Assembly (NCBI GenBank): GCA_902773055.1
Contig: CACYCZ010000016.1
Span: 1-64,000, forward strand
From: an uncultured Bacteroidales bacterium
GTDB lineage: Bacteria; Bacteroidota; Bacteroidia; Bacteroidales; Bacteroidaceae
Direction: 5' to 3'
Length of the DNA: 64,000 nucleotides
Shown: piece by piece, positions 1 to 64,000 of the stretch
Numbering within the stretch: position 1 is the stretch's first letter
How the letters are laid out: each line of letters begins with the position of its first letter
Notes under the pieces: model-generated
The model's database searches: none
The model's input: only the letters and a program-made list of their open reading frames with translations
What the model was told of the DNA's origin: nothing
Made by a program: the position numbers and the translations under genes

Positions 1-198
1 AGTACCTTTATATGGGTCTTGCAAGGTCTTCGTATAGCCTTGTGTCTCTTTAACTGCACCAGCAGTGTGGTTAGCAGCGTCAGTACCACCCAATACAATA
101 CCATCCTCGTCAAACGTCACTTCGATGACGGGTGTCTGCGCGACAGCCGTCCCAAGACAGGCGACTGCCAAAATGAATAATGTCTTTAATTTTTTCAT
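1..198 (-). CDS. secreted protein, N-terminal fragment (cut by window edge)
   Basis: Only the first 66 codons are visible and the frame is still open at the window edge. The start ATG is followed by two lysines, a hydrophobic stretch and AVAQ, a good signal peptide with cleavage expected near residue 21. The mature start (TPVIEVTFDEDGIVLGG) is acidic and glycine-rich, like the first strands of many secreted Bacteroidetes adhesion or glycan-binding domains, but it is too short to assign a family. The stretch upstream on this strand is long and gene-free, so the gene may have a long leader. Confidence 0.7.
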   Translation of the reverse strand, partial: MKKLKTLFILAVACLGTAVAQTPVIEVTFDEDGIVLGGTDAANHTAGAVKETQGYTKTLQDPYKGT

Positions 199-443
199 CG
201 TTTTGCTTTTTATTATTTCATTACTATTTTCTTCATGTCTAAAAAGCCGGCACCCGTCCTCTCGTCCATACAAAAAGAAAGTGCAGACCTACTACTATCC
301 AGTCAGGTCTACCACAACCTCTAATATACTATAGTGAAGTCTACACTTATAGTGCAGATTCAATGTATATTAGGTCCGCTCGCTAAAATCCCTCTCGAGG
401 TGGTAGTTCGACTGGATAATTGAGCTAACGCGATTTCAATGTC

Positions 444-462
444 TGTATCTGTGACAGATACA
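444..462. promoter_or_regulatory. perfect palindrome, possible operator
   Basis: The arms TGTATCTGT and ACAGATACA flank a single central G. This symmetry is typical of a site for a dimeric regulator. There is no T-run next to it, so a terminator is unlikely. It lies about 245 bp upstream of the secreted protein start and 360 bp upstream of the mscS promoter, so the controlled gene is unclear. Confidence 0.4.
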
Positions 463-665
463 TCCGCAAAAATAATCATTTTTTTTTATTGACAAACACT
501 TTCTTACTTTTTTTTATCATCAATTTAAATATGTACGCATACACGCACGCGCGAAGAGGAGAAGGAGAAGATGCCCGTACAGATGTCTGAAACAGTTTTT
601 TCTCTGCCCCTGCCGCATTGGCACACAGCAGGGGAAAAAATTTTCACAGCGGGCAGATTTTTTTT

Positions 666-749
666 ATGTTCCGCGTCGCTGAACGTATGTTCACCGATGG
701 TGAACGTATATTTCGCATCGCTGAACATACGTTCACCATCGGGAAACAT
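666..749. repeat. family 1 repeat array, copy A (4 x 21 bp)
   Basis: Four tandem 21-bp units lie at 666-686, 687-707, 708-728 and 729-749. Each unit is an imperfect palindrome with half-sites close to GTTCACC and GGTGAAC around a central triplet. Copies occur at 26539 and 54538. Because 21 bp is seven codons, the array stays open in several frames and produces false ORFs. It sits just upstream of the mscS promoter. Confidence 0.9.
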
Positions 750-799
750 AGTTTTCTCTCCCCTCTTCGGCAGGTTTGTGAGGGGTGTTTCTTATGTTT

Positions 800-831
800 T
801 TTGGCTGGATAAGGAAAAATGGTTACCTTTG
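800..831 (+). promoter_or_regulatory. Bacteroidales-type promoter of mscS
   Basis: TTTG at 800-803 and TACCTTTG at 824-831 are separated by 20 bp, matching the Bacteroidales -33/-7 consensus. Transcription would begin near 838 and give a leader of about 25 nt before the ATG at 862. This supports 862 over the far-upstream in-frame start at 571. Confidence 0.75.
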
Positions 832-861
832 CATGATTGTATTTATCCCTCAACGAAGAAA

Positions 862-1797
862 ATGAATATGCTGATGACTCTCTTTTCCATACTGACCGAC
901 GGGGCAAGCGACTCCTCACGCCATGCCATTGACAGCGTGAAGCAGGTGGCACGCACGCTTGTCGAGGACGTGACGACGACACGGGGCATCAGCAAACTGC
1001 AGGACCTCATGGGCCAGCTGGCCGACTGGGGACTGCTCGTGGGAATGCGCATCGTGGCTGCCCTGGTCATCTTCATCATAGGGCGCTACGTCATCAGGGG
1101 CATCAACCTGTTTGTGAAACGGCTGCTGCAGGCGCGCGACATCGACCCCAGCGTAAAGAGCTTCCTTGAAAGCATGGTCAACGCACTGCTGATGGTATTG
1201 CTCGGCGTGGCGGTCATCAGCAAGCTGGGCATCGAGACGACCTCGTTTGCCGCCCTGCTGGCATCGTTTGGCGTGGCCGTGGGCATGGCGCTGAGCGGCA
1301 ACCTGCAGAATTTTGCCGGCGGACTGCTGATTCTTATCTTCAGGCCCTACCGCGTGGGCGACTACATCGAGACGCAGGGCGAAGAGGGCTACGTGGTATC
1401 GATACAGATATTCCACACCGTGGTGCGCACCTACAAGGGCACCGACATATACCTGCCCAACGGCCAGATGAGCAACACCATGATCAAAAACTTCACCAAG
1501 GAGCCTGCCCGCATGGCGGAATGGATTATCGGCATTGACTACGGCGAGCAGGTGGAACGCGCCGAAAAGGCCATCAGGAATGCCCTGATGGAGGAAAAGC
1601 GCATCAGGAAGTCGCCCGCCATATATATCGCCGTCTGCAACCTGGGCGAAAGCAGCGTGAACATCACCGTGAGGGGATGGGTGAAGCAGCAGGACTACTT
1701 CAGCACCCTGCACGACGGCTACAGGCGCATCTATGAGGCGTTCAACCGGGAGGGCATCAACTTCCCGTATCCGCAAATGACCATACATCAGAAATAA
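862..1797 (+). CDS. mscS: small-conductance mechanosensitive channel, MscS family
   Basis: This 311-residue inner-membrane channel should open under membrane tension to release solutes on osmotic downshock. It has membrane segments near residues 60-80 and 100-125, the glycine/alanine-rich pore helix (ASFGVAVGMALSGNLQNFAGG), then the beta domain (FRPYRVGDYIE) and a C-terminal alpha/beta cage. The length matches minimal MscS proteins. The ATG at 862 is chosen because the promoter ends at 831; the in-frame extension to 571 crosses the repeat array. The next gene follows after 41 bp on the same strand, so mscS may be first in the long surface operon. Confidence 0.9.
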   Translation: MNMLMTLFSILTDGASDSSRHAIDSVKQVARTLVEDVTTTRGISKLQDLMGQLADWGLLVGMRIVAALVIFIIGRYVIRGINLFVKRLLQARDIDPSVKSFLESMVNALLMVLLGVAVISKLGIETTSFAALLASFGVAVGMALSGNLQNFAGGLLILIFRPYRVGDYIETQGEEGYVVSIQIFHTVVRTYKGTDIYLPNGQMSNTMIKNFTKEPARMAEWIIGIDYGEQVERAEKAIRNALMEEKRIRKSPAIYIAVCNLGESSVNITVRGWVKQQDYFSTLHDGYRRIYEAFNREGINFPYPQMTIHQK

Positions 1798-1838
1798 CTG
1801 AAAGAAAAGATACACACTTATATACATACATTCTCTCT

Positions 1839-2894
1839 ATGGCGCATATTTTGGCAATCAGGTTTTCGGCTCTGGGTGACGTGGCCATGACGGTCCCGGT
1901 ACTGTATGCCGTGGCAAAGCAATACCCCCAGGACGAGTTTACCATCCTGACGACGGAGAACATGGGCTGCCTGTTTGAACACCTGCCCCGGAACGTGCAT
2001 TTCCGCGGCGTGGACCTGAACAGATACAAGGGCATGGTGGGACTCAACACCCTGTTCTACGAGCTGTACAAGGAGGGCTACGATGCCGTGGCCGACCTGC
2101 ACGACGTTATCCGCACCATGTTTATCAGGATGGCCTTCAGACTGAAGGACAAGCCGGTGGCCAATATCGACAAATCGCGCATGGCCAAGCGGCGGCTGGT
2201 ACAGAAGGACAAGAAGGACAAGCGGCAGCTGAAGACCTCGGTGCAAAGATACGCCGACGTGTTTGCCGAACTGGGCTACCCCGTCGACATAGCGTTTGAC
2301 TCCATCTACGGCGACAGGCGCCCCGACCTGCCCGACGAGGTTGTGAAGCTCACCGGCTCACACGAGGGCACGGCATGGGTCGGCGTTGCCCCCTTTGCCC
2401 GCCACAAGGGCAAGATATACCCCCCGGAACTGATGGCGCAGGTGCTGGAGCTGCTGGACAGGGAAGGCAATGTCAAGGTGTTCCTGTTTGGCTTCGGCAG
2501 GACGGAGGAGACATGGTGCAGGGCGCAGGAACAGGAGAGGAAGAACGTGACGTCGCTGGTAGGCAAGCTGGGACTGCAAAAGGAACTGATGCTGATGAGC
2601 CACCTCGACGTGATGCTGTCGATGGATTCCGCCAACATGCACATGGCCTTCCTGACCCACACGCCGGTGGTCTCCGTCTGGGGAGCCACACACCCCTACG
2701 CCGGCTTTGCCGGACTGCAGACGGAGGGCAGCGAAATCATACAGGCAGACATGGCGTGCCGGCCGTGCTCCATCTACGGCAACAAGCCCTGCTACAAGGA
2801 AAACTATGAGTGTATGTACAGCATCAAGCCCGCCACCGTGGCCGAGGCTGTAATGAGAACATGCAACAACAAGAACGCTGCACACCATGAGTAA
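1839..2894 (+). CDS. glycosyltransferase family 9, LPS heptosyltransferase-like
   Basis: The protein of 351 residues has the GT9 layout. The N-terminal Rossmann fold starts with ILAIRFSALGDVAMTVPVL, where the GD pair is typical of ADP-heptose transferases. The C-terminal half has the nucleotide-binding pattern FLFGFGRTEE and the late motif DSANMHMAFLTHTPVVSVWGATHP. It probably adds a heptose or related sugar to the lipopolysaccharide core on the inner face of the inner membrane. The stop overlaps the next gene, a lipid A-type acyltransferase, by 8 bp, which supports a role in LPS. The exact sugar cannot be told from sequence. Confidence 0.85.
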   Translation: MAHILAIRFSALGDVAMTVPVLYAVAKQYPQDEFTILTTENMGCLFEHLPRNVHFRGVDLNRYKGMVGLNTLFYELYKEGYDAVADLHDVIRTMFIRMAFRLKDKPVANIDKSRMAKRRLVQKDKKDKRQLKTSVQRYADVFAELGYPVDIAFDSIYGDRRPDLPDEVVKLTGSHEGTAWVGVAPFARHKGKIYPPELMAQVLELLDREGNVKVFLFGFGRTEETWCRAQEQERKNVTSLVGKLGLQKELMLMSHLDVMLSMDSANMHMAFLTHTPVVSVWGATHPYAGFAGLQTEGSEIIQADMACRPCSIYGNKPCYKENYECMYSIKPATVAEAVMRTCNNKNAAHHE

Positions 2895-3873
2895 AATGCT
2901 CTATCACACCTTGTACGGCATATTCTATATGATGTCGCTCCTACCCTACAGGGCATTGTATGCCATATCGGACGGCGTGGTCTACCCCATTATCTTCCAC
3001 CTGCTCGGCTATAGGCGGAAGACCGTAAGGGAAAACCTCGACAACGCCTTTCCCGACAAAAGCAGGGAAGAGAAAAAGAGGATAGAGAAAAAATTCTACC
3101 ATTTCTTCTGCGACTACTTCATGGAAACCATCAAGCTGATATCCGTCAGCAAAGAGGAACTGAAACGCCGCATGGTGATGAAGGGCACGGAAGAAATGTA
3201 CCGGTCGTTTGACAAGAACAGCATGCTGTTTATCTACCTCGGCCACTTCTGCAACTGGGAATATATCGCCTCGCTCCAGTGGTGGATGCCCGGCGACGTA
3301 TTGTGCTCACAGATATACAGCGCACTGCGCAACGACGCCTTTGACCTGCTGTTCTACAAGATACGCTCACGCTTCGGCGGACTGAACATAGAGAAAAACA
3401 GTTCGCTGCGCGCCATCATGGAGCAGAAAAAGAAAGGACAGAAAACCATCGTGGGCTTCATAGCCGACCAGGGACCGCGGTGGATAAACATCCACCTGTT
3501 CACCCCCTTCCTCCACCAGGACACGGCGGTATTCACCGGCACGGAGCGCATTGCACGCAAGGTGAACGCCTCGGTCTATACAGCCCACATCACGAGACCG
3601 CGGCGAGGATACTATGAATGCCAGTACCAATGCCTGACTCAGGACGTGAACAAGGATTTCGGCGAGAACGAACTGACCAAATGCTATATGCACGACCTGG
3701 AGCAACAGATAGAGGCCAACCCGCACCTGTGGCTGTGGACACACAAACGCTGGCGCCGCAAAAGGACAGACGAAGACGCCCCTGAGGAATGGAAGGCTAC
3801 GCTGCAGGACGGCAAGGCTGTGAGCGACACACCCGTCAGGCAAAAGGCCGTGCACACCGGGAGCAACCCATAA
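2887..3873 (+). CDS. lipid A-type lysophospholipid acyltransferase (LpxL/HtrB family)
   Basis: The protein of 328 residues matches the LpxL/LpxM family: an N-terminal membrane anchor, the catalytic H-x4-E motif in LGHFCNWE, a central FIADQGPRW block and the C-terminal WLWTHKRWRRKR block. Members transfer a secondary acyl chain to lipid A, or to a related glycolipid, at the cytoplasmic face of the inner membrane. The start codon lies inside the end of the GT9 gene, so translation is probably coupled. The last 30 residues are polar and probably disordered. A 45-bp gap precedes the phosphonate genes. Confidence 0.85.
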   Translation: MSKMLYHTLYGIFYMMSLLPYRALYAISDGVVYPIIFHLLGYRRKTVRENLDNAFPDKSREEKKRIEKKFYHFFCDYFMETIKLISVSKEELKRRMVMKGTEEMYRSFDKNSMLFIYLGHFCNWEYIASLQWWMPGDVLCSQIYSALRNDAFDLLFYKIRSRFGGLNIEKNSSLRAIMEQKKKGQKTIVGFIADQGPRWINIHLFTPFLHQDTAVFTGTERIARKVNASVYTAHITRPRRGYYECQYQCLTQDVNKDFGENELTKCYMHDLEQQIEANPHLWLWTHKRWRRKRTDEDAPEEWKATLQDGKAVSDTPVRQKAVHTGSNP

Positions 3874-3918
3874 CACAGAAAACAACCAGACACTTCAGAC
3901 ACAAGAAAAAAACAGAAT

Positions 3919-5046
3919 ATGATCAGCCCGCAATTTTTTATCGACCAGTTAGGCCGCAACGGCCTGGATTTTTTTGCCGGTGTTCCCGACAGCCTGCTGA
4001 AGAACATCTGCGCCTATATAGCCGACACGCTCGATGAGCGCCACAACATCATCGCCGCCAACGAAGGCGCTGCCATAGGACTCGCCGCCGGCCACTACCT
4101 GGCGACAGGAAAGGCCGGAGTGGTATACATGCAGAATTCGGGAGAAGGCAACATCATCAACCCCCTGGCCTCACTGACCGACAAGGATGTATACAACATC
4201 CCCGTACTGCTGCTCATAGGGTGGCGGGGACGCCCCGGAGTGCACGACGAACCGCAACACGTCAAGCAAGGCAAGGTGACGACAGGGCTGCTCAACACGA
4301 TGGGCATCAACTACGACATACTGAGCAAGGAGGAAGACACCGCCAAGAAACAGATAGAGAAGGCTGCGGACTTCATGCGCAGCACCAACGAGGTCTATGC
4401 CCTGATCGTGGAGAAAGACACCTTTGAGCCCTACCAGCTCCAGAACACCACAGCCAGAGCCTTCGCCATGAGCCGCGAAGAGGCCATACGCAAGGTGGCT
4501 GCATCGCTCGCCCCGAAGGACATCATCGTATCGACGACCGGCATGATATCACGCGAACTGTTTGAAGCACGTGAGGCATGGGGACAGGGACACGAGCGCG
4601 ACTTCCTCACCGTGGGGTCGATGGGGCACGCCTCACAGATAGCACTGGGCATAGCACTGGCCAAGACCGACCGCAGGATATGGTGTCTTGACGGCGACGG
4701 CGCCATCATCATGCACATGGGCTCCATGGCCATCATCGGCAGCAAGCACCCGGAAAACTATGTACACGTGGTGTTCAACAACGGTGCACACGACAGCGTA
4801 GGCGGACAGCCTACCGTAGGACTCGACATCAACTTCCCACAGATAGCCACAGCAGCGGGCTACGCAACAGTGGTTTCCGTCAGCGATGAGACTGCCCTTG
4901 ACAACGCCCTGAAGCAGGTGCAGGCCGCCACAGGACCGATATTCCTGGAAGTAAAGGTGAGGAAGGGCAACCGCAAAGACCTGGGACGCCCCACCACGAC
5001 GCCTGTCCAGAACAAAGAGGCGCTGATGAATTTTCTAAAAGAATAA
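3919..5046 (+). CDS. aepY: phosphonopyruvate decarboxylase
   Basis: This 375-residue thiamine diphosphate enzyme should convert phosphonopyruvate to phosphonoacetaldehyde, the irreversible step that drives C-P bond biosynthesis. Visible features are the cofactor-activating glutamate (AANEGAAIGLAAG, Glu49), the PYR domain in residues 1-170, and the PP domain with the cofactor motif GDG at 259-261, 25 residues, then NN at 287-288. Length and the SEGAHDSVGGQPT-like block fit the Bacteroides phosphonopyruvate decarboxylases rather than the longer acetolactate synthase group. The related sulfopyruvate decarboxylases are the main alternative. The AEP transaminase 2.2 kb downstream favours the phosphonate role. 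No PEP mutase gene adjoins it. Confidence 0.85.
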   Translation: MISPQFFIDQLGRNGLDFFAGVPDSLLKNICAYIADTLDERHNIIAANEGAAIGLAAGHYLATGKAGVVYMQNSGEGNIINPLASLTDKDVYNIPVLLLIGWRGRPGVHDEPQHVKQGKVTTGLLNTMGINYDILSKEEDTAKKQIEKAADFMRSTNEVYALIVEKDTFEPYQLQNTTARAFAMSREEAIRKVAASLAPKDIIVSTTGMISRELFEAREAWGQGHERDFLTVGSMGHASQIALGIALAKTDRRIWCLDGDGAIIMHMGSMAIIGSKHPENYVHVVFNNGAHDSVGGQPTVGLDINFPQIATAAGYATVVSVSDETALDNALKQVQAATGPIFLEVKVRKGNRKDLGRPTTTPVQNKEALMNFLKE

Positions 5047-5053
5047 ACTCCGG

Positions 5054-6520
5054 ATGGAAACGAGGGAACCCAAAAAGGGACTGCAACGGCAACTGACACC
5101 CGCCCACGTATGGTCAATAGCCTTCGGCTGTATCATCGGATGGGGCGCCTTTGTCAACCCCGGCAAGAAGTTCCTGCCCAATTCGGGCGTGGACGGCACA
5201 ACCATCGCCATGCTGCTGGGAGCCGTGGTAATGGTCGTCATTGCCTTCGCCTATGCCTACATGGTTCCCCGCTATCCCAAAGCCGGCGGTGAATTTACCT
5301 TTGCCAAGGCTTGCTTCGGACGCAGGACGGCCTTTGTGTGCGGCTGGTTCCTGACAGCAGCCTATCTGACCAATGTGCCGATGAACTCTACCGCAATAGG
5401 ACTGATAGTGGACGGACTGGACGGGCCGGCCGATATACTGAAATGGGGATTCCACTATCAGGTGGCAGGTTTTGACGTATGGTGCGGCGAAATGCTTCTC
5501 GCCATGGGCATCCTGATATTCTTCGGATGGCTCAACATTATCGGCGTAAAGAAAGCCGGCTTCATACAGACCATACTGGCCGTCATGCTGGCAAGTTCCG
5601 TCTTTATCCTCGCGGCAGCCACGCTGGTGAGCTCCAGCGCCGACATGGCCAACCTGGCTCCCCACTGGGGATTTGACAAGGCTGCCGCCATGGCCGCCGG
5701 TGCCACGACAGACACAATGGGGCCCTTTGCCCATATAGGCCGGCAGGGCATACTGACAGCCATACTGGCCACCTTTGCCATCACCCCCTGGGCCTTCGTA
5801 GGGTTTGAGACCATACCGCAGGCCGCCGAGGAATTCAAGTTTTCACACAGCAAGGTCATGCTTATCATGACCATAGCCATCCTCTTCGGCGCCTTTGTCT
5901 ATATCGCCAACAACTATGTCGCAGCCGTCGCCGTCAGAGAATGGCCCGACCGGGTCATGGCCGGCGAATGGGTACTGCTATGCGCCGCGGAAAACATGCT
6001 CGGCACTTCGGGCAAGATCCTGCTGGGCGTCGCCGTATCATCAGCCGTGCTGTCGGGCATCATGGGCTTCTACCTCGCTTCCAGCCGCCTGATGTTCTCC
6101 ATGGCAAGAGAGAAATACCTCCCCGAGATTTTCGCCCGGGTCGATGAACGCTATGGCACACCGCGCAACGCCATTCTTTTCTGCGTGCTGATATCGCTGT
6201 CGGGCCCCATCCTGGGACGCGAAGCACTCGGATGGTTTGTCGACATGAGCGCCATCGGAGCATCAATAGGATTCTTCTTTACAGGACTTTCGTGCGCCTT
6301 CACCATGAAACAAAGAAACGACGGCTCCGCCATGCTGCATACAGCGGCAACGGCAGGAGCAGCCTTCTCGCTGCTGTTCATCATACTGCAGCTGGTACCC
6401 ATCCCGGGACTCCCGGAGGTACACTTCGGCAAAGAATCATACCTGATGCTACTGGCATGGATAATCCTGGGAACAGCCTTTTACACGAAATTAGAAAAAC
6501 AATTAGACAACAAACAATGA
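5054..6520 (+). CDS. APC-family amino acid/amine permease
   Basis: The protein of 488 residues has about twelve membrane helices and the APC fold signature in helix 1 (FGCIIGWGAFVNPG), so it is an inner-membrane amino acid, polyamine or amine carrier. It resembles ethanolamine- or amino-acid-type permeases, but the substrate cannot be read from sequence. It begins 7 bp after the phosphonopyruvate decarboxylase stop, and its stop overlaps the cytidylyltransferase start (ATGA). It is therefore embedded in the phosphonate operon. A small zwitterion such as 2-aminoethylphosphonate, ethanolamine or a precursor amino acid is an inferred substrate. Confidence 0.8.
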   Translation: METREPKKGLQRQLTPAHVWSIAFGCIIGWGAFVNPGKKFLPNSGVDGTTIAMLLGAVVMVVIAFAYAYMVPRYPKAGGEFTFAKACFGRRTAFVCGWFLTAAYLTNVPMNSTAIGLIVDGLDGPADILKWGFHYQVAGFDVWCGEMLLAMGILIFFGWLNIIGVKKAGFIQTILAVMLASSVFILAAATLVSSSADMANLAPHWGFDKAAAMAAGATTDTMGPFAHIGRQGILTAILATFAITPWAFVGFETIPQAAEEFKFSHSKVMLIMTIAILFGAFVYIANNYVAAVAVREWPDRVMAGEWVLLCAAENMLGTSGKILLGVAVSSAVLSGIMGFYLASSRLMFSMAREKYLPEIFARVDERYGTPRNAILFCVLISLSGPILGREALGWFVDMSAIGASIGFFFTGLSCAFTMKQRNDGSAMLHTAATAGAAFSLLFIILQLVPIPGLPEVHFGKESYLMLLAWIILGTAFYTKLEKQLDNKQ

Positions 6521-7233
6521 TAAGAACAGCCGTCATCATGGCAGCGGGAATGGGTACCCGGTTCGGCCAATATACAGAAAAAATACCCAAAGGTTTTATC
6601 CCCTTCAAGGGCAAACCAATGGTTGTACGAAGCATTGAAACACTTATTGACTGCGGCATTGAACGCATCATCATCGGGACCGGATACAAACACGAGAGCT
6701 ACGAAGCCCTGACGGAGACTTATCCCCAGATAGAATGTGTCTACAGCCCCCGCTACGCAGAAACCAACAGCATGTACACCCTGTACAACTGCCGTGAAGC
6801 CATCGGGAAGGATGACTTCCTGCTGCTGGAGTCTGACCTCATATTTGAACGCCGGGCCATCAGCGACCTGATGAACTGCGCTTTTGACTCTGCCATGCTG
6901 ATTACCCCGGTGACCAAGTTCCAAGACCAATATTACGTGCTGATGAACACACGCTGCGAACTTGTAAACTGCTCCACCGACAAACAGGCATTTGAACCTT
7001 CGGGAGAACTCGTCGGCATCCACAAACTGGCCAACACTTTCTTTCAGACCGTGGCAGAAGAATATGCCGCCATTGCCGACAGCAAACCCAAACTGGGCTA
7101 TGAATACCAGTTGCTCAATGTCTCGCAAAGAATAGTCCCCATGAATGTCCTGCGCCTGGAAGGGCTGCAGTGGTACGAGATTGACGACACAGAAGACCTT
7201 TCCTATGCCGAAAAACATATACAGATAGACTAA
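6517..7233 (+). CDS. pntC: LicC/PntC-like cytidylyltransferase, probable AEP activation
   Basis: The protein of 238 residues is a sugar-phosphate-type nucleotidyltransferase of the LicC/PntC group: AAGMGTRF near residues 9-16 with Lys25 downstream (KIPKGFIP), the substrate-side block YAETNSMYTLYN, LLLESDLIFE as the metal-binding region and YEIDDTEDLSYAEK at the end. LicC makes CDP-choline; PntC makes CMP-2-aminoethylphosphonate. Its position directly before an AEP transaminase, as in known PntC-PntD pairs, favours AEP. The ATG at 6517 overlaps the permease stop (ATGA) and gives the normal family length; the frame is open further upstream but that part is the permease in another frame. Choline phosphate as substrate remains possible. 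Confidence 0.75.
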   Translation: MIRTAVIMAAGMGTRFGQYTEKIPKGFIPFKGKPMVVRSIETLIDCGIERIIIGTGYKHESYEALTETYPQIECVYSPRYAETNSMYTLYNCREAIGKDDFLLLESDLIFERRAISDLMNCAFDSAMLITPVTKFQDQYYVLMNTRCELVNCSTDKQAFEPSGELVGIHKLANTFFQTVAEEYAAIADSKPKLGYEYQLLNVSQRIVPMNVLRLEGLQWYEIDDTEDLSYAEKHIQID

Positions 7234-7246
7234 TAAAAATATACAT

Positions 7247-8359
7247 ATGGAAGCTGTTAAAAGAAATGTATTGCTCAACCCTGGGCCTGCAACGACTACC
7301 GATACCGTCAAATACGCCCAGGTAGTTCCCGACATCTGCCCCAGAGAAGAAGAATTTGCCGGCCTGATGAAAAACCTACGCAGCGACTTGCTCAAGGTTG
7401 TCCATGCCCCGGCTGACCAGTACACCTCAGTACTTTTCTGCGGCTCAGGCACCATCAACATTGACATCTGCGTCAACTCGTTGCTGCCCGAAGGTAAGAA
7501 AATCCTGGTCGTAAACAATGGAGCATACAACTCACGCGCCGTGGAAGTTTGCCAGATGTACCATCTGCCTCACATTGACTTACGTTTCAGTGTGTATGAG
7601 CAGCCCCGCCTTGCAGATGTAGAACAGGCCCTGAAAGAGAATCCCGATATAGCCGTCGTATATTGCTGTCACCACGAAACCGGCACAGGTGTACTGAACC
7701 CTATCAGGGAAATCGGAGCTATGGCCCATCACTATGGCGCCATATTTATCACTGACACCACGGCTTCGCTCGGCATGATACCTTTGGATGTTGTCAAGGA
7801 CAACGTGGATTTCTGCATGGCATCAGCGCAGAAAGGACTAATGGCCATGTCAGGCCTGTCCTTCATTATCGGCAGAAAAGATATCATAGAAGCCTCAAAA
7901 GACTATCCCACACGCTCATACTACTGCAACCTGTATATGCAATATGCATATTTCGAGAAGACCGGCGAAATGCACTTCACACCGCCCGTACAGACCATCT
8001 ACGCCACCATTCAGGCTTTGAAAGAGTATTTCGAAGAAGGCGAAACAGCCAAATTTGCCCGCCACCGTGCCGTATACGAGGCCATACACGATGGTATCGA
8101 CCGACTCGGACTGAAAACAGCCATTGACCGCCGCATTGAGTCGGGACTTGTCGTATCCGTGAAATATCCCGACAATCCCAACTGGGACTTCAAGAAAGTG
8201 CATGACTATTGCTATGAGCGCGGCTTTACCATTTACCCCGGCAAAATCAGCACTACAGATACATTCCGACTGTGTGCCCTCGGCAAGATTTATCCTCAAG
8301 ACATCAAGGATTTCTTTGTTGTCCTTGAGCAGGCTTTGAAACATTACCACATCATCTGA
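7247..8359 (+). CDS. aepZ: 2-aminoethylphosphonate:pyruvate transaminase
   Basis: This 370-residue fold type I PLP aminotransferase matches the PhnW/PntD family: N-terminal LLNPGPATTT, ITDTTASLG with the cofactor-contacting Asp170, and the Schiff-base lysine in SAQKGL (Lys196). It interconverts phosphonoacetaldehyde plus alanine with 2-aminoethylphosphonate plus pyruvate. With an upstream phosphonopyruvate decarboxylase and no phosphonatase here, the biosynthetic direction is more likely. It starts 13 bp after the cytidylyltransferase and ends 3 bp before the LicD gene. Confidence 0.9.
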   Translation: MEAVKRNVLLNPGPATTTDTVKYAQVVPDICPREEEFAGLMKNLRSDLLKVVHAPADQYTSVLFCGSGTINIDICVNSLLPEGKKILVVNNGAYNSRAVEVCQMYHLPHIDLRFSVYEQPRLADVEQALKENPDIAVVYCCHHETGTGVLNPIREIGAMAHHYGAIFITDTTASLGMIPLDVVKDNVDFCMASAQKGLMAMSGLSFIIGRKDIIEASKDYPTRSYYCNLYMQYAYFEKTGEMHFTPPVQTIYATIQALKEYFEEGETAKFARHRAVYEAIHDGIDRLGLKTAIDRRIESGLVVSVKYPDNPNWDFKKVHDYCYERGFTIYPGKISTTDTFRLCALGKIYPQDIKDFFVVLEQALKHYHII

Positions 8360-8362
8360 ACC

Positions 8363-9175
8363 ATGCCTCAATACGAGCTACGCCCCCTTCAGCTGAGGAT
8401 ATTGCGCAATCTTCTTGCTCTGGACAACGTATGCAGAGAACATGGGCTACGCTATTATATCATCGCCGGAACCATGCTCGGTGCCGTCCGTCACAAAGGG
8501 TTTATTCCATGGGATGACGACCTTGACGTTGGCATGCCACGCCCCGACTATGACCGGTTGATGGCCAATGCACACAAATGGCTCCCCTCTCCCTATGAAC
8601 TGGTAGCCTATGAAACGGACGAGCACTACCCCTTGCCTTTCGGCAAGATACAGGATGCTGACACGACACTCATTGAACGTATGCATCTCAAATATCTGGG
8701 CGGCGTCTACATTGATGTATTCCCTCTCGATGGCATAAGCAGCAACCCTCTTATGCAGCGCTTACATTTCATGCGCTATTTCTATTACAAGAAGATCATC
8801 TATTTTCTCTGCCGTGACCCTTACCGCCACGGGCATGGTCCTTCATCATGGATACCCCTGCTTTGTCGCCGTTTCTACACCCTTGCCGGCGTACAGAAAA
8901 AGATGCAGACACTGCAGAAACAGTATGACTACGCCACCTCAGAGTATATTGCAGACCATGACTTCGGCCTCCACAGTATCATGCCGGCCGACATCTACGG
9001 AACACCCACCGAAATAGATTTTGAAGGACACCGCGTCATGGGGGTTTCACACCCTGATACTTATCTCAGACATATCTACGGCAACTACATGTCGCTCCCT
9101 CCCGTTTCCAAACGCCACCAGCACAGTTTTCATTTCTTAGACCTGAAGACGCCTTACAGAAACTATAAACCGTGA
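8363..9175 (+). CDS. licD: LicD-family phosphotransferase, probable AEP transfer to a surface glycan
   Basis: The protein of 270 residues has the LicD/fukutin core: YYIIAGTMLGAVRHKG followed by FIPWDDDLDVGMPR (acidic metal-binding cluster near residues 51-55), then DVFPLDG. Family members move phosphocholine, or other phospho-groups, from a CDP/CMP donor to a glycan hydroxyl. Here the donor would be the product of the cytidylyltransferase 1.1 kb upstream, probably CMP-AEP. It is tightly packed in the operon (3 bp and 7 bp gaps). The glycan acceptor is unknown; LPS core is suggested by the GT9 and acyltransferase genes at the head of the operon. Confidence 0.85.
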   Translation: MPQYELRPLQLRILRNLLALDNVCREHGLRYYIIAGTMLGAVRHKGFIPWDDDLDVGMPRPDYDRLMANAHKWLPSPYELVAYETDEHYPLPFGKIQDADTTLIERMHLKYLGGVYIDVFPLDGISSNPLMQRLHFMRYFYYKKIIYFLCRDPYRHGHGPSSWIPLLCRRFYTLAGVQKKMQTLQKQYDYATSEYIADHDFGLHSIMPADIYGTPTEIDFEGHRVMGVSHPDTYLRHIYGNYMSLPPVSKRHQHSFHFLDLKTPYRNYKP

Positions 9176-9182
9176 CGGCATC

Positions 9183-9737
9183 ATGCTTCTGACTGAAAGT
9201 TCCATAACTGCAACCCACGACAAACAGGTACGCCGACTTTATCAGGCCGCGTTTCCTCCTGAGGAACAAATACCCTGGGATGATCTCATGCAGCTGACTG
9301 TCAATATGCCACTGGATTTTACTGTCTATTATGAAAACGAAAGCATGATAGGTTTTACCATTGTCTATCCACGCCATACGATACAGAAACCCTGTTTCAA
9401 CTGGTTCTGGTATTTTGCCGTCAGGGAGAAACTGCGTGGACAGGGTTATGGGCAACAGATACTTTCCCGCCTGATAGCCAAATACAAGGACTGTTCCAAC
9501 ATATTGGACATGGAATCGCCCCTGCAAAACTGCAACAATTCAGAACAGCGTCGCCGACGCCATGCTTTCTACCTGCGCAATGGTTTCCGCGATACAGGCG
9601 TGGGGCGCTCCTTCAAGGGCATTGACTATACCATCATGATGAACGGCGAGGGCACCTTTACGATGCAGGACTATGATGACATACTTCAGGAACTGCATAG
9701 TTTTTGGTCATCGATGCCCAATCCAACTAAAGAATAA
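9183..9737 (+). CDS. GNAT-family N-acetyltransferase
   Basis: The protein of 184 residues contains the GNAT acetyl-CoA loop REKLRGQGYG (residues 81-90) and a later HAFYLRNGF block typical of small-molecule or amino-group acetyltransferases. It is the last gene of the surface operon and is followed by a terminator. Acetylation of the amino group of AEP, or of another amine on the surface glycan, would fit the neighbours but is inference; acetylation of an unrelated small molecule cannot be excluded. Confidence 0.75.
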   Translation: MLLTESSITATHDKQVRRLYQAAFPPEEQIPWDDLMQLTVNMPLDFTVYYENESMIGFTIVYPRHTIQKPCFNWFWYFAVREKLRGQGYGQQILSRLIAKYKDCSNILDMESPLQNCNNSEQRRRRHAFYLRNGFRDTGVGRSFKGIDYTIMMNGEGTFTMQDYDDILQELHSFWSSMPNPTKE

Positions 9738-9767
9738 CAGGCAGGCTTGAAAGAACAGTCCTGCCTG
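9738..9767 (+). terminator. hairpin ending the surface operon
   Basis: CAGGCAGG at 9738-9745 pairs with CCTGCCTG at 9760-9767 and overlaps the end of the GNAT stop region. An A-rich rather than T-rich run follows, so termination may be only partial. Confidence 0.55.
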
Positions 9768-9792
9768 CCGGAAAAACAAAAAACATATAAAA

Positions 9793-9829
9793 ATCCCCTA
9801 CACCGTCCTCACGGATAGATGTAGGGGAT
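9793..9829 (-). terminator. intrinsic terminator of hsp20
   Basis: ATCCCCTACA at 9793-9802 pairs with TGTAGGGGAT at 9820-9829. On the minus strand the stem is followed by a U-run (TTTTTATA), as expected for the hsp20 gene that ends at 9884. Confidence 0.8.
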
Positions 9830-9883
9830 AAATGAATTAATCAAAAACTATAATTATGAAAAGTATCTATTCTCCTTTGAGAT

Positions 9884-10303
9884 TTATGCAATCACGATAC
9901 TGCGATTTTTCTGGCGCTCTACGACCTCTTCCTTTTTGGGAAGGGTAATCGTAAGGATTCCGTCCTCCATTCTGGCCGTTATCTTCTCCACCATCACATC
10001 ATCGGGCAAGACAAATGCCTGTTTGTAACTTGAGTAGTTGAATTCACGACGCAGATAATGGAAAGTTTCCTTGTTTGCCTCCACATTCTTCTCCATGGCG
10101 ATAACGAGCTGTTCGTCCTGGGTTGAAATATGGAAATCCTTCTTCTGCATACCGGGAGCAGCGACCTCAATCATATAGTTTTTCTCGTTTTCTATTACAT
10201 TGACAGCCGGAGCTGTGGTACTGCTGTTAACCAGCCATTTGTTGTCCAACAATTCATTAAACATTTCCGGTAACCAACTTTGTGTTCTAACTATAGGTCT
10301 CAT
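9884..10303 (-). CDS. hsp20: small heat-shock protein, Hsp20/alpha-crystallin family
   Basis: The protein of 139 residues is a holdase chaperone. The alpha-crystallin domain runs from about residue 34 to 130 and includes VIENEKNYMIEVAAPGMQKKDF, the dimer loop region with EFNYSSYKQAFVLPDDV and the conserved GILTITLPKKEE block. The C-terminal NRSIVIA supplies an I-x-I/V-type oligomer motif. It is a single-gene unit with its own terminator. A good AGGAGG site precedes the start, unusual for this phylum, and suggests strong translation after heat stress. Confidence 0.95.
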   Translation of the reverse strand: MRPIVRTQSWLPEMFNELLDNKWLVNSSTTAPAVNVIENEKNYMIEVAAPGMQKKDFHISTQDEQLVIAMEKNVEANKETFHYLRREFNYSSYKQAFVLPDDVMVEKITARMEDGILTITLPKKEEVVERQKNRSIVIA

Positions 10304-10310
10304 AATAAAT

Positions 10311-10316
10311 CCTCCT
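10311..10316 (-). promoter_or_regulatory. strong Shine-Dalgarno site of hsp20
   Basis: AGGAGG lies 7 nt before the hsp20 ATG on the minus strand. Most starts in this window lack such a site and have A/T-rich leaders, so this one stands out. Confidence 0.7.
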
Positions 10317-10405
10317 GTTTTATTAATTTTATTTTTCTACATTATTAATTTATTGTTCCGCCGCTCCGTCTTTTTACTTCTTCGCGGTTTCACTCTATAA
10401 AAAGA

Positions 10406-10440
10406 CAATCCCCGTGCCAACTGTTTTGGCATGGGGATTG
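10406..10440 (-). terminator. intrinsic terminator of the C10 protease-dipeptidase operon
   Basis: A 15-bp stem (10406-10420 with 10426-10440, one G-T pair) around a 5-nt loop is followed on the minus strand by GTCTTTTT. It lies between the dipeptidase stop at 10509 and the hsp20 start. Confidence 0.85.
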
Positions 10441-10508
10441 CTTTATCGGCTCAGGCCAAAATGACCGAAACGCCGGACGAAATTGCCTGTTTTCGTGTCA
10501 AATCATTC

Positions 10509-11195
10509 CTATCGTATAACCTTATAGTATTTTTTTGCCGTTGCCCGGCTGACAAGGTTAAAGTGCCACCATTCGGTGGGCAGGCAGCGGAATCCGGCTC
10601 CCTCCATAACCCTGCGCAGCAGTCTGCGATTGCCCAAAGCAACCTTTGTCAATCTGCCTTCTGCCAGGAAACGGGGTTCGTCAGTGACATGGGCGAGTTC
10701 TCCCAAATGATCGACCTTCGTACCCATTGTAATGGTGTCGCCCTTCTCGTTGCAGACAGAAACATCTACTGCCAGCCCATAGTTGTGCAACCCGCCGCCA
10801 TGGGCGGGATTGCTGACATATATATTCTTTGACGTATTTTTCACAGTGTTCCACATGATTTGCTGCACACTCATGGGGCGTGTCGCATCAAAGACGACGA
10901 GACTCCATCCGGGATGCTCTTTTCTCAGCAGTCTCTGCGCCTCAGCAAGGGCCTTTGCTGCCTTAGGATGCAGATAGGCATGGTGCAAGTCGGTATACAG
11001 CACCTTACCGGTAAAGTTATCGGGGCGCGAATACATCAGACTTACCCTGATGGTACTGTCCAACGCCTGGACATCTACCAGTCCTTGCGCTTTCATGGAC
11101 TGTTCAGTACGCGTCAGCCTTGCACACCCTTCCTGGGGAACTGCTCCAAGGAGCAGAAAGGCAATCAACAGGACAGCAAGAAAGCGGCTTGTCAT
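10509..11195 (-). CDS. ddpX: exported D-Ala-D-Ala dipeptidase, VanX/DdpX (peptidase M15D) type
   Basis: The protein of 228 residues has an N-terminal signal peptide and the M15D zinc-peptidase pattern: Arg106 in FDATRP, zinc ligands His137 and Asp144 in HNYGLAVDV, then Glu208 and the third ligand His211 in EWWHF. It should cleave D-alanyl-D-alanine in the periplasm, probably for peptidoglycan turnover or nutrient use rather than vancomycin resistance, since no VanHA genes are near. The start ATG overlaps the stop of the C10 protease gene (ATGA), so the two are co-translated. A strong terminator follows. Confidence 0.9.
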   Translation of the reverse strand: MTSRFLAVLLIAFLLLGAVPQEGCARLTRTEQSMKAQGLVDVQALDSTIRVSLMYSRPDNFTGKVLYTDLHHAYLHPKAAKALAEAQRLLRKEHPGWSLVVFDATRPMSVQQIMWNTVKNTSKNIYVSNPAHGGGLHNYGLAVDVSVCNEKGDTITMGTKVDHLGELAHVTDEPRFLAEGRLTKVALGNRRLLRRVMEGAGFRCLPTEWWHFNLVSRATAKKYYKVIR

Positions 11196-14100
11196 CTGAC
11201 AAGCACTTTCTTACCATTTATAATATATACACCACCCTTCACAGGTGTTGCCACCTTGACACCATCCAGTGTATAGGATGCTCCGTCGCCACTGCCGTCT
11301 TGGGGAGCAGCAATCTGTTTGATGCCTGTTCCCAATTCTCCTACGATACGTGCGCTATATGCACTCCATTGGGTCTTGTATGCTTCTACCACTTCCATGG
11401 GTACATATATCGGGCAGTTATTGGTTTCATCAAACGCCTTGGCACCGAGGCTGGCCGGTGTCGTGCCATGCAGCCTGATATACTCCATTGACGAGCAGTC
11501 TTTGAACGCACTGCCTCCGATGCTGGTTACGGTGGCCGGCATTTCCACGGTCTTCAGCGAAGTACATCCTTGGAATGTATAGTTCAGAATCCTCACCCAT
11601 GTTGACGGAATAACGACATGTTCCAGTGCCACGCAGTAACGGAAAGCATATATACCCACCGATGTCAGTCCCTCAGGCAGGATTATCTCCTTCAGCGACT
11701 TGTTGTCATAGAAGGCACGTGCCGCAATGGATGTCACTCCCTTTGGCAGTGTGAGCGATTTTATTCCGCAATCCGTAAAGGTATATCCGCCAATTGTCTC
11801 AATGCTGTCGGGCAGGTTCAATGTTTCCAATGCCGAACAGCCATTGAAAGTATAATCCTTCACCGCTCCCTTGAATCCTATAGGATAAACCACGCTTGTC
11901 AATGCTGTACACCCATTGAAGACATGTGCACCGACACTTGTGATATGGTTGGACATCACGACAGAGGTTACATTTGTACACCCCATAAAGGCCGAGTCGC
12001 CTATTGCTGTCACTTCGTATCTTACACCTTGATATTCCACCGTATCCGGAATAACAATGTCGCCGTAATATTTCTGGGCATTAGCCGGCGTACTCAGCGA
12101 GAAGCGGCGCACCTTGGCCACCTTATTCTCGTTGTCAAATACATAGCGTAGCATACCCGGCATTGCCGTAGCCGGATTTTCGGCAACGACATGAATAGTA
12201 ATTTCGTGGGCATTGTACACTTCACACTCGGCACCGTCGCTTGGTATGCCGTACATGGTCAGTGTATAGTCGCCCAGCGGCATCGACGTTGGCACGGTAT
12301 AGGTCACCGTCTTTGATGAAGTGAAATAATGGTTGTATGCCAGTCCAGAAGTGGAATAGCAGTTGCCCATATTGTACATCTTCCCTTCACTGTCTTTCAG
12401 CACCATGTTCATCTGTCCCGGGAAGCTTGTCCCACCCAGGTTAATCATTGATTCCACAGTAGCGGTAATCTTGTCGCCTGGCATGATATAGGTTGTGTCT
12501 ACGCTCATTCCACGACAACCCAGGTGATATTCGTTCACACCGTCATCCTTGTGGAAATTCAGTATCATACCGTTGTCATGGGCATAGTTTGACGTGCTGC
12601 CGCCTGTACCGGCCTCCGAGGGCTTCAGCATGGTCACGAGGAAGTAGCCGTTGCTGGAACCGCCCCATCCCCAGTTGACATGGTAATAGGGCACGCCGTT
12701 GGTATATTTCAGGCCGTCGAGCACAAAGGCATGTCCGCCACCATTGTCGTTGGCGCCGCGGTATATCACGGGCCTTGCCGCCAGCAGTTCTTTCTGCAGA
12801 CACTTGTGCCAGCCATCTGTATTCAGATAGTTCTGAGATATGTAGAGGGCATCCTTATCATAGTTAAAATATGTACTGCCGGCCGATACTATCGATGAGG
12901 TACTGGCCGAACTCGACGAGCTGTACTGCATCTTTACTGATGCGCCGCACGCAGCCATCAGTTCAGCTACGGCGTCAGCCGCAGTGTCAGTATACTCGCA
13001 TACAAATTCCTTTCCGTCAATATAGTAGCGGTCACCCTTCTTCACTACAGGGATATAATTCTCTACATGGGTCCCTGTATCATACCATTGTGCAAAGTCG
13101 GTAGCCTTCCGGATATAGCTCCACTCGTTTGAGCCTTTCTCCTTCGATGCCAGATAGAAGCGGTAGTTGCCGTCGGGAAAGGTTCCCGGCATGGAGAAAG
13201 TAAAGGTCAGCACCCTTGTGTTCTTGCCATAGCGCTCGCTTGGCATGGTCTTGGCCTGGCCAATGGGCTGCAGGAATTTCCCTGCGCTATCAGCCAGCAC
13301 ATACTGCACCGTACCGCTGAAGTTCTCCGCGCTGTTGACAACAACCAGACTGTCTACCTTGATATTGTAACCGGTTGACAGATACTGGCGGTAGAGGGCA
13401 TAGAAATTCATTGAGTCGGCAGCAGTCAGGGTGTCCCCGCCGGCATATTCGGTACCTTTCTTAGAGTAAGACTCCATGATGTTGACCCAGTCGAATTTCA
13501 GTTTTGAGAAGTCATAGCTGACTTCTACAGTGTCCTTGTTTTCCTTTGAAGTGTAGCTCACACTCCCTTTGCACCAGTCTGTGGGCCAGCAGTGATAGCG
13601 CATCACCTGTGCCATGGCTGTAGCCACGCATCCCGTCACTGCCCTTGTCTTCGTGGTGGGCCTTATGGGGCACTTGCCATTGAAGGGTGAGCCTTGATTA
13701 TACTTGATGCCGCCGAGCAGGGGTTCTACCACTACCTCTTCGGTGCTCCGTGGGTAGAACACAGCCTCCTTTGAGGTCGTACCCTTTTCAATGAGGCTCA
13801 ATGCCTCAGCGTAGTCCTGAAGCATGCACATCATGTTTTCGGGGATGTCGTCAGGTACAAAGGTACCCTCATCGGCCACACCCAGGATGTCGGGCATACG
13901 GTCATCGGCACTTACCAGCACGAAGCCTCCACCTTCGGCAGTATCTTCAGCCGGCATGAAGAGATAGAACACCTCATGGGCAGGCGTCACTTCGGGACGC
14001 CCCAGCAGAATCTCTGACGAACGCAGGGTTTTTACCCGGGTCACCATACCACCTTTCAGTGAACGGCCTTTGGCAACCGCCGTCTTACGCATAGCACCTA

Positions 14101-14197
14101 AGGCTATGCCTTCGGCATCACTGAGGGAACGTTGCCGCCCCCATACCGTTGCCGTCACTGCCATGGTGAAGGCAAGCAGGATATAATATCGTTTCAT
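11192..14197 (-). CDS. secreted C10 (streptopain-like) cysteine protease with BspA-type leucine-rich repeats
   Basis: The protein of 1001 residues has a signal peptide (about 1-20), an inhibitory prodomain (to about 160), and a C10 peptidase domain with catalytic Cys190 (TGCVATAMAQVMRYH), His489 (GGGHAFVLDG) and the WGWGG block at 509-513. Between the two catalytic residues lies an extra stretch of about 130 residues (roughly 265-400) that looks like a beta-sandwich and is not part of the usual fold. After a further beta domain, six to seven BspA-type repeats (IGDSAFMGCTNVTSV style) span about 730-940. The tail reads YTLDGVKV...GGVYIINGKKVLVR, similar to Prevotella C-terminal secretion tails. 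Export by type IX secretion is inferred. It is the first gene of a pair with ddpX. Confidence 0.9.
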   Translation of the reverse strand: MKRYYILLAFTMAVTATVWGRQRSLSDAEGIALGAMRKTAVAKGRSLKGGMVTRVKTLRSSEILLGRPEVTPAHEVFYLFMPAEDTAEGGGFVLVSADDRMPDILGVADEGTFVPDDIPENMMCMLQDYAEALSLIEKGTTSKEAVFYPRSTEEVVVEPLLGGIKYNQGSPFNGKCPIRPTTKTRAVTGCVATAMAQVMRYHCWPTDWCKGSVSYTSKENKDTVEVSYDFSKLKFDWVNIMESYSKKGTEYAGGDTLTAADSMNFYALYRQYLSTGYNIKVDSLVVVNSAENFSGTVQYVLADSAGKFLQPIGQAKTMPSERYGKNTRVLTFTFSMPGTFPDGNYRFYLASKEKGSNEWSYIRKATDFAQWYDTGTHVENYIPVVKKGDRYYIDGKEFVCEYTDTAADAVAELMAACGASVKMQYSSSSSASTSSIVSAGSTYFNYDKDALYISQNYLNTDGWHKCLQKELLAARPVIYRGANDNGGGHAFVLDGLKYTNGVPYYHVNWGWGGSSNGYFLVTMLKPSEAGTGGSTSNYAHDNGMILNFHKDDGVNEYHLGCRGMSVDTTYIMPGDKITATVESMINLGGTSFPGQMNMVLKDSEGKMYNMGNCYSTSGLAYNHYFTSSKTVTYTVPTSMPLGDYTLTMYGIPSDGAECEVYNAHEITIHVVAENPATAMPGMLRYVFDNENKVAKVRRFSLSTPANAQKYYGDIVIPDTVEYQGVRYEVTAIGDSAFMGCTNVTSVVMSNHITSVGAHVFNGCTALTSVVYPIGFKGAVKDYTFNGCSALETLNLPDSIETIGGYTFTDCGIKSLTLPKGVTSIAARAFYDNKSLKEIILPEGLTSVGIYAFRYCVALEHVVIPSTWVRILNYTFQGCTSLKTVEMPATVTSIGGSAFKDCSSMEYIRLHGTTPASLGAKAFDETNNCPIYVPMEVVEAYKTQWSAYSARIVGELGTGIKQIAAPQDGSGDGASYTLDGVKVATPVKGGVYIINGKKVLVR

Positions 14198-14345
14198 AGT
14201 CTATTGATATGTATGTTTTCTGTTTTGAATTCCACAAAGTTACAAAAACATTTCACTATCTGACGAAAATATGCGAAAAAAAACATACAATCACCGGTTG
14301 AAACACTTTGAAAAGGTGGGAAGACATGCACCTCAGAGCGCTGTT

Positions 14346-14504
14346 GTTTCACATTTATTGACATCTTTTTCCCCCATTTCTTCCACCCCCTCCAGAAGGG
14401 CCTGTAGAAGGGGCAAAATTGGCAGGCCTGCGCGTTTTCACCAGTAGGCCTGCCAGTTTCAACGCGCAGGCCTGCCAGTGAAAACGCTTTGGGCAGAGAA
14501 AAAA
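14346..14504. repeat. family 2 repeat block, copy 1
   Basis: A block of about 160 bp shared with 42551-42712. It opens with CACATTTATT, continues with TCCAGAAGGG and AGGGGCAAA, then three 22-bp units each centred on AGGCCT (14424, 14446, 14468), and ends with CAGTGAAAACGC and GGGCAGAGAAAAAA. The units can form GCAGGCCTGC palindromes. It lies between the divergent C10 protease and ABC operon. The remaining gene-free sequence (14505-14820) shows no gene. Confidence 0.85.
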
Positions 14505-14820
14505 ATTTCAGAAAAAACACAGTTGGAAACGGCCGCTTTCGGCACTAAAAACAAACAACAACCCATACCAATCAGCAAAATGTTACATTTGCGGGGGCGT
14601 CAAGACTTTAACAGAAAAGCAACATCATATTATATAGCCTCGACAGTTCTTCATACTATAACGGCTGCCCCCCCCGGAAAACCGGCATCCGACTGAGGCC
14701 AATCAGGACGAAAAGCCATAGAGCCTCCGCCCCTGGACAATATATACCAACGAAAAAACTACCCTACAGAATACCACAAGCCAGTTGTATTATTTTTTTT
14801 GAAAAAAAACTGCAAAAAAA

Positions 14821-14853
14821 TTTGGCGGTTTAGTTTTAAATGTCATACCTTTG
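14821..14853 (+). promoter_or_regulatory. promoter of the ABC/GntR operon
   Basis: TTTG at 14821-14824 and TACCTTTG at 14846-14853 are 21 bp apart, matching the Bacteroidales consensus. The next base pairs begin the operator palindrome, so a bound regulator would cover the start site. Confidence 0.8.
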
Positions 14854-14855
14854 CA

Positions 14856-14877
14856 GTGTAATACTATACTATTACAC
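14856..14877. promoter_or_regulatory. palindromic operator, probable site of the GntR/YtrA regulator
   Basis: GTGTAATA, six bases, TATTACAC forms a perfect inverted repeat of 8-bp arms starting 2 bp after the -7 element. The outer GT...AC pattern is that of GntR-family sites. The operon encodes one YtrA-type GntR protein (16526-16888), making autorepression likely. Confidence 0.75.
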
Positions 14878-14905
14878 AATGAAACAACATAAAAACACAA
14901 ATAAT

Positions 14906-15745
14906 ATGATTGACATCAAGAACATTGACTATTCCTACAAAAAAGGGAAAAAGGTTTACACTGATTTTTCCCTGAACATTCCGGCGGGCGGCATCTACGG
15001 GTTGCTCGGACGCAACGGAACAGGCAAGAGCACCTTGCTCTATCTAATCTGCGGTTTGCTGAAACCCCAGAAAGGCTCGTGCCAAATCAACAACATCGAT
15101 GCATCGGAGCGCAACGTCGACATCCTGAAAGACATATTCCTCGTTCCAGAAGAGTTTGAGTTGCCTTCCTGCACTTTGAACACCTACGTCAGAATCAACA
15201 AGCCGTTCTACCCCAACTTCTCTGAGGAGCTTCTGAACCGTTGTCTTGAAGTATTCAGCCTGAGCAGGGACATCCACCTCAAAGCGCTTTCCATGGGCAT
15301 GAAGAAGAAAGTGTTTGTCAGCTTTGCCCTGGCCACACAGACCCGCCTGCTACTGATGGACGAGCCGACCAACGGACTGGACATTCCGTCCAAAAGCCAG
15401 TTTCGCAGAATTCTGTCATGGGTAGCGACTGAGGAACGGACCATCATCATCTCTACCCATCAGGTAAAAGATGTAGAACAACTTTTCGACCATTTTATCA
15501 TTATAGACGAAAACAATCTGTTGGCAGAGGCCAGCACAAACAAGATTACGGAAACATTCCGTTTTGAAATGCGCGATCTGTCTGAAATCAATGAAGATGA
15601 ATTATACAGCCGCCCGACATTCGGAGGAAAAGAAGTCATCTGTCTCAACCCGACAGGCGAAGAAACACCTGTCAATTTGGAACTGCTGTTTACAGCTCTT
15701 ATAGAAAAACCGGAAATATCTAAATATCTGAACAATGAAAAATAG
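14906..15745 (+). CDS. ABC transporter ATP-binding protein (YtrB-like)
   Basis: The protein of 279 residues has Walker A GRNGTGKS, a degenerate signature LSMGMKKK in place of LSGGQ, and Walker B LLLMDEPTNGLD followed by STHQ. It should power the permease encoded next, with which it overlaps by 11 bp. The ATG at 14906 is chosen since MIDIKNIDYSYKKG matches the usual family start; an in-frame ATG at 14879 would add nine residues, and anything before 14853 lies in the promoter. The regulator-linked setting resembles Gram-positive ytr operons that respond to cell-wall stress, but the substrate is unknown. Confidence 0.85.
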   Translation: MIDIKNIDYSYKKGKKVYTDFSLNIPAGGIYGLLGRNGTGKSTLLYLICGLLKPQKGSCQINNIDASERNVDILKDIFLVPEEFELPSCTLNTYVRINKPFYPNFSEELLNRCLEVFSLSRDIHLKALSMGMKKKVFVSFALATQTRLLLMDEPTNGLDIPSKSQFRRILSWVATEERTIIISTHQVKDVEQLFDHFIIIDENNLLAEASTNKITETFRFEMRDLSEINEDELYSRPTFGGKEVICLNPTGEETPVNLELLFTALIEKPEISKYLNNEK

Positions 15746-16529
15746 TATCAATTTATATCGCATAAAGCATCTCCTGATGCAACAGACCTATAGCCTGAAG
15801 TCCAGTATCCTGGCTCTGATGGCAGGCTACCTCCTGGGTAATCTCGGATTCTTCGTAGCGTGTTCATACCGTTATTGGAACCATTCAGGTTGTGCTGACA
15901 GCAATGCCTGTGAAACATGGGGAGCCTTCCTGTTTGCTTTTTACCTCATATATATGTCTATAGCATTCTCCATGACCTTCATGGGACTTGAAACATCACA
16001 GAAACGCATAGCATTCCTCATGTTGCCTGCCAGCAACCTGGAGAAGTTTATCTCACGCATCATCATCTTTGCCTGTGTTGGCATCATCGGCGGATTCATT
16101 ACCTATGCCATCGCCGATGGCATCCACCTCTTCATAGACCAGATTGTCCTGGGGCACACTGCATACAGCACAATCCCGGCGTTCTTCGGCAGAAGCTGCA
16201 ATATCGGCATTGACGGCCAGACCGTTGACTTCAGCGGCCACACAGCCTATATGATAACATTCTTTATACTATGCTCCGCCGCTTTCAGGAAGAAACCCTT
16301 GATTAAGGGCATCGGACTCTCCGCAATCATCTACTTCTTGTGCGGTGTCACCTTAGTGAAATTAATCAACTATCTGAAAGACACGGACAACCTCTACTAC
16401 CTCAACTCTGACGACTACCAAATAGACGACATCAATATGTTTTGGTGGGTCAACATCGCCTTCTGGCTGATGGCCCTGCTGAACATATGGTGGAGCTACA
16501 CCATCATGAAAAAAATAAAAGCAATATGA
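15735..16529 (+). CDS. ABC transporter membrane protein
   Basis: The protein of 264 residues has about six hydrophobic segments and an N-terminal cytoplasmic start (IKHLLMQQTY) typical of ABC-2-type permease subunits in Bacteroidetes. It overlaps the ATPase gene by 11 bp and its stop overlaps the GntR start (ATGA). It is probably the membrane half of the transporter. No substrate motif is visible. Confidence 0.75.
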   Translation: MKNSINLYRIKHLLMQQTYSLKSSILALMAGYLLGNLGFFVACSYRYWNHSGCADSNACETWGAFLFAFYLIYMSIAFSMTFMGLETSQKRIAFLMLPASNLEKFISRIIIFACVGIIGGFITYAIADGIHLFIDQIVLGHTAYSTIPAFFGRSCNIGIDGQTVDFSGHTAYMITFFILCSAAFRKKPLIKGIGLSAIIYFLCGVTLVKLINYLKDTDNLYYLNSDDYQIDDINMFWWVNIAFWLMALLNIWWSYTIMKKIKAI

Positions 16530-16888
16530 ATTTCAAACAAAATATCCCAATATACATCCAGATAGCTGAACGTATCATGGACGAAATCCTGACCGGAATT
16601 TATCCAGAAGACGGACGCATCCCATCAGTCAGAGAATATGGCATGGCACTTGAAGTAAACGTCAACACCATGGTCAAGGTCTACGACCACCTCACCTCAA
16701 ACGGACTGATATACAACAAACGCGGCTTGGGCTACTTCGTCTGCGAAGGAGCACCTGCGCAAATACGTGAGATGCGCAAGACACATTTCTTCTCCGAGTT
16801 CCTGCCACAGTTGGCAGAGAAGATGGACCAACTCCATATCACCGTAGAAGACATGAATAAGGAACTTGCCAAATATCTGAACAAATAA
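16526..16888 (+). CDS. GntR-family transcriptional regulator, YtrA subfamily
   Basis: This short protein of 120 residues has an N-terminal winged helix (IPIYIQIAERIMDEILTG, then IPSVREYGMALEVNVNTMVKVYDHL) and a reduced C-terminal dimerisation helix, the layout of YtrA-type regulators. The start at 16526 overlaps the permease stop; the frame extends upstream inside the permease but that part is not GntR-like. It probably binds the palindrome at 14856-14877 and represses its own operon. The inducing signal is unknown. Confidence 0.9.
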   Translation: MNFKQNIPIYIQIAERIMDEILTGIYPEDGRIPSVREYGMALEVNVNTMVKVYDHLTSNGLIYNKRGLGYFVCEGAPAQIREMRKTHFFSEFLPQLAEKMDQLHITVEDMNKELAKYLNK

Positions 16889-16911
16889 CAACACATAATA
16901 TTTACACCATC

Positions 16912-17688
16912 ATGAAACCTATTATTAAAGTTACACTATCCATTTTGATTCCCATCATCATCACACTCGCCATTATCGGCGCATATATCACCCATGCCAT
17001 AGCACAGTCAAAAGTAAAATACTCTGCCGAAGAACTTGCCATGGTGAGCAAGACCCTGTCCTTCCCAGAGGGCATCGAGGAACTGAAAGCTTCGACAGGT
17101 GTCAACATCACCTACCACGTGAAAGACACAGCAGGATTCAAGGTTATCCTTACTGCCACAAAAGCAGGGATAGAATACCTCAAAGCCGAAAACAAGGACG
17201 GCGTACTAAAAATATACTTTGATAAAAAGCATCCCAACAGAGCCATACTCAAAGAAAATCACATTACCATCACAGGGCCCGCCATCCCTTGCCTGGACAT
17301 GTCATCCGGAAGCAATTTGACGGCACGCGGCGCCTATCGCGGACTAACTTCAGTCGATGCCAACAGCGGAGCGAACGTCACTGCAGACAGCATTTTGGCA
17401 TCAAACATTGACATTGATCTTTCAAGCGGAGCCTATGCCCAACTGAAAGCATACGACTGCGACTCCATTAAAGGAGAAGCCTCCAGCGGAGCAACACTTA
17501 AGATAAGCGGCAACCACACCCGCTACATTGACTTGGATGTCAGCAGCGGAGCCAGCATCAATGCCACAGGAATCAGGGCACAAACAGGCAAGATAGAGGC
17601 TTCCAGCGGTGGAGACATAGAAGGTAATATCACACAGCTGACAACGACAAGCATCACTTCAGGAGGCTCTTTCAAAAACAAAGAATAA
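16912..17688 (+). CDS. membrane-anchored GIN-domain (DUF2807) protein
   Basis: The protein of 258 residues has an N-terminal membrane segment (about 5-28, no clear cleavage site), then a repeating right-handed beta structure with SSGA/NSGA turns about every 22 residues (DMSSGSN, DANSGAN, DLSSGAY, EASSGAT, DVSSGAS, EASSGGD). This is the head-GIN/DUF2807 pattern of Bacteroidetes, whose function is not established. It would face the periplasm. It lies 23 bp after the regulator gene and 143 bp before the barrel gene. Confidence 0.8.
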   Translation: MKPIIKVTLSILIPIIITLAIIGAYITHAIAQSKVKYSAEELAMVSKTLSFPEGIEELKASTGVNITYHVKDTAGFKVILTATKAGIEYLKAENKDGVLKIYFDKKHPNRAILKENHITITGPAIPCLDMSSGSNLTARGAYRGLTSVDANSGANVTADSILASNIDIDLSSGAYAQLKAYDCDSIKGEASSGATLKISGNHTRYIDLDVSSGASINATGIRAQTGKIEASSGGDIEGNITQLTTTSITSGGSFKNKE

Positions 17689-17831
17689 AACAACGGATTT
17701 TTTAAAAAACCATTTCTGGAATATACTGAGGCAGCGTCCCTTTGCCATATCAGGGGGATGCCACGCCCTCAGGCCAGACAACAGATATTAAAGGAAAACA
17801 CAACATCAGACCCACCTACTACTTAAAACAA

Positions 17832-20054
17832 ATGAAAAACTTTATTATAATCATCCTCACCGGCATATATGCCCTGACAGGCTCAGCCATGCCTGCCGAC
17901 AGCATCAGGCTCAAAGAAAAGAAACTCAAGACAACCACCGTAGTTGCGCAACGCCGTACCATCAAGACCGACAACGACAAGACTACATACGACCTGGATG
18001 CCGACCCCTCCACTAAAACAGAAAACCTGCTGGAAGTGTTGCGCAAAGTGCCTATGGTAACCGTGGACGGCGAAGACAACATCAAGGTAAAAGGCTCTGG
18101 CTCCTTCAAAGTCTACGTTGACGGCAAGCCAAACACCATGATGTCGACCGACCCGTCCAAGATAATGAAATCCTATCCCGCCGGCAGCGTTTCCAAGATA
18201 GAAGTCATCACCGACCCTGGCGCAAAATATGACGGCGAAGGTGTAGCAGGCATCATCAACATCATAACAAACAAGAAGATGTACACAAGCGGATGGTCGC
18301 TCACTCCTACTTTGGGCCTGAGCAATCAAGAAAACTACGGAGGATTCAACGGTATGGTCAAGATGAACAGATTGACAGTCTCATCCAATTTCATTTACGG
18401 GTCAGGCCGTCAGAAAAAGACCACTGGTCATTCCGACTATGTCTTCAAGCACAGCGACGACCTGCACACACTTTATTCCCTATTCAGTGCGAAACCCAAA
18501 TATGATGTTGAAATAGGCGGCTTGGAAGCTTCTTACGAAATCGACGAAAAGAACCTGCTCAGCATCAGTGCCAGCCTCTTCTGCCTGGGTGTCAGGTATG
18601 ATGCACATGCCCTGTACAACATGTTCAATGCCGACGGCACAGAAATGTATTCCTACCATCTGGACAACCCCCACCGTGAGCGTACTTACAACTGGAACAT
18701 CGGCACCGACTACCAGCACAAATTCAACAAGGAAGGCGAGCTGCTGACCTTCAGCTACCGCTTTACCGACAGCCCCACCCACAACCGTACAACAACTATC
18801 TATCAGGACATCACAGGGGAGCAATATCTTGCTGCCGGGTTAGCCAACAGAAAGGTATCCCCCGAAAATACCAGCAGAGAACACACCGGTCAGATAGACT
18901 ATGCCCTTCCACTCACCAAAACACAAGCATTGAACAGCGGAGTCAAGATGATATGTCGCACCAACGAAACTGACACAAAGCAATGGGACTGCCCGATCGC
19001 AACACTCGGCCTATGGACATACAACGATGGCCGTTCCTTCCATTACCGCAACACCAGCAATATCTACAGCGCCTACATGGAGCATACTGCCAATGTCGGC
19101 AGACTCAGCACGACAATCGGACTGCGCTACGAATACAATGCCATGAAGGTAAAATATCTTGACGGCAAACGACCTCAATACCATCGCGACCTCAGCGACC
19201 TTCTGCCTTCTGTCAAGATTGGCTACAAGTTTAATGAAAGTGAAATGCTGAAACTGGGATTCAACACACGCATATCCCGCCCCGACATCAGCATGATGTC
19301 ACCATATATAGACAATACCGACGGCATCAACCAAAGCTACGGCAATCCCGACCTCAACACAGAGAAAGCATACAATGCAACCCTCGGATACAGCAATTTC
19401 GGACAGAAGTTTTCGCTTAATGCAGAACTCAACACACGGTTCATGACAAACGGAATCACGGCCTACAGTTTCATGGATACCGAAAAACACATCAACCAGA
19501 CCTATGACAACTTCATGCACCAGCGCCAGGCAGGAATAAACCTGTTTGTCAACTGGACATTTACCCGTACGACAACCATGTCGATGAATGCACAAGGCGG
19601 CTACAAATACTATGCTGTCAAGCAAATCAATGCGCGCAACGACGGCTGGGGCGGCAGCATATACCTTGACCTGCAACAACGCCTGCCCTGGCGCATGAAG
19701 GCATCAATGCAAGGATATTACTCAAGCAGAACTCCTCTGCTGCAGGGAACACAGCATACCTATCGGTATCACGGCATCAGCCTGTCAAGAAACTTCCTGG
19801 CAGAAGACCGCCTGAGCATCACGATAGGAGCCTATAATTTTATCTATCCCACCGCAACTTGGGGCGAAACCACAGAGACCGAAGCCTATACCCTGCACAG
19901 CAAAAGTAGACACAATGCACTCAAGATAGGCATCAATGCAAAATGGCGTTTTGGCAAATTGCAGGCTACCGTAAAGAAGACACAACGCACCATCGACAAT
20001 GACGACAAGACACATGTCAAGGATAATAAAGACGGCATCGGCAAAGGAATGTAA
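17832..20054 (+). CDS. TonB-receptor-like outer-membrane beta-barrel protein
   Basis: The protein of 740 residues has a signal peptide (to about residue 20), a plug-like domain (YDLDADPSTKTENLLEVLRKVPMVTVDGEDNIKVKG style, with DGKPN and GVAGIINIITNKK) and a long barrel of about 550 residues. It belongs to the outer-membrane barrel group related to TonB-dependent receptors, without an N-terminal carboxypeptidase-like domain. The ATG at 17832 is preferred since MKNFIIIIL begins a signal peptide; the frame is open from 17742. Last gene of the GntR-controlled operon. The ligand is unknown. Confidence 0.8.
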   Translation: MKNFIIIILTGIYALTGSAMPADSIRLKEKKLKTTTVVAQRRTIKTDNDKTTYDLDADPSTKTENLLEVLRKVPMVTVDGEDNIKVKGSGSFKVYVDGKPNTMMSTDPSKIMKSYPAGSVSKIEVITDPGAKYDGEGVAGIINIITNKKMYTSGWSLTPTLGLSNQENYGGFNGMVKMNRLTVSSNFIYGSGRQKKTTGHSDYVFKHSDDLHTLYSLFSAKPKYDVEIGGLEASYEIDEKNLLSISASLFCLGVRYDAHALYNMFNADGTEMYSYHLDNPHRERTYNWNIGTDYQHKFNKEGELLTFSYRFTDSPTHNRTTTIYQDITGEQYLAAGLANRKVSPENTSREHTGQIDYALPLTKTQALNSGVKMICRTNETDTKQWDCPIATLGLWTYNDGRSFHYRNTSNIYSAYMEHTANVGRLSTTIGLRYEYNAMKVKYLDGKRPQYHRDLSDLLPSVKIGYKFNESEMLKLGFNTRISRPDISMMSPYIDNTDGINQSYGNPDLNTEKAYNATLGYSNFGQKFSLNAELNTRFMTNGITAYSFMDTEKHINQTYDNFMHQRQAGINLFVNWTFTRTTTMSMNAQGGYKYYAVKQINARNDGWGGSIYLDLQQRLPWRMKASMQGYYSSRTPLLQGTQHTYRYHGISLSRNFLAEDRLSITIGAYNFIYPTATWGETTETEAYTLHSKSRHNALKIGINAKWRFGKLQATVKKTQRTIDNDDKTHVKDNKDGIGKGM

Positions 20055-20085
20055 CTGACTTTTGTTTCTCATTATTCATACTCAT

Positions 20086-20125
20086 GCTGCCTGTGCAGGA
20101 GACAACTCTCCTGCCGGCAGTTTTT
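20086..20125 (+). terminator. intrinsic terminator of the ABC/GntR operon
   Basis: GCAGGAGA pairs with TCTCCTGC around CAAC, extended by CTGCC/GGCAG, followed by TTTTT at 20121-20125. Confidence 0.8.
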
Positions 20126-20170
20126 ATATGGAAAACTTTTCCCTTGTAAAGCCCGCACCTTTCTGACAAA

Positions 20171-20200
20171 TAAAAATATCCTGCCCCGGCGAGAGGCAGG
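20171..20200 (-). terminator. terminator downstream of araD
   Basis: CCTGCC at 20180-20185 pairs with GGCAGG at 20195-20200. On the minus strand it is followed by ATATTTTTA, fitting the araD gene that ends at 20238. Confidence 0.6.
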
Positions 20201-20237
20201 AAAAACATGGCGCAACTTGTCAAGCGAAAAGGGAAGA

Positions 20238-20936
20238 TTATTTCTTCTGACCGTAATAGGCTCCCGGACCGTGCTTGCGGTGGTAGTGTTTGTCCAATAT
20301 AAACTGAGGCATAGTAGCCTGCGGATTCAGTTGCAGGGTCTTCAAAGCCATTTCTGCTACTTTCTCCAAGACTACGGCATGGTAGACTGATGACGCTCCA
20401 TCCTTGCCCCATGTAAACGGACCATGGTGACGGACTACAATACCGGGAACAGACAGGACATCATAGCCACACTCTGCAAGCGTCTCACATATCACCTTGC
20501 CGGTATTCTGTTCATAGGCTTCCTGCACTTCCTGCTCTGTCAAGGAGCGGGTACACGGAACAGGACCGTAGAAATAGTCGGCATGGGTAGTGCCGAGAGC
20601 CGGTATATCCATGCCTGCCTGTGCAAAGACTACAGCATGAATGGAGTGAGTATGGGTAACGCCGCCAATACGGGGGAATCGGCGATAGAGTTCCAGATGG
20701 GTAGGCGTATCGGATGACGGACGCCATGGACCTTCCACAGTTTCACCCGACTGAAGGTCTACGACGACCATATCTTCGGGAGTCATGACGGAATAGTCTA
20801 CACCTGAGGGTTTAATAACCACATATCGGCGATCGGAACTGATTTCGCTCACGTTTCCCCACGTATAGACTACCAAACCCGAAGAAACGAGCTCTATATT
20901 GGCCCGACACACCTGCTTTTTGAGTTCTTCTAACAT
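20238..20936 (-). CDS. araD: L-ribulose-5-phosphate 4-epimerase
   Basis: The protein of 232 residues is a class II aldolase-fold zinc enzyme that converts L-ribulose 5-phosphate to D-xylulose 5-phosphate. Visible ligands are His95 and His97 in THTHS and His171 in VRHHGPF; substrate phosphate contacts lie in TWGNVS and SSDTPTH (Asp76). The length and the C-terminal [15 protein letters not shown] tail fit AraD. No other arabinose gene is adjacent, so it may also serve other pentose or ascorbate routes. Confidence 0.92.
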
Positions 20937-21005
20937 AGTTTTTTTTGTTTTTTCATTCCAAAATTAACACTTTTCCCACCTTTCTCAAAAATAACTTGCA
21001 CAATT

Positions 21006-21037
21006 TTTGCACGATAGGGATTTCTTTCTTATCTTTG
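21006..21037 (+). promoter_or_regulatory. Bacteroidales-type promoter of frr-rsgA
   Basis: TTTG at 21006-21009 and TATCTTTG at 21030-21037 are 20 bp apart; the frr ATG follows at 21063. Confidence 0.75.
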
Positions 21038-21062
21038 TTCAAATTTCAAAACTCAGAAGACT

Positions 21063-21623
21063 ATGTTAGATGTAAAACAATGCTTGGGTGAATGTGAGGA
21101 AAAGATGCAGATGAGCACGATGTATCTTGAAGAGACACTGTCGCACATCCGTGCCGGCAAGGCCAATGTGCATATCCTGGATGCCATCAGGGTAGATTCC
21201 TATGGTTCTATGGTGCCCTTGAATAACGTGTCGGCCATCACCACGCCCGACCAGCGTACTATTGCCATCAAGCCGTGGGACAAGAACATGTTCAGGGTCA
21301 TCGAAAAGGCCATTATCGACTCCAACGTGGGCATCATGCCTGAAAATAACGGTGAGATCATCCGTCTGTGCATTCCTCCTCTTACAGAAGAGCGACGCAA
21401 ACAGATTGCCAAGGATTGCAACAAAGAGGCCGAGAATACAAAGGTAAGCATCCGCAACACGCGCCGTGACGGCATTGAGAAACTCAAAAAAGCCATCAAG
21501 GACGGCCTGAGCGAAGATATGGAGAAAGATGCTGAAGCTGACCTCCAGAAACTGCATGACCGCTACATGAAAGTGGTTGACGAACTTATCGCCAAGAAAG
21601 AAAAAGAACTGATGACCGTCTGA
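21063..21623 (+). CDS. frr: ribosome recycling factor
   Basis: The protein of 186 residues is the usual length and has the RRF signatures: RAGKANVHILDAIRVDSYGS at the head, IKPWDK, and the long helices with RNTRRDGIEKLKK. It splits post-termination ribosomes together with EF-G. It is the first gene of a two-gene unit; rsgA begins on the base after its stop. Confidence 0.97.
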   Translation: MLDVKQCLGECEEKMQMSTMYLEETLSHIRAGKANVHILDAIRVDSYGSMVPLNNVSAITTPDQRTIAIKPWDKNMFRVIEKAIIDSNVGIMPENNGEIIRLCIPPLTEERRKQIAKDCNKEAENTKVSIRNTRRDGIEKLKKAIKDGLSEDMEKDAEADLQKLHDRYMKVVDELIAKKEKELMTV

Positions 21624-22556
21624 ATGCAGGGACTGGTTATCCGAAATACAGGCAGCTGGTATGACGTACGTACCGACGACGGAAGGGTTCTGCCATCCAG
21701 AATCAAAGGAAACTTCCGTTTGCGTGGCATACGCAGTACCAGTCCTGTAGCCATCGGCGACAGGGTTACCCTTATTGACAATGGTGACGATACGGCTTAC
21801 ATCTGCGAAATAGCTGACAGAAAGAATTACATCATACGCCGTGCATCCAACCTGTCAAAGCAAAGCCATATATTGGCCGCTAACGTAGACCTTGTCCTAT
21901 TATTTTTTACCATTAACTATCCTGAAACTTCTTCGGTATTCATCGACCGTTTCCTCGCTTCGGCCGAAGCCTACCGCATACCTGTAGCCATCATCTTCAA
22001 CAAGGCCGACTTGCTCAACACCGACGAGCATCGGAAAATGGAATCCTACAAGACCCTGTATGAAAGCATAGGCTATCCCTGTTTTATTACCTCCGTCACC
22101 CGGCGGGAAGGACTGGCTGACCTGCCTGCCCTGCTCCGTGACAAGATAACCCTCATTGCCGGTAACTCGGGAGTGGGTAAAAGTGCCTTGATTAATGAAC
22201 TTATACCTTCTGCCCATGCAACGACGGCTTCAATATCAGATACTCATAATGCCGGCATGCACACCACAACTTTCAGCGAAATGTACGATCTCCCGAGCGG
22301 AGGCAGTCTCATTGACGTCCCCGGTGTAAAGGGATTCGGCACATTTGATTTTGAGCCCAAAGAGATTTCCCATTACTTCAGGGATATATTCAAGATATCG
22401 GCCGGCTGCCGGTTTAACAACTGCATGCATCTGGAAGAGCCCCATTGTGCCGTGAGACAGGCTGTCGAGCAAGGTGACATTGCCGCCTCACGCTATCAGG
22501 CTTACCTAAGCATGCTGGGGGACAAAGAGGAAAACAAATACCGTCCGGCTTATTGA
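21624..22556 (+). CDS. rsgA: ribosome small-subunit-dependent GTPase A
   Basis: The protein of 310 residues has the circularly permuted GTPase order: OB fold at the start, G4 motif NKAD (126-129), then G1 GNSGVGKS (180-187), G3 DVPGVKGFG, and the C-terminal zinc knuckle [15 protein letters not shown]. It acts in late 30S maturation. It directly abuts frr, an informative pairing of two ribosome-cycle genes. The stop is 4 bp from the convergent porT stop. Confidence 0.96.
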
Positions 22557-22560
22557 TATT

Positions 22561-23301
22561 TTATTCAAAGTAAAAGGTCAACACTATCATTTTGGTCTTT
22601 ACCCTGTTGACTGATTTGGTAAAGACTTGTTTTGTCTGGTCACGCAGTGCCGAGCGGTCGGTCTGTAGGATGTCGTTGAGTCCAAGGCAAAACTTAATCT
22701 CCGGAATAAACTTGAAATAAGGCAAATACCGGTCACATCCGAAACCGAACTCCAGGCCAAAGTTAAAGGGGCGCACCATGATGTTCTCCTGGTCCTTTAT
22801 GGTCAGGTCATACATCGGATTGATACCGGCAATAAAGTAAGGCCTGTAGTTGTTGATGCGCGGCGGAGTGAACTTGATGTTTATAGGGAGTGCTATGTAA
22901 GTAGACTTCACATCCTGAAACTGCGTATCGCCCGTGGCTTGTTCCTTGAAAGTAAGATGCTTGGTTGCAAAGTGCATCGTCGGCAGGAGGCGAAAGGCGA
23001 AATTCTGACTCAGCCGCCATTCGCCGACAAGCCCCACGGTGAAGCCTGGTTCATAGCGGTCATTGCTCACCAGCCATTGCTGACCCGTATCGGGGTCTAT
23101 ATATCCGTTGTTTACCAAGGACATGCTCTGCGCATGCATTCCAAAGAAGAAACCGTAATGAAAGAATCTCAAGTCGGCATAAGGCCTGTACTGGAGTTTC
23201 GGGGTCTGGGCATAGCCCATTCCCAGCAATATCAGGAAACAGAGAGTTGTCCCCAAATACCGCCGCCATGACTGCCTGATGGTGCAATTATGATTTTTCA
23301 T
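22561..23301 (-). CDS. porT: PorT-family outer-membrane barrel protein, type IX secretion
   Basis: The protein of 246 residues has a signal peptide and an eight-strand-type barrel. It resembles PorT/SprT throughout: YRPYADLRFFHYGFFFGMHAQS, RYEPGFTVGLVGEWRLSQN, LPINIKF, NNYRPYFIAGINPMYDL, GLEFGFGCDRYLPYFKFIPEIKF and a C-terminal VLTFYFE ending in an aromatic-rich strand. PorT is needed for export of type IX cargo in Porphyromonas gingivalis. It stands apart from other secretion genes here; a PorE-like gene lies near 60.5 kb. Confidence 0.85.
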   Translation of the reverse strand: MKNHNCTIRQSWRRYLGTTLCFLILLGMGYAQTPKLQYRPYADLRFFHYGFFFGMHAQSMSLVNNGYIDPDTGQQWLVSNDRYEPGFTVGLVGEWRLSQNFAFRLLPTMHFATKHLTFKEQATGDTQFQDVKSTYIALPINIKFTPPRINNYRPYFIAGINPMYDLTIKDQENIMVRPFNFGLEFGFGCDRYLPYFKFIPEIKFCLGLNDILQTDRSALRDQTKQVFTKSVNRVKTKMIVLTFYFE

Positions 23302-23323
23302 CTGTTATTCTATAAACGCAAAA

Positions 23324-23350
23324 GAGGTGAGAATATTTTATCCTCACCTC
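23324..23350 (-). terminator. terminator after the SGNH gene
   Basis: GAGGTGAG at 23324-23331 pairs with CTCACCTC at 23343-23350. On the minus strand the stem is followed by TTTTG. It separates the SGNH operon from porT. Confidence 0.65.
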
Positions 23351-23467
23351 ATATAAATTATTTTAAACATCCAATAAATTTACGCAGAACCGCAAACTGA
23401 CAGATATCCCTGTTTCTTTTAGCCCTTTGGGGACATTTCTGCCACGGTTTGGGGGTAATCTGCCTTC

Positions 23468-25258
23468 CTACTTGCTAAAGAGAATCTTTTTGTACGCCGG
23501 CACCAGGTTGCCATAACCTTTCTCGTTGGGGTGGAGCCCCTCACGGAAGCAAGTGGGGTCTATCTTGCCGCTGCCGTCTTTCAGGGTGAGGCAAGAGGTT
23601 ACATCGTGATAGCGCACAAAGGCATCCTGCTCCAGTGTCTTTTCCAACAGGTCATTAATGGCACGCACCACATCCTCCTTGTCCTTGCGCGGATAGATAC
23701 TGATGACGTGAATCTTAGCCTGAGGCTGACGACGGCGCAACAGTTTGACGATGTCTATGATACCACTGACGATCTTTTCCTTGGAATCGTTGACAGGAAT
23801 GTTGTTGGTACCAATCATCAGGCATATCTGGCTGGGCTTGCAGTTGTCCAGTTCGCCGTGGATAAGGCGCCAGTAAACATTTTCCACACGGTCCCAGCCC
23901 ATGCCCATATTGGTCACACGGTGCTTGCCGAAGAGTTTGTCCCACGTCTTGCCGCCCCATTTGCGGTCGCAGTCGGGCTGTCCGCCCCAGAAGTGGGTGA
24001 TGGAGTTGCCTATCATCAGTATTTCCGGATCGGTAGTCCTGTTCTGCTCCAAGATCTCATTGTGGCGCATCATCCATTCGTAGCCGTTGTCGCGGCGCTG
24101 CACGCAGGGCTTGTAACAGCGCATGGTGTCTTCGCCCACCAGGATTCTGTCCAGATATTTGGAATAGGCATCGGCATATTTTTTCATGCCGAGGTCATTG
24201 GGGTGCACGCCTTCGATAAGGTCGTCGGCAGTCATGCCAAGTTCCTTGTAGGTGATATAGTGCAGGCCCTTCACACCGTCGGCCTTCAGTTCTTCGTATA
24301 CTTTGTGCTGCACCGAGTCTTTCTGATACTCGCCCTTGAACCGCTTGTGTACATGCGTGGAGTTGTCAAAGAGGGCATTGCCCTCCATGAAGAGAATCGG
24401 CGCATCGCTCTTAGAGCGCAGTTTCCGGACCCCATAGCGTACACGGGAGGCAAACTCATCATTGGTCAGTCCCACGCAGTTGGGCACACAGTCGAGGATA
24501 TATACTCTGGCATCTATTTCGCTCAGCGCATCATACATGACATTCTCCATCTTACCATTGCCCGAGAAGCCCAGGTTGATAAACGGATAATCATACTTGC
24601 GCTTCAGCATTGAACTCCATATCAGTGCGGGACGGCTTGCCGAGGCGCCGTGAGCTATAGACGTACCATAAACCACTATCGGTTTCTCCTGGGATACACG
24701 TGTGAAGGCAAACTTGGAACCTTTGTCCACGCCTATCTCCATCCACTTCACGCCATTATAGGTAGGCAGATACAGTTCATAGGCCGTACCCCTCTTACCA
24801 AACACCGGCATCTCCTTCAAATCGTAAGTAAACTGTGCCGTGTCGGAATTGTTCAGGCTGAAGGTGTATTTCATCATGTTCGGCACAAAGGTTGTCTTGC
24901 CGTCCACGTCAATGGCGTAGAGGTCCACGCCGGAGGTATTCAGCGCCACGACATTATTCAACGCCACCCTGGCATGGTTGGTCAGCAGATACCTTACAGC
25001 AATATTTTTGGAATTCGTAGTGAATGTCACCGACAGGCCGGCACTCTGGTGCGACAGGTTCCACACGGCTGTGGGAATCTTGTCCTTGAAACGCTCCGGC
25101 ATACGGTCGTAGCTCTTCTTCCCTATCTCCTTGTTCCATGCACGGCCGTTGATAAACGGCTCATCGCCTTCCATGGGGTTATGCCACTCGGTCTGCGCCT
25201 TGCACCACAGGAAAGCAAGGCACAGCGCCGTGAACACTAATATTCTGCGCTGCATCAT
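23468..25258 (-). CDS. secreted tandem SGNH/GDSL hydrolase
   Basis: The protein of 596 residues has a signal peptide (about 1-21), an N-terminal beta domain (about 30-185) and two SGNH hydrolase domains. Domain 1 has nucleophile Ser200 (YGTSIAHG), GNGKM at 233-237 and His352 (EGVHPN). Domain 2 has Ser419 (MIGNSITHF), block III GTNN at 483-486 and His576 (EGLHPN). Both appear catalytically complete, although domain 1 has a non-standard block III. Likely substrates are acetyl or other acyl esters on glycans. It follows the unknown secreted protein by 7 bp, so the two form an operon. Confidence 0.88.
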   Translation of the reverse strand: MMQRRILVFTALCLAFLWCKAQTEWHNPMEGDEPFINGRAWNKEIGKKSYDRMPERFKDKIPTAVWNLSHQSAGLSVTFTTNSKNIAVRYLLTNHARVALNNVVALNTSGVDLYAIDVDGKTTFVPNMMKYTFSLNNSDTAQFTYDLKEMPVFGKRGTAYELYLPTYNGVKWMEIGVDKGSKFAFTRVSQEKPIVVYGTSIAHGASASRPALIWSSMLKRKYDYPFINLGFSGNGKMENVMYDALSEIDARVYILDCVPNCVGLTNDEFASRVRYGVRKLRSKSDAPILFMEGNALFDNSTHVHKRFKGEYQKDSVQHKVYEELKADGVKGLHYITYKELGMTADDLIEGVHPNDLGMKKYADAYSKYLDRILVGEDTMRCYKPCVQRRDNGYEWMMRHNEILEQNRTTDPEILMIGNSITHFWGGQPDCDRKWGGKTWDKLFGKHRVTNMGMGWDRVENVYWRLIHGELDNCKPSQICLMIGTNNIPVNDSKEKIVSGIIDIVKLLRRRQPQAKIHVISIYPRKDKEDVVRAINDLLEKTLEQDAFVRYHDVTSCLTLKDGSGKIDPTCFREGLHPNEKGYGNLVPAYKKILFSK

Positions 25259-25265
25259 TATTGTT

Positions 25266-26414
25266 TTATTTAAGTTCTACAAACGGATTCTCCTGATTGC
25301 CGGTCCACTTATACAGACGCAAGTCGCAATATTGCACCTTATTCTTGGTCTTGCCGTTGTTGGAAATATAATAGTATCCCTGGCCGAGGCTCTCTATGCC
25401 CGTATCGGCCTTGGCATTCCATCCGCGTATGCCCGTGCGGGCATCCTTCATACCATCATCAGCCAGTGTCAGCACCAGCCCTTTCTGCACGGGGTCAAAG
25501 CCTTTCAGCACATCCTTGCGGGCTGCCACCTTGCCATCAATGGCAAAGAGGGAATAATTGGGGAATGCCGGTTTCTTGCCGTTATACACACCGAGCAGCC
25601 AATAGCCCTTGTAGGCATCATACTCCATATTCTGCACACCCCAGTTGGTGTTGCCTGTATAGGCAAAGAAATATTTGTCAGCCTTCTTGGGGCCATACTT
25701 GTGGAAAGATGTCAGGGGCCGTGCCTTAGCCTCCAGTTTGGCAGGGTCATACTGCAGCAGCACCTGATAGTCGTTGTCGGCACGGTTGACGTCGCTGTAT
25801 ATGCCCAGTGCCACGTTGAGGACCTTCTTGCCTGAAGTCTTGCCAAACTGCGGACCCACGGAGACGCCGTCTATACCGCTGCAGCCATATTTGTGGTCAT
25901 AGGTCTGGCCTGCGTTGCGCACCTTGCTCTCATACATGTCCACAACCTCCTTAAGATAAGCAGCCTTCAGCACGCCGCCCGTTGCGGCCTCAATGTCGGG
26001 ACGGGTTATCTTGCGGGTGTCAAATATTCCGATATAGAACGAGTTGGCCCTTGACTTGGCGGCAGCGCCTGAGATTCCCTGACCAATGGCGTCATCCTTA
26101 TACTCCATGGAGCCATACAGCTTGCCTGTCTCTGCGTCCAGTTCAATACATCCCAAGTGGCAGGTCAGACCTACCACGGAGCCCAGCAGACGTCCCTCGT
26201 AATCGGTCTTGATGAGACTGGTCGTAAAGGAAAAATAAACGCACTTGTTCTTTACATCTACAGCTACGCCCTGAACATGGTGTTTACCTATTTCATAATA
26301 CACGCGCGAGGGCAGCTTGCCAAACGGGGTGTCCACCCAGGTCATTTCACTCTTAGCCTGACCGGCCAATGCACTCAGTGCCACAAGGGCAACCATCATA
26401 AATCTACGAATCAT
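25266..26414 (-). CDS. secreted protein of unknown function, possible beta-propeller
   Basis: I do not recognise this 382-residue protein. It has a signal peptide (about 1-20) and repeated short units such as VAVDVKNKCVYFSF, GCIELDAETGKLYGS and MEYDAYKGYWLLGVYNG, each a likely four-stranded blade, which suggests a beta-propeller. Its stop is 7 bp before the tandem SGNH hydrolase start, so it may recognise or process the same substrate. A TAATTTTG promoter element lies at 26445-26452 on the minus strand. Confidence 0.7.
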   Translation of the reverse strand: MIRRFMMVALVALSALAGQAKSEMTWVDTPFGKLPSRVYYEIGKHHVQGVAVDVKNKCVYFSFTTSLIKTDYEGRLLGSVVGLTCHLGCIELDAETGKLYGSMEYKDDAIGQGISGAAAKSRANSFYIGIFDTRKITRPDIEAATGGVLKAAYLKEVVDMYESKVRNAGQTYDHKYGCSGIDGVSVGPQFGKTSGKKVLNVALGIYSDVNRADNDYQVLLQYDPAKLEAKARPLTSFHKYGPKKADKYFFAYTGNTNWGVQNMEYDAYKGYWLLGVYNGKKPAFPNYSLFAIDGKVAARKDVLKGFDPVQKGLVLTLADDGMKDARTGIRGWNAKADTGIESLGQGYYYISNNGKTKNKVQYCDLRLYKWTGNQENPFVELK

Positions 26415-26538
26415 ATGTTCAATATTTTATATTCACTTTAGCACAAAATTACTTCATTTTGCGGAAAGAGCACCATATTGCCCTAAGAAAAAACAGACTG
26501 CAGGGCGACGGCATGATATCTTCATCCCGATAAAGTTT

Positions 26539-26622
26539 ATGTTCCCCGTCGCTGAACGTATGTTTACCGATGCTGAACGTACATTCACCGACGGTAAACA
26601 TACGTTCAGCATCGGGGAATAT
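26539..26622. repeat. family 1 repeat array, copy B (4 x 21 bp)
   Basis: Units are at 26539-26559, 26560-26580, 26581-26601 and 26602-26622. Units 1 and 2 differ from copy A by only one and two bases. It lies upstream of the propeller-SGNH operon, 125 bp before its start codon. Confidence 0.9.
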
Positions 26623-26758
26623 AAAATATCCCGGGGAATTGCAGGATTTCTGACACCCCGGCATAAACTTTCTCACGCAGGGACACAGCATCAACCCCGC
26701 CACAGTAGTTTCAGGACAATTCCTATACGGATACCCGTGAAAGCTGTAACCGGTCAGG

Positions 26759-26803
26759 ATACAGATGCGGGGACCGGCATTGTGCCGCCCCCCGCATCTG
26801 TAT
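26759..26803 (-). terminator. long hairpin after the OmpA lipoprotein gene
   Basis: A perfect 14-bp stem (26759-26772 with 26790-26803) lies 18 bp past the OmpA stop. There is no U-run on either strand, so it may protect the mRNA 3' end rather than terminate. Confidence 0.55.
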
Positions 26804-26820
26804 TTAGGAATATCTATATC

Positions 26821-27714
26821 CTACATATTCGCACCCGATGTTTCAGGGGCTTCCTCTATCAGGTCCATGAACTGGTCAAGTTTCGGCGTAATGATAATCT
26901 GGGTGCGGCGGTTACGCTGCTTGCCTATTTCGGAGCTGTTGCTGGCCACGGGATTATATTCGCCACGACCGCCGGCAGTGAGCCGCTGAGGATCTACGCC
27001 ATACTCATTCTGCAAGGCCTGCACGACTGACGATGCACGCAGACAGCTCAAATCCCAGTTGTTACGGATATTGGGGCGCGAGATAGGCACATCGTCGGTA
27101 TTGCCTTCTATCAACACTTCATACTCCTTATAGTCCTTGATGATCTTGGCTATCTTGCTCAGGGTTTCACTTGCACGCGAATTGATTTCATAGCTGCCCG
27201 ACTTGTAGAGCATGTTGTCGGCAAGCGAGATATATACAACACCCTTCAGCACCTGGACATCAACCTCCTGCTTCTCGGCATTGGTCAGCGAGCGGGTCAG
27301 GTTGTTGGTCAGAACGATGTTGAGTGAGTCACTCTTATCCTTGGCCTCAACCAACTGCTTGATAAAGCGGTTGGACGCATTGATTTCATCCACCAGTTTG
27401 GAAATATTCACATTACCCTGGGAATTCTGCTGCAGGCTCTTGTCCAGGGAACCCTGCAAATCCTTGTATGCCTGCTTCAGTTCTGCATTGCGCTTCTTCT
27501 CGGCATCAAGCAAATCCTGAAGGCTCTTGATACTGGCGCCTTTCTCTGTCAGTTTTATCTGGCAACTGTTGTTCTCTTCCTTCAGAGAGGCTATCTCCGA
27601 TTTCAAGGCATCGTTTTCAGACCTCAGAGCCTGAAACTCCTTCTTGCTTATGCAACTGCTGGTGAACCCAACCGTCACCGCGATGGCAAAAAGCCATAGA
27701 TTCTTCTGTTTCAT
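26821..27714 (-). CDS. OmpA-family lipoprotein with coiled coil
   Basis: The protein of 297 residues has a lipoprotein signal (FTSSC, Cys21), a long coiled coil (about 25-130, FQALRSENDALKSEIASLKEEN) and a C-terminal OmpA peptidoglycan-binding domain (about 165-280: YEVLIEGNTDDVPIS, NWDLSCLRASSVVQAL, GGRGEYNPVASN, RNRRTQIII). It probably anchors the outer membrane to the cell wall. It is a single-gene unit. Confidence 0.9.
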   Translation of the reverse strand: MKQKNLWLFAIAVTVGFTSSCISKKEFQALRSENDALKSEIASLKEENNSCQIKLTEKGASIKSLQDLLDAEKKRNAELKQAYKDLQGSLDKSLQQNSQGNVNISKLVDEINASNRFIKQLVEAKDKSDSLNIVLTNNLTRSLTNAEKQEVDVQVLKGVVYISLADNMLYKSGSYEINSRASETLSKIAKIIKDYKEYEVLIEGNTDDVPISRPNIRNNWDLSCLRASSVVQALQNEYGVDPQRLTAGGRGEYNPVASNSSEIGKQRNRRTQIIITPKLDQFMDLIEEAPETSGANM

Positions 27715-28169
27715 AATTCTTTACTCTTTTCAGCAATACTCCCTGCCGGGGAAGCAATGCCCGTTAATCTGCTGCGAAAGTAAGACTTTCACCTTTTATC
27801 TTCCAAATAAAATGAACGAAAAAATGTGATATTATTCATTTGCTAACATTTCAACTGCCGTTTTTCATATTTATTAATGATTCATCCATCTGGGAACATC
27901 ATTTTTTAACGCACTTCCTCAGGCAAGAAGGCTGCCTGGTCATGGCCGGTCAGGACGATGCGCCCTGCCACGACCTGCTAAGGGTGAAGAGCCGGACATC
28001 CTCAGCAAAAGGAAAGATATACGTTCACACAGGGGAAAGTCAGGAAAAACAATGGCACCCCTCATCCGTAGATTTTATCCTGTCCGGGAGAAAAGGCACG
28101 GCAGCAACAAGACTTTTCTCCAGATTTTTTGCGTACTTTTGCGGCAACAGAAGAAAACAGGAATACAAC
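27715..28169. other. gene-free stretch between OmpA lipoprotein and transglutaminase-like gene
   Basis: The frame of the next gene stays open back to 27840, but that part is not protein-like and a TACTTTTG promoter element lies at 28134-28141, so I treat it as non-coding. A possible minus-strand promoter for the OmpA gene (TACTTTCG) lies near 27780. No repeat is seen. Confidence 0.55.
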
Positions 28170-29408
28170 ATGGAACCAACAACCGACAAACCTGCCAAGA
28201 CGGGCATCGTCAGGATTCAGATTACCATCAAACGACGGGAACTGATACTGTTGCTCGCAGCAGCCATCTTGATATACGCCGGCCATGCCCTCTACAAACA
28301 CGTCTTCAACAACACCGACGTGGAAGTCACCGATGCCCTGGCCGGCAACATCTTTCCGTCACAGATTATTGCCACAGCGACAGCCGACAACAATATCATC
28401 CTCCCCATTGACACCCCTTTCATAGGCAATGCCCAGAACCCGATTGCCGTCAGGATAAAGTCGCGTCACAAAAACTCAAAAGTGCGTATAGAAATAGCCG
28501 AAACGCCTTTTTCACGCCACTCTGTCTCAGAATTCGTACTCCCCGAAGCATGGACAGAATATACCGTATACCCCGACATTGTATGGAACTACGATGCCCT
28601 GCGGCAGAACGCCCAGCCTACCCCGGTAAGCATAGTCATCCAGACCAGCCTCAACGGCAGCCATCTGCAGCAGTCGCTGAGAACCATGTCCATGAGAAGC
28701 ATCAATGAATGTATGCTGGGGTACTACCATTTACAGGGCAGACGCCGCAAGGAATTCATCAATACCCGCCTGCTCTTTGCTGCCTACGTCAACGAAGACA
28801 ACCCTCAGATTGACGGCATCCTCAGGGAAGCCCTCAGTACCCGCATCGTCAACCGCTTCCTGGGATATCAGCGCGATTCGGCCACCGTCATCAATCAGGT
28901 ATATGCCTTGTGGAACGTCCTGCAACGGAGGCATTTCAAGTACAGTTCCATATCCAACAGCAGCATGTCGAGCAACATGGTATTCGCCCAGCGCGTACGC
29001 ACCTTTGACGATGCCATGAAGTCATCGCAGATAAACTGTGTTGACGGCAGTGTGCTCCTGGCCTCCCTCATGCGCGCCATCAACATAGAGCCCATACTGG
29101 TCAGACTGCCCAGCCACATGTTCGTAGGATTCTATACCGACCGCCAGCACAAGAACAAGACCTTTCTGGAAACAACCATGATAGGCGACGTCAACCTGGA
29201 CGACTACTTCCCGGAAGAAAACCTGGACTCTACCCTGCAGGGACTGACCCAGAACCAAGCATCCCGCATAACCTTTGAGAAATCAATGCAGTATGCCAAC
29301 CGCCAATACCTCAGGCACCGGGAGAAACTGGCGACACAAAGTGTGGGATACATGTATCTCGAAATAACCAATGAGATACGTAAAAAGATACAACCTATCG
29401 GGAAGTGA
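28170..29408 (+). CDS. inner-membrane-anchored transglutaminase-like protein
   Basis: The protein of 412 residues has one N-terminal membrane segment (about 24-40) and a periplasmic part. The C-terminal half has the transglutaminase-like triad pattern: Cys290 in QINCVDGSVLLASLMRAIN, His316 in LPSHMFVGFY and an acidic residue near 334 (FLETTMIGD). Members include proteases and peptide ligases; many bacterial ones are uncharacterised. The ATG at 28170 follows a promoter element by about 30 bp. The stop abuts the convergent dus stop with no gap. Confidence 0.75.
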   Translation: MEPTTDKPAKTGIVRIQITIKRRELILLLAAAILIYAGHALYKHVFNNTDVEVTDALAGNIFPSQIIATATADNNIILPIDTPFIGNAQNPIAVRIKSRHKNSKVRIEIAETPFSRHSVSEFVLPEAWTEYTVYPDIVWNYDALRQNAQPTPVSIVIQTSLNGSHLQQSLRTMSMRSINECMLGYYHLQGRRRKEFINTRLLFAAYVNEDNPQIDGILREALSTRIVNRFLGYQRDSATVINQVYALWNVLQRRHFKYSSISNSSMSSNMVFAQRVRTFDDAMKSSQINCVDGSVLLASLMRAINIEPILVRLPSHMFVGFYTDRQHKNKTFLETTMIGDVNLDDYFPEENLDSTLQGLTQNQASRITFEKSMQYANRQYLRHREKLATQSVGYMYLEITNEIRKKIQPIGK

Positions 29409-30338
29409 CTACACGGAGAAGATATCGTCCACCGCTGACAGATAGTTGCGCAGCGAGCCGCTCTTCATAACCTTCTTATATTGTTTCTTTGCCAGATTAG
29501 CTTTCTGATATTCCCAGAAAACGTGCATCTGGACCAATAACTGCGAGTCATTGGGAAACTTGTTCCGGTTGAACGCCAGCATCTGCTCATGCAACCTCCG
29601 GAAAACATCCAGGCGGGCAGCCTCGGGCCACGCCTCGCCCGACTTGTACTCGGCACCCATAGACGGACGAGCCAGCAGGCCGCGACCTACCATCACTCCC
29701 TGTAACTGAGGAAAACGCTTTTCCAGGCTGGCAATGTCGGCCGGCGACATAATGTCACCGTTATATACAACAGGATGGACACACTGGTCGCAAAAGCTGC
29801 CAAACATATTCATATCAACATCGCCGGCATACTGCTGGCTCGCAGTGCGCGGATGCATGATGACACGGGTAAGCGTCATGGCATTCAATATAGGCAGTAT
29901 GATGCGCCAATCTTCAGCGGAGTCCACCCCAAGACGCATCTTGACAGAAAATTTCACATCAGGACGCCGTTCCATTTCCTTAGCCAGCGCAGCCAAACCA
30001 TCGGCATCGGTCAGCAAGGCACTCCCCCGATGCCGTTTCATCTGCATCGGAGCCGGACAACCCATATTAAGATTTATCTCCTCATAACCCTCATTCTGCA
30101 AAATATCACACAAGCAGGCCAACTCGTCAACATTGCCGGCAATGACCTGAGGCACCAATGGCAATGACTGATTGTTTTCCCTCATGACATCACGACGGTC
30201 CTTGTTACGCAGCGTTCCCTTTTCCCATCTGACAAACGGGGCATAATAGGCATCCACACCACCGACGACATCATGGTGAATCCTGCGATACATATATTCT
30301 GTATAACCCTGCAACGGAGAAAAGAGAACAGGTAACAT
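29409..30338 (-). CDS. dus: tRNA-dihydrouridine synthase
   Basis: The protein of 309 residues is an FMN TIM-barrel enzyme that reduces uridines in the tRNA D-loop. It has the start FSPLQGYTEYMYR, the active cysteine Cys94 in NMGCPAPMQMKRHRGSALL, VKMRLG, IMHPRTASQ and NGDIMS, all typical. The ATG at 30338 is preferred; an in-frame GTG at 30353 would add five residues but overlaps a TACTTTTG promoter-like element. Confidence 0.93.
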   Translation of the reverse strand: MLPVLFSPLQGYTEYMYRRIHHDVVGGVDAYYAPFVRWEKGTLRNKDRRDVMRENNQSLPLVPQVIAGNVDELACLCDILQNEGYEEINLNMGCPAPMQMKRHRGSALLTDADGLAALAKEMERRPDVKFSVKMRLGVDSAEDWRIILPILNAMTLTRVIMHPRTASQQYAGDVDMNMFGSFCDQCVHPVVYNGDIMSPADIASLEKRFPQLQGVMVGRGLLARPSMGAEYKSGEAWPEAARLDVFRRLHEQMLAFNRNKFPNDSQLLVQMHVFWEYQKANLAKKQYKKVMKSGSLRNYLSAVDDIFSV

Positions 30339-30912
30339 GGCGCAAAAGTACACAAATCATTCATTTCGACCCCTACGGCAAATACATAAAATTTTACGTT
30401 CAATGCTATTCCATCCCTCCTGTTGCAGTAAGTGGAGAGAGCCCCCGTGCGCAAAAGAATGCGGACCTCGACGACTTGCGCAAGCACGGCGGAAGCCCTT
30501 TGAGTTACGCATGAAGGGTATTCATGAAAGGTTACAAGGGAAGGACATACAGCTGCGACCTGTAAGACGACGAGTTGGAGAATGACAGCACGGACAGCAT
30601 CACTTTCTTCCTGCCGCTCAAATGCAACCAGTGATATAACAGCAAGCGGCAACCCGCCATCCACTTAAATCTGCATCGGGAAAATTAAAGCCATGCCCGG
30701 CACAAAAACAAAGCGACAGACAGGAGAAGCATCTCTCCGGCAAAAAGAAAAAAAGGACAGAGAATACATTTTTTTTATTTTTTTTTGAAAAAGAAATTGT
30801 CATTTAGAAAAAATACCGTACCTTTACAACGCATATTCTCGTGTAACGGGGATTCACATTCTTAAACCCCAAGGGAAAAAATAAATATAATAACAAAATA
30901 ATAACACAGACA
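30339..30912. other. gene-free stretch, possible gene remnant and A/T-rich leader
   Basis: The part at 30400-30660 has higher GC and broken short frames, for example a stretch reading DDELENDSTDSITFF between stops near 30575-30630, so it may be a decayed gene. The part from 30750 is strongly A/T-rich with a TACCTTTA promoter-like element near 30819, and forms the leader of the fasciclin gene. Confidence 0.45.
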
Positions 30913-32997
30913 ATGAAAGTTAATTTTCTGAAAATCAATTTGAAGAAAGCGTTGCCAATATGCTTGGCAGCATTTGCCGCTTTCCAGATGTCTTGTAAGG
31001 ATTCCGTAGATACCAGCGATATCTACACCTTCACAGGACAGACAGCGACAGATTACATTAACGCAGACTCCTCTCTGACGTTATTCAGTAAAATTCTGAC
31101 GAAAGCAAAAGTCTCCCAGAACTCACAGAGTTACACAGATGCCCTGCTTTCTGCACGTGGTAACTACACCATTTTTGCACCTACGGATGAAGCTGTAAAG
31201 CAGTATCTTGATTCCATCTACGCTTCTACAGACTGGAACATTGACACCATGTCAGAGTCATACGCCAGCACAATGATCCAAAACTGTATCATTGACCATG
31301 GAAACCTGGATGCCCTCCTGACTTCCGATTTCCCCGAGACCGGTGCTATTACTCAGGCTACCCTGAACGACCGCCATATCATGGTATCCTATGGTACAAC
31401 CGAGACAGGTAAATATCAGGTCACACTGAATGGTAAATCCCATATCACCATTCCTGACATTGAGGTAACCAATGGTTACATTCACATTGTCGACAAGGTG
31501 CTTTCACCATCCATCTCCGACCTCTGCGCACTGATCGGCGAAGCTGGCAACATGCACATCTTCTACTGGCTGCTGAAAGAAACCTCATGGGGTGACTCCA
31601 TCATCAAATACCGTGACGAGCAATATGAACTCTATTCTGATGAAGAAAAGAAAAACGAAGCATACTTCTTAAGCTATGTCACTCCTCCTCACAGATACTA
31701 CGGCTACATGGCATTTATCGAGCCCGACAGCGTATTTGAAAGAGAATGGGGCATCGTACCTGTCATGGATAAGGACGTAATGACAAATGCAGCAGAAATC
31801 AAAGCTATCATCAACGAGAAATGCCGCGCAGCATACCCCAAAGCCACATCCGATGACTGGAAGAGCATGGACAATGCTGTCAACCAATTCGTAAGCTACC
31901 ACCTTGTACCATTCAAGGAACCATACAACTGGCTTATCCGTCACGGTGACGAGCTCGGCTACAACACTGACCTCCCCGACGTACTGACAATGGACTTGTG
32001 GACATACTTCCACACAATGGGTAAGCCCAACCGTCTGTTCAAGATCACACACCGCGCCAAGGATGCACTCTACTACATCAACCGCAAGGCATACTACAAC
32101 AATGCATTCGACGGTGACATGAAGGAAACATCCGTAGCAGAACCGGGTATCATCCTGCACCCAACTAATGGCGAATATGAGAACAACGCCCTCAACGGCT
32201 ATTACTGGCCTATTGACGACATCCTTCTCTATACCGACTATACAAGAGATGCTGTATTGAACGAACGCATCCGCTACAACATTGCCCAATACTTCCCTGA
32301 AATGATGAGCAATGACCTTCGTACCGGTATTACAAAATCTCTTCACTACTACATCCCTCACAACCCATATCCATATGTTGACAACCTGGACAACAGGAAA
32401 GCCGATACCGACTATCGTACACCTATCAATGCCAGTGCATCAGGATGGTGCGGTATTGAAAGTGACCAGTTTGCCTTCGAAAACAACTTTGACATAACCC
32501 TCAAGCTTATGCCTGTTCCTTTTGCAGGTATATGGGAACTTCGTTGGTTCGTATCCAACATTGCATCACGTGGTATCGTACAGGGTTACTTCGGAACAAA
32601 TCCTGCCAACTTGGTTGCAACAGGTATTCCATTTGATATGCGACTTCTGGGTACAAACCCACGTATCGGTTCTATCGTTGACACATCTCTGGGCTACGAC
32701 TCTGTTCTGTGTATCGAGAACGACCGTCTGATGCGTAACCACAACTACATGAAGCACTGCCGTACATACTGTAAGAACTACTTCGGACAGGCTCACCAAT
32801 GGTCACAGTCTCTGCGTAACCGTGCAGAATCACTGCGTCTGCTCATCTATCGCGGTTACATGGAGCCGGAAACTACATACTATCTGAGAATGAAGACCAT
32901 GTTGGACAATCCTTCCGCATACTTGTTCGGCGATGGTATCGAACTCGTTCCAAAGAATGTATACGACAACCCGTACCGTACCGAAGATGTCTGGTAA
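30913..32997 (+). CDS. fasciclin-domain surface lipoprotein
   Basis: The protein of 694 residues has a lipoprotein signal (FQMSC, Cys28). A fasciclin domain spans about 40-195 (LFSKILTKAKVS, NYTIFAPTDEAVKQYL, GYIHIVDKVL). A second, divergent one spans about 200-340 (MHIFYWLLKETSWGD, AVNQFVSYHLVPF). The C-terminal half has no motif I recognise. Such lipoproteins often accompany SusC/SusD loci, but no such gene is next to it. Its codons favour GGT, CGT and GTT more than its neighbours, as in highly expressed genes, and it has its own leader and strong terminator. Confidence 0.85.
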   Translation: MKVNFLKINLKKALPICLAAFAAFQMSCKDSVDTSDIYTFTGQTATDYINADSSLTLFSKILTKAKVSQNSQSYTDALLSARGNYTIFAPTDEAVKQYLDSIYASTDWNIDTMSESYASTMIQNCIIDHGNLDALLTSDFPETGAITQATLNDRHIMVSYGTTETGKYQVTLNGKSHITIPDIEVTNGYIHIVDKVLSPSISDLCALIGEAGNMHIFYWLLKETSWGDSIIKYRDEQYELYSDEEKKNEAYFLSYVTPPHRYYGYMAFIEPDSVFEREWGIVPVMDKDVMTNAAEIKAIINEKCRAAYPKATSDDWKSMDNAVNQFVSYHLVPFKEPYNWLIRHGDELGYNTDLPDVLTMDLWTYFHTMGKPNRLFKITHRAKDALYYINRKAYYNNAFDGDMKETSVAEPGIILHPTNGEYENNALNGYYWPIDDILLYTDYTRDAVLNERIRYNIAQYFPEMMSNDLRTGITKSLHYYIPHNPYPYVDNLDNRKADTDYRTPINASASGWCGIESDQFAFENNFDITLKLMPVPFAGIWELRWFVSNIASRGIVQGYFGTNPANLVATGIPFDMRLLGTNPRIGSIVDTSLGYDSVLCIENDRLMRNHNYMKHCRTYCKNYFGQAHQWSQSLRNRAESLRLLIYRGYMEPETTYYLRMKTMLDNPSAYLFGDGIELVPKNVYDNPYRTEDVW

Positions 32998-33021
32998 CAG
33001 ACAATCGGCATAAATACCCGA

Positions 33022-33058
33022 ACGAGGCTCTGGAGTTCCCAGAGCCTCGTTCTTTTTT
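33022..33058 (+). terminator. strong terminator of the fasciclin gene
   Basis: A perfect 12-bp stem (33022-33033 with 33039-33050) with a 5-nt loop is followed by TCTTTTTT. Confidence 0.92.
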
Positions 33059-33060
33059 AT

Positions 33061-33095
33061 AAAAAAAGAGCTTGATACAAAAAAGTATCAAGCTC
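33061..33095 (-). terminator. intrinsic terminator of the lolD-cvfB operon
   Basis: A perfect 11-bp stem (33068-33078 with 33085-33095) around AAAAAA is followed on the minus strand by seven U (33061-33067). It is back to back with the fasciclin terminator. Confidence 0.85.
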
Positions 33096-33249
33096 ATCCC
33101 TACTTAAAACAAATGAAAAACAATCTTCATATGAAGATCTCTGAAAACCGATTCACATCGGATGAAATTATTCCATTAGCACTTTTGCTAATTAAACTTT
33201 GCAAATATAATCATTTTATTGATACAAATCAAATAAAATCTAAAAAAAA

Positions 33250-34083
33250 TTATAATAATCTTATACCAGAATCTTCTATTGACAACTTCTTCTGCCTGTA
33301 GAGCATACCCAGAGCCCTTTTGAAAGTTTTCTTACTCACAGAAAAAATACGATATATTTCATCGGGCGAAGTATGGTCTCCCACGGGCATGAAACCGCCA
33401 GCCTCAGCCAAGATAGTCAATAAACGCTCAGAAAAATCCTCCACATGAATCTGGCCGTCACCCTGAAGAGCAACGTCCAAACGCTTGTCAGGACGCACAT
33501 TCTTAATCACGGCTTTCAGGGACTCCCCTATCTTCACGGGCTGAAAGATTTCATTCTTATAGACCAAACCGACACAGGCCCCATCAACAATAACTTTGAA
33601 ACCCATTTCAGTCTGTTTCCACACCAGTATGCTTACCTGCTGCCCCTTGTGATAATTGTCAGCCTCCAACTGGAGGAATTTATCAAGTTTGGAACTGGCA
33701 ACCAACCTGCCCGTCTTATCATCAGTATAAATATATACCAGATAAGACATACCCTTCAGCATCTTCCTTTCTTGTTCTTTGAAAGGAACAAACAGGTCCT
33801 TTGTCAATCCCCAGTCAAGGAAAGCACCATAATGATTAACCCACGCAACCTTGAGAAAAGCAAACTGTCCGGCTTCAGCCAAGGGATGCTCCGTAGTTGC
33901 CACCAACCGGTCATCCTGATCATAATATATGAACACATCTACGACATCTCCGACCGAAAGGTTAGCCGGCACATACTTCTTCGGCATGAGAATTTTCTTT
34001 TCCCCTCCATCCAAATAAGCTCCGTGAAGGCTGAACTCCAGTATTGGAAGCCTATTGTAATGACCGACTTTAATATCACTCAT
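33250..34083 (-). CDS. cvfB: S1-type RNA-binding protein, CvfB family
   Basis: The protein of 277 residues has three tandem S1-like OB domains (about 1-65, 66-140, 141-215) and a winged-helix C-terminus ([30 protein letters not shown]). This is the CvfB layout. The family affects virulence factor expression in Staphylococcus; the role here is unknown. The start overlaps the end of lolD by 8 bp. Confidence 0.88.
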
Positions 34084-34783
34084 CTGAATTAGAATTTACA
34101 ATATTATCTTCGGACGGCTGTTTTAATTTATCGTCAAAGACCAATCCGTCTTTCATATATATAGTCCTATCTGTCAGGGAAGCGAGTTGCTCATCGTGAG
34201 TCACAATCACAAAGGTCTGTTTCATTTCATCTCTCAGCCTGAAGAACAATTGGTGCAGTTCCGTCTTATTATGCGTATCCAAACTGCCAGAAGGCTCATC
34301 GGCCAGTATCACTGACGGATGATTTACCAGCGCCCGTGCGACAGCCACGCGTTGGTTTTCACCTCCTGACATCTGTTTAGGCCTATGCCCAGCCCTGTCG
34401 GCGAGCCCCATAAAGTCTAAAAGCTCCATGCCACGACTGCGGGCTTCCTTTTCAGACATTCCGGCAATAAATGCAGGAATCATCACATTTTCCAACGCCG
34501 AAAACTCAGGCAGCAACTGGTGAAATTGGAATACAAAACCTATCTCCCTGTTACGAAAACGGGCCAGGGCATTGTCTTTCAAAGCAAACACATCCTGGCC
34601 ATCAAAGAAAACGGAGCCACCATCAGGCTTATCCAATGTACCGACAATCTGCAACAAAGTTGTTTTGCCGGCACCGCTCGGTCCTACTATGCTCACGACT
34701 TCCTGCTTTCCTATATGCAAGTTTATTCCTTTGAGCACCTGAAGAGAGCCAAAACTCTTTATAATATTCTTTACTTCTATCAT
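34076..34783 (-). CDS. lolD: lipoprotein-release ABC transporter ATP-binding protein (LolD)
   Basis: The protein of 235 residues has Walker A GPSGAGKT, the LolD/MacB-type [16 protein letters not shown], signature [15 protein letters not shown] and Walker [13 protein letters not shown] with THD. It should energise lipoprotein release from the inner membrane; the LolC/E partners are not in the window. Co-translated with cvfB. Confidence 0.88.
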
Positions 34784-34936
34784 AAATCTTATTACATATT
34801 TAAATAGAGCGCTACGCCCTATCGTGCAAAGTTATCCAATATTTTTCATACTGCAATTTTTCAATTCAAATTACAATCATATTCTCAGAAAGTTCTAATT
34901 TTGCATTAAGATTTTAACCCTCTATATTTAACACAA

Positions 34937-35947
34937 ATGAATATCGCTATTGTTGGTGCCAGTGGTGCCGTAGGTCAAGAATTTCTCCGTATTCTTGCAG
35001 AACGTAATTTCCCAATTGACAACCTTTACTTGTTTGGTTCCCCAAGAAGTGCAGGAAAGAATTACACTTTCAGAGGTAAGGAATATACCGTCAAATTGCT
35101 TCAGCACAACGATGACTTCAAGAATATAGATATCGCTTTCACTTCCGCAGGAGCAGGCACATCCAAAGAATTTGCCTCTGACATTACCAAATACGGTACA
35201 GTCATGATAGATAATTCCAGCGCATTCCGCATGGATGATGACGTCCCCTTAGTTGTGCCCGAATGTAATCCCGAGGATGCTCTCAACCGCCCACGCGGCA
35301 TTATTGCAAACCCCAACTGCACAACCATCATCATGCTGGTTGCCCTCGTAGAGATAGAACGCCTCAGTCATATCAAGCGAATACACGTATCTACCTATCA
35401 AGCTGCGAGCGGTGCCGGTGCTGTAGCCATGGCTGAATTAGAGCAACAATACCGTGAAGTGCTCAACAACCAACCTGTCACGGTGAAGAAATTTCCATAC
35501 CAATTAGCCATGAACATGATTCCGCAGATTGATGTCTTCACAGAAAATGACTACACCAAGGAAGAAATGAAGATGTTCAACGAAACCCAGAAGATCATGC
35601 ACAGCGACGTACGCACCAGTGCCACCTGTGTCCGTGTTCCGTCCCTGCGCTCTCATTCCGAAAGCATTTGGGTAGAAACAGAAAGCCCCCTGACCGTTGA
35701 AGAAGTCCGTCAGGCTCTCTCCCGTGGCAAGGGCGTGCAAGTGCAGGATGATCCCAAGAATGCCATCTATCCCATGCCGCTCTTTGTCGCTGACAAAGAT
35801 GACGTTTTTGTCGGCCGCATCCGCAAAGACCTTGCCAACGAAAACGGCATAACCCTATGGGCTGTCGGAGACCAAATCAGGAAAGGAGCAGCATTGAATG
35901 CCATTCAAATCGCTGAATATCTCATCAGCACAAAAAATATCAAATAA
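34937..35947 (+). CDS. asd: aspartate-semialdehyde dehydrogenase
   Basis: The protein of 336 residues catalyses NADPH-dependent formation of aspartate semialdehyde for lysine/diaminopimelate, methionine and threonine synthesis. It has the nucleotide loop GASGAVG (7-13), catalytic Cys128 in ANPNCTT, and the SHSES block. It is a single gene with a TAATTTTG element at 34896-34903. Confidence 0.96.
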
Positions 35948-36016
35948 ATTTCTGTATTCTGAATTAACAGGCGAAACATCTCGCGTTTTCGTCCTGCTTT
36001 TCAAAAGCAGAATCAC

Positions 36017-36064
36017 TAAAGAGCGGAGAGCAGACTATCTATGTAGTCTGCTCTCCGCTCTTTA
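36017..36064. terminator. bidirectional hairpin between asd and the CYTH gene
   Basis: A perfect 21-bp stem (36017-36037 with 36044-36064) with a 6-nt loop lies between convergent genes and ends 1 bp before the CYTH stop codon. Confidence 0.85.
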
Positions 36065-36065
36065 G

Positions 36066-36533
36066 TTACCACTTTGTATAGGGATACTCTCTTAAATGGG
36101 AATTATAGTAACGCTTGTCTCCTGTTACCTCTTTACCAAGGAAGGGCGGAATGGGTATGATTTCATCGGGTGCCCCCAATTCAACCTCACAGATAACCAG
36201 TCCTTCATTATCGGCATGAAATTCATCTACCTCAAATATATATCCCTTATACGGCACCAAGTAGCGGTCCTTATCAATCACTCCCGGTTCACAGAACCCT
36301 ATCATCTCTTGTCCATCTTCAAGACTGACCTCCGTTTCCCATTCAAAGCGTGACATACCATCTGCTGATGCAGGTCCCTTGATAGTGACATAGGCTTTTT
36401 CATTACGGATACGAATCCTCACTGATCGGCCTGAGCCTGCACAGAGATAACCTTGAACTATATGGCTCTGACTTTGAGCCAAGGACTTATATTCGCCCTT
36501 GACTAAAAATTTTCTCTCTATTTCAAGCCCCAT
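36066..36533 (-). CDS. CYTH-domain protein (triphosphate tunnel metalloenzyme)
   Basis: The protein of 155 residues begins with EIERKFLV, the ExExK signature of CYTH proteins, and has the tunnel-lining basic and acidic strands RSVRIRIRNEKAYVTIKGP, RFEWETEV and FEVDEFH. Bacterial members of this short type mostly hydrolyse inorganic triphosphate. It is last in the prfB unit, starting 3 bp after the small membrane protein gene. Confidence 0.88.
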   Translation of the reverse strand: MGLEIERKFLVKGEYKSLAQSQSHIVQGYLCAGSGRSVRIRIRNEKAYVTIKGPASADGMSRFEWETEVSLEDGQEMIGFCEPGVIDKDRYLVPYKGYIFEVDEFHADNEGLVICEVELGAPDEIIPIPPFLGKEVTGDKRYYNSHLREYPYTKW

Positions 36534-36536
36534 CTA

Positions 36537-36674
36537 TTAGTTCATTGCAAAAACAACCAAGAAAGCAATGGCAATAAGTATCAAGGAGATAAATATTCCC
36601 TCAATGATTCTGTTAGCCTGTTTCTGCTGTTTTTTTTCGTATTTTTTCATACGAACTTTACTCTTTTCGCTCAT
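36537..36674 (-). CDS. small single-pass membrane protein, 45 residues
   Basis: A short frame lies between prfB and the CYTH gene. It opens with MSEKSKVRMKKYEKKQQK, a strongly basic cytoplasmic part, then a clear membrane helix (about residues 24-44: IIEGIFISLILIAIAFLVVF) and ends MN. The 15-bp gap from prfB upstream and 3-bp gap to the CYTH gene downstream leave almost no unused sequence, which supports a real gene. Function unknown. Confidence 0.7.
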   Translation of the reverse strand: MSEKSKVRMKKYEKKQQKQANRIIEGIFISLILIAIAFLVVFAMN

Positions 36675-36689
36675 AGTGTTTTTAATTTA

Positions 36690-37811
36690 TTAATTATTAT
36701 GTTTTACATTTCCAAATTCCATGAGATAAGCCTTGATAAAGCCGTCAAGTTTACCGTCCATCACTCCATTGACGTCACTTGTTTGGTAACCTGTGCGATG
36801 ATCTTTTACCCGGCGGTCATCAAAGACATAGCTTCTGATCTGGCTTCCCCATTCTATCTTTTTCTTTCCAGCCTCAATTTCTGCCTGCTTTGCCTTGCGG
36901 CGCTGGAGTTCGCGGTCATACAATTGTGAACGCAACAGACGCATTGCATTCTCTCTGTTCTCCAACTGCTTGCGGCTCTCCGTATTTTCTATCAGTATTT
37001 CTTCTTCCTCTCCTGTTTCCGGATCCACATACTGATAGCGAAGTCTGACGCCTGTCTCAACCTTATTGACATTCTGTCCGCCTGCCCCAGAGCTGCGGAA
37101 CGTATCCCAACTTATTTTCGAAGGATCAACTTCCACCTCAATTGTGTCGTCTACCAAGGGGGTAACAAAGACACTGGCAAAGGAAGTCATACGCTTTCCC
37201 TGAGCATTAAACGGTGAAACCCTGACCAAACGATGTACTCCACTTTCGGATTTGAGATAACCATAGGCACTGTCGCCCTCCACCTCAATTGTCACAGTCT
37301 TTATTCCTGCTTCATCACCGTCCTGATAGTTGCTGATACGTGTTTTATAACCATGCTCCTCTGCATAGCGGAGATACATCCTCATCAGCATTGAGGCCCA
37401 ATCCTGACTTTCTGTCCCCCCTGCACCGGAATTAATTTTCAGGACACAATCCATCACATCCTCTTCTTCCTGGAGCATATTCCTGAGTTCTATCTTTTCA
37501 AGGGCTTCTATCGTCTTGGCATAATTCTGGTCAACTTCATCTTCAGAAACGAGTTCTTCCTTGAAATATTCAAAGGCCAAAGCCGTTTCATCTGCCATTG
37601 ACTTAATCTCATTATATCCGTCTATCCATTTCTGCAAATCCTTAACCTTGCGCATCTGCTCTTCTGCAGCTTTAGGATTATCCCAGAAATCGGGTGTCTG
37701 AGTCCGGATTTCCTCTTCACGCAGCTGCATGATTTTACCTTCTATATTCAGATATTGGTTAAGCTTCTCAACGCGATCGGTTATTTCTTTCAATTGATCT
37801 GCTGTTATCAT
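36690..37811 (-). CDS. prfB: peptide chain release factor 2
   Basis: The protein of 373 residues recognises UGA/UAA stops. The stop-recognition tripeptide SPF is at 199-201 and the catalytic GGQ at 244-246 (SSGAGGQNVNK). The frame is continuous through the position where many bacteria have the +1 programmed frameshift (NQYLNIEGK aligns with the E. coli shift site), so no frameshift control is present. Confidence 0.97.
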   Translation of the reverse strand: MITADQLKEITDRVEKLNQYLNIEGKIMQLREEEIRTQTPDFWDNPKAAEEQMRKVKDLQKWIDGYNEIKSMADETALAFEYFKEELVSEDEVDQNYAKTIEALEKIELRNMLQEEEDVMDCVLKINSGAGGTESQDWASMLMRMYLRYAEEHGYKTRISNYQDGDEAGIKTVTIEVEGDSAYGYLKSESGVHRLVRVSPFNAQGKRMTSFASVFVTPLVDDTIEVEVDPSKISWDTFRSSGAGGQNVNKVETGVRLRYQYVDPETGEEEEILIENTESRKQLENRENAMRLLRSQLYDRELQRRKAKQAEIEAGKKKIEWGSQIRSYVFDDRRVKDHRTGYQTSDVNGVMDGKLDGFIKAYLMEFGNVKHNN

Positions 37812-37881
37812 TCTGTTCTCTGATTACTGTTTGTAAAATTAATAATTTTTTCTTAACGGCAAGTCCTTTTATCCTCATAAC

Positions 37882-39348
37882 TTATCTGGCCAGCCATGAC
37901 TCAGGGTTCAGTGTCGCCGTTTCCTTTCTTAACTGGAAATGCAAAGTGCATCGTCCGGATGCGTCACGGGCAACAGTTCCCAACACCGTCCGCGCCTCAA
38001 CATGCTGTCCATGCGTCACTGCGGCTGATGCAAGATTACAATAAACAGATATATAGCTGCCGTGACGTACGAGCACGTTGACAAGACCTCCAAGGGAGAA
38101 CACCGCACTCACTTCGCCTGGGAAGACACAACGCGCCTTTGCCCCGGGCTGGCCGGTAATATTAATACCTTTATTATTAAACTGGACTCCTTTCATGCCC
38201 GTCATGGTATAATTGCCGTAATGGGCTGAGATAATATAGCTTCCTGTTATCGGCATAGGCAAACGGCCTTTGTTTGAAGAAAAATTCTTCGAAAGGGTGT
38301 ATTCCCTGCTGCTGCTCCGCCATTGAGGCATAGGGGCAGCACTTGTTCCCTGGCTCCGGGAGGTTCCACTGCTACCCTTCAATCCGGCTGCTGTTGACGC
38401 CGAACCCGATTTTGATGAAGCCATTGCTTTTCTCTCGGCTTCAATACGTGCCCGTTCCTCTGCCTCGCGACGTTTACGCTCCTGCTCTATGGCCAGCTTG
38501 ACATAATAGTCTATCTTAGCATCCAGTGCAGCCATTTCCTTTCGGTTGGCTGCTATGACATTGCGTATCTCACGCTGTTTCTTTTGCAGTGAGTTGACCT
38601 TCTTCTTGCGTTCATCCTGCTGCTGGGCCAGCTTTTCATGTTCTACTTTCTGAACACTCAGCATCTGGTTTTTGCCATCCTTCGTTTGCTGCAGCTGTGC
38701 CTTCACCTCATCAACCTGTTTCTGCTTCTTCTTAATCAGCTCACCTTGTTTCTGCTGATATTTCCCATATTCCTTCACCAGCCGGTATCTTCTGAACATT
38801 TGGGAAAAATTGTCAGCCGATAATATAAACAGCAGTTTATTTTCCTGATGATTATTTTTATACAGGTAAACCATTGACTTGCGGAATTTCTGCCTTCTGT
38901 CTTCAAGCTGTTCCGACAATTTGTTGTACTCTCGCGTCAAGACATTAATCTGGTGGGACAGAGAATCCAATTGACCTTGTATTTCATTCATATACTTCTG
39001 CTGCTTGTCGATTTTCCCATTCAGCAGAGCCAAATCATTCAGTTGACGTTTCACATCTTTATCTGTCGTCGCCAGCTGATTCTGATTCCTGACCAATTCC
39101 TTTTGGAGTGTACTGCGACGGGTTTTCAGTGAGGAAATTGTCTCCTTCGGCTTAACCGGTGTCTTCTTCTGGGTCACTTTCTTGGATACCGTCTTCTTCG
39201 ACACCGATGTTTTTTTTGTCGGCACAGACTTTTTACGGGAAGTCGTGACCGATGTCTTTGCCTTCGCCGCAGTTTTTTTCGTCTGCTGCGCCGTAACCGA
39301 TGTCATGGCCAACAGACCGGATATTAATATCAGGACGATTTGTTTCAT
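37882..39348 (-). CDS. envC: EnvC-like murein hydrolase activator with degenerate M23 domain
   Basis: The protein of 488 residues has a signal peptide, a Lys/Thr-rich linker (about 25-70), a long coiled coil (about 70-310) and a C-terminal LytM/M23 domain (about 365-488). The zinc ligands are lost: the first motif reads NNKGINI where H-x3-D is usual, and the last reads LHFQLRK without the H-x-H pair. It is therefore probably an activator of amidases in cell separation, like E. coli EnvC, not an enzyme. It is last in the dut-TPR-DUF4292-envC unit. Confidence 0.9.
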   Translation of the reverse strand: MKQIVLILISGLLAMTSVTAQQTKKTAAKAKTSVTTSRKKSVPTKKTSVSKKTVSKKVTQKKTPVKPKETISSLKTRRSTLQKELVRNQNQLATTDKDVKRQLNDLALLNGKIDKQQKYMNEIQGQLDSLSHQINVLTREYNKLSEQLEDRRQKFRKSMVYLYKNNHQENKLLFILSADNFSQMFRRYRLVKEYGKYQQKQGELIKKKQKQVDEVKAQLQQTKDGKNQMLSVQKVEHEKLAQQQDERKKKVNSLQKKQREIRNVIAANRKEMAALDAKIDYYVKLAIEQERKRREAEERARIEAERKAMASSKSGSASTAAGLKGSSGTSRSQGTSAAPMPQWRSSSREYTLSKNFSSNKGRLPMPITGSYIISAHYGNYTMTGMKGVQFNNKGINITGQPGAKARCVFPGEVSAVFSLGGLVNVLVRHGSYISVYCNLASAAVTHGQHVEARTVLGTVARDASGRCTLHFQLRKETATLNPESWLAR

Positions 39349-39361
39349 ACCTTGGCTCTCC

Positions 39362-40201
39362 CTACGGTGTCATCAATTTACGCAGGATACCTCTGGCATC
39401 CGCCTGCTTGTACTTTGAACTGACTTCCGTTCTCGTTGCCCAGCCTGTCTTGTTATTCACATCGCTCAACGACAGTACCAATTGTATCTTAGTTCCTTCA
39501 CCGTTAAAGTTCAGGTCTATGACTGAAGGAAACTGCTTTCCACCGAGTTTAGCATAGTCGGCATATTTACAGATAAACTCATCGGTCTTCGTCAAATCCT
39601 TGGGCGATATTTTTGTACGGTTTAGCAGGCTTGTCTGCGTATTGACCAGGAAATCATACTCCAGGCGCGGTTCTGTGCCCAGGCTCAACAAAGTATGATC
39701 ACCTGCAGAGGACATCGTGAATCTTTCAAGATGTTCTGCAGGATTTCTAGTCCCCGGAACAAACAATTCCCCCCAGAATATGGCCTGAAGGGCATTGAAG
39801 TCAATATTTGTCTTGTTCAGGAAATCCACCTGGCTATATGGCACTCTTACATACTGCTTGTGATACCTATCTATTATCAGGACTTCATCGGTCATGAACT
39901 CCATTCTGCCCAACTCAAACCCCAACATGCTCAACGACAATTGGATGACATCGTCGCGCATCATCCGCAAGTTGCCGTTCACTGTCACATTCTTTCCGTC
40001 GGCTACTGCCTTGACCTTGACTTTTGCCGTCACAGCTCTTTCTGTCTGTGCATTCTTCAGCACTTTTTTGCCGTAATCCACTACGGCAGCAGACTGCACT
40101 GAAGGTGAATCTTTCTTCAAGTTCTTAGTTCCACCGCAGGAGAAAACCAGCAGTAACGACGACAGTATCAATCCTCTTCCAAGAATCCTCGTTATTTTCA
40201 T
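39362..40201 (-). CDS. DUF4292 lipoprotein
   Basis: The protein of 279 residues has a lipoprotein signal (LLVFSC, Cys22) followed by a mostly beta domain (VTVNGNLRMMRDDVIQLSLSMLGFELGRMEFMTDEVLIIDRYHKQYVRV). It matches the DUF4292 family of Bacteroidetes, whose fold resembles lipoprotein-carrier proteins of the LolA/LolB type; a role in lipoprotein handling is inference. It overlaps the TPR gene by 4 bp. Confidence 0.8.
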   Translation of the reverse strand: MKITRILGRGLILSSLLLVFSCGGTKNLKKDSPSVQSAAVVDYGKKVLKNAQTERAVTAKVKVKAVADGKNVTVNGNLRMMRDDVIQLSLSMLGFELGRMEFMTDEVLIIDRYHKQYVRVPYSQVDFLNKTNIDFNALQAIFWGELFVPGTRNPAEHLERFTMSSAGDHTLLSLGTEPRLEYDFLVNTQTSLLNRTKISPKDLTKTDEFICKYADYAKLGGKQFPSVIDLNFNGEGTKIQLVLSLSDVNNKTGWATRTEVSSKYKQADARGILRKLMTP

Positions 40202-41946
40202 TGCCTGATATATTTTTGTTGTTTCAATTTTCTTTCCAAGGTTGTTGATTCGCTTTTGAGTTCCATGGCTTTTTTCCAGGCCTTGAGCGCCTCATCCTTC
40301 AATCCCAATTGAGAATAGATGTCACCGGCATGCTCGTAGACGCTGGCATCCGTCTTGTTCCCCTTGAGATTCTTTATTGCTTTTTCAATGTAAATGCGTG
40401 CATTATCATAATCATGGGTGACAAAGTACACCCATGCATATGTATCCAGAAACGTTGCTTCATCGGGAGCATATTTTACAGCCAGCGAGGCCATTTTCAT
40501 AGCCTTGTCCAGATGTTCTTCGCCCAACGACAGATAATAGGCATAGTTATTCAGTGTTGAAACATTACTGGGATTATATACCAGCGAAGAATCATACATG
40601 GCATAGCTCTCCTCTTTCCGCTCCATTTCATGCAACAGGTCTGCATAGGCTGAAAAATAGTCTGAAATGGTTTCCCGCTCGCTGGTATTGTTGACATAGG
40701 GACGACCACCTTCAAAGAATTCCAGAGCCTTTTCCTTTTCACCTAATATCATACTGGAATTTCCTCCGAGGATGTACAGCAGTATCTGCGTCTTGTCATA
40801 CTTCAGTCCCTCTGCCGCCGATGCCACTGCCTCTTTGTACTGCTGTTTCTGAAACAGGCTCCATACCTCTCTCAGCCTGGACTGTTTGTCAGAGGGGTCA
40901 ATCTCGAGCATTTTGTGCATCACAGGTGCATACAGCGAATCGGGGGCTTTCTTTTGGGCAAGATAGGAAACATACAGGTTCATCAGTCCGGCTTCCTCCA
41001 TCGGCTGGTTCAGCAGTTCGCCAAACAGGCTGTCAGCCCTGTAGCCATCGGCTCCCCTGTTGGCATTAATATAGTTGCCCATAAACTGCACACGAGTCTC
41101 CATATCCTGTTTGGGGTTCATGATAACCTCTTCAACTTTTTTCAGCAAGGAATCCTTCCTTCCTGTCTGTTGGTAATAACGTACCAGGAACAACTGGGCA
41201 TAACCGTTTTCCGGTGACTGTTTCATTATTTTCTGATTCTCAGCCAAAGCCTTCAGTGTATCTCCCATATACAGATATGATTCGGCGCGCAGCACGGGAT
41301 AGTAGTCACTCTGAGGATAATTCATGCACAATGTGTCTGCAAGGCCCAATGCCTCCTGATAACGGCCCAGACGACTCAATGCCCTGTATTTCGCCATCGA
41401 CACCGATTCGTCGCCACCTTCCTCACTCTCCCAACGCTGAAGCGTGTACAACAGCAGACTGTCCTTGTTCTGCCGCTCGTAGATTGTTGCCAGGAACGAA
41501 AAGGCATTATATCGCAACACCCTGTCCCTTGTCAGTTCATTCAGCAAGGGTACCGCCTCGTCCAGCTTGCCGACAGTCAGTTTATGCCTGGCCAATTCCC
41601 ACCGATATTGATTATTGGCAGAATCCAGCCTGAGAGCCTCCTGAAACAGGGAATCGACATCATCCTCAGAGAACAGGGGATTCTGCGCCCGCAGCTGTGC
41701 CAGCTCGAAGACTGCCTCCGATGCCTGCGGACAATACTTCAGTGCATGCTCCAGCAATTCGTATTCGGCAGCATGGTTGCCCATCGCCTTCTGGCATATT
41801 GCCTCCAGATAGCATTTGTTATATTTACGGATATTTGTCTCCTGCCCACTGACCGACACTTTCCTCCCTGCTGCCCCATTGACGGCAAGGAAGATAAGAC
41901 ACCAGCCAACACACCACGCACGCAAATATCGTTTCATCGGCAACAT
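40198..41946 (-). CDS. exported tetratricopeptide-repeat protein
   Basis: The protein of 582 residues has a signal sequence and about ten TPR units, for example YNKCYLEAICQKAMGNHAAEYELLEHALKYCP and VSTLNNYAYYLSLGEEHLDKAMKMASLAVKYAP. It is a periplasmic or outer-membrane scaffold. In-frame ATGs are at 41946 and 41937; either is possible. It lies between dut and the DUF4292 lipoprotein, in an order common in Bacteroidales. Confidence 0.85.
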   Translation of the reverse strand: MLPMKRYLRAWCVGWCLIFLAVNGAAGRKVSVSGQETNIRKYNKCYLEAICQKAMGNHAAEYELLEHALKYCPQASEAVFELAQLRAQNPLFSEDDVDSLFQEALRLDSANNQYRWELARHKLTVGKLDEAVPLLNELTRDRVLRYNAFSFLATIYERQNKDSLLLYTLQRWESEEGGDESVSMAKYRALSRLGRYQEALGLADTLCMNYPQSDYYPVLRAESYLYMGDTLKALAENQKIMKQSPENGYAQLFLVRYYQQTGRKDSLLKKVEEVIMNPKQDMETRVQFMGNYINANRGADGYRADSLFGELLNQPMEEAGLMNLYVSYLAQKKAPDSLYAPVMHKMLEIDPSDKQSRLREVWSLFQKQQYKEAVASAAEGLKYDKTQILLYILGGNSSMILGEKEKALEFFEGGRPYVNNTSERETISDYFSAYADLLHEMERKEESYAMYDSSLVYNPSNVSTLNNYAYYLSLGEEHLDKAMKMASLAVKYAPDEATFLDTYAWVYFVTHDYDNARIYIEKAIKNLKGNKTDASVYEHAGDIYSQLGLKDEALKAWKKAMELKSESTTLERKLKQQKYIRQ

Positions 41947-41955
41947 CGTTGCATT

Positions 41956-42393
41956 TCAGTTTTTCACCCCTGTATGCCCGAAGCCCCCTGCGCCACGTTC
42001 AGTTTCATCCAGAACTTCCACAGGGACCCATTCTGCCTGTTCATAGCGGGCTATGACCATCTGAGCAATACGGTCACCATCTTGTATCTCAAAAGGTTCG
42101 CTACTCAGATTAATCATGATGACGCCTATCTCACCGCGATAGTCTGCATCTATCGTGCCAGGTGTATTGAGCAGGGTTATTCCTTTCTTCAATGCGAGGC
42201 CGGACCGGGGACGTATCTGCGCCTCAAGCCCGGCGGGCAAGGCAATATACAAACCTGTCGGTATCAGGCGACGCTCCATCGGCTGCAACACCACCGGTGC
42301 ATCAATCGATGCCCTTAAATCCATTCCGGCACTTTGAACCGTAGCATATGCCGGCAAAGCATGATGAGAACGGTTGATAATCTTAATTTCCAT
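41956..42393 (-). CDS. dut: dUTP diphosphatase
   Basis: The protein of 145 residues has the five trimeric dUTPase motifs, including [38 protein letters not shown] and the C-terminal [10 protein letters not shown]. It removes dUTP and supplies dUMP. The ATG at 42393 gives the usual family start (MEIKIINRS); the frame is open 8 codons further upstream. Confidence 0.96.
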
Positions 42394-42968
42394 CTTCAGT
42401 ATTCTATTAATATGCAAAAATAACTAATTCTGCGTAAATCCTTCGCCCTTCCATACAATATTGTCCCAATTATTTTACGAAAAACATCGTCCGCCATAGG
42501 AATGGGCAGGACTGAAACGCAGGAATAATACCCCATTTGCAGCCCTACCCGTTTTACATTTATTAACACACCTCTCTCTATTACCTTTCCGCCCCGTCCA
42601 GAAGGGGCTGTAGGAGGGGCAAATTTTGCAGGCCTGCGCATTTTTACTGGCAGGCCTGTGCGTTGAAACTCGTAGGCCTGCCAGTGAAAACGCACAGGGC
42701 AGAGAGAAAAAACCTGCCCCAAAACAACCTTGGCAAAAATCATTTTAAGGCCGAATTTATAACTATTGTTAATCTTTATTAATATATTTTTATAAATAGC
42801 GCCGATAAACAATTCGTCCTGAACCCTTCCCTGAAACTTCCCGACAAAGACGTGCAACAGCACCGAAATTACAGGCAATAATGCCTTTTATAGCCCGGAA
42901 ACGGATAACATAACAGTTAAAATGCGTATATTTGCATTAATATCTCATATATCAGGTTCAAAAAAGAT
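42394..42968. other. divergent dut/dgt intergenic region
   Basis: This stretch of about 575 bp separates the divergent dut and dgt starts. It holds family 2 repeat copy 2 (42551-42712) and a TATATTTG promoter element for dgt (42927-42934). No gene is visible. Confidence 0.7.
42551..42712. repeat. family 2 repeat block, copy 2
   Basis: Same order as copy 1: ACATTTATT, TCCAGAAGGGG, AGGGGCAAA, three units with AGGCCT at 42630, 42652 and 42674 (22-bp spacing), CAGTGAAAACGC and GGGCAGAGAGAAAAAA. The outer parts are conserved as well as the units, so this is a dispersed element, not a chance tandem repeat. Confidence 0.85.
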
Positions 42969-44339
42969 ATGGACAAGCAACCACAGGCCATGCAATGGTC
43001 TAAACTCATATCCAGCCAACGTCTGGGTGAGCCTCACGACCGCAAAATCACGGAATTCCGGACGGTTTTCCAACGCGACTACGACCGGCTCATTTTTTCA
43101 TCACCATTCCGCCGTCTGCAAAACAAGACACAAGTATTCCCCCTTCCGGGCAGCGTCTTCGTACACAACCGACTCACTCACAGCCTTGAGGTATCGAGCG
43201 TAGGACGCTCTCTCGGCAACGACGTCGCCCGCGCCTTGACAGAACGGCATCCCGATTTGCAAGATACCAACATCAACATGCTGGGGCTCATCGTCTCGAC
43301 AGGATGTCTGGCCCACGATTTAGGCAACCCTCCGTTTGGCCATTCAGGCGAGCGCGCCATTGCAAGCTACTTCTCTCAGGGGCGCGGTGCAAAAATCAAA
43401 GACATCATCGCCGGGGAGCACCGTCAGGATCAGGCTGAAATTATCTGGAACGACATTGTCCATTTTGACGGCAACGCCAATGCCTTCCGCCTGCTGACCC
43501 ATCAGTTTGAAGGTCGTCGCAAAGGCGGATATGTCATGACCTACAGCGTCTTGGCTTCCATCGTCAAATATCCGTTCACCTCACTGATGACCAGCAAGCA
43601 GAAATTCGGGTTCTTCCATTCTGAAATAGAGTACTACAAGGAAATCGCAGAGACACTGGGCATCCCATGCATCGAAGACAACGGTTTCCGCCTGAAATAT
43701 ATGCGCCATCCCCTCGCCTACTTTGTTGAAGCCGCCGATGACATCTGCTACGAAATCATGGACATCGAAGATGCCCACAAACTGCACCTGCTCACTACGG
43801 AGCAGACCACAGAACTGTTTCTCAACTTCTTTGAGGGTTCACAACGGAAACATGTAGACGAGGCCCACCCCGACGTCTCCGACCCCAACGAGCGTGTCAT
43901 CTATCTGCGCGCATGCGTAATCAATGCTATTGAGCAGGAGTGTGTCAAAGTTTTTCTTGACCATGAAGAAGAAATAATGAACGGCACCTTTAAAGGTTCA
44001 TTGGTCGACAATATGTCACCCCTTTTCCGCGAAGCCTTTGCAAAGTGTGTCCAGATAGCCTGCAGCCAGATATACAAAGACAGGAAAGTCCTTGACGTTG
44101 AACTGGCCGGTTACAAAATCATCTACGAACTGCTGGACCTCTACACAGAAGCCATACTCTCTCAGGATAACGCCTACAGCAAGCTGCTCCTTGACGGCGT
44201 ACCCAGCCAATATCAGGTTCATGCCTCCACCGTAACCGAACGGCTGCAGGGAGTCCTGGACTACATCACGGGCATGACCGACGTCTACGCACTGGACCTC
44301 TACCGCAAAATAAACGGTCAGCTCCTGCCAAGCATATAG
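42969..44339 (+). CDS. dgt: deoxyguanosinetriphosphate triphosphohydrolase-like protein
   Basis: The protein of 456 residues is an HD-fold dNTPase that cuts dGTP, or dNTPs generally, to nucleoside and triphosphate. The metal site is built from His71 (NRLTHSLEVS), His116-Asp117 (AHDLGNPPFGHSGE) and a later Asp in EAADDICYEIMD. It is divergent from dut, so two dNTP-pool enzymes share one regulatory region. Such enzymes can restrict phage. Confidence 0.94.
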   Translation: MDKQPQAMQWSKLISSQRLGEPHDRKITEFRTVFQRDYDRLIFSSPFRRLQNKTQVFPLPGSVFVHNRLTHSLEVSSVGRSLGNDVARALTERHPDLQDTNINMLGLIVSTGCLAHDLGNPPFGHSGERAIASYFSQGRGAKIKDIIAGEHRQDQAEIIWNDIVHFDGNANAFRLLTHQFEGRRKGGYVMTYSVLASIVKYPFTSLMTSKQKFGFFHSEIEYYKEIAETLGIPCIEDNGFRLKYMRHPLAYFVEAADDICYEIMDIEDAHKLHLLTTEQTTELFLNFFEGSQRKHVDEAHPDVSDPNERVIYLRACVINAIEQECVKVFLDHEEEIMNGTFKGSLVDNMSPLFREAFAKCVQIACSQIYKDRKVLDVELAGYKIIYELLDLYTEAILSQDNAYSKLLLDGVPSQYQVHASTVTERLQGVLDYITGMTDVYALDLYRKINGQLLPSI

Positions 44340-44386
44340 GATATAAATAGTAACTTTGTCATAACAGCAAAAAAAGAATATTTACA

Positions 44387-45817
44387 ATGAGCACATTTAT
44401 TGATTTTTTCAAGACAAGCGGCCCGTCAGCCACAAAAGTTGCACCTGAGAAAGCGACCAAATTCTACAAGAAGCTCCGCTTTCAGGCATTCATTGCCGCA
44501 ACCTTCGGCTACAGCCTGTACTATGTATGCCGCACATCACTCAATGTAGTCAAAGGCCCTATCATTGAAAGCGGCATGCTCAACGCCACCCAACTCGGCA
44601 CCATCGGCCTTTGCCTTTTCTGGGCATATGCCGTCGGCAAATTTGTCAACGGTTTCCTGGCCGACCACTCCAACATCACCCGTTTCATGGCCGCCGGACT
44701 GATAGTGTCTACACTGGCTAACCTCATGCTCGGCCTCACCGATGCCCTGCCCGTATCTGCAGCCGCAGCCAACGCCACCATTTTTACCGTCTTTGCCATC
44801 ATGTGGGGCATCAACGGCTGGGCACAATCCATGGGTGCACCTCCCGCAATCATATCCCTCTCACGCTGGTATCCACTGAAGATACGCGGCACATACTATG
44901 GTTTCTTCTCTGCCAGCCATAACTTTGGAGAATTTCTCTCCTTCCTGTTCGTAGGTCTGTTAGTCTCTGCATTCGGATGGCAGTGGGGATTCTTCGGAGC
45001 TGCCGTAGCCGGTGCCTTAGGCGTTGTCCTGATATTGTTCTGGCTGCACGACACCCCGGAGAGCAAGGGTCTTGCCCCCATTGAAGTACTCTCAGGCGAA
45101 ATGACCCAAGAAGAACTTGACGCCCAAAATGCCGCCAAGCAGCAGAGCCCCGAAGCCATGGAAGCCGCCAAAAAAGAAACATCACGCATCCAGCGGGCAG
45201 TCCTCAGAAATCCAGGTGTATGGATTCTCGCTCTGGCCAGCGCCTTCATGTATATGAGCCGGTATGCCATCAACAGCTGGGGTATCCTGTTCCTTGAAAA
45301 AATCAAGGGATTTTCAACAGTGGAGGCATCAACGATCATCTCAATCAATGCCATTTGCGGTGTTGTCGGCACTGTACTCTCAGGATGGATGAGCGACGTG
45401 CTGTTCCATGGTGACCGCAAATATCCAGCACTCGTAGCAGGCATACTCGAAGCCATTTCCTTATATCTGTTCCTTTTCGGCGGAAACAGTTGGTTTATCA
45501 ATATCCTCGCCATGCTTCTCTTCGGCATAGCCATAGGTGTATTGATATGTTTCCTCGGCGGACTGATGGCTATCGACATCGTTCCGCGCAAGGCTACAGG
45601 AGCCGCCCTCGGCGTTGTAGGCATGGCCTCCTATGCCGCTGCAGGCATACAGGACGTTGTCAGCGGTATCCTCATTGACAATATGGCCACACGCAATGCC
45701 GCCGGCGAAATCGTGCAATATGATTTCTCCTATGTTTCCTGGTTCTGGATTGGTGCTGCAGTTATCTCATTCCTGCTTCCCATCCTCAACTGGAGAAGAA
45801 AACAAGCCGACATTTAG
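44387..45817 (+). CDS. organophosphate:phosphate antiporter family transporter (GlpT/UhpT type)
   Basis: The protein of 476 residues has twelve membrane helices and the OPA signatures: YSLYYVCRTSLNVVKGPI at helix 1 with the conserved phosphate-contacting Arg, KFVNGFLADHSN and WGINGWAQSMGAPPAIISLSRWYP. A long acidic loop (about 225-265) joins the halves. It likely imports glycerol 3-phosphate or a sugar phosphate in exchange for phosphate; which one cannot be told. Confidence 0.88.
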   Translation: MSTFIDFFKTSGPSATKVAPEKATKFYKKLRFQAFIAATFGYSLYYVCRTSLNVVKGPIIESGMLNATQLGTIGLCLFWAYAVGKFVNGFLADHSNITRFMAAGLIVSTLANLMLGLTDALPVSAAAANATIFTVFAIMWGINGWAQSMGAPPAIISLSRWYPLKIRGTYYGFFSASHNFGEFLSFLFVGLLVSAFGWQWGFFGAAVAGALGVVLILFWLHDTPESKGLAPIEVLSGEMTQEELDAQNAAKQQSPEAMEAAKKETSRIQRAVLRNPGVWILALASAFMYMSRYAINSWGILFLEKIKGFSTVEASTIISINAICGVVGTVLSGWMSDVLFHGDRKYPALVAGILEAISLYLFLFGGNSWFINILAMLLFGIAIGVLICFLGGLMAIDIVPRKATGAALGVVGMASYAAAGIQDVVSGILIDNMATRNAAGEIVQYDFSYVSWFWIGAAVISFLLPILNWRRKQADI

Positions 45818-45852
45818 ATTTCCAGAATATCTCAAGCAAAATGCCAGAGATC

Positions 45853-45901
45853 AAAAAAAGCAGTCCGCAGTACCTTAGCTTTGGTACTGCGGACTGCTTT
45901 T
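45853..45901. terminator. bidirectional terminator between OPA and POT transporter genes
   Basis: A 19-bp stem (45856-45874 with 45883-45901) lies between convergent genes. The minus-strand side has a seven-U run, the plus side TTTT. Confidence 0.88.
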
Positions 45902-45925
45902 AAATAGATAAGTATTTCAGACTTT

Positions 45926-47476
45926 TCAGGCAGTCATTGCCTTCAGTTTCTTCAACAAGGCAAACATCACAACGGCACTGATGAGGCAGAGAGCGATGAG
46001 AATACCCCAATTATACATCAACGGGATACGATTCCACAACATTGACGGAATAGAGCTCAGGTAATTGCCTATAGCCGTTGAAACAAACCATCCACCCATC
46101 ATAAGCCCCTTGTACTTCGGAGGTGCTACCTTGGACACAAAGGAGATGCCCATCGGAGAAAGCAGCAACTCAGCAAGAGTCAAGGTGAAATAAGTGGAAA
46201 TAAGCCAGCTTGGAGAAAGTATACTCTGCGTGTTGTCGCCGAGATCCATCGGAGAAATAAGGTTGACCGAAGCCAAAGTAATAACACCGAAGCCCAGAGC
46301 AGCGACAAACATACCCCATGCAATGCGGGCAGGAGCGCTTACCTCCTTGCCTTTGTTTGCCAAGGCACCAAAGAAAGCCATGCTGAATGGTGTCAAAGCA
46401 ACAACAAAGAACGGATTAAACTGCTGGAAGTCGGACGGCTGAGCCATTGTCGGATCAGCCATTCCGAAAAACAGTGCAATCGCCCCACACCACAAGAGCA
46501 ATGTTGCAAGACCACAATACATACGCGTCTTCTTAACTTTAGACTGAACGGCACTAAAGCCCGTATACACCGATGCCGCAATAAGGGCGAGACTGAAGAT
46601 ATTGAATCCTATACGTAACGGGCCTGTGACGGTAAGATTGGTATACTTCTTGGCGAAGAATGTCAAGGCAGAACCATTCTGGTGGAATGCCATCCAGAAA
46701 AAGATGACCACAGCAAACACCAGCAGAAGCGCTATAATGCGATCTTTAGTCTGCTTGGGAGTAAGCTCCTCCACTGGAGCCGCAGCAGCTTTAGCCTGCT
46801 TGGCAGTAACGTCAGCATGACGGAACCAATTGCGGCAGGCAAAATAAATAATGGCCGAAAGAATCAGTGATACGCATGCTACGCCGAAACAAAGGCCATA
46901 GGCTCCATAGAGGGCCTCAAGATACTGAGGATCTTGATTGGCAGCATCGTAAACGAAGCCATAACCTGCCAGATACTGGTTGGTAATCCAGCGCGCCATA
47001 GAAGGAGCAAACATGGCACCGATGTTGATAGCCATGTAAAAAAGGCTGAACGCAGAATCACGCCGGGCAGAATACTTGGGATCATCATACAGATTACCTA
47101 CAAGAACCTGTAGATTTCCCTTGAACAAGCCCGTTCCGAGTGATACACAAGCAAGCCCGGCAAACATAGATATCTTGCCGGCGGTATCAGGAGCTGTCGG
47201 GACAGCAAGTCCGCAATAGCCGAGGAACATTGTGGCCATACCGATAGTAACACATTTGCCATAGCCGATTCTGTCAGCCAACATACCACCAAAAAGCGGC
47301 GCGAAATAAACTACAGCGAGAAAGATGGCATAGACCTGGCCTGCCTGAGCCTCAGTCCAGCCGAATTTAGCTTGCATAAATAATGTAAAAATCGCAAGCA
47401 TGGTGTAATAACCGAAACGCTCGCCAGTATTGGCGAGAGCGAGGGCATATAGCCCTTTAGGTTGTCCTTCAAACAT
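45926..47476 (-). CDS. POT/PTR-family peptide transporter
   Basis: The protein of 516 residues has twelve or more membrane helices and the POT helix-1 motif, here NTGERFGYY (residues 16-24). The usual proton-coupling motif E-x-x-E-R reads N-x-x-E-R. The central PTR signature is present around residues 110-150 (GTGLFKGNLQVLVGNLY). It should import di- and tripeptides. The Asn change may alter proton coupling. Confidence 0.9.
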   Translation of the reverse strand: MFEGQPKGLYALALANTGERFGYYTMLAIFTLFMQAKFGWTEAQAGQVYAIFLAVVYFAPLFGGMLADRIGYGKCVTIGMATMFLGYCGLAVPTAPDTAGKISMFAGLACVSLGTGLFKGNLQVLVGNLYDDPKYSARRDSAFSLFYMAINIGAMFAPSMARWITNQYLAGYGFVYDAANQDPQYLEALYGAYGLCFGVACVSLILSAIIYFACRNWFRHADVTAKQAKAAAAPVEELTPKQTKDRIIALLLVFAVVIFFWMAFHQNGSALTFFAKKYTNLTVTGPLRIGFNIFSLALIAASVYTGFSAVQSKVKKTRMYCGLATLLLWCGAIALFFGMADPTMAQPSDFQQFNPFFVVALTPFSMAFFGALANKGKEVSAPARIAWGMFVAALGFGVITLASVNLISPMDLGDNTQSILSPSWLISTYFTLTLAELLLSPMGISFVSKVAPPKYKGLMMGGWFVSTAIGNYLSSIPSMLWNRIPLMYNWGILIALCLISAVVMFALLKKLKAMTA

Positions 47477-47591
47477 GATTATTTAAGTTTTTATTCAATA
47501 AATATGCCACAAAAATAGTCATAATTATTCTTTTTTTCCGTTTTTGTATACAATTGTTTCGTACTTTTGTGCATAAAAAGTATACACCACC

Positions 47592-48416
47592 ATGAATAAT
47601 ACAACCGACAAACTCATAGATATAAGACGTATTATTAAAGAAAAAGCAGGAAATAAAGCCAAATTTATCCCAAACGTCTTCATAGAATGGCTACGCAACA
47701 TTGTGCATGAGAATGAGGTCAATGAATTTATGGCACAATGTAAAGGCATGGAAGGGGTGGACTGGCTGAAACGGTGCGTAGAATTCCTGCAAATGGATGT
47801 CCAGATCGTAGGACACGAAAACCTGCCGACCGATGAGGCAAAGCACTACACCTTCGTTTCCAACCATCCATTGGGTGGAGCTGACGGGGTAATCCTGGGA
47901 GCAATTATCGGAGAACACTTCAATGGCAACATACGCTATCTGCTTAACGACATCCTGACCAATCTGCCGCCACTGAAGACACTGGGCATACCCATCAACA
48001 AGACAGGGACACAAAGTCGCAATCTGCCTCAGATGGTTGATGCCGGTTTCCATTCCGACAGTCAATTGCTGCTTTTCCCTGCCGGCTTATGCTCACGCAA
48101 GAAAAAAGGCATTATACAGGATTTACCTTGGAAAAAGACATTTATCACAAAAAGTGTGGAAACGCAACGCGATGTCATTCCCATACATTTCAGCGGGCGC
48201 AATTCCAATCGTTTCTATCGCATTGCCAATATCTGTTCAGCCTTACATTTAAAATTCAACTTCGCCATGCTGTTTCTCGTAGACGAAATGTTCAAGAACA
48301 GAGGCAAAACGGTAGAAGTCCGCATTGGGAAACCCATTCCTTGGCAAACCTTTGACAAATCACACACTACTAACGACTGGGCACAATATGTCAGGGATAT
48401 TGTCTATAAATTGTAG
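47592..48416 (+). CDS. glsA: glycine-lipid O-acyltransferase (GlsA/OlsA type)
   Basis: The protein of 274 residues is a PlsC-fold acyltransferase with the catalytic motif NHPLGGADG (His92 and Asp98) and a later LLLFPAGLCSRKKKG block. In Bacteroides the adjacent pair glsB/glsA makes glycine lipids; GlsA adds the second acyl chain. The next gene fits GlsB, which supports this call. A TACTTTTG element lies at 47562-47569. Confidence 0.82.
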   Translation: MNNTTDKLIDIRRIIKEKAGNKAKFIPNVFIEWLRNIVHENEVNEFMAQCKGMEGVDWLKRCVEFLQMDVQIVGHENLPTDEAKHYTFVSNHPLGGADGVILGAIIGEHFNGNIRYLLNDILTNLPPLKTLGIPINKTGTQSRNLPQMVDAGFHSDSQLLLFPAGLCSRKKKGIIQDLPWKKTFITKSVETQRDVIPIHFSGRNSNRFYRIANICSALHLKFNFAMLFLVDEMFKNRGKTVEVRIGKPIPWQTFDKSHTTNDWAQYVRDIVYKL

Positions 48417-48524
48417 AATCTAAAAAAATGCAAAAAAAAATAATTTTATTGCATTTATTGTAGCTGAAAATACTTACATTTGCATAATAAAGTAAAATCA
48501 GGGAATCTTGCATTTCATAGTACA

Positions 48525-49508
48525 ATGGAAGAAATCATCAAACCAATTGACAGGGAAGTATTAAAGGCAGAACTCACACCTACTCACCGACTGAGACATA
48601 CAAGTAAAAGCAACAATGATATCTATGTTGTGACCTGGCAGGATAGTCCCAACGTAGTAAAAGAAATAGGCCGCCTACGTGAGATTGCTTTCCGTGCGGC
48701 AGGAGGTGGTACAGGCAAGTGCATGGACTTAGATGAATTTGACACCTGCGACAATCCGTACAGACAGCTGATAGTTTGGAACCCGGAATCTGAAGAGATA
48801 TTGGGCGGCTATCGTTTCTTTCCCCTTGACGAAGTCAAAATCAACGAAAACGGACAGCCCATTCTGGCCACATCCCACATGTTCCATTTCTCTGACACCT
48901 TCATGAGCAACTACATGAACCAGACCATCGAACTGGGACGTTCCTTTGTCACCTTAGAATATCAGAACACACGACATGAACTTTCCAAAAGCATGTTTGC
49001 CTTGGACAACCTATGGGAAGGGTTGGGAGCCCTGACCGTAATAATGCCCAATGTAAAATACCTTTTCGGGAAAATGACAATGTATCCGAGTTTCAGCAAA
49101 GTGGGGAGAGACATGATTCTGTTTTTCCTCAACAAGCATTTTTGCGATGCAGAGGACTTGATCACTCCGACAGAGCCCCTTCAAACAGAAACTGATACAA
49201 CCTTATTGCGCAGGCTCTTTACCGAAGAGGCTTTCAAGGACGATTACCGCATCTTGAATTCAGAAGTTCGGAAACTGGGATACAATATCCCGCCTCTGGT
49301 AAATGCCTATATGGGACTCAGCCCGACGATGAAGGTATTTGGAACAGCAATCAATGAGGATTTCGGAATGGTAGAAGAAACTGGTATCCTAATAGATATT
49401 GATGAACTTTTTGACTCCAAGCGCAAACGCTATATCGATTCATTCGCAGATTCACACCCTGAGTCAATAGAAGAATTACGCAAATTATTAGTAGTTCAAA
49501 AAAAATAA
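48525..49508 (+). CDS. glsB: glycine N-acyltransferase (GlsB/OlsB type)
   Basis: The protein of 327 residues has a GNAT-like N-terminal half related to ornithine-lipid synthase OlsB (REIAFRAAGGGTGKCMDLDEFD, IELGRSFV) and a C-terminal acyltransferase-like extension. It should attach a 3-hydroxy fatty acid to glycine, the first step of glycine lipid synthesis. The ATG at 48525 is preferred since a TACATTTG promoter element (48475-48482) covers the upstream in-frame ATG at 48480. Confidence 0.82.
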   Translation: MEEIIKPIDREVLKAELTPTHRLRHTSKSNNDIYVVTWQDSPNVVKEIGRLREIAFRAAGGGTGKCMDLDEFDTCDNPYRQLIVWNPESEEILGGYRFFPLDEVKINENGQPILATSHMFHFSDTFMSNYMNQTIELGRSFVTLEYQNTRHELSKSMFALDNLWEGLGALTVIMPNVKYLFGKMTMYPSFSKVGRDMILFFLNKHFCDAEDLITPTEPLQTETDTTLLRRLFTEEAFKDDYRILNSEVRKLGYNIPPLVNAYMGLSPTMKVFGTAINEDFGMVEETGILIDIDELFDSKRKRYIDSFADSHPESIEELRKLLVVQKK

Positions 49509-49516
49509 AAGAAACA

Positions 49517-49550
49517 ATATTAGGGCAGGTTTTCCTGCCCTTGAATATTT
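49517..49550 (+). terminator. hairpin between glsB and murF
   Basis: GGGCAGG at 49523-49529 pairs with CCTGCCC at 49534-49540 around TTTT, extended by AATATT on both sides. It starts 9 bp after the glsB stop and ends 11 bp before murF, so it may attenuate read-through. Confidence 0.65.
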
Positions 49551-49560
49551 TATAGAGAAA

Positions 49561-50874
49561 ATGGATATCAAAGAATTATATGAAATTTTTTCTGAGCATC
49601 CCGAAGTAACAACCGACAGCCGGAACTGCCCTGCAGGCGCTTTATTTTTTGCCTTGAAGGGAAGCAGTTTCAACGGAAATCTCTTCGCTTCCCAGGCTCT
49701 GACATCAGGAGCCGCTTATGCTATCGTAGATGAAGCCGATGTCATACCCGCAGAAGGTGATAAGCGCTATATTCTTGTTCCTGATGTTCTGAAAACCCTA
49801 CAAGCCTTGGCACACTGCCACCGCAAACAATTCCATGGGCCTGTCATAGAAATAACCGGCACTAACGGCAAGACTACTACAAAGGAACTGCTGACAGCCG
49901 TATTATCCAAAAAATATAATGTTCTGTCTACTTTAGGCAACTTGAACAACCATATCGGTGTACCTAAGACACTATTACGCATAAAACCTTTTTTTCATCA
50001 TATAGCCGTTGTGGAGACTGGCGCAAACCATCCCGGTGAGATTGCGTTTCTGGCAAACATTGTTGACCCTGACTGCGGTTTAATAACTAATGTAGGCCGG
50101 GCTCACCTGGAAGGATTCGGTTCTTTTAAAGGAGTTTGCCAAACCAAGGGCGAGCTCTATGATTACCTACGCAAAAAAAACGGCGGCTTTATTTTTCTTA
50201 ATACTGACAACCCCTATCTGCAGGAAATGGCTCAAGGCTTAGTCACGCTCAACTATGGAGAACCTGGCAATGGAGAAAAAATGGTTGAGGGCGAAGTGGT
50301 GGGATGCAACCCTTTCTTGACTCTGAGATGGCGAAAAGGGCACACTGGTACATGGCATATTACAGAAACTCACCTGATTGGTGCATATAACCTACAAAAC
50401 GCCTTGGCCGCAGCATGCGCAGGCATACGCTATGGTGTAACCGAAAACGACATTACTGAAGCCCTGTCAGCCTATATACCCAAAAACGACCGTTCTGAAC
50501 TGCGCATTACCCCGAGAAACCGTCTGGTTGTCGACGCCTATAATGCCAACCCTTCAAGTATGACAGAGGCAATAAAGAATTTTTCCCTAATCACGGGCGA
50601 GCACAAGATGGTCATCCTGGGTGACATGAAGGAACTGGGAAGTGCATCAGAGGAAGAACATCAAAAAATCATTGACATGCTTCAACAGCAGGAAGATGTG
50701 GAGATGGTATGGCTTGTCGGTGAGAATTTCATGCAGACAAAATCTCCATTCAGATGCTTCACAGATGTAGAGGAAGTCAAAAAAGAATTAGCAGGACATC
50801 CCTTGAGCGGTCACCTCATACTGATTAAAGGCAGTAACGGGACTCGCCTGTATCAACTACCAGAACTTTTATAA
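49561..50874 (+). CDS. murF: UDP-N-acetylmuramoyl-tripeptide--D-alanyl-D-alanine ligase
   Basis: The protein of 437 residues has the Mur ligase P-loop TGTNGKTT (99-106), NHIGVPKTLL, HLEGFGSFKGVCQTKGEL and DAYNANPSSM, the last typical of MurF. It adds D-Ala-D-Ala to the peptidoglycan precursor in the cytoplasm. It lies apart from the usual mur/fts cluster and is followed 15 bp later by a DUF4886 gene. Confidence 0.95.
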   Translation: MDIKELYEIFSEHPEVTTDSRNCPAGALFFALKGSSFNGNLFASQALTSGAAYAIVDEADVIPAEGDKRYILVPDVLKTLQALAHCHRKQFHGPVIEITGTNGKTTTKELLTAVLSKKYNVLSTLGNLNNHIGVPKTLLRIKPFFHHIAVVETGANHPGEIAFLANIVDPDCGLITNVGRAHLEGFGSFKGVCQTKGELYDYLRKKNGGFIFLNTDNPYLQEMAQGLVTLNYGEPGNGEKMVEGEVVGCNPFLTLRWRKGHTGTWHITETHLIGAYNLQNALAAACAGIRYGVTENDITEALSAYIPKNDRSELRITPRNRLVVDAYNANPSSMTEAIKNFSLITGEHKMVILGDMKELGSASEEEHQKIIDMLQQQEDVEMVWLVGENFMQTKSPFRCFTDVEEVKKELAGHPLSGHLILIKGSNGTRLYQLPELL

Positions 50875-50889
50875 TAATCACATAACACC

Positions 50890-52020
50890 ATGATGAGACA
50901 GTTATTATCAGTATTAGTCTTTGCCTGTATGTTGCCGGCAGGTGCTCAAAAGGTACTGAAGATTTTGGCTATCGGCAATAGTTTTTCAATAGATGCCATT
51001 GAGCAGAATCTTTATGAACTTGCCCATGCACAAGGCGACAGTTTGGTCATCGGGAATGCCTATATTGGCGGCTGTTCCATTGACAGACACTGGGGAAACA
51101 CCTATAACGGCAAGACAGATTACTCCTACCGCAAAATTATCGGAGGTAAAAGGACCATTCAGGACAAAAAGACCTTGAAAGAAATTATTCAGGACGATGA
51201 ATGGGATTTGATAACAGTGCAGCAAGCCAGCCCTGTCAGCGGTGTTCCCGACACTTATGTCCACCTCAATGATTTGATGGATTATGTCAGACAGACTGCG
51301 CGCAAGCCTTTCCACTTTGCCTTTCATGAAACATGGGCATATTCCAAGGATTGTGTCCGCAAGGGATATAACGAATATTATCAAGGCAGCCCGCTCATTA
51401 TGTATCGGTCTATATTGAACACTGTATGGCAGGAAACCCGTAAGGTCGGTATCAATGACATCATTCCGAGCGGTGTCAGCATACAGCGCGCCCGTGCCAT
51501 CCTTGGAGACTCCCTGAACCGTGACGGTTTCCATCTGGAAAAAACCTACGGGCGCTATGTCGCCGCCTGTACATGGTGTGAATTCCTGACGGGAAAGAGT
51601 GTCTTGAACAATCCCTATTTTCCTCAGACAATTAATCCGGCACTGGCTCTTGTGGCTCAGAGGGCTGCCCATGAAGCCATGACATTCCAGAAGGCTGCAT
51701 ACATTGAGCCTGCCTACTGTGTCAATGGAGAGTTCTACGAGGAGTGCCCGCTCAGCGTAAGGAATGCCTCTTGGCGATATTACACAGCGCCTTCAGGCAA
51801 GGGCATCATGGCCGTAACCATCCCCGGAAACCTTCCTGACGAAGAGCGTTTCTACGCCATTCCCGAATTCAAAATAAAGCATGCCGCCGAACTCAAGGAA
51901 CTTATCCAAAACGGCAAAGGCAAGAAGCCGGGCAAGAAACAGCCCGTTGCTACAGGCGCAACCCTGCAGGAGCAGGACATGCTTCTCAAGGAGATGGTCC
52001 ACAAATTCAGGTTTGAATAA
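50890..52020 (+). CDS. secreted DUF4886 (SGNH-like) protein
   Basis: The protein of 376 residues has a signal peptide (about 1-19) and starts with ILAIGNSFSIDAIEQNLYELA, an SGNH-type nucleophile block (Ser about 32), with VQQASPVSG and a DGFHLEKTYGRY block supplying the likely Asp/His pair. This is the DUF4886 pattern; esterase activity on a glycan is inferred. A basic Lys/Gly-rich patch lies near residues 340-355. Confidence 0.78.
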   Translation: MMRQLLSVLVFACMLPAGAQKVLKILAIGNSFSIDAIEQNLYELAHAQGDSLVIGNAYIGGCSIDRHWGNTYNGKTDYSYRKIIGGKRTIQDKKTLKEIIQDDEWDLITVQQASPVSGVPDTYVHLNDLMDYVRQTARKPFHFAFHETWAYSKDCVRKGYNEYYQGSPLIMYRSILNTVWQETRKVGINDIIPSGVSIQRARAILGDSLNRDGFHLEKTYGRYVAACTWCEFLTGKSVLNNPYFPQTINPALALVAQRAAHEAMTFQKAAYIEPAYCVNGEFYEECPLSVRNASWRYYTAPSGKGIMAVTIPGNLPDEERFYAIPEFKIKHAAELKELIQNGKGKKPGKKQPVATGATLQEQDMLLKEMVHKFRFE

Positions 52021-52051
52021 AAGCAACAGAGAAGTAACACTATAACAACCC

Positions 52052-52960
52052 ATGGATAATTTTTTAGAAATATCACACGTAAGCAAACGTTTTGTCAACC
52101 ATGTTGCGCTTGACGACGTAAGCATGGACATTCCCCGTGGCAAGGTCTTCGGGCTCCTGGGCCCCAACGGAGCAGGCAAGACGACTCTTATCAGGATTAT
52201 CAATCATATCACTATGGCTGATGCCGGACAAGTCATGTTTGACGGACATCCTCTGTGTGGGCACGATGTCTATGACATCGGCTACCTCCCTGAGGAACGC
52301 GGTCTGTACAAAAAGATGAAGGTCGGCGAGCAGGCTGTATATCTGGCCCGCCTCAAGGGGCTGTCTGCCGCAGAGGCAAAAAAGAGGCTGAAAGAATGGT
52401 TTGAGAAATTCAACATCGGCGACTGGTGGGACCGCAAGGTGGAGGAACTGTCAAAAGGCATGCAGCAGAAAGTGCAGTTTATCATCACCGTGCTGCACCG
52501 TCCACAACTGATGATTCTCGACGAACCGTTCAGTGGCTTTGACCCCAACAATGCCGACCTGCTGAAAAGAGAAATCATGGAACTGCGCAACCAGGGACAC
52601 ACTATCCTGTTTTCCACCCACAACATGGCTTCCGTAGAGGAGATTTGCGACAACATCGCCCTGATAGACCATTCACGCGTTGTCCTGCAGGGAGATGTCG
52701 ACGATGTAAAGAACCGCTACAAGGACAACACCTACCATCTTGTCATTCCGGCAGAGAGCGAGCTCCACGATGTTGAAATACTTTCCCAAGAGCAAAAGAG
52801 AAGCCGGAAATATCTGATCATACAGAAGCCCTCCGAAGAGACTAACAGCCAATTTATTGAGCGTCTGTCCCAACAAACTGAGATAGCTGGTTTCACGGAG
52901 CGTATGCCCAGTATGGATGAGATATTCCTGCGTGTTGTACGAAACGGTGAGATCAAGTAA
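52052..52960 (+). CDS. ABC exporter ATP-binding protein (NatA-like)
   Basis: The protein of 302 residues has Walker A GPNGAGKT, the signature ELSKGMQQKVQ and Walker B LMILDEPFSGFD with STHN, and a C-terminal domain (from about 210) like that of NatA-type sodium or drug exporters. It pairs with the permease that begins 38 bp later. Confidence 0.88.
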   Translation: MDNFLEISHVSKRFVNHVALDDVSMDIPRGKVFGLLGPNGAGKTTLIRIINHITMADAGQVMFDGHPLCGHDVYDIGYLPEERGLYKKMKVGEQAVYLARLKGLSAAEAKKRLKEWFEKFNIGDWWDRKVEELSKGMQQKVQFIITVLHRPQLMILDEPFSGFDPNNADLLKREIMELRNQGHTILFSTHNMASVEEICDNIALIDHSRVVLQGDVDDVKNRYKDNTYHLVIPAESELHDVEILSQEQKRSRKYLIIQKPSEETNSQFIERLSQQTEIAGFTERMPSMDEIFLRVVRNGEIK

Positions 52961-52997
52961 CTTTTCCCTCCTAAAATCTTCAAAAAAAGAAAATCCG

Positions 52998-54299
52998 ATG
53001 AACAAGATATTTATTGTCATAGAGCGCGAGTTCATGACGCGCATCCGCAAGAAATCCTTCATCCTGCTGACCATCCTGATGCCCCTGCTCTTCGCCGGTG
53101 TTGTTGCCTTGCCCGTTCTGTTGTCTTCGATTGACAACGACGAGACCTTCACAGTTGCCTTGATAGACCATACGGGCAAGTATGCCCCCCTGCTGAAGGA
53201 CAGCGGCAAAGTCCATATCGTTCCCGTTGAGGAGCTTACGCCGGATGTCCGTTCCAAAGAGAGCGACTACACGGCCGTCATAGTCATCAGCCGTGACCTG
53301 TCACAAGACTCCACAGGGGCAACCATCTATTCCCACAAAGAGGTCCCCGTAGACATCACCCAGTATTTCAACTCTGTCATCAGGGAAGACATCAGGTCAG
53401 CCCGTCTGGCAACATACAATATTCCTGACATTGACCGCATCATTGCCGCAAGCCAGGTAGACTACTCCGTCCCCACGGTCAAGTGGACCGATGACGGCAC
53501 CGAGAAGAAGTCCAGCTATGAACTTGCCGGCGTTCTCGGTATGGTACTCACCATGCTCATCTACATCTTCGTCCTGTCCTATGGCGGCATGGTGATGCAG
53601 GGAGTCATGGAGGAAAAGACCAACCGCATCATGGAAATCATGGTGTCATCCGTCAAGCCCTTCCAGCTGATGATGGGCAAGATTATCGGCATTGCCTTGG
53701 TGGGATTGGCCCAATTCCTGATATGGGGTGTACTCATCATGGTCATCATGGTTGTGGCCGGCACTCTGGCAGGCGGCGACATGGATACCTCCCAGGCTAT
53801 GGCCATGGCAGGCAACATGCAGGGTGTCCCCATGCCTCAGTCGCCCCAGTCCGAGTTACTGCAAGTCATCCAAGGCATGAACCTGGGTGAAATCTTCATC
53901 ATGTTCATCCTTTACTTCATCGGAGGATATCTCCTCTATGCCTCATTCTTTGCAGCCATAGGCGCCTCCGTCAATGAACAGGCCGATTCGTCCCAGTTCA
54001 TGATGCCCATTGTCATCCTGATGATTTTCGCCCTCTATGCCGGCATGTTCAGCATCCAGAACCCCGATGGCCCGCTGGCCCTCTGGTGCTCCTATATCCC
54101 GCTGACCTCGCCCATCGTCATGATGGTGCGCCTGCCCTTCGGTGTCCCTGCATGGCAGTTGCTGCTGTCCCTATTCCTGTTGTATGCCACGGCAATAGCA
54201 GTAGTATGGCTGAGTGCAAAAATCTATCGCGTAGGCATCCTGATGTACGGTCGCAAGCCTACACCTCGCGACCTGATCCGCTGGATAAGGTTCAAGTAA
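52998..54299 (+). CDS. ABC-2 permease (NatB-like)
   Basis: The protein of 433 residues has an N-terminal membrane helix (about 22-42), a periplasmic domain (to about 190) and five or six C-terminal helices with MVMQGVMEEKTNRIMEIMVSSVKPFQLMMGKI, the ABC-2 signature. The ATG at 52998 (MNKIFIVIEREF) gives the usual start; the frame is open back into the ATPase gene. It exports an unknown substrate. Confidence 0.88.
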   Translation: MNKIFIVIEREFMTRIRKKSFILLTILMPLLFAGVVALPVLLSSIDNDETFTVALIDHTGKYAPLLKDSGKVHIVPVEELTPDVRSKESDYTAVIVISRDLSQDSTGATIYSHKEVPVDITQYFNSVIREDIRSARLATYNIPDIDRIIAASQVDYSVPTVKWTDDGTEKKSSYELAGVLGMVLTMLIYIFVLSYGGMVMQGVMEEKTNRIMEIMVSSVKPFQLMMGKIIGIALVGLAQFLIWGVLIMVIMVVAGTLAGGDMDTSQAMAMAGNMQGVPMPQSPQSELLQVIQGMNLGEIFIMFILYFIGGYLLYASFFAAIGASVNEQADSSQFMMPIVILMIFALYAGMFSIQNPDGPLALWCSYIPLTSPIVMMVRLPFGVPAWQLLLSLFLLYATAIAVVWLSAKIYRVGILMYGRKPTPRDLIRWIRFK

Positions 54300-54357
54300 G
54301 TCCCCCGCCTTCCACAGGCGACTCGCACTCAACGAATCGCCCGGAAGGTTCTGCATA

Positions 54358-54403
54358 AAGTCCGACAGAAGCATCGCAACATGATGCCTCTGTCGGACTT
54401 TTT
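54358..54403 (+). terminator. terminator of the NatAB-like operon
   Basis: A 13-bp stem (54358-54370 with 54389-54401), with an inner GCATC/GATGC stem, runs into a TTTTT tract. Confidence 0.88.
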
Positions 54404-54537
54404 ATAACATTGGTATCACTCAATAAAAGGCAGATATATCCTCCTTACTTCTTTGTATTGCCAACGTTTCCGTCTGCCAGGTGCTTATAACACTACGTCA
54501 GCAGGCTCAACACACTTACCGACCTGCCATGCAGTTT

Positions 54538-54621
54538 ACATTCACCAATGGTAAACATACATTCAGCATCGTTGAACATACGTTCACCGTCGGTGAATGT
54601 ATGTTCCGCAACGGTGAACAT
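54538..54621. repeat. family 1 repeat array, copy C (4 x 21 bp)
   Basis: Units lie at 54538-54558, 54559-54579, 54580-54600 and 54601-54621. They are more diverged from copies A and B but keep the unit length, the palindromic GTTCACC/GGTGAAC core and the number of units. It is the only copy between convergent genes. Confidence 0.88.
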
Positions 54622-54684
54622 AGATTTTTCTGGCATTATGGTAAAACATTTCACCCGATTCTGTCAAAACGAAGTAGCTGAAAT

Positions 54685-54749
54685 AAAAAAAAGACAACTC
54701 TGGTTTTCATCCTCTCCGTGGAAACATTGAGGATGAGAACCAGAGTGTC
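54685..54749 (-). terminator. terminator of the large TonB-type receptor gene
   Basis: A long stem (about 21 bp, 54693-54714 with 54729-54749, few mismatches) is followed on the minus strand by eight U. Confidence 0.88.
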
Positions 54750-54787
54750 ACTAAATCTAAAGGGGATGAACGGATGCGACTGTCTTC

Positions 54788-57700
54788 CTATAGGCGGCGG
54801 TTGCCCAAACGTATCTGATTGCCGTTACGACCGGTATTGTTGCCATTGCGGTTGCCATTATTGTATCCGTTCCGGTTGTTCTGTCCGTTGCGCATTTGGT
54901 TACGCTGCCCTTTCTGGTTATTGCGAGCCATCTGCCGTTTGCTGCGCAGGGTATTGAAGTTATACTGGAACGACAGCAGGTAGTAGTTGCGCAGCATCAG
55001 CTGCTTTGTATCACTGATACTGAGGGAATTGATGGTACGCATAATATTGGTGCGCTGATGCAGGATATCGAATATCTGGAACGACAGCATGCCGGCATTA
55101 TGCTTGAACAGACGCTTAGTAAGCTGGGCATTCCATACACAGATATTTTTCTGTATACTTGACGAATATCCGTGGCGACTGTTGAAGTTGGCTGTTGTCG
55201 ACAACTGGGAATTCAGCGGCAGCTCAACCTGCATGTTGGCACTGGCATTATAGTCAAAGGTTTCACGCGACAGGCCGTTTCTCACACTATTGTGTACTCT
55301 GTAATAGGACACACTGCCCGACACGCGCCAAGAGAACTGCTTAAGGCGATAGCGGAGTGCCACCGACTGGAACAGACGCACAGAACTGGTATGGTTGATG
55401 CGCGCCTCGTCGCGCAGCTTGTCTATATCTTCAAAGGCCAAATCCTGCAGCGATGTAATGCCGAGCTGGTGGAGTTTTCTGTTGGACAACGGTGTAGAGT
55501 TGAAGTTAGTGTTTTCATTGTACGACCCCGATGAAACGGTTGACAGGTTCCAACGCTGGAGACTGTCAAGAGGGGTGTTGAAGTTGATATTGCCGTTCAT
55601 GTTCCACTGACCGTCAACATTCATCAGTTTGGAGATGCGAAAACCTGTTGCCGACTCAGAAAATGACATGGTAGATGTGGCATTGCTCGTATTGGTATAT
55701 CCCCAGTTGGTCACAAGACTGCGGTGAGATTTCTCGCCATACATGTTGAACGTGGCGTTAAACCGGTGGGTAAACATGGGCTTAAGGTTAGGGTTACCGT
55801 AACGTACGTACTGGGGATTGGTCTTGTCAATCAGTTCCTGAAGCTGCTCGACATTGGCCTCGGTACTAGTGCCGTTATAAGTAAGGTCAAGACTGTTGCG
55901 CTTGGTGAAACGGTACTTCAGGTGGATATTAGGAGCCCAGTTCTTCAGGTCTTGTTTCACGAGCCCCTTGTCCATGCGCTGGCCCAGGATATAGTTGGAC
56001 TCATTGTGACGGGGATTGAAATGCACGCCATAGTTCAGATTCAGTTTCTGCGTCAGATGGCGCATGCTGATATTGAATGAATGAGAGGAATAAACATTGT
56101 TTGTAATATTGCTCAGGGTCGTATCAATCTCCAAGGAGTCCCAATTGATGTCAGAGATGACCAGGTCCTGGTCATCGGGATCGTGACTGTACTCGTAGCC
56201 CATGCGGTGGGTTCGCGACTTGCTGTAACTGAAATTGTAGCGCAATTGCAGATAGGTCTTTTTGAAAAGTGGCTCGGTATAGTTGAAACCCGCCGTATAA
56301 TTGAAGTGATAGGTGCCTCCGTCGATAAAACGGTCATAGTTCCTGTTGAGCCCGGGCCGCAGGTTATAGGTTGCAAAATTGCGCACGTTGGTCGTATTGT
56401 CATTGTCACTGTAGCTCACCGAACCGTTGAAGGAGATATTTCTTCCGTGAGGGTTCAGCCTGCGGAAAAGAAGCATGCTCGTACTCGTGGTAATGCCGTC
56501 CGACTTGTTAACATTCAGAGAATTGGTATTGGTAGTCTGCTGGATAGTATCATTTTCTTCACCCAACCAACGGGAAGCCTGTCCGCGGGAAGAAGAGGAA
56601 CTGTGGGTATCATTGTAGGAAAAATTAGGACGGAGCTGGAGGGTGGTCAGCGTATCGGGATGCCACTCCCACTCAAAGTTGGCATTCAGTTCATGGCGGT
56701 CACGGTCTGAACGGGATTTGTTGTCATTGTAGTATTCGGCACCGCTGGCATACTTGGTTTCCGTATGGCGCTCAGAACTGTTGTCAGCATCCGAGAAGCT
56801 GTAACGCACATTGCCCGATACCTTGTATTTTTTCTTTTTGTCCTTGGCATAGGTAAAGCCCACCGACTTGGACGCCGTGTAGCCCGTGCGCGCCTGGCGC
56901 GAAGCATTGCTGGCACCATTGCCGCGCTCAGAGAAAGCAGGATTGTTTACATTGTTCATATTGACCACGAGAGCAGCGTGCTGGTCACTGCGGAACTTGT
57001 TTACATTGAGGCGCTCGGCATAGCGGTCGTGATTACCCAGTGACAATCCCACATTGCCCACAAGGCCCTTGAACATATCCTTCTTCACCTCAATATCAAT
57101 GACATTATGCTCCTCGCCATCGTCAATACCAGTAAGGCGGGCCCTGTCTGAGCGGCGGTCGTAGGTCTTTATCCTGCGCACTATGTTGGCCGGCAGATTC
57201 TGCAGGGTAGCCGAAACATCATCACCGAAATACTCTTTGCCGTCGATGAGAATCTTGCTGTATTCCTTGCCGTTGATTTTTATCTTGCCGTCCTCTGTAA
57301 TCTCTGCTCCAGGTATCTGGGTAATCAGTTCCTCTGCCATAGCTCCCTCTGATGTAACAAGGGCACTGGCATTATAGGCCACCGTATCATCGGTCACGGT
57401 TACGAGAGGCACCTTCCCCACAATAACTGCCTCACCCAAAGAAAAATCTGTAATGTCAATACGGACAGGATTAGCCGAAATAATAGGCTTGTCTTCAGTC
57501 ACAGTAAACCGCAGGTAGCCCTTGGTGTAGCCAATGGCATCACATTTCAGCAAGTATGAGCCGAAAGGCAAAGATTCAATCTCATATACCCCCAGCGTAT
57601 CGGTTGCCGCACCACCCTTGACAACACTGTCGGGCAGATGAACCGCCCTGACAATGACACCTCCCAAAGGGGCTCCTTCTACATTAGTAACCGTGCCGCT

Positions 57701-57829
57701 GATTCTACCGGACGTGGCATCCAGATTGGCAATTCTTAACGTATCACTCATGGAAACCGGCATACCTTTCAAGACAGAGGAAAACAAAAGGAATACTGCT
57801 GACAGGATATATATCTTATTTCTTAACAC
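54788..57829 (-). CDS. large TonB-dependent-receptor-like outer-membrane protein
   Basis: The protein of 1013 residues has a signal peptide, a carboxypeptidase-like beta domain (about 40-120, ISGTVTNVEGAPLGGVIVRAV), a plug-like domain (about 130-260) and a long barrel (to about 970). The tail (about 970-1013) is rich in Asn, Arg and Gly. No ATG lies at a sensible place: the GTG at 57829 (then LRNKIYILSAVFLLFSS) gives a normal signal peptide, while the ATG at 57973 would overlap the YkvA gene and add 48 poorly conserved-looking residues. The ligand is unknown. Confidence 0.82.
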   Translation of the reverse strand: MLRNKIYILSAVFLLFSSVLKGMPVSMSDTLRIANLDATSGRISGTVTNVEGAPLGGVIVRAVHLPDSVVKGGAATDTLGVYEIESLPFGSYLLKCDAIGYTKGYLRFTVTEDKPIISANPVRIDITDFSLGEAVIVGKVPLVTVTDDTVAYNASALVTSEGAMAEELITQIPGAEITEDGKIKINGKEYSKILIDGKEYFGDDVSATLQNLPANIVRRIKTYDRRSDRARLTGIDDGEEHNVIDIEVKKDMFKGLVGNVGLSLGNHDRYAERLNVNKFRSDQHAALVVNMNNVNNPAFSERGNGASNASRQARTGYTASKSVGFTYAKDKKKKYKVSGNVRYSFSDADNSSERHTETKYASGAEYYNDNKSRSDRDRHELNANFEWEWHPDTLTTLQLRPNFSYNDTHSSSSSRGQASRWLGEENDTIQQTTNTNSLNVNKSDGITTSTSMLLFRRLNPHGRNISFNGSVSYSDNDNTTNVRNFATYNLRPGLNRNYDRFIDGGTYHFNYTAGFNYTEPLFKKTYLQLRYNFSYSKSRTHRMGYEYSHDPDDQDLVISDINWDSLEIDTTLSNITNNVYSSHSFNISMRHLTQKLNLNYGVHFNPRHNESNYILGQRMDKGLVKQDLKNWAPNIHLKYRFTKRNSLDLTYNGTSTEANVEQLQELIDKTNPQYVRYGNPNLKPMFTHRFNATFNMYGEKSHRSLVTNWGYTNTSNATSTMSFSESATGFRISKLMNVDGQWNMNGNINFNTPLDSLQRWNLSTVSSGSYNENTNFNSTPLSNRKLHQLGITSLQDLAFEDIDKLRDEARINHTSSVRLFQSVALRYRLKQFSWRVSGSVSYYRVHNSVRNGLSRETFDYNASANMQVELPLNSQLSTTANFNSRHGYSSSIQKNICVWNAQLTKRLFKHNAGMLSFQIFDILHQRTNIMRTINSLSISDTKQLMLRNYYLLSFQYNFNTLRSKRQMARNNQKGQRNQMRNGQNNRNGYNNGNRNGNNTGRNGNQIRLGNRRL

Positions 57830-57896
57830 AATTTCAGGATTACTCTTTATTATAGGATGACAGGAAAGGGTAAAAGTTAAAAAATATTTTGTGAAT

Positions 57897-58319
57897 TTAT
57901 TTCTTTTTTTGCGTGCGCTGCCGACGCCATTGAAAATAACGTTGCAACTCCTTGTCTGCCAAGTGAAGAGCATAGGTTATCAAAGCCGCATCATCCAGCA
58001 ATCCAATACCGGTCAGAAAATCGGGTATCACGTCAAGCGGAGAAACGACATATAGCAATACAGCCACGATAAACACCAGTTTGCCGTAATGATAATCCTT
58101 GTACAACCCGCAGGATATATCTTTGACATAGTAATACAGCAATATCATGTCCTTGAAAACCGGACCGAGTGAACGACGCTTGAAAAAAAACAACAACGCC
58201 GCCAGCAATGATTTCATCTTTTTGCTGTCGGCGACATATTCGGCGGCATCTTTCTGCCATCGACCTTCCCGGAACTGACGAATTACCTCTTGTTTAACAT
58301 TCTGCAACCGTGCATTCAT
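57897..58319 (-). CDS. YkvA-family (DUF1232) membrane protein
   Basis: The protein of 140 residues has the DUF1232 core VFIVAVLLYVVSPLDVIPDFLTGIGLLDDAALI with two membrane-associated helices. Function is not established. It lies 16 bp after the chromate transporter pair on the same strand. Confidence 0.85.
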   Translation of the reverse strand: MNARLQNVKQEVIRQFREGRWQKDAAEYVADSKKMKSLLAALLFFFKRRSLGPVFKDMILLYYYVKDISCGLYKDYHYGKLVFIVAVLLYVVSPLDVIPDFLTGIGLLDDAALITYALHLADKELQRYFQWRRQRTQKKK

Positions 58320-58335
58320 ACTTTAATAGACTTGT

Positions 58336-58911
58336 TTAATAATACAGAAGGAAACCGGCCACACCACACAGACATATCATCCTAATGGGACTTACATTGA
58401 AGCATAATATGCCTATGAATGTGGCACTGAAAAGAAATATACTGATACAAAACTGCCAGGGCGACACTGCCATGGAACTGAAATTTTCGGGCGTCATCAG
58501 CAAGAGCGATGCCGCAGCAATAAGCCCCACTATAGTAGGACGGAGGGCAGAGAAAATCATTTTCTTGACCGGATGCTCCCAATATTTCATCAGCATGCGC
58601 AGCACTATAATCATCAGCAAGAACTGAGGCAACACCTCTGCAAAGGTTGCCAACGCACTGCCCATAGCCCCCATCATAGGAGGATAACCAGCGTTGACAA
58701 CTGCCCTATAGCCGGCAAAGGTTGCCGTATTTATCCCGATAGGGCCAGGGGTCATCTGACTCACAGCCACGATATCGGTAAACTCCTGCGTCGTCAACCA
58801 GTGATAATGAGTCACCACCTCACCCTGTATCATGGATATCATGGCATATCCACCACCAAAGCCAAAAAGGCCAATGATAAAAAAAACATAGAACAACTGC
58901 AGGAAAATCAT
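58336..58911 (-). CDS. chromate transporter family, second half-protein
   Basis: The protein of 191 residues is one of two half-size CHR proteins. It has the GLFGFGGGYAMISMIQGEVV signature and VSQMTPGPIGINTATFAGYR. The ATG at 58911 gives the usual start (MIFLQLFYVFF); it overlaps the stop of the other half by 4 bp. The pair likely forms one transporter for chromate, or more likely sulfate-like anions. Confidence 0.87.
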   Translation of the reverse strand: MIFLQLFYVFFIIGLFGFGGGYAMISMIQGEVVTHYHWLTTQEFTDIVAVSQMTPGPIGINTATFAGYRAVVNAGYPPMMGAMGSALATFAEVLPQFLLMIIVLRMLMKYWEHPVKKMIFSALRPTIVGLIAAASLLLMTPENFSSMAVSPWQFCISIFLFSATFIGILCFNVSPIRMICLCGVAGFLLYY

Positions 58912-59465
58912 AATCCGTCCTCCTTGTCTTCCATTTTTAACACCCGGCCATACAAATAGGCACCTACAACGACGGCAACAATAATCCACACAGGAGAAAT
59001 CCCAACCAGCCATATCAGTAAGGCTGTCAAGACCGGTACCCATACAGTCGTCAGTTTGATACCCGCCGTTTTCCACATCCTGACACACGGAACAGCTATC
59101 AAAGCAACGACAGCAGGGCGCACGCCCTTAAATATCGCTTCCAACCAATGCCACTGGCTGTAATTATGAAAGCACAAGGCTATCAGCAAAATTATAATGA
59201 AACTGGGCAAGACCGTTCCCAAGGCAAACAGTATCGCTCCCAAGACTCCTTTAAGCCTATAGCCTATATATGCGCTCATATTGACTGCAAACACACCGGG
59301 AAGGGCCTGAGACAACGAAATGATGTCCAGGAAATCTTCTTCAGAAAGCCACTTGTGCCTGTCAACCACTTCGCGCTGCATAATAGGTATCATGGCATAA
59401 CCGCCGCCCAACGTAAACAGCCCTATCTTAAAACACGTACGGAAGCCTTCAATGCATATACCCAT
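58908..59465 (-). CDS. chromate transporter family, first half-protein
   Basis: The protein of 185 residues has GLFTLGGGYAMIPIMQREVVDRHKWL and SLSQALPGVFAVNMSAYIGYR, the CHR half-domain signature. The ATG at 59465 is preferred as it begins MGICIEGFRTCFKIG; the frame is open to 59507. It is co-translated with its partner. Confidence 0.87.
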   Translation of the reverse strand: MGICIEGFRTCFKIGLFTLGGGYAMIPIMQREVVDRHKWLSEEDFLDIISLSQALPGVFAVNMSAYIGYRLKGVLGAILFALGTVLPSFIIILLIALCFHNYSQWHWLEAIFKGVRPAVVALIAVPCVRMWKTAGIKLTTVWVPVLTALLIWLVGISPVWIIVAVVVGAYLYGRVLKMEDKEDGL

Positions 59466-59564
59466 TATCCTGTCATTTAGAATACAAATGTAACGATAAA
59501 ATCGCATTGGAAAGGACTTTTCGCAGGAAAATATCTAATTTTGCACCTGAAAAAAACTTTCTTC

Positions 59565-60446
59565 ATGAAAATACCGGAAAAAGCAGGATACCACCTTTTA
59601 GGGATGATTGTCATGATTATCTGGGGAAGTACATTCGCCTCTTCCAAGACTCTGATTCTGCATGGCATGCCCGAGGTATACATTTTTTTCTATCGTTTTT
59701 TCATCGCCTATTTCCTTCTTCTCCTGTTCAACCACAAAAAACTATGGGCAGATACTTGGAAAGACGAAGCCTTATTGTTCCTAACCGGTTTGACTGGCGG
59801 TTCCCTCTATTTCATGGCCGAGAACTACGGCCTGCACTATGCCCAGACCACCGACGTTTCATTCATCATTGCCTTCACGCCCTTGCTGACCACCCTGGTT
59901 GCCTATATAACCAAGCAGGAAAGACATGTCATTACCACCAACTTTGTCATCGGACTTTTCATTGCGCTAATCGGCATAGGCTTTCTTGTCTTCAAAGGTA
60001 ACTTCAATATGGCGCCATCGCTGCTGGGAGACTCTTTGGCTTTTCTGGCCGCATTGCTATGGGCTTTTTACAGCTTAATTATAAAGCCTTTGGGCAAAAA
60101 GTATCCAGTTATGTTCATTACACGAAAAGTTTTTTTCTATGGCTGGGTGACCATTGTTCCCTTTCTCGGTCTGTTTTCAGCCAGCGACAGCCTTATCCTG
60201 ATCAGGCAACCAGTTGTCATTGGCAACCTACTCTTCCTAAGCATTATCGCTTCGTTTCTGTGCTATATCTGGTGGAATAAGGTCATGGAAGAAATCGGGG
60301 TACTGAAATCATCGTACTATCTTTACATCAACCCGGTTGCCGCAGCCGTCGTATCCATATTGTTTATGGACGAAGACATGAATCTCTCCATTGCATTGGG
60401 GCTCGTCCTGATTTTAGCCGGTGTTATCTGGTCTGAGAAAAAGTAA
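59565..60446 (+). CDS. EamA/DMT-family transporter
   Basis: The protein of 293 residues has ten membrane helices in two EamA repeats (MIVMIIWGSTFASSK, then SLLGDSLAFLAALLWAFYSLIIKPL). It is an inner-membrane exporter of metabolites or amino acids; the substrate is unknown. The ATG at 59565 is preferred as a TAATTTTG promoter element (59536-59543) covers the in-frame ATG at 59541. It is divergent from the chromate transporter genes. Confidence 0.87.
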   Translation: MKIPEKAGYHLLGMIVMIIWGSTFASSKTLILHGMPEVYIFFYRFFIAYFLLLLFNHKKLWADTWKDEALLFLTGLTGGSLYFMAENYGLHYAQTTDVSFIIAFTPLLTTLVAYITKQERHVITTNFVIGLFIALIGIGFLVFKGNFNMAPSLLGDSLAFLAALLWAFYSLIIKPLGKKYPVMFITRKVFFYGWVTIVPFLGLFSASDSLILIRQPVVIGNLLFLSIIASFLCYIWWNKVMEEIGVLKSSYYLYINPVAAAVVSILFMDEDMNLSIALGLVLILAGVIWSEKK

Positions 60447-60460
60447 TTCCCAAACCTTTC

Positions 60461-62695
60461 TTACGGATTGGCTTTTCTGTCCTTTACCTTTTGGATTTTT
60501 TCTTTCAGCATTGCCCGTCGCTCGGTCATCTCCTTCTTGACTTCTTCCTTAGACTTTACAGCCGGCTGGGAGATTGTATCCTTCTGAAGCGGAACTGCTT
60601 TTTTGTCCTGAACGGATGCCCGGACTGTATCCTGCGTTGCCATCTGCCGGGCTTCTCTGATTTCTTTTACTGCAGCCTTTTTCTCTGCATTCTGCTTAAT
60701 CAGATTATTGGTATCCAGATTGCCGTCCTTATCCAGCAGACCATAGGTCGTTTGTATTACCGAGAACTCTGTACGGCGGTTCAGTGCATTACAGGTATCC
60801 TGCTGACCTGGAGTAAGTTTCTTTATAAAATCTTCCGTCAATTCATCACCAGCTTTAAGGAAAGGATATCTCTCGGCAAACTTACCCGTAATAATCTTAG
60901 GCTTCAATTTACCGTAGCCTTTAGGGACAACACGGTCTTTAGGAATTCCTTTTGATATCAAATAATTGACAACAGCATCTGCCCGATGCTGGGAAAGCTT
61001 GACATTATATTCCTGCGAACCGCGATAGTCACAATGCGCACTCAATTCTATGGCAATGGCCGGGTTCTGTTTTAACAGATTAACCAGTGCATTGAGAGCA
61101 GGTTCCGACTCTGGAGTAATATTAGCCTTATTAAACTCGTAAAAGACATTATGCACCAATACGGGTATTTTAGCTGAAGGCAGGGGGAACTGCAGGGTAT
61201 CTTCATGAGATTCCTTTACCGTACCGACATGAAGCATCTGGTTATAATTCATATAACCTTCACATGTTGCGAGAAAAAGATAATTGACATTGGGGCGTAC
61301 CTGCACGTCAAATGAACCGTCAAGCTTAACGCTGAGTTTCTCATTGGTCCCGTCATCACCTACCATATAGACGATTGCCTTAGGCAACTCATAGCCATCC
61401 TGCTCATATACCCAACCTTTTACCGACTGGATTATCTCCGGACATTCAAAGGTATATATCTTATCCCATCCCCGGCGATTTGTCCTGTTGGAGCAGAAAT
61501 AGCCTCTGTTGTGCACGCCGTCGAATGTCATACCGAAATCATCGCCATTGGAATTTACCGGACTCGGGAGGTGCTCCACTCTCCAGTGGCGGTTGGCCGA
61601 TGTATCCGGCACTGCTTTGTACAAGTCCAGTCCTCCCATACCGACACGCCCATTGCTGGAGAAATACAGCTCGCCGTTAGGCCGGAATGTCGGAAACATT
61701 TCATCACCTGGTGTATTAATCTCCGGACCAAGATTTTCCAACAGTCCGAATCCTTCACCCAAGATTTCCGCACGCCAGATATCCATGCCGCCCTGACCGC
61801 CTGGCATATCTGAGACAAAATAGAGATACAGCCCGTCTGGCGACACGGCCGGATGGGCATACGTCGTCAAGGTATCATGACTCAGTACACATTGCTGTGC
61901 TTCGCCCCAAGATGCATCCGATCGGGCAGACTTGTATATCTCTGCCAGACGGGGGTAATTGGCATCCCAACGGCAACGTGTAAAATACATGACACTTCCA
62001 TTGGGCGAAAAACAGCAGGCTCCTTCGTCGTACTGAGTATTGACCCCACTGCCTACAGACTCCATCTTCTTCCATTTACCTTTTTCATCCTTGGCTGCGA
62101 AAAAGATATCGCCGTATTTCATTCCGGTTATGCCGCTGATTTCGTCACCTTCGGATTCTCTGCGGGTTGAGGACAGGAAGATACGGTCACCCATCAATAC
62201 CGGGCTGAAATCGTCAAATCTTGAATTGAACACTTTGTCTTCGTGCACAGTATAGCTGGACCCTTGGGCTTTCCACTCGGGAGCTGCAGCACAACTCTGC
62301 AGGCCGATAATTGCCGGTTTGTCGCCTGGGTTGGTTTTAAGAAATTCTTCATAATGCAGTGCAGCATTCTTATAATCCTTACCGATGCGCTCCATCTCTG
62401 CCAGATAATAATATGTCAGTGTATCCGTATACTTGAAACGCGCTGCATTGCGATAGCCTGCCAAAGCCTTGATACTGTAATTGCACAATCTGTTGCTCTC
62501 CCCTATCTTATAGGCTATCTCGCCGCGCTTTTCTTTCTCAGACGCGGGAATTTTGGCATAAGCCTTTGCATATTGGAGAGATGCTTCATAATACTCTCCG
62601 ATATAGAATGCCTCATTGCCTTTCTTGACAAATTTGTCAGGACCACAGGAAACCAGCAACAATGCTGCAAATATCAGTATACCGTTTCTCATCAA
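60461..62695 (-). CDS. porE: PorE-like OmpA lipoprotein of the type IX secretion system
   Basis: The protein of 744 residues has a lipoprotein signal (LLVSC, Cys17), TPR units (about 24-140), a PD40/WD40-like beta-propeller (about 155-420: FSPVLMGDRIFLSSTR, AVSPDGLYLYFVSD, TFRPNGELYFSSNG), a carboxypeptidase-like beta domain (about 430-510) and an OmpA domain (about 520-690: FYEFNKANITPES, SAHCDYRGSQEYN). This order is that of PorE of Porphyromonas gingivalis, which links the secretion machine to peptidoglycan. The last 60 residues form a charged coil. Confidence 0.82.
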   Translation of the reverse strand: MMRNGILIFAALLLVSCGPDKFVKKGNEAFYIGEYYEASLQYAKAYAKIPASEKEKRGEIAYKIGESNRLCNYSIKALAGYRNAARFKYTDTLTYYYLAEMERIGKDYKNAALHYEEFLKTNPGDKPAIIGLQSCAAAPEWKAQGSSYTVHEDKVFNSRFDDFSPVLMGDRIFLSSTRRESEGDEISGITGMKYGDIFFAAKDEKGKWKKMESVGSGVNTQYDEGACCFSPNGSVMYFTRCRWDANYPRLAEIYKSARSDASWGEAQQCVLSHDTLTTYAHPAVSPDGLYLYFVSDMPGGQGGMDIWRAEILGEGFGLLENLGPEINTPGDEMFPTFRPNGELYFSSNGRVGMGGLDLYKAVPDTSANRHWRVEHLPSPVNSNGDDFGMTFDGVHNRGYFCSNRTNRRGWDKIYTFECPEIIQSVKGWVYEQDGYELPKAIVYMVGDDGTNEKLSVKLDGSFDVQVRPNVNYLFLATCEGYMNYNQMLHVGTVKESHEDTLQFPLPSAKIPVLVHNVFYEFNKANITPESEPALNALVNLLKQNPAIAIELSAHCDYRGSQEYNVKLSQHRADAVVNYLISKGIPKDRVVPKGYGKLKPKIITGKFAERYPFLKAGDELTEDFIKKLTPGQQDTCNALNRRTEFSVIQTTYGLLDKDGNLDTNNLIKQNAEKKAAVKEIREARQMATQDTVRASVQDKKAVPLQKDTISQPAVKSKEEVKKEMTERRAMLKEKIQKVKDRKANP

Positions 62696-62719
62696 TATAC
62701 TAACTCAAAAAAAATGTTT

Positions 62720-64000
62720 TTATTGTTCTATAGGCTGACGAAACGTACAACCATTCTTCCATTCTGAACAGCCATATGCCGTATTGCCTCTGATAACATG
62801 GCCTTTATGACACAGGGGACATTCATCACCCACTTTGAGCGCAACGGTCTTCGCCTTGGTCTTGGGATGTGACTTAGAGACTGATTTTTTGGCCTTCACT
62901 TTTTCTTCCGTAACGGCAACGCGCCGGTTGCTGCTGTCTGAAATAACCTCATCCACAATCTTCTGAACCATTTGTTTCATATCGTCCACAAATTGTCCTG
63001 CACTGTACTTGTGGTTTTCTATGTCGCGCAGTTTTTTCTCCCATCGCCCTGTCAGCTCGGCACTTTTCAGCAGTTCTTCATGAATGATATCAATCAGTTC
63101 TTCGCCGGTCACGGTGCTGAAGATACTCTTACGTTCTTTCTGAATATAACGCCGGCGGAACAATGTTTCAATGATGGCTGCCCGGGTAGAAGGCCTTCCT
63201 ATACCGTTTTCCTTCATGCTTTCACGCAGGGTTTCATCATCTACACTCTTGCCGGCCGTTTCCATGGCCCTCAAGAGTGTTGCCTCGGTGTAAGGCTTTG
63301 GCGCCGTTGTCATTTTCTTTGACAACTGAGGGTCATGAGGTCCTTGTTCTCCCTTTTCAAACTGCGGAAGAATGCGTTCTTCGTCTTTCTGCGTCTCATC
63401 GTCTTCGTCCTCTTTTACTTTTTTGTCAGAAGCAAACACAATGCGCCATCCTTCTGCTTCTATTTGCTTTCCGGTAACCCGGAACATATCTTTTTCCACC
63501 TCTCCGCTGACTGTCGTCGTCGTGAATTCACAATCGGCATGAAAGATGGCAATAAAATGCCTTGCCACAAGGTCATACACCTTCTGTTCTGCATCCGACA
63601 ATCCCTGAGGCTGGACTCCTGTCGGTATGATGGCGTGGTGGTCCGTCACCTTGGACGAATCAAAATATTTCTTACGTTTGGACAGTTTCTTGCCCCTGAG
63701 CGGTTCCATCAATGCCGCATACTGCTTCATGCCGTTCAGTATGGCACCACATTTGGGGTAGATATCATCGCTCAGATAAGTTGTGTCCACACGGGGGTAT
63801 GTCGTATATTTCTTTTCATAGAGCCCTTGTATCACTTTGAGTGTCATGTCAGCCGAAAAACCGAATTTGCGGTTACACTCTACCTGCAACGAGGTCAGGT
63901 CAAGCAGATGAGGCGGGGCCTCTGTTCCCTTCTTCTTGGAGATATCGCGCACGACAAAATCCTTGCCGGTAATGCGCTGCAATGCTGCCTGGCCTTCTTC
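62720..64000 (-). CDS. topB: DNA topoisomerase III, C-terminal part (cut by window edge)
   Basis: The frame runs off the window edge; 426 residues are visible, opening with EEGQAALQRI. It has the type IA active tyrosine in TTYPRVDTTYL (Tyr68 of the visible part), DHHAIIPTG, GIGRPSTRAAIIE and a C-terminal four-cysteine zinc finger (CPLC...GC...C). It relaxes and decatenates DNA. The start lies outside. Its stop is 24 bp from the PorE-like gene on the same strand. Confidence 0.93.
   Translation of the reverse strand, partial: EEGQAALQRITGKDFVVRDISKKKGTEAPPHLLDLTSLQVECNRKFGFSADMTLKVIQGLYEKKYTTYPRVDTTYLSDDIYPKCGAILNGMKQYAALMEPLRGKKLSKRKKYFDSSKVTDHHAIIPTGVQPQGLSDAEQKVYDLVARHFIAIFHADCEFTTTTVSGEVEKDMFRVTGKQIEAEGWRIVFASDKKVKEDEDDETQKDEERILPQFEKGEQGPHDPQLSKKMTTAPKPYTEATLLRAMETAGKSVDDETLRESMKENGIGRPSTRAAIIETLFRRRYIQKERKSIFSTVTGEELIDIIHEELLKSAELTGRWEKKLRDIENHKYSAGQFVDDMKQMVQKIVDEVISDSSNRRVAVTEEKVKAKKSVSKSHPKTKAKTVALKVGDECPLCHKGHVIRGNTAYGCSEWKNGCTFRQPIEQ

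What the first reader, a model, noticed from the sequence alone, without database searches (positions are those of the whole stretch)
666..749. Family 1: tandem 21-bp palindromes, four units each, at three intergenic loci
Four 21-bp units at 666, 26539 and 54538 share length, unit number and a GTTCACC/GGTGAAC palindromic core, yet vary in the central bases. Constant copy number at separate loci suggests a defined element, such as a REP/BIME-like palindrome or a multi-site operator, not chance. Each array could fold into four small hairpins or one longer one. I know of no described function.
Basis: seen in the sequence. Interest (0 to 1): 0.62.

Follow-up and report, generated by a model that had tools for sequence, protein, structure and literature searches.

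The report
Evenly spaced HU-protein operator arrays
The three repeats are members of a family of about 80-90 evenly spaced, four-site DNA arrays that are probably docking sites for one histone-like (HU-type) DNA-binding protein, whose own gene carries the same array in its promoter region, and related gut bacteria keep the layout of the array while each uses its own site sequence.

Summary
In detail: four pseudo-palindromic units at exactly 21 bp, at three intergenic places. It is the tip of a large family. In the window's genome 68 of 68 complete arrays read have four units at 21-bp spacing; about 80-90 arrays exist, all intergenic, and never closer than about 6.6 kb. They are not REP/BIME hairpins: no Y1 transposase was found, and covariation argues against base pairing. 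Instead, the genome's single full-length HU-HIG + winged-helix gene (206 aa) has such an array 35 bp before its start. In 58 such genes from related bacteria, 56 have an upstream array with 21-bp (51) or 22-bp (5) period; control windows peak at 21 in 4 of 85. Each lineage has its own core sequence, and dispersed arrays match the array beside their own genome's protein (23 of 30 first-ranked among 22). Sister species G004 has the same architecture and flanking motif but a different core. Best reading: four-site operators for a site-specific HU-type protein that controls itself and marks or organises the chromosome at regular intervals. Binding is strongly implied but not shown; the architectural role is inferred. 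I found no description of the arrays in the open-access literature searched.

The parts
668..747 (.). array 1: four 17-bp pseudo-palindromic units at 668, 689, 710, 731 (21-bp period), upstream of a mechanosensitive-channel gene (874-1797 +); better-scoring orientation is the minus strand
26541..26620 (.). array 2: four units at 26541, 26562, 26583, 26604; between an OmpA-family gene (26821-27714 -) and a 382-aa gene (25266-26414 -)
   Evidence: the orthologue of 25266-26414 in sister species G004 also has a four-unit array (other core) at the same side, 155 bp away
54540..54619 (.). array 3: four units at 54540, 54561, 54582, 54603; between an ABC-2 membrane protein gene (52917-54299 +) and an outer-membrane beta-barrel gene (54788-57973 -)
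   Evidence: the orthologue of 52917-54299 in G004 also has a four-unit array 78 bp from its end
26521..26540 (.). conserved flank of array 2 (CCCGATAAAGTTTAT type); motif CCGATA-N2-TTTT next to the array and its inverse on the other side recur in G000 and G004
26621..26640 (.). opposite inverted flank of array 2 (ATAAAATAT.CGGG type)

Best explanation
Each array is a composite operator: four sites on one face of the DNA (21 bp is about two helical turns) for one protein made of an HU/IHF-type domain (Pfam HU-HIG) fused to a C-terminal winged helix-turn-helix. The winged helix probably reads the lineage-specific core; the HU domain probably bends the DNA and assembles the complex. The array before the protein's own gene would give autoregulation, which is probably the basal, widespread function. 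In this species the arrays have multiplied to about 80-90 intergenic places at 6.6-36 kb spacing, where the complexes probably act as regularly spaced chromosome-organising or domain-marking sites rather than as ordinary promoters. Shown: array anatomy, copy number, spacing, gene-array adjacency and core matching. Inferred: binding, bending, autoregulation and the architectural role. My estimates: cognate binding 0.85, autoregulation 0.75, chromosome-scale role 0.45.
For: (1) G000 has one full-length HU-HIG-wHTH gene (C116:9554-10171) with a four-unit array ending 35 bp upstream. (2) The best self-match lag upstream of such genes is 21 bp in 36 of 38 and 15 of 20 genes (22 bp in 5 of the other 7); control windows 4 of 85, no peak downstream. 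(3) Strong full-length protein in 27 of 29 array-bearing genomes against 5 of 27 without the standard array (Fisher 1e-8, not phylogenetically corrected). (4) Dispersed arrays rank their own genome's protein-adjacent array first in 23 of 30 cases (1.4 expected); one mismatched G205 array fits the array of a second G205 paralogue fetched afterwards, and G175 has two array families beside two proteins. (5) wHTH divergence tracks core divergence (Mantel r 0.23, p 0.007), the HU part does not (p 0.19). (6) Predicted fold: HU/IHF-like plus winged helix. (7) Unit bases TT, AA (positions 2, 3, 15, 16) vary in at most 1 of 272 units while neighbours vary freely, as for a protein site. (8) Spacing: no second array within about 4 kb of 67 arrays (14.9 expected, P 3.5e-7); smallest gap 6.6 kb, never reached in 20,000 random placements; CV 0.45 against 0.86. 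(9) Arrays lie between genes of every orientation, convergent included.
Against: No binding, bending or expression data. The Mantel correlation is weak. Two array-bearing genomes (G017, G320) show no full-length protein, and the G097 dispersed core fits neither fetched G097 protein locus. Even spacing could also come from insertion immunity or from selection against nearby repeats. Conservation of array positions between G000 and G004 is not significant in the sample tested (p about 0.23).
Confidence: 0.68

Rival explanations
1. The arrays are operators of an ordinary transcription regulon: the protein is a repressor or activator of the genes next to each array, with an IHF-like architectural helper domain and no chromosome-scale role.
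For: Array lies in the promoter region of its own gene; some arrays, such as window arrays 1 and 2, lie 126-127 bp before a gene.
Against: Arrays occur between convergent genes as well as divergent ones (9 of 58 scored); flanking genes have no common theme and hardly any shared families; regular spacing is not expected of a regulon.
Confidence: 0.2
2. The arrays are a non-autonomous mobile element (about 200 bp with inverted arms) that spreads by an unknown enzyme, the HU-HIG-wHTH protein being its accessory factor; the even spacing reflects insertion immunity.
For: Inverted conserved arms outside the array; G017 has a shorter intergenic region without an array at the array-2 locus; copy number varies from 1 to about 90 between related genomes; spacing like transposition immunity.
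Against: Copies are only 74% identical on average yet keep strict structure, unlike dead insertions; no target-site duplication seen; no Y1 transposase; only one contig of the viral set holds the array pattern, and protein matches on phage and plasmid records are few and distant. Other transposase families were not searched.
Confidence: 0.2
3. REP/BIME-type hairpins acting at the RNA or single-strand DNA level (terminators, mRNA stabilisers).
For: Consensus unit and whole array are palindromic; flanks resemble T-rich tails.
Against: Pairing within units below all shuffles and no covariation in the whole-array fold; no RAYT; no Rfam match in the window; present in divergent as well as convergent regions.
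Confidence: 0.04
4. The dispersed arrays are decoys that titrate the autoregulated protein, setting its free level by copy number, with no local action.
For: Autoregulatory array plus many sites of the same type elsewhere.
Against: Does not explain minimum spacing of 6.6 kb or the shared flanking motif.
Confidence: 0.06

Closest known systems
IHF/HU nucleoid proteins (Pfam PF00216) and the HU-HIG clade (PF18291, TIGR01201 HU_rel)
   Same: The cognate protein belongs to PF18291 by sequence and has an HU/IHF-like predicted fold
   Different: Extra C-terminal winged helix; a four-fold 21-bp array at its own gene and dispersed; lineage-specific site sequence
MatP-matS, Noc-NBS, ParB-parS (dispersed sites of site-specific chromosome proteins; from general knowledge)
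   Same: One dedicated DNA-binding protein with multiple short palindromic sites along the chromosome
   Different: Those sites are single palindromes with sequence conserved across wide groups and concentrated in particular chromosome regions; here each site is a four-unit array, evenly spaced, and re-coded in each lineage; the protein is HU-based
REP/BIME/REPIN with RAYT transposase (general knowledge)
   Same: Species-specific intergenic palindromic repeats in many copies with one dedicated gene
   Different: No RAYT, no hairpin covariation, fixed four tandem units
Iteron arrays of plasmid origins (general knowledge)
   Same: Tandem protein sites of about 21-22 bp, two helical turns apart
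   Different: Pseudo-palindromic, chromosomal, about 80-90 places, different protein family

Membership tests
HU-HIG / HU_rel protein family (the cognate protein) | HU-HIG domain at or above Pfam's cut-off | tested here: met
   G000 protein 56.0 bits against cut-off 26.2, E 5e-15; seven others
HU-HIG / HU_rel protein family (the cognate protein) | TIGR01201 at or above NCBI's cut-off | tested here: inconclusive
   seven relatives score 49-103 bits against cut-off 68.6; two reach it; G000 protein not scanned
REP/BIME elements | RAYT (Y1) transposase in the genome | tested here: not met
   PF01797 absent in G000, G004 and G017; control genomes ring
REP/BIME elements | hairpin maintained by compensatory change | tested here: not met
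Four-site operator of an HU-HIG-wHTH protein (proposed) | same array in the promoter region of the protein gene | tested here: met
Four-site operator of an HU-HIG-wHTH protein (proposed) | core of dispersed arrays equals core of the protein-adjacent array | tested here: met
   23 of 30 rank 1 among 22; exceptions partly explained by paralogues
Four-site operator of an HU-HIG-wHTH protein (proposed) | protein binds the array | not testable with these tools
   needs EMSA, DAP-seq or ChIP-seq
Chromosome-organising site system (MatP-matS-like working) | non-random spacing along the chromosome | tested here: met
   minimum gap 6.6 kb, CV 0.45
Chromosome-organising site system (MatP-matS-like working) | effect on chromosome folding or segregation | not testable with these tools
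   needs Hi-C or microscopy

The most novel reading that the evidence does not exclude
A new class of bacterial chromosome organisation: a site-specific, autoregulated HU-winged-helix protein that builds a four-site nucleoprotein complex at regular intervals of roughly 7-35 kb, and whose site sequence has been re-coded in concert at dozens of loci in each lineage while the architecture stays fixed.
Probability: 0.4. Interest if true: 0.92.

Novelty: new variant of a known kind. Interest (0 to 1): 0.8.

Why it matters
HU-HIG proteins occur in many gut Bacteroidales, and Pfam describes them only as DNA-binding fusions. This gives one subfamily a predicted target in each lineage, readable from sequence alone: the 21-bp array upstream of its own gene. 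That makes target specificity, autoregulation and genome-wide site maps directly testable, including in cultured Bacteroides and Parabacteroides species that carry such genes. If the dispersed arrays organise the chromosome, it would be a regularly spaced boundary-like system in bacteria, and a natural experiment in how dozens of sites can change sequence together with one protein.

Tried and rejected
Hairpin/REP model. Rfam scan of the window, no match. Coding-repeat explanation: ORFs that span arrays are short open frames created by the 84-bp array; neighbours are ordinary genes. A shared functional theme among flanking genes: none seen. Phage or plasmid origin: one IMG/VR contig with the array pattern, only distant protein matches on Bacteroidales 'plasmid' records that may be chromosomal pieces (one carries recA and clpB), and one weak phage match. 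Conserved positions between G000 and G004: suggestive for window arrays 2 and 3, not significant overall. A broad protein alignment was too diverse for the named-genome scan; a narrower one returned nine relatives, several from ruminant-gut metagenome-assembled Bacteroidales. Literature searches for HU-HIG, HU_rel and Bacteroidales repeat families found nothing describing the arrays; the HU/IHF-clade survey I recall is not held.

Full report
Check of the observation. Against shuffles the palindrome is far beyond chance in the window (22 matches, 0.25 expected), and in the whole genome G000 (2.6 Mb, 153 contigs; the window is contig C16:1-64000) the unit pattern gives 596 matches against 2 for the control. 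I fetched 67 stretches around arrays. Together with the window they hold 68 complete arrays, and all 68 have exactly four units at exactly 21 bp. A sequence model adds 13 more complete places (my count from the table), and the three-unit pattern gives 170 forward hits, two per array, so about 80-90 arrays exist. All appear intergenic, in every gene orientation.

Anatomy. The curious two-letter choice at most variable positions arises largely because an asymmetric unit and its reverse complement are mixed. After orienting, the consensus of the middle units is close to GTTCACCGATGCGAAACATAC. TT and AA at unit positions 2, 3, 15 and 16 are fixed in at least 271 of 272 units, and C7 and G11 nearly so, while other positions vary freely. 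Outside the array lie inverted arms...CCGATA-N2-TTTT[array]AAAA-N2-TATCGG..., and weaker blocks out to roughly 60 bp, so the element is about 200 bp. Base pairing is not what is conserved: within units it is below all 500 shuffles, and the whole-array hairpin shows no excess covariation.

Relatives. The exact motif is absent from 60 relatives, but the sequence model finds many arrays in one congener, G004, with the same four-unit 21-bp layout, the same flanking motif and a different core, GTTCCATnnnATGGAAC. A pattern of the layout alone (RTTY-N9-RAAY-RTAN repeated) finds arrays in 30 of 301 genomes of the family, in 9 genera, with one genome hit by the control; each genome has its own core and 1 to about 85 arrays.

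The cognate protein. In genomes with few arrays the array sits beside a gene for a protein of about 208 residues with an HU-HIG domain and a winged helix-turn-helix. G000 has exactly one full-length copy at the threshold used, and an array ends 35 bp before its start. Upstream regions of 58 such genes peak at a 21-bp self-match lag in 51 and at 22 bp in 5; random windows peak at 21 in 4 of 85, and downstream regions show no peak. This includes genes from Parabacteroides distasonis and Bacteroides finegoldii records. Dispersed arrays match the array of their own genome's protein first in 23 of 30 cases among 22 candidates. One exception, an odd G205 array, matches the array of a second G205 paralogue fetched afterwards as a test; a G097 core remains unexplained. 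Winged-helix divergence tracks core divergence modestly, the HU part does not. An AlphaFold2 model of a relative (mean pLDDT 75.6, pTM 0.40, so domain placement is uncertain) gives an HU/IHF-like fold and a winged helix.

Spacing. No stretch around an array holds a second one, although 14.9 would be expected (P 3.5e-7); the smallest known gap is 6.6 kb, which none of 20,000 random placements reached, and the coefficient of variation is 0.45 against 0.86. G004 shows the same trend (0 against 4.5). Caveats: the gap list may miss weak arrays, and the genome is in 153 contigs; the stretch test does not depend on the gap list.

Mechanism. The best-supported reading is an operator array for the HU-HIG-wHTH protein: four sites on one DNA face, core read by the winged helix, DNA bent by the HU part, with autoregulation at the gene's own array. 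Binding and autoregulation are inferred. For the dispersed arrays, even spacing, indifference to gene orientation and varied neighbours favour a chromosome-scale role over a regulon; insertion immunity of a mobile element is the main rival and is not excluded.

Known or new. The protein belongs to a described Pfam family; the arrays, their layout, their spacing and their link to the protein were not found in the open-access papers searched. Most subscription papers are not held, so this is weak evidence of novelty. It works like a site-specific chromosome protein with dispersed sites, but it is not a member of MatP, Noc, ParB or REP/RAYT systems.

Noticed in passing
G000 contigs C67, C73, C85, C119 ends (L090, L098, L107, L124): Several arrays near contig ends share more than 150 bp of downstream sequence; in L124 this leads into a small secreted-protein gene (MKQIKQIAFMIITIF...), apparently a recently duplicated promoter-gene unit whose similarity begins at the array's edge.
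   Followed up: partly
L283, L284, L290, L296 (genus g13 paralogues): Upstream repeats of these HU-HIG-wHTH paralogues have a 22-bp instead of a 21-bp period.
   Followed up: no
G097 arrays at C11, C72, C85, C134 (L183): A dispersed core (TTYACCGACGTTGAA type) that matches neither of the two G097 protein-adjacent arrays; a third protein may lie in a missing part of the 87% complete genome.
   Followed up: partly
L154, L156, L162 (G017): A congener without a full-length protein retains only a few arrays of two or three units with yet another core; possibly a decaying system.
   Followed up: no
NZ_OY725932.1, NZ_OY725779.1 (L274, L273): Records labelled plasmids of B. finegoldii and P. distasonis look like chromosome fragments (recA and clpB on the first; the second is 375 kb).
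   Followed up: no
G000 C16:65606-65685, just beyond the window end: A fourth array lies on the same contig 1.6 kb past the window.
   Followed up: yes

Follow-up and report, generated by a model that had tools for sequence, protein, structure and literature searches.

Does the palindrome that lies directly behind the promoter of an ABC transporter operon serve as the operator of the small GntR regulator encoded in the same operon? The question is raised by a locus in the window analysed here, a 64,000-nucleotide stretch of DNA from an uncultured Bacteroidales bacterium. The palindrome, GTGTAATACTATACTATTACAC, is complementary at 10 of its 11 positions. The first-pass annotation had described it as GTGTAATA-N6-TATTACAC beginning 2 bp after a -7 element and had assigned a 120-residue GntR protein to the operon; both descriptions hold (Table 1). 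We consider it highly probable (about 0.92) that the YtrA-type GntR protein encoded in the operon is a repressor and has its operator in this palindrome. The computational support covers the site, its conservation, its register, the covariation between protein and DNA, and the fold of the regulator; binding, repression, signal and function we infer.

Table 1. Coordinates of the promoter elements, the predicted operator and the genes behind it in the window
Feature	Position	Strand	Basis or remark
-33-like TTTG, 21 bp 5' of the -7 box	14821..14824	+	Sequence; family logo
-7 box TACCTTTG, consensus TAnnTTTG	14846..14853	+	TAnnTTTG directly 5' of the operator in most of 171 loci
Predicted operator palindrome GTGTAATA-CTATAC-TATTACAC	14856..14877	+	Sequence and family conservation
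ABC transporter ATPase (abc)	14906..15745	+	PF00005, 7.9e-23
Membrane permease subunit	15735..16529	+	Assigned by position and hydrophobic sequence
YtrA-type GntR regulator, 120 aa (gntR)	16526..16888	+	PF00392, E 2e-8
DUF2807 (head GIN domain) protein	16912..17688	+	PF10988, 3.7e-20; 23 bp past gntR
Outer-membrane beta-barrel / TonB-receptor-like protein	17832..20054	+	PF14905, 1.7e-70; 143 bp past the DUF2807 gene

The ATPase gene has an alternative start, an in-frame ATG at 14879, immediately 3' of the palindrome. The permease found no match in Pfam or NCBIfam. The core of abc, permease gene and gntR recurs generally among relatives, whereas the DUF2807 and outer-membrane part does not; in the window, the DUF2807 gene probably belongs to the same operon as gntR and the beta-barrel gene possibly does. 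The label of an envelope operon is suggested by the gene content, namely an exporter-like ABC ATPase, a permease, a DUF2807 protein and an outer-membrane beta-barrel. By analogy with related systems described below, the operon of the window probably encodes an exporter and is inducible and autorepressed. Positions 14400-14485, which separate it from the gene upstream, contain GCGCAGGCCTGCCAG, two copies of which face each other as an inverted pair near 14419-14478. This is an interspersed repeat of the genome, with 42 exact copies and 19 one-mismatch copies among the matches listed, and none for the reversed control.

A single palindrome alone has a rarity at the level of base composition and is weak evidence for an operator. 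Within the window it is the sole match at up to 3 mismatches; 0.18 matches were expected by shuffling, and at least one match occurred in 17 of 100 shuffled windows. The genome of the same bacterium (2.6 Mb) contains exactly one exact match, and its matches at up to 3 mismatches number 9, against 9 for the reversed control. With these two counts equal, the sequence by itself is no proof of an operator. A larger regulon in this genome was considered and rejected, as no second site rises above the control level. A search with the A1 profile at E 0.01 found no second YtrA-type gene in the genome; a search with the GntR sequence by itself counted one further match in G000, which is not among the matches listed.

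What is decisive here is that the palindrome is conserved in front of orthologous operons, which places it far beyond chance. The GntR protein was matched in 138 of 201 genomes of the family. The 140 stretches from matched genomes and 80 loci from named genomes made up a set of 220 loci, which contained 209 distinct gntR loci; 195 of these have abc upstream on the same strand, and 192 were long enough to scan. The pattern GTGTNNTA-N6-TANNACAC was found upstream of abc, at no more than one mismatch, in 171 of the 192 loci (exactly in 129). The reversed pattern upstream of abc gave 0/192, and so did the original pattern inside abc. Lack of conservation upstream of orthologous operons had been named as what would speak against the proposed operator, and the proposal has survived this comparison. 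The equal counts of 9 and 9 in the bacterium's own genome would fit a chance palindrome beside a promoter, but with 171/192 against 0/192 in both controls this explanation is rejected, and we regard its probability as negligible. Among the remaining 21 loci, 13 have a strict -7 box and site farther upstream and 5 have a site with 2-3 mismatches near abc; in three of the 192 scanned loci (L064, L082 and L154), no site was found.

Only the 6-bp core spacing is enriched among the 192 loci, and a core longer by one base (spacer 7) was found in none of them at up to one mismatch. The pattern of promoter plus operator occurs in 124 of the 201 family genomes and not at all in the reversed control. 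In 163 of the 171 loci the palindrome begins exactly 6 bp after the first base of TTTG in the -7 box, whereas the interval between palindrome and start codon ranges from 1 to 277 bp. The family consensus, read from the logo and base counts, is TTTG-N20-TAnnTTTGCA-GTGTACTA-N6-TAGTACACT, with T/T/T/G/G enriched at -34 to -30 relative to the operator. Within the family, this locking of the predicted operator to the promoter is an unusual point. A limited literature search found nothing related to GTGTACTA together with GntR, which is not proof of its absence from print.

Several loci of the family carry variants of this arrangement. L053 and L083, both of genus g2, have a second operator-like palindrome upstream of the -7 box (GTGTATTGCTTGCATAGTACAC and GTGTATTACTTGGATAGTACAC, respectively), so that the promoter core has a site on either side. 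None of the 171 loci has mirror -7 boxes around the operator. At G005:C1:2194928-2194961 and G108:C6:17563-17596, an operator has -7-like TTGC on either side, facing each other, which suggests converging promoters over one site. A divergent pair of operators with -7 boxes, about 230 bp apart and on opposite strands, occurs at each of G023:C45:51799-52057 and G049:C48:43592-43850. Finally, G014, G081, G141 and G155 have second gntR loci whose proteins are 40-42% identical to the window protein and whose sites are of another type, for example GTGTCTTA...TAGGACAC. This suggests diverged specificity of the paralogues.

In a transcriptome study of Flavobacterium (PMC9723704), the -7 box occupies -12 to -5 of sigma-A promoters. 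Because the -7 box of the window is taken as -12 to -5 accordingly, the palindrome would span -2 to +20, and transcription is predicted to start inside the upstream half-site, at about 14858. This placement over the predicted start fits repression. It also raises the possibility of an RNA hairpin: the inverted repeat, located where the mRNA is predicted to begin, might control stability or translation. In 15 of the 171 loci, such as L053, L058 and L068, the ABC start codon follows 1 bp past the palindrome, so that little of the 5' untranslated region would lie outside the operator in these loci. However, the stem is often broken: position 6 is unpaired in 73 of the 171 loci and position 5 in 46. 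These two positions show a weak excess of Watson-Crick pairs over shuffled arms (123 vs 109 at position 5, 83 vs 68 at position 6), and the other stem positions pair no more than shuffled arms do. Moreover, the 5' region in the window folds no better than its shuffles (z -0.62), and a hairpin leaves the covariation described below unexplained. With broken pairs and no folding excess, the hairpin is rejected as an explanation and retains only a slim chance.

The operator reading gains a link between the GntR protein and the DNA from residue 46 of the regulator. In the window this residue is Val (codon 16661-16663), the first of the predicted recognition helix 46-58. Across the 171 proteins, the mutual information between residue 46 and base 6 of the downstream half-site is 0.76 bits above shuffles, and the next column reaches 0.45. 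With V, I or L at residue 46, the base is A in 33 of 37 cases; with T, it is C in 42 of 45; with P, it is T in all 18. Alanine goes with a mixture (31 C, 27 T and 7 A). The window obeys the rule, having V46 and A at base 6 of both half-sites. To limit the influence of shared ancestry, the base 6 of a clade was also predicted solely from the remaining clades. Residue 46 reached an accuracy of 0.71, 0.75 and 0.85 for 70, 42 and 26 clusters; the next best column attained 0.54, 0.54 and 0.61, and the baseline was 0.40, 0.41 and 0.48. In a cruder test on sister pairs, residue 46 did not stand out, ranking 6th of 93 columns; we judge this test to be confounded by the divergence of the pairs. Through the conserved PSxRE and NxNT motifs, residue 46 aligns with helix-turn-helix position 38, which corresponds to FadR Arg-45, listed in a table of PMC4494728 as making a base-specific contact. 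The YtrA section of that study names positions 27, 28, 37, 39 and 44, whereas position 38 stands out here. The covariation ties the operon's GntR to the palindrome and lends indirect support to the predicted binding and repression.

The same observations bear on the possibility that the site is read by some regulator other than the operon's GntR. The three loci without a detectable site would be consistent with this. However, the A1 profile finds just one YtrA-type protein in the genome of the window, where only one exact site exists, residue 46 of GntR outperforms every other column in predicting base 6 across clades, and the motif resembles the repeat AGTGTA-13bp-TACACT reported for YtrA of Bacillus subtilis (PMC8060467). 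A different regulator is therefore hardly probable, and the operon's own GntR remains the preferred reader of the palindrome.

The upstream half-site follows other rules. Its base 6 is not predicted by residue 46, which ranks 68 to 100 in the cross-clade comparison; the half remains near GTGTACTA, with C at base 6 in 115 of the 171 loci. Among 30 loci with V46, 17 combine upstream C with downstream A, and one has the opposite combination. A promoter preference that would fix C at this position is unsupported, as promoter-like sites elsewhere have, at the same offset, A at a frequency of 0.60 and C at 0.02 (96 sequences, which may be partly interrelated). This polarity of the half-sites is an unusual point and a puzzle, as a simple symmetric dimer would not predict it. 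One tentative explanation, possible rather than likely, is that promoter and operator form a fused module whose half-sites have different masters. Polarised by transcription, such a module would let the repressor act on the opened or initiating complex and not on recruitment. The downstream half (about +13 to +20) would then follow residue 46, whereas the upstream half, lying in DNA melted by the polymerase, would be held near GTGTACTA whatever the regulator.

As for the class of the regulator, its N-terminal winged helix-turn-helix is recognised as PF00392 at residues 10-72, above the cut-off. The structural model (mean pLDDT 93) has helices at 9-23, 35-42, 46-58, 76-102 and 107-118. According to PMC4494728, the C-terminal domain of the YtrA subfamily is reduced to about 50 residues, which form two alpha-helices; in the model, the part behind the winged helix-turn-helix is likewise reduced to two helices, 76-102 and 107-118 of 120 residues. 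The nearest proteins of known structure are short GntR proteins. The closest of them, 3ic7, is a GntR-family regulator of Bacteroides thetaiotaomicron (phmmer 3.2e-30, Foldseek 9.4e-11, 42% identity). Suvorova et al. (2015, PMC4494728) described the motifs of the YtrA subfamily as long palindromes, present as a single site, that accompany ABC operons. The same features are seen here: gntR shares its operon with ABC transporter genes, and a long palindrome with GT/AC far from its centre lies upstream of the operon in 171/192 loci. The regulator and its site are thus a member of the already known YtrA type.

Comparison with individual members of the subfamily shows both likeness and difference. 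YtrA of B. subtilis binds the palindrome AGTGTA-13bp-TACACT in autorepression (PMC8060467, PMC12772383), and its operon ytrGABCDEF likewise combines a YtrA-subfamily GntR gene with an ABC transporter. The strict spacing of that operator is not found here, where AGTGTA and TACACT are separated by 12 bp in an even palindrome. B. subtilis YtrA also controls a second operon, ywoBCD, whereas the genome studied here has one exact site, and the gene order and accessory genes of ytrGABCDEF differ from those in the window. PmtR of Staphylococcus aureus is a YtrA-subfamily repressor with a 36-bp site that overlaps the transcription start (PMC5080381). The ATPase and regulator of the window match PmtA and PmtR (NF047563) weakly, at 133 and 46.7 bits; NCBIfam sets its cut-offs far higher, at 350 and 200 bits, and by that test they are not orthologues. 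Both relatives bear on the direction of control. The location of the palindrome, downstream of the -7 box and over the predicted start, argues against activation of the operon by GntR from this site; PmtR represses from a start-overlapping site, and YtrA acts as a repressor in B. subtilis. We consider activation very improbable.

Under repression, a GntR dimer would read a pair of GTGTAATA half-sites spaced at about 14 bp. RNA polymerase would itself contact the -33 and -7 boxes, and the dimer, bound over roughly -2 to +20 and so over the start site and the initially transcribed DNA, would block promoter opening or polymerase escape. As gntR is the third gene of the operon, the repression would therefore be autoregulatory. 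A signal, perhaps membrane or cell-envelope stress as in relatives from Firmicutes, would free the DNA of the dimer and thereby induce the exporter together with its associated envelope proteins.

Outside the family, the arrangement is less uniform. The strict pattern of promoter plus operator (at most one mismatch) was found in 11 of 296 genomes of the phylum. Three of these are in the family; five (L286-L290, families f2 and f11) have it directly upstream of an abc homologue, two (L291 and L292) are without an abc match, and a further one is in G359. The fixed register is also present in the four f2 loci, L287-L290, and in a variant form (ATTGCA) in L286 of f11. A strong GntR match was found in 27 non-family genomes, five of which are those of L286-L290; 20 of the other 22 were examined, the two weakest being left out. 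Among these 20 loci, 12 have a site at up to one mismatch that starts 27-46 bp before abc, 5 have a site with 2-3 mismatches, and none was found in 3. The -7 register is not generally kept in them, and a phylum-wide fixed register is rejected. Residue 46 is P in 19 of the 20. Of the 16 P46 loci that have a site close to abc, 11 show T and 5 show C at downstream base 6, as read by eye.

The locus thus offers a concrete operator and a one-residue specificity rule for regulators that are common in the family. It would add Bacteroidota to the range of the YtrA operator type; the YtrA set of PMC4494728 does not cover them (its table gives 0 Bacteroidetes among the YtrA proteins analysed). It also suggests the type of DNA ligand for close relatives of the B. 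thetaiotaomicron protein 3ic7.
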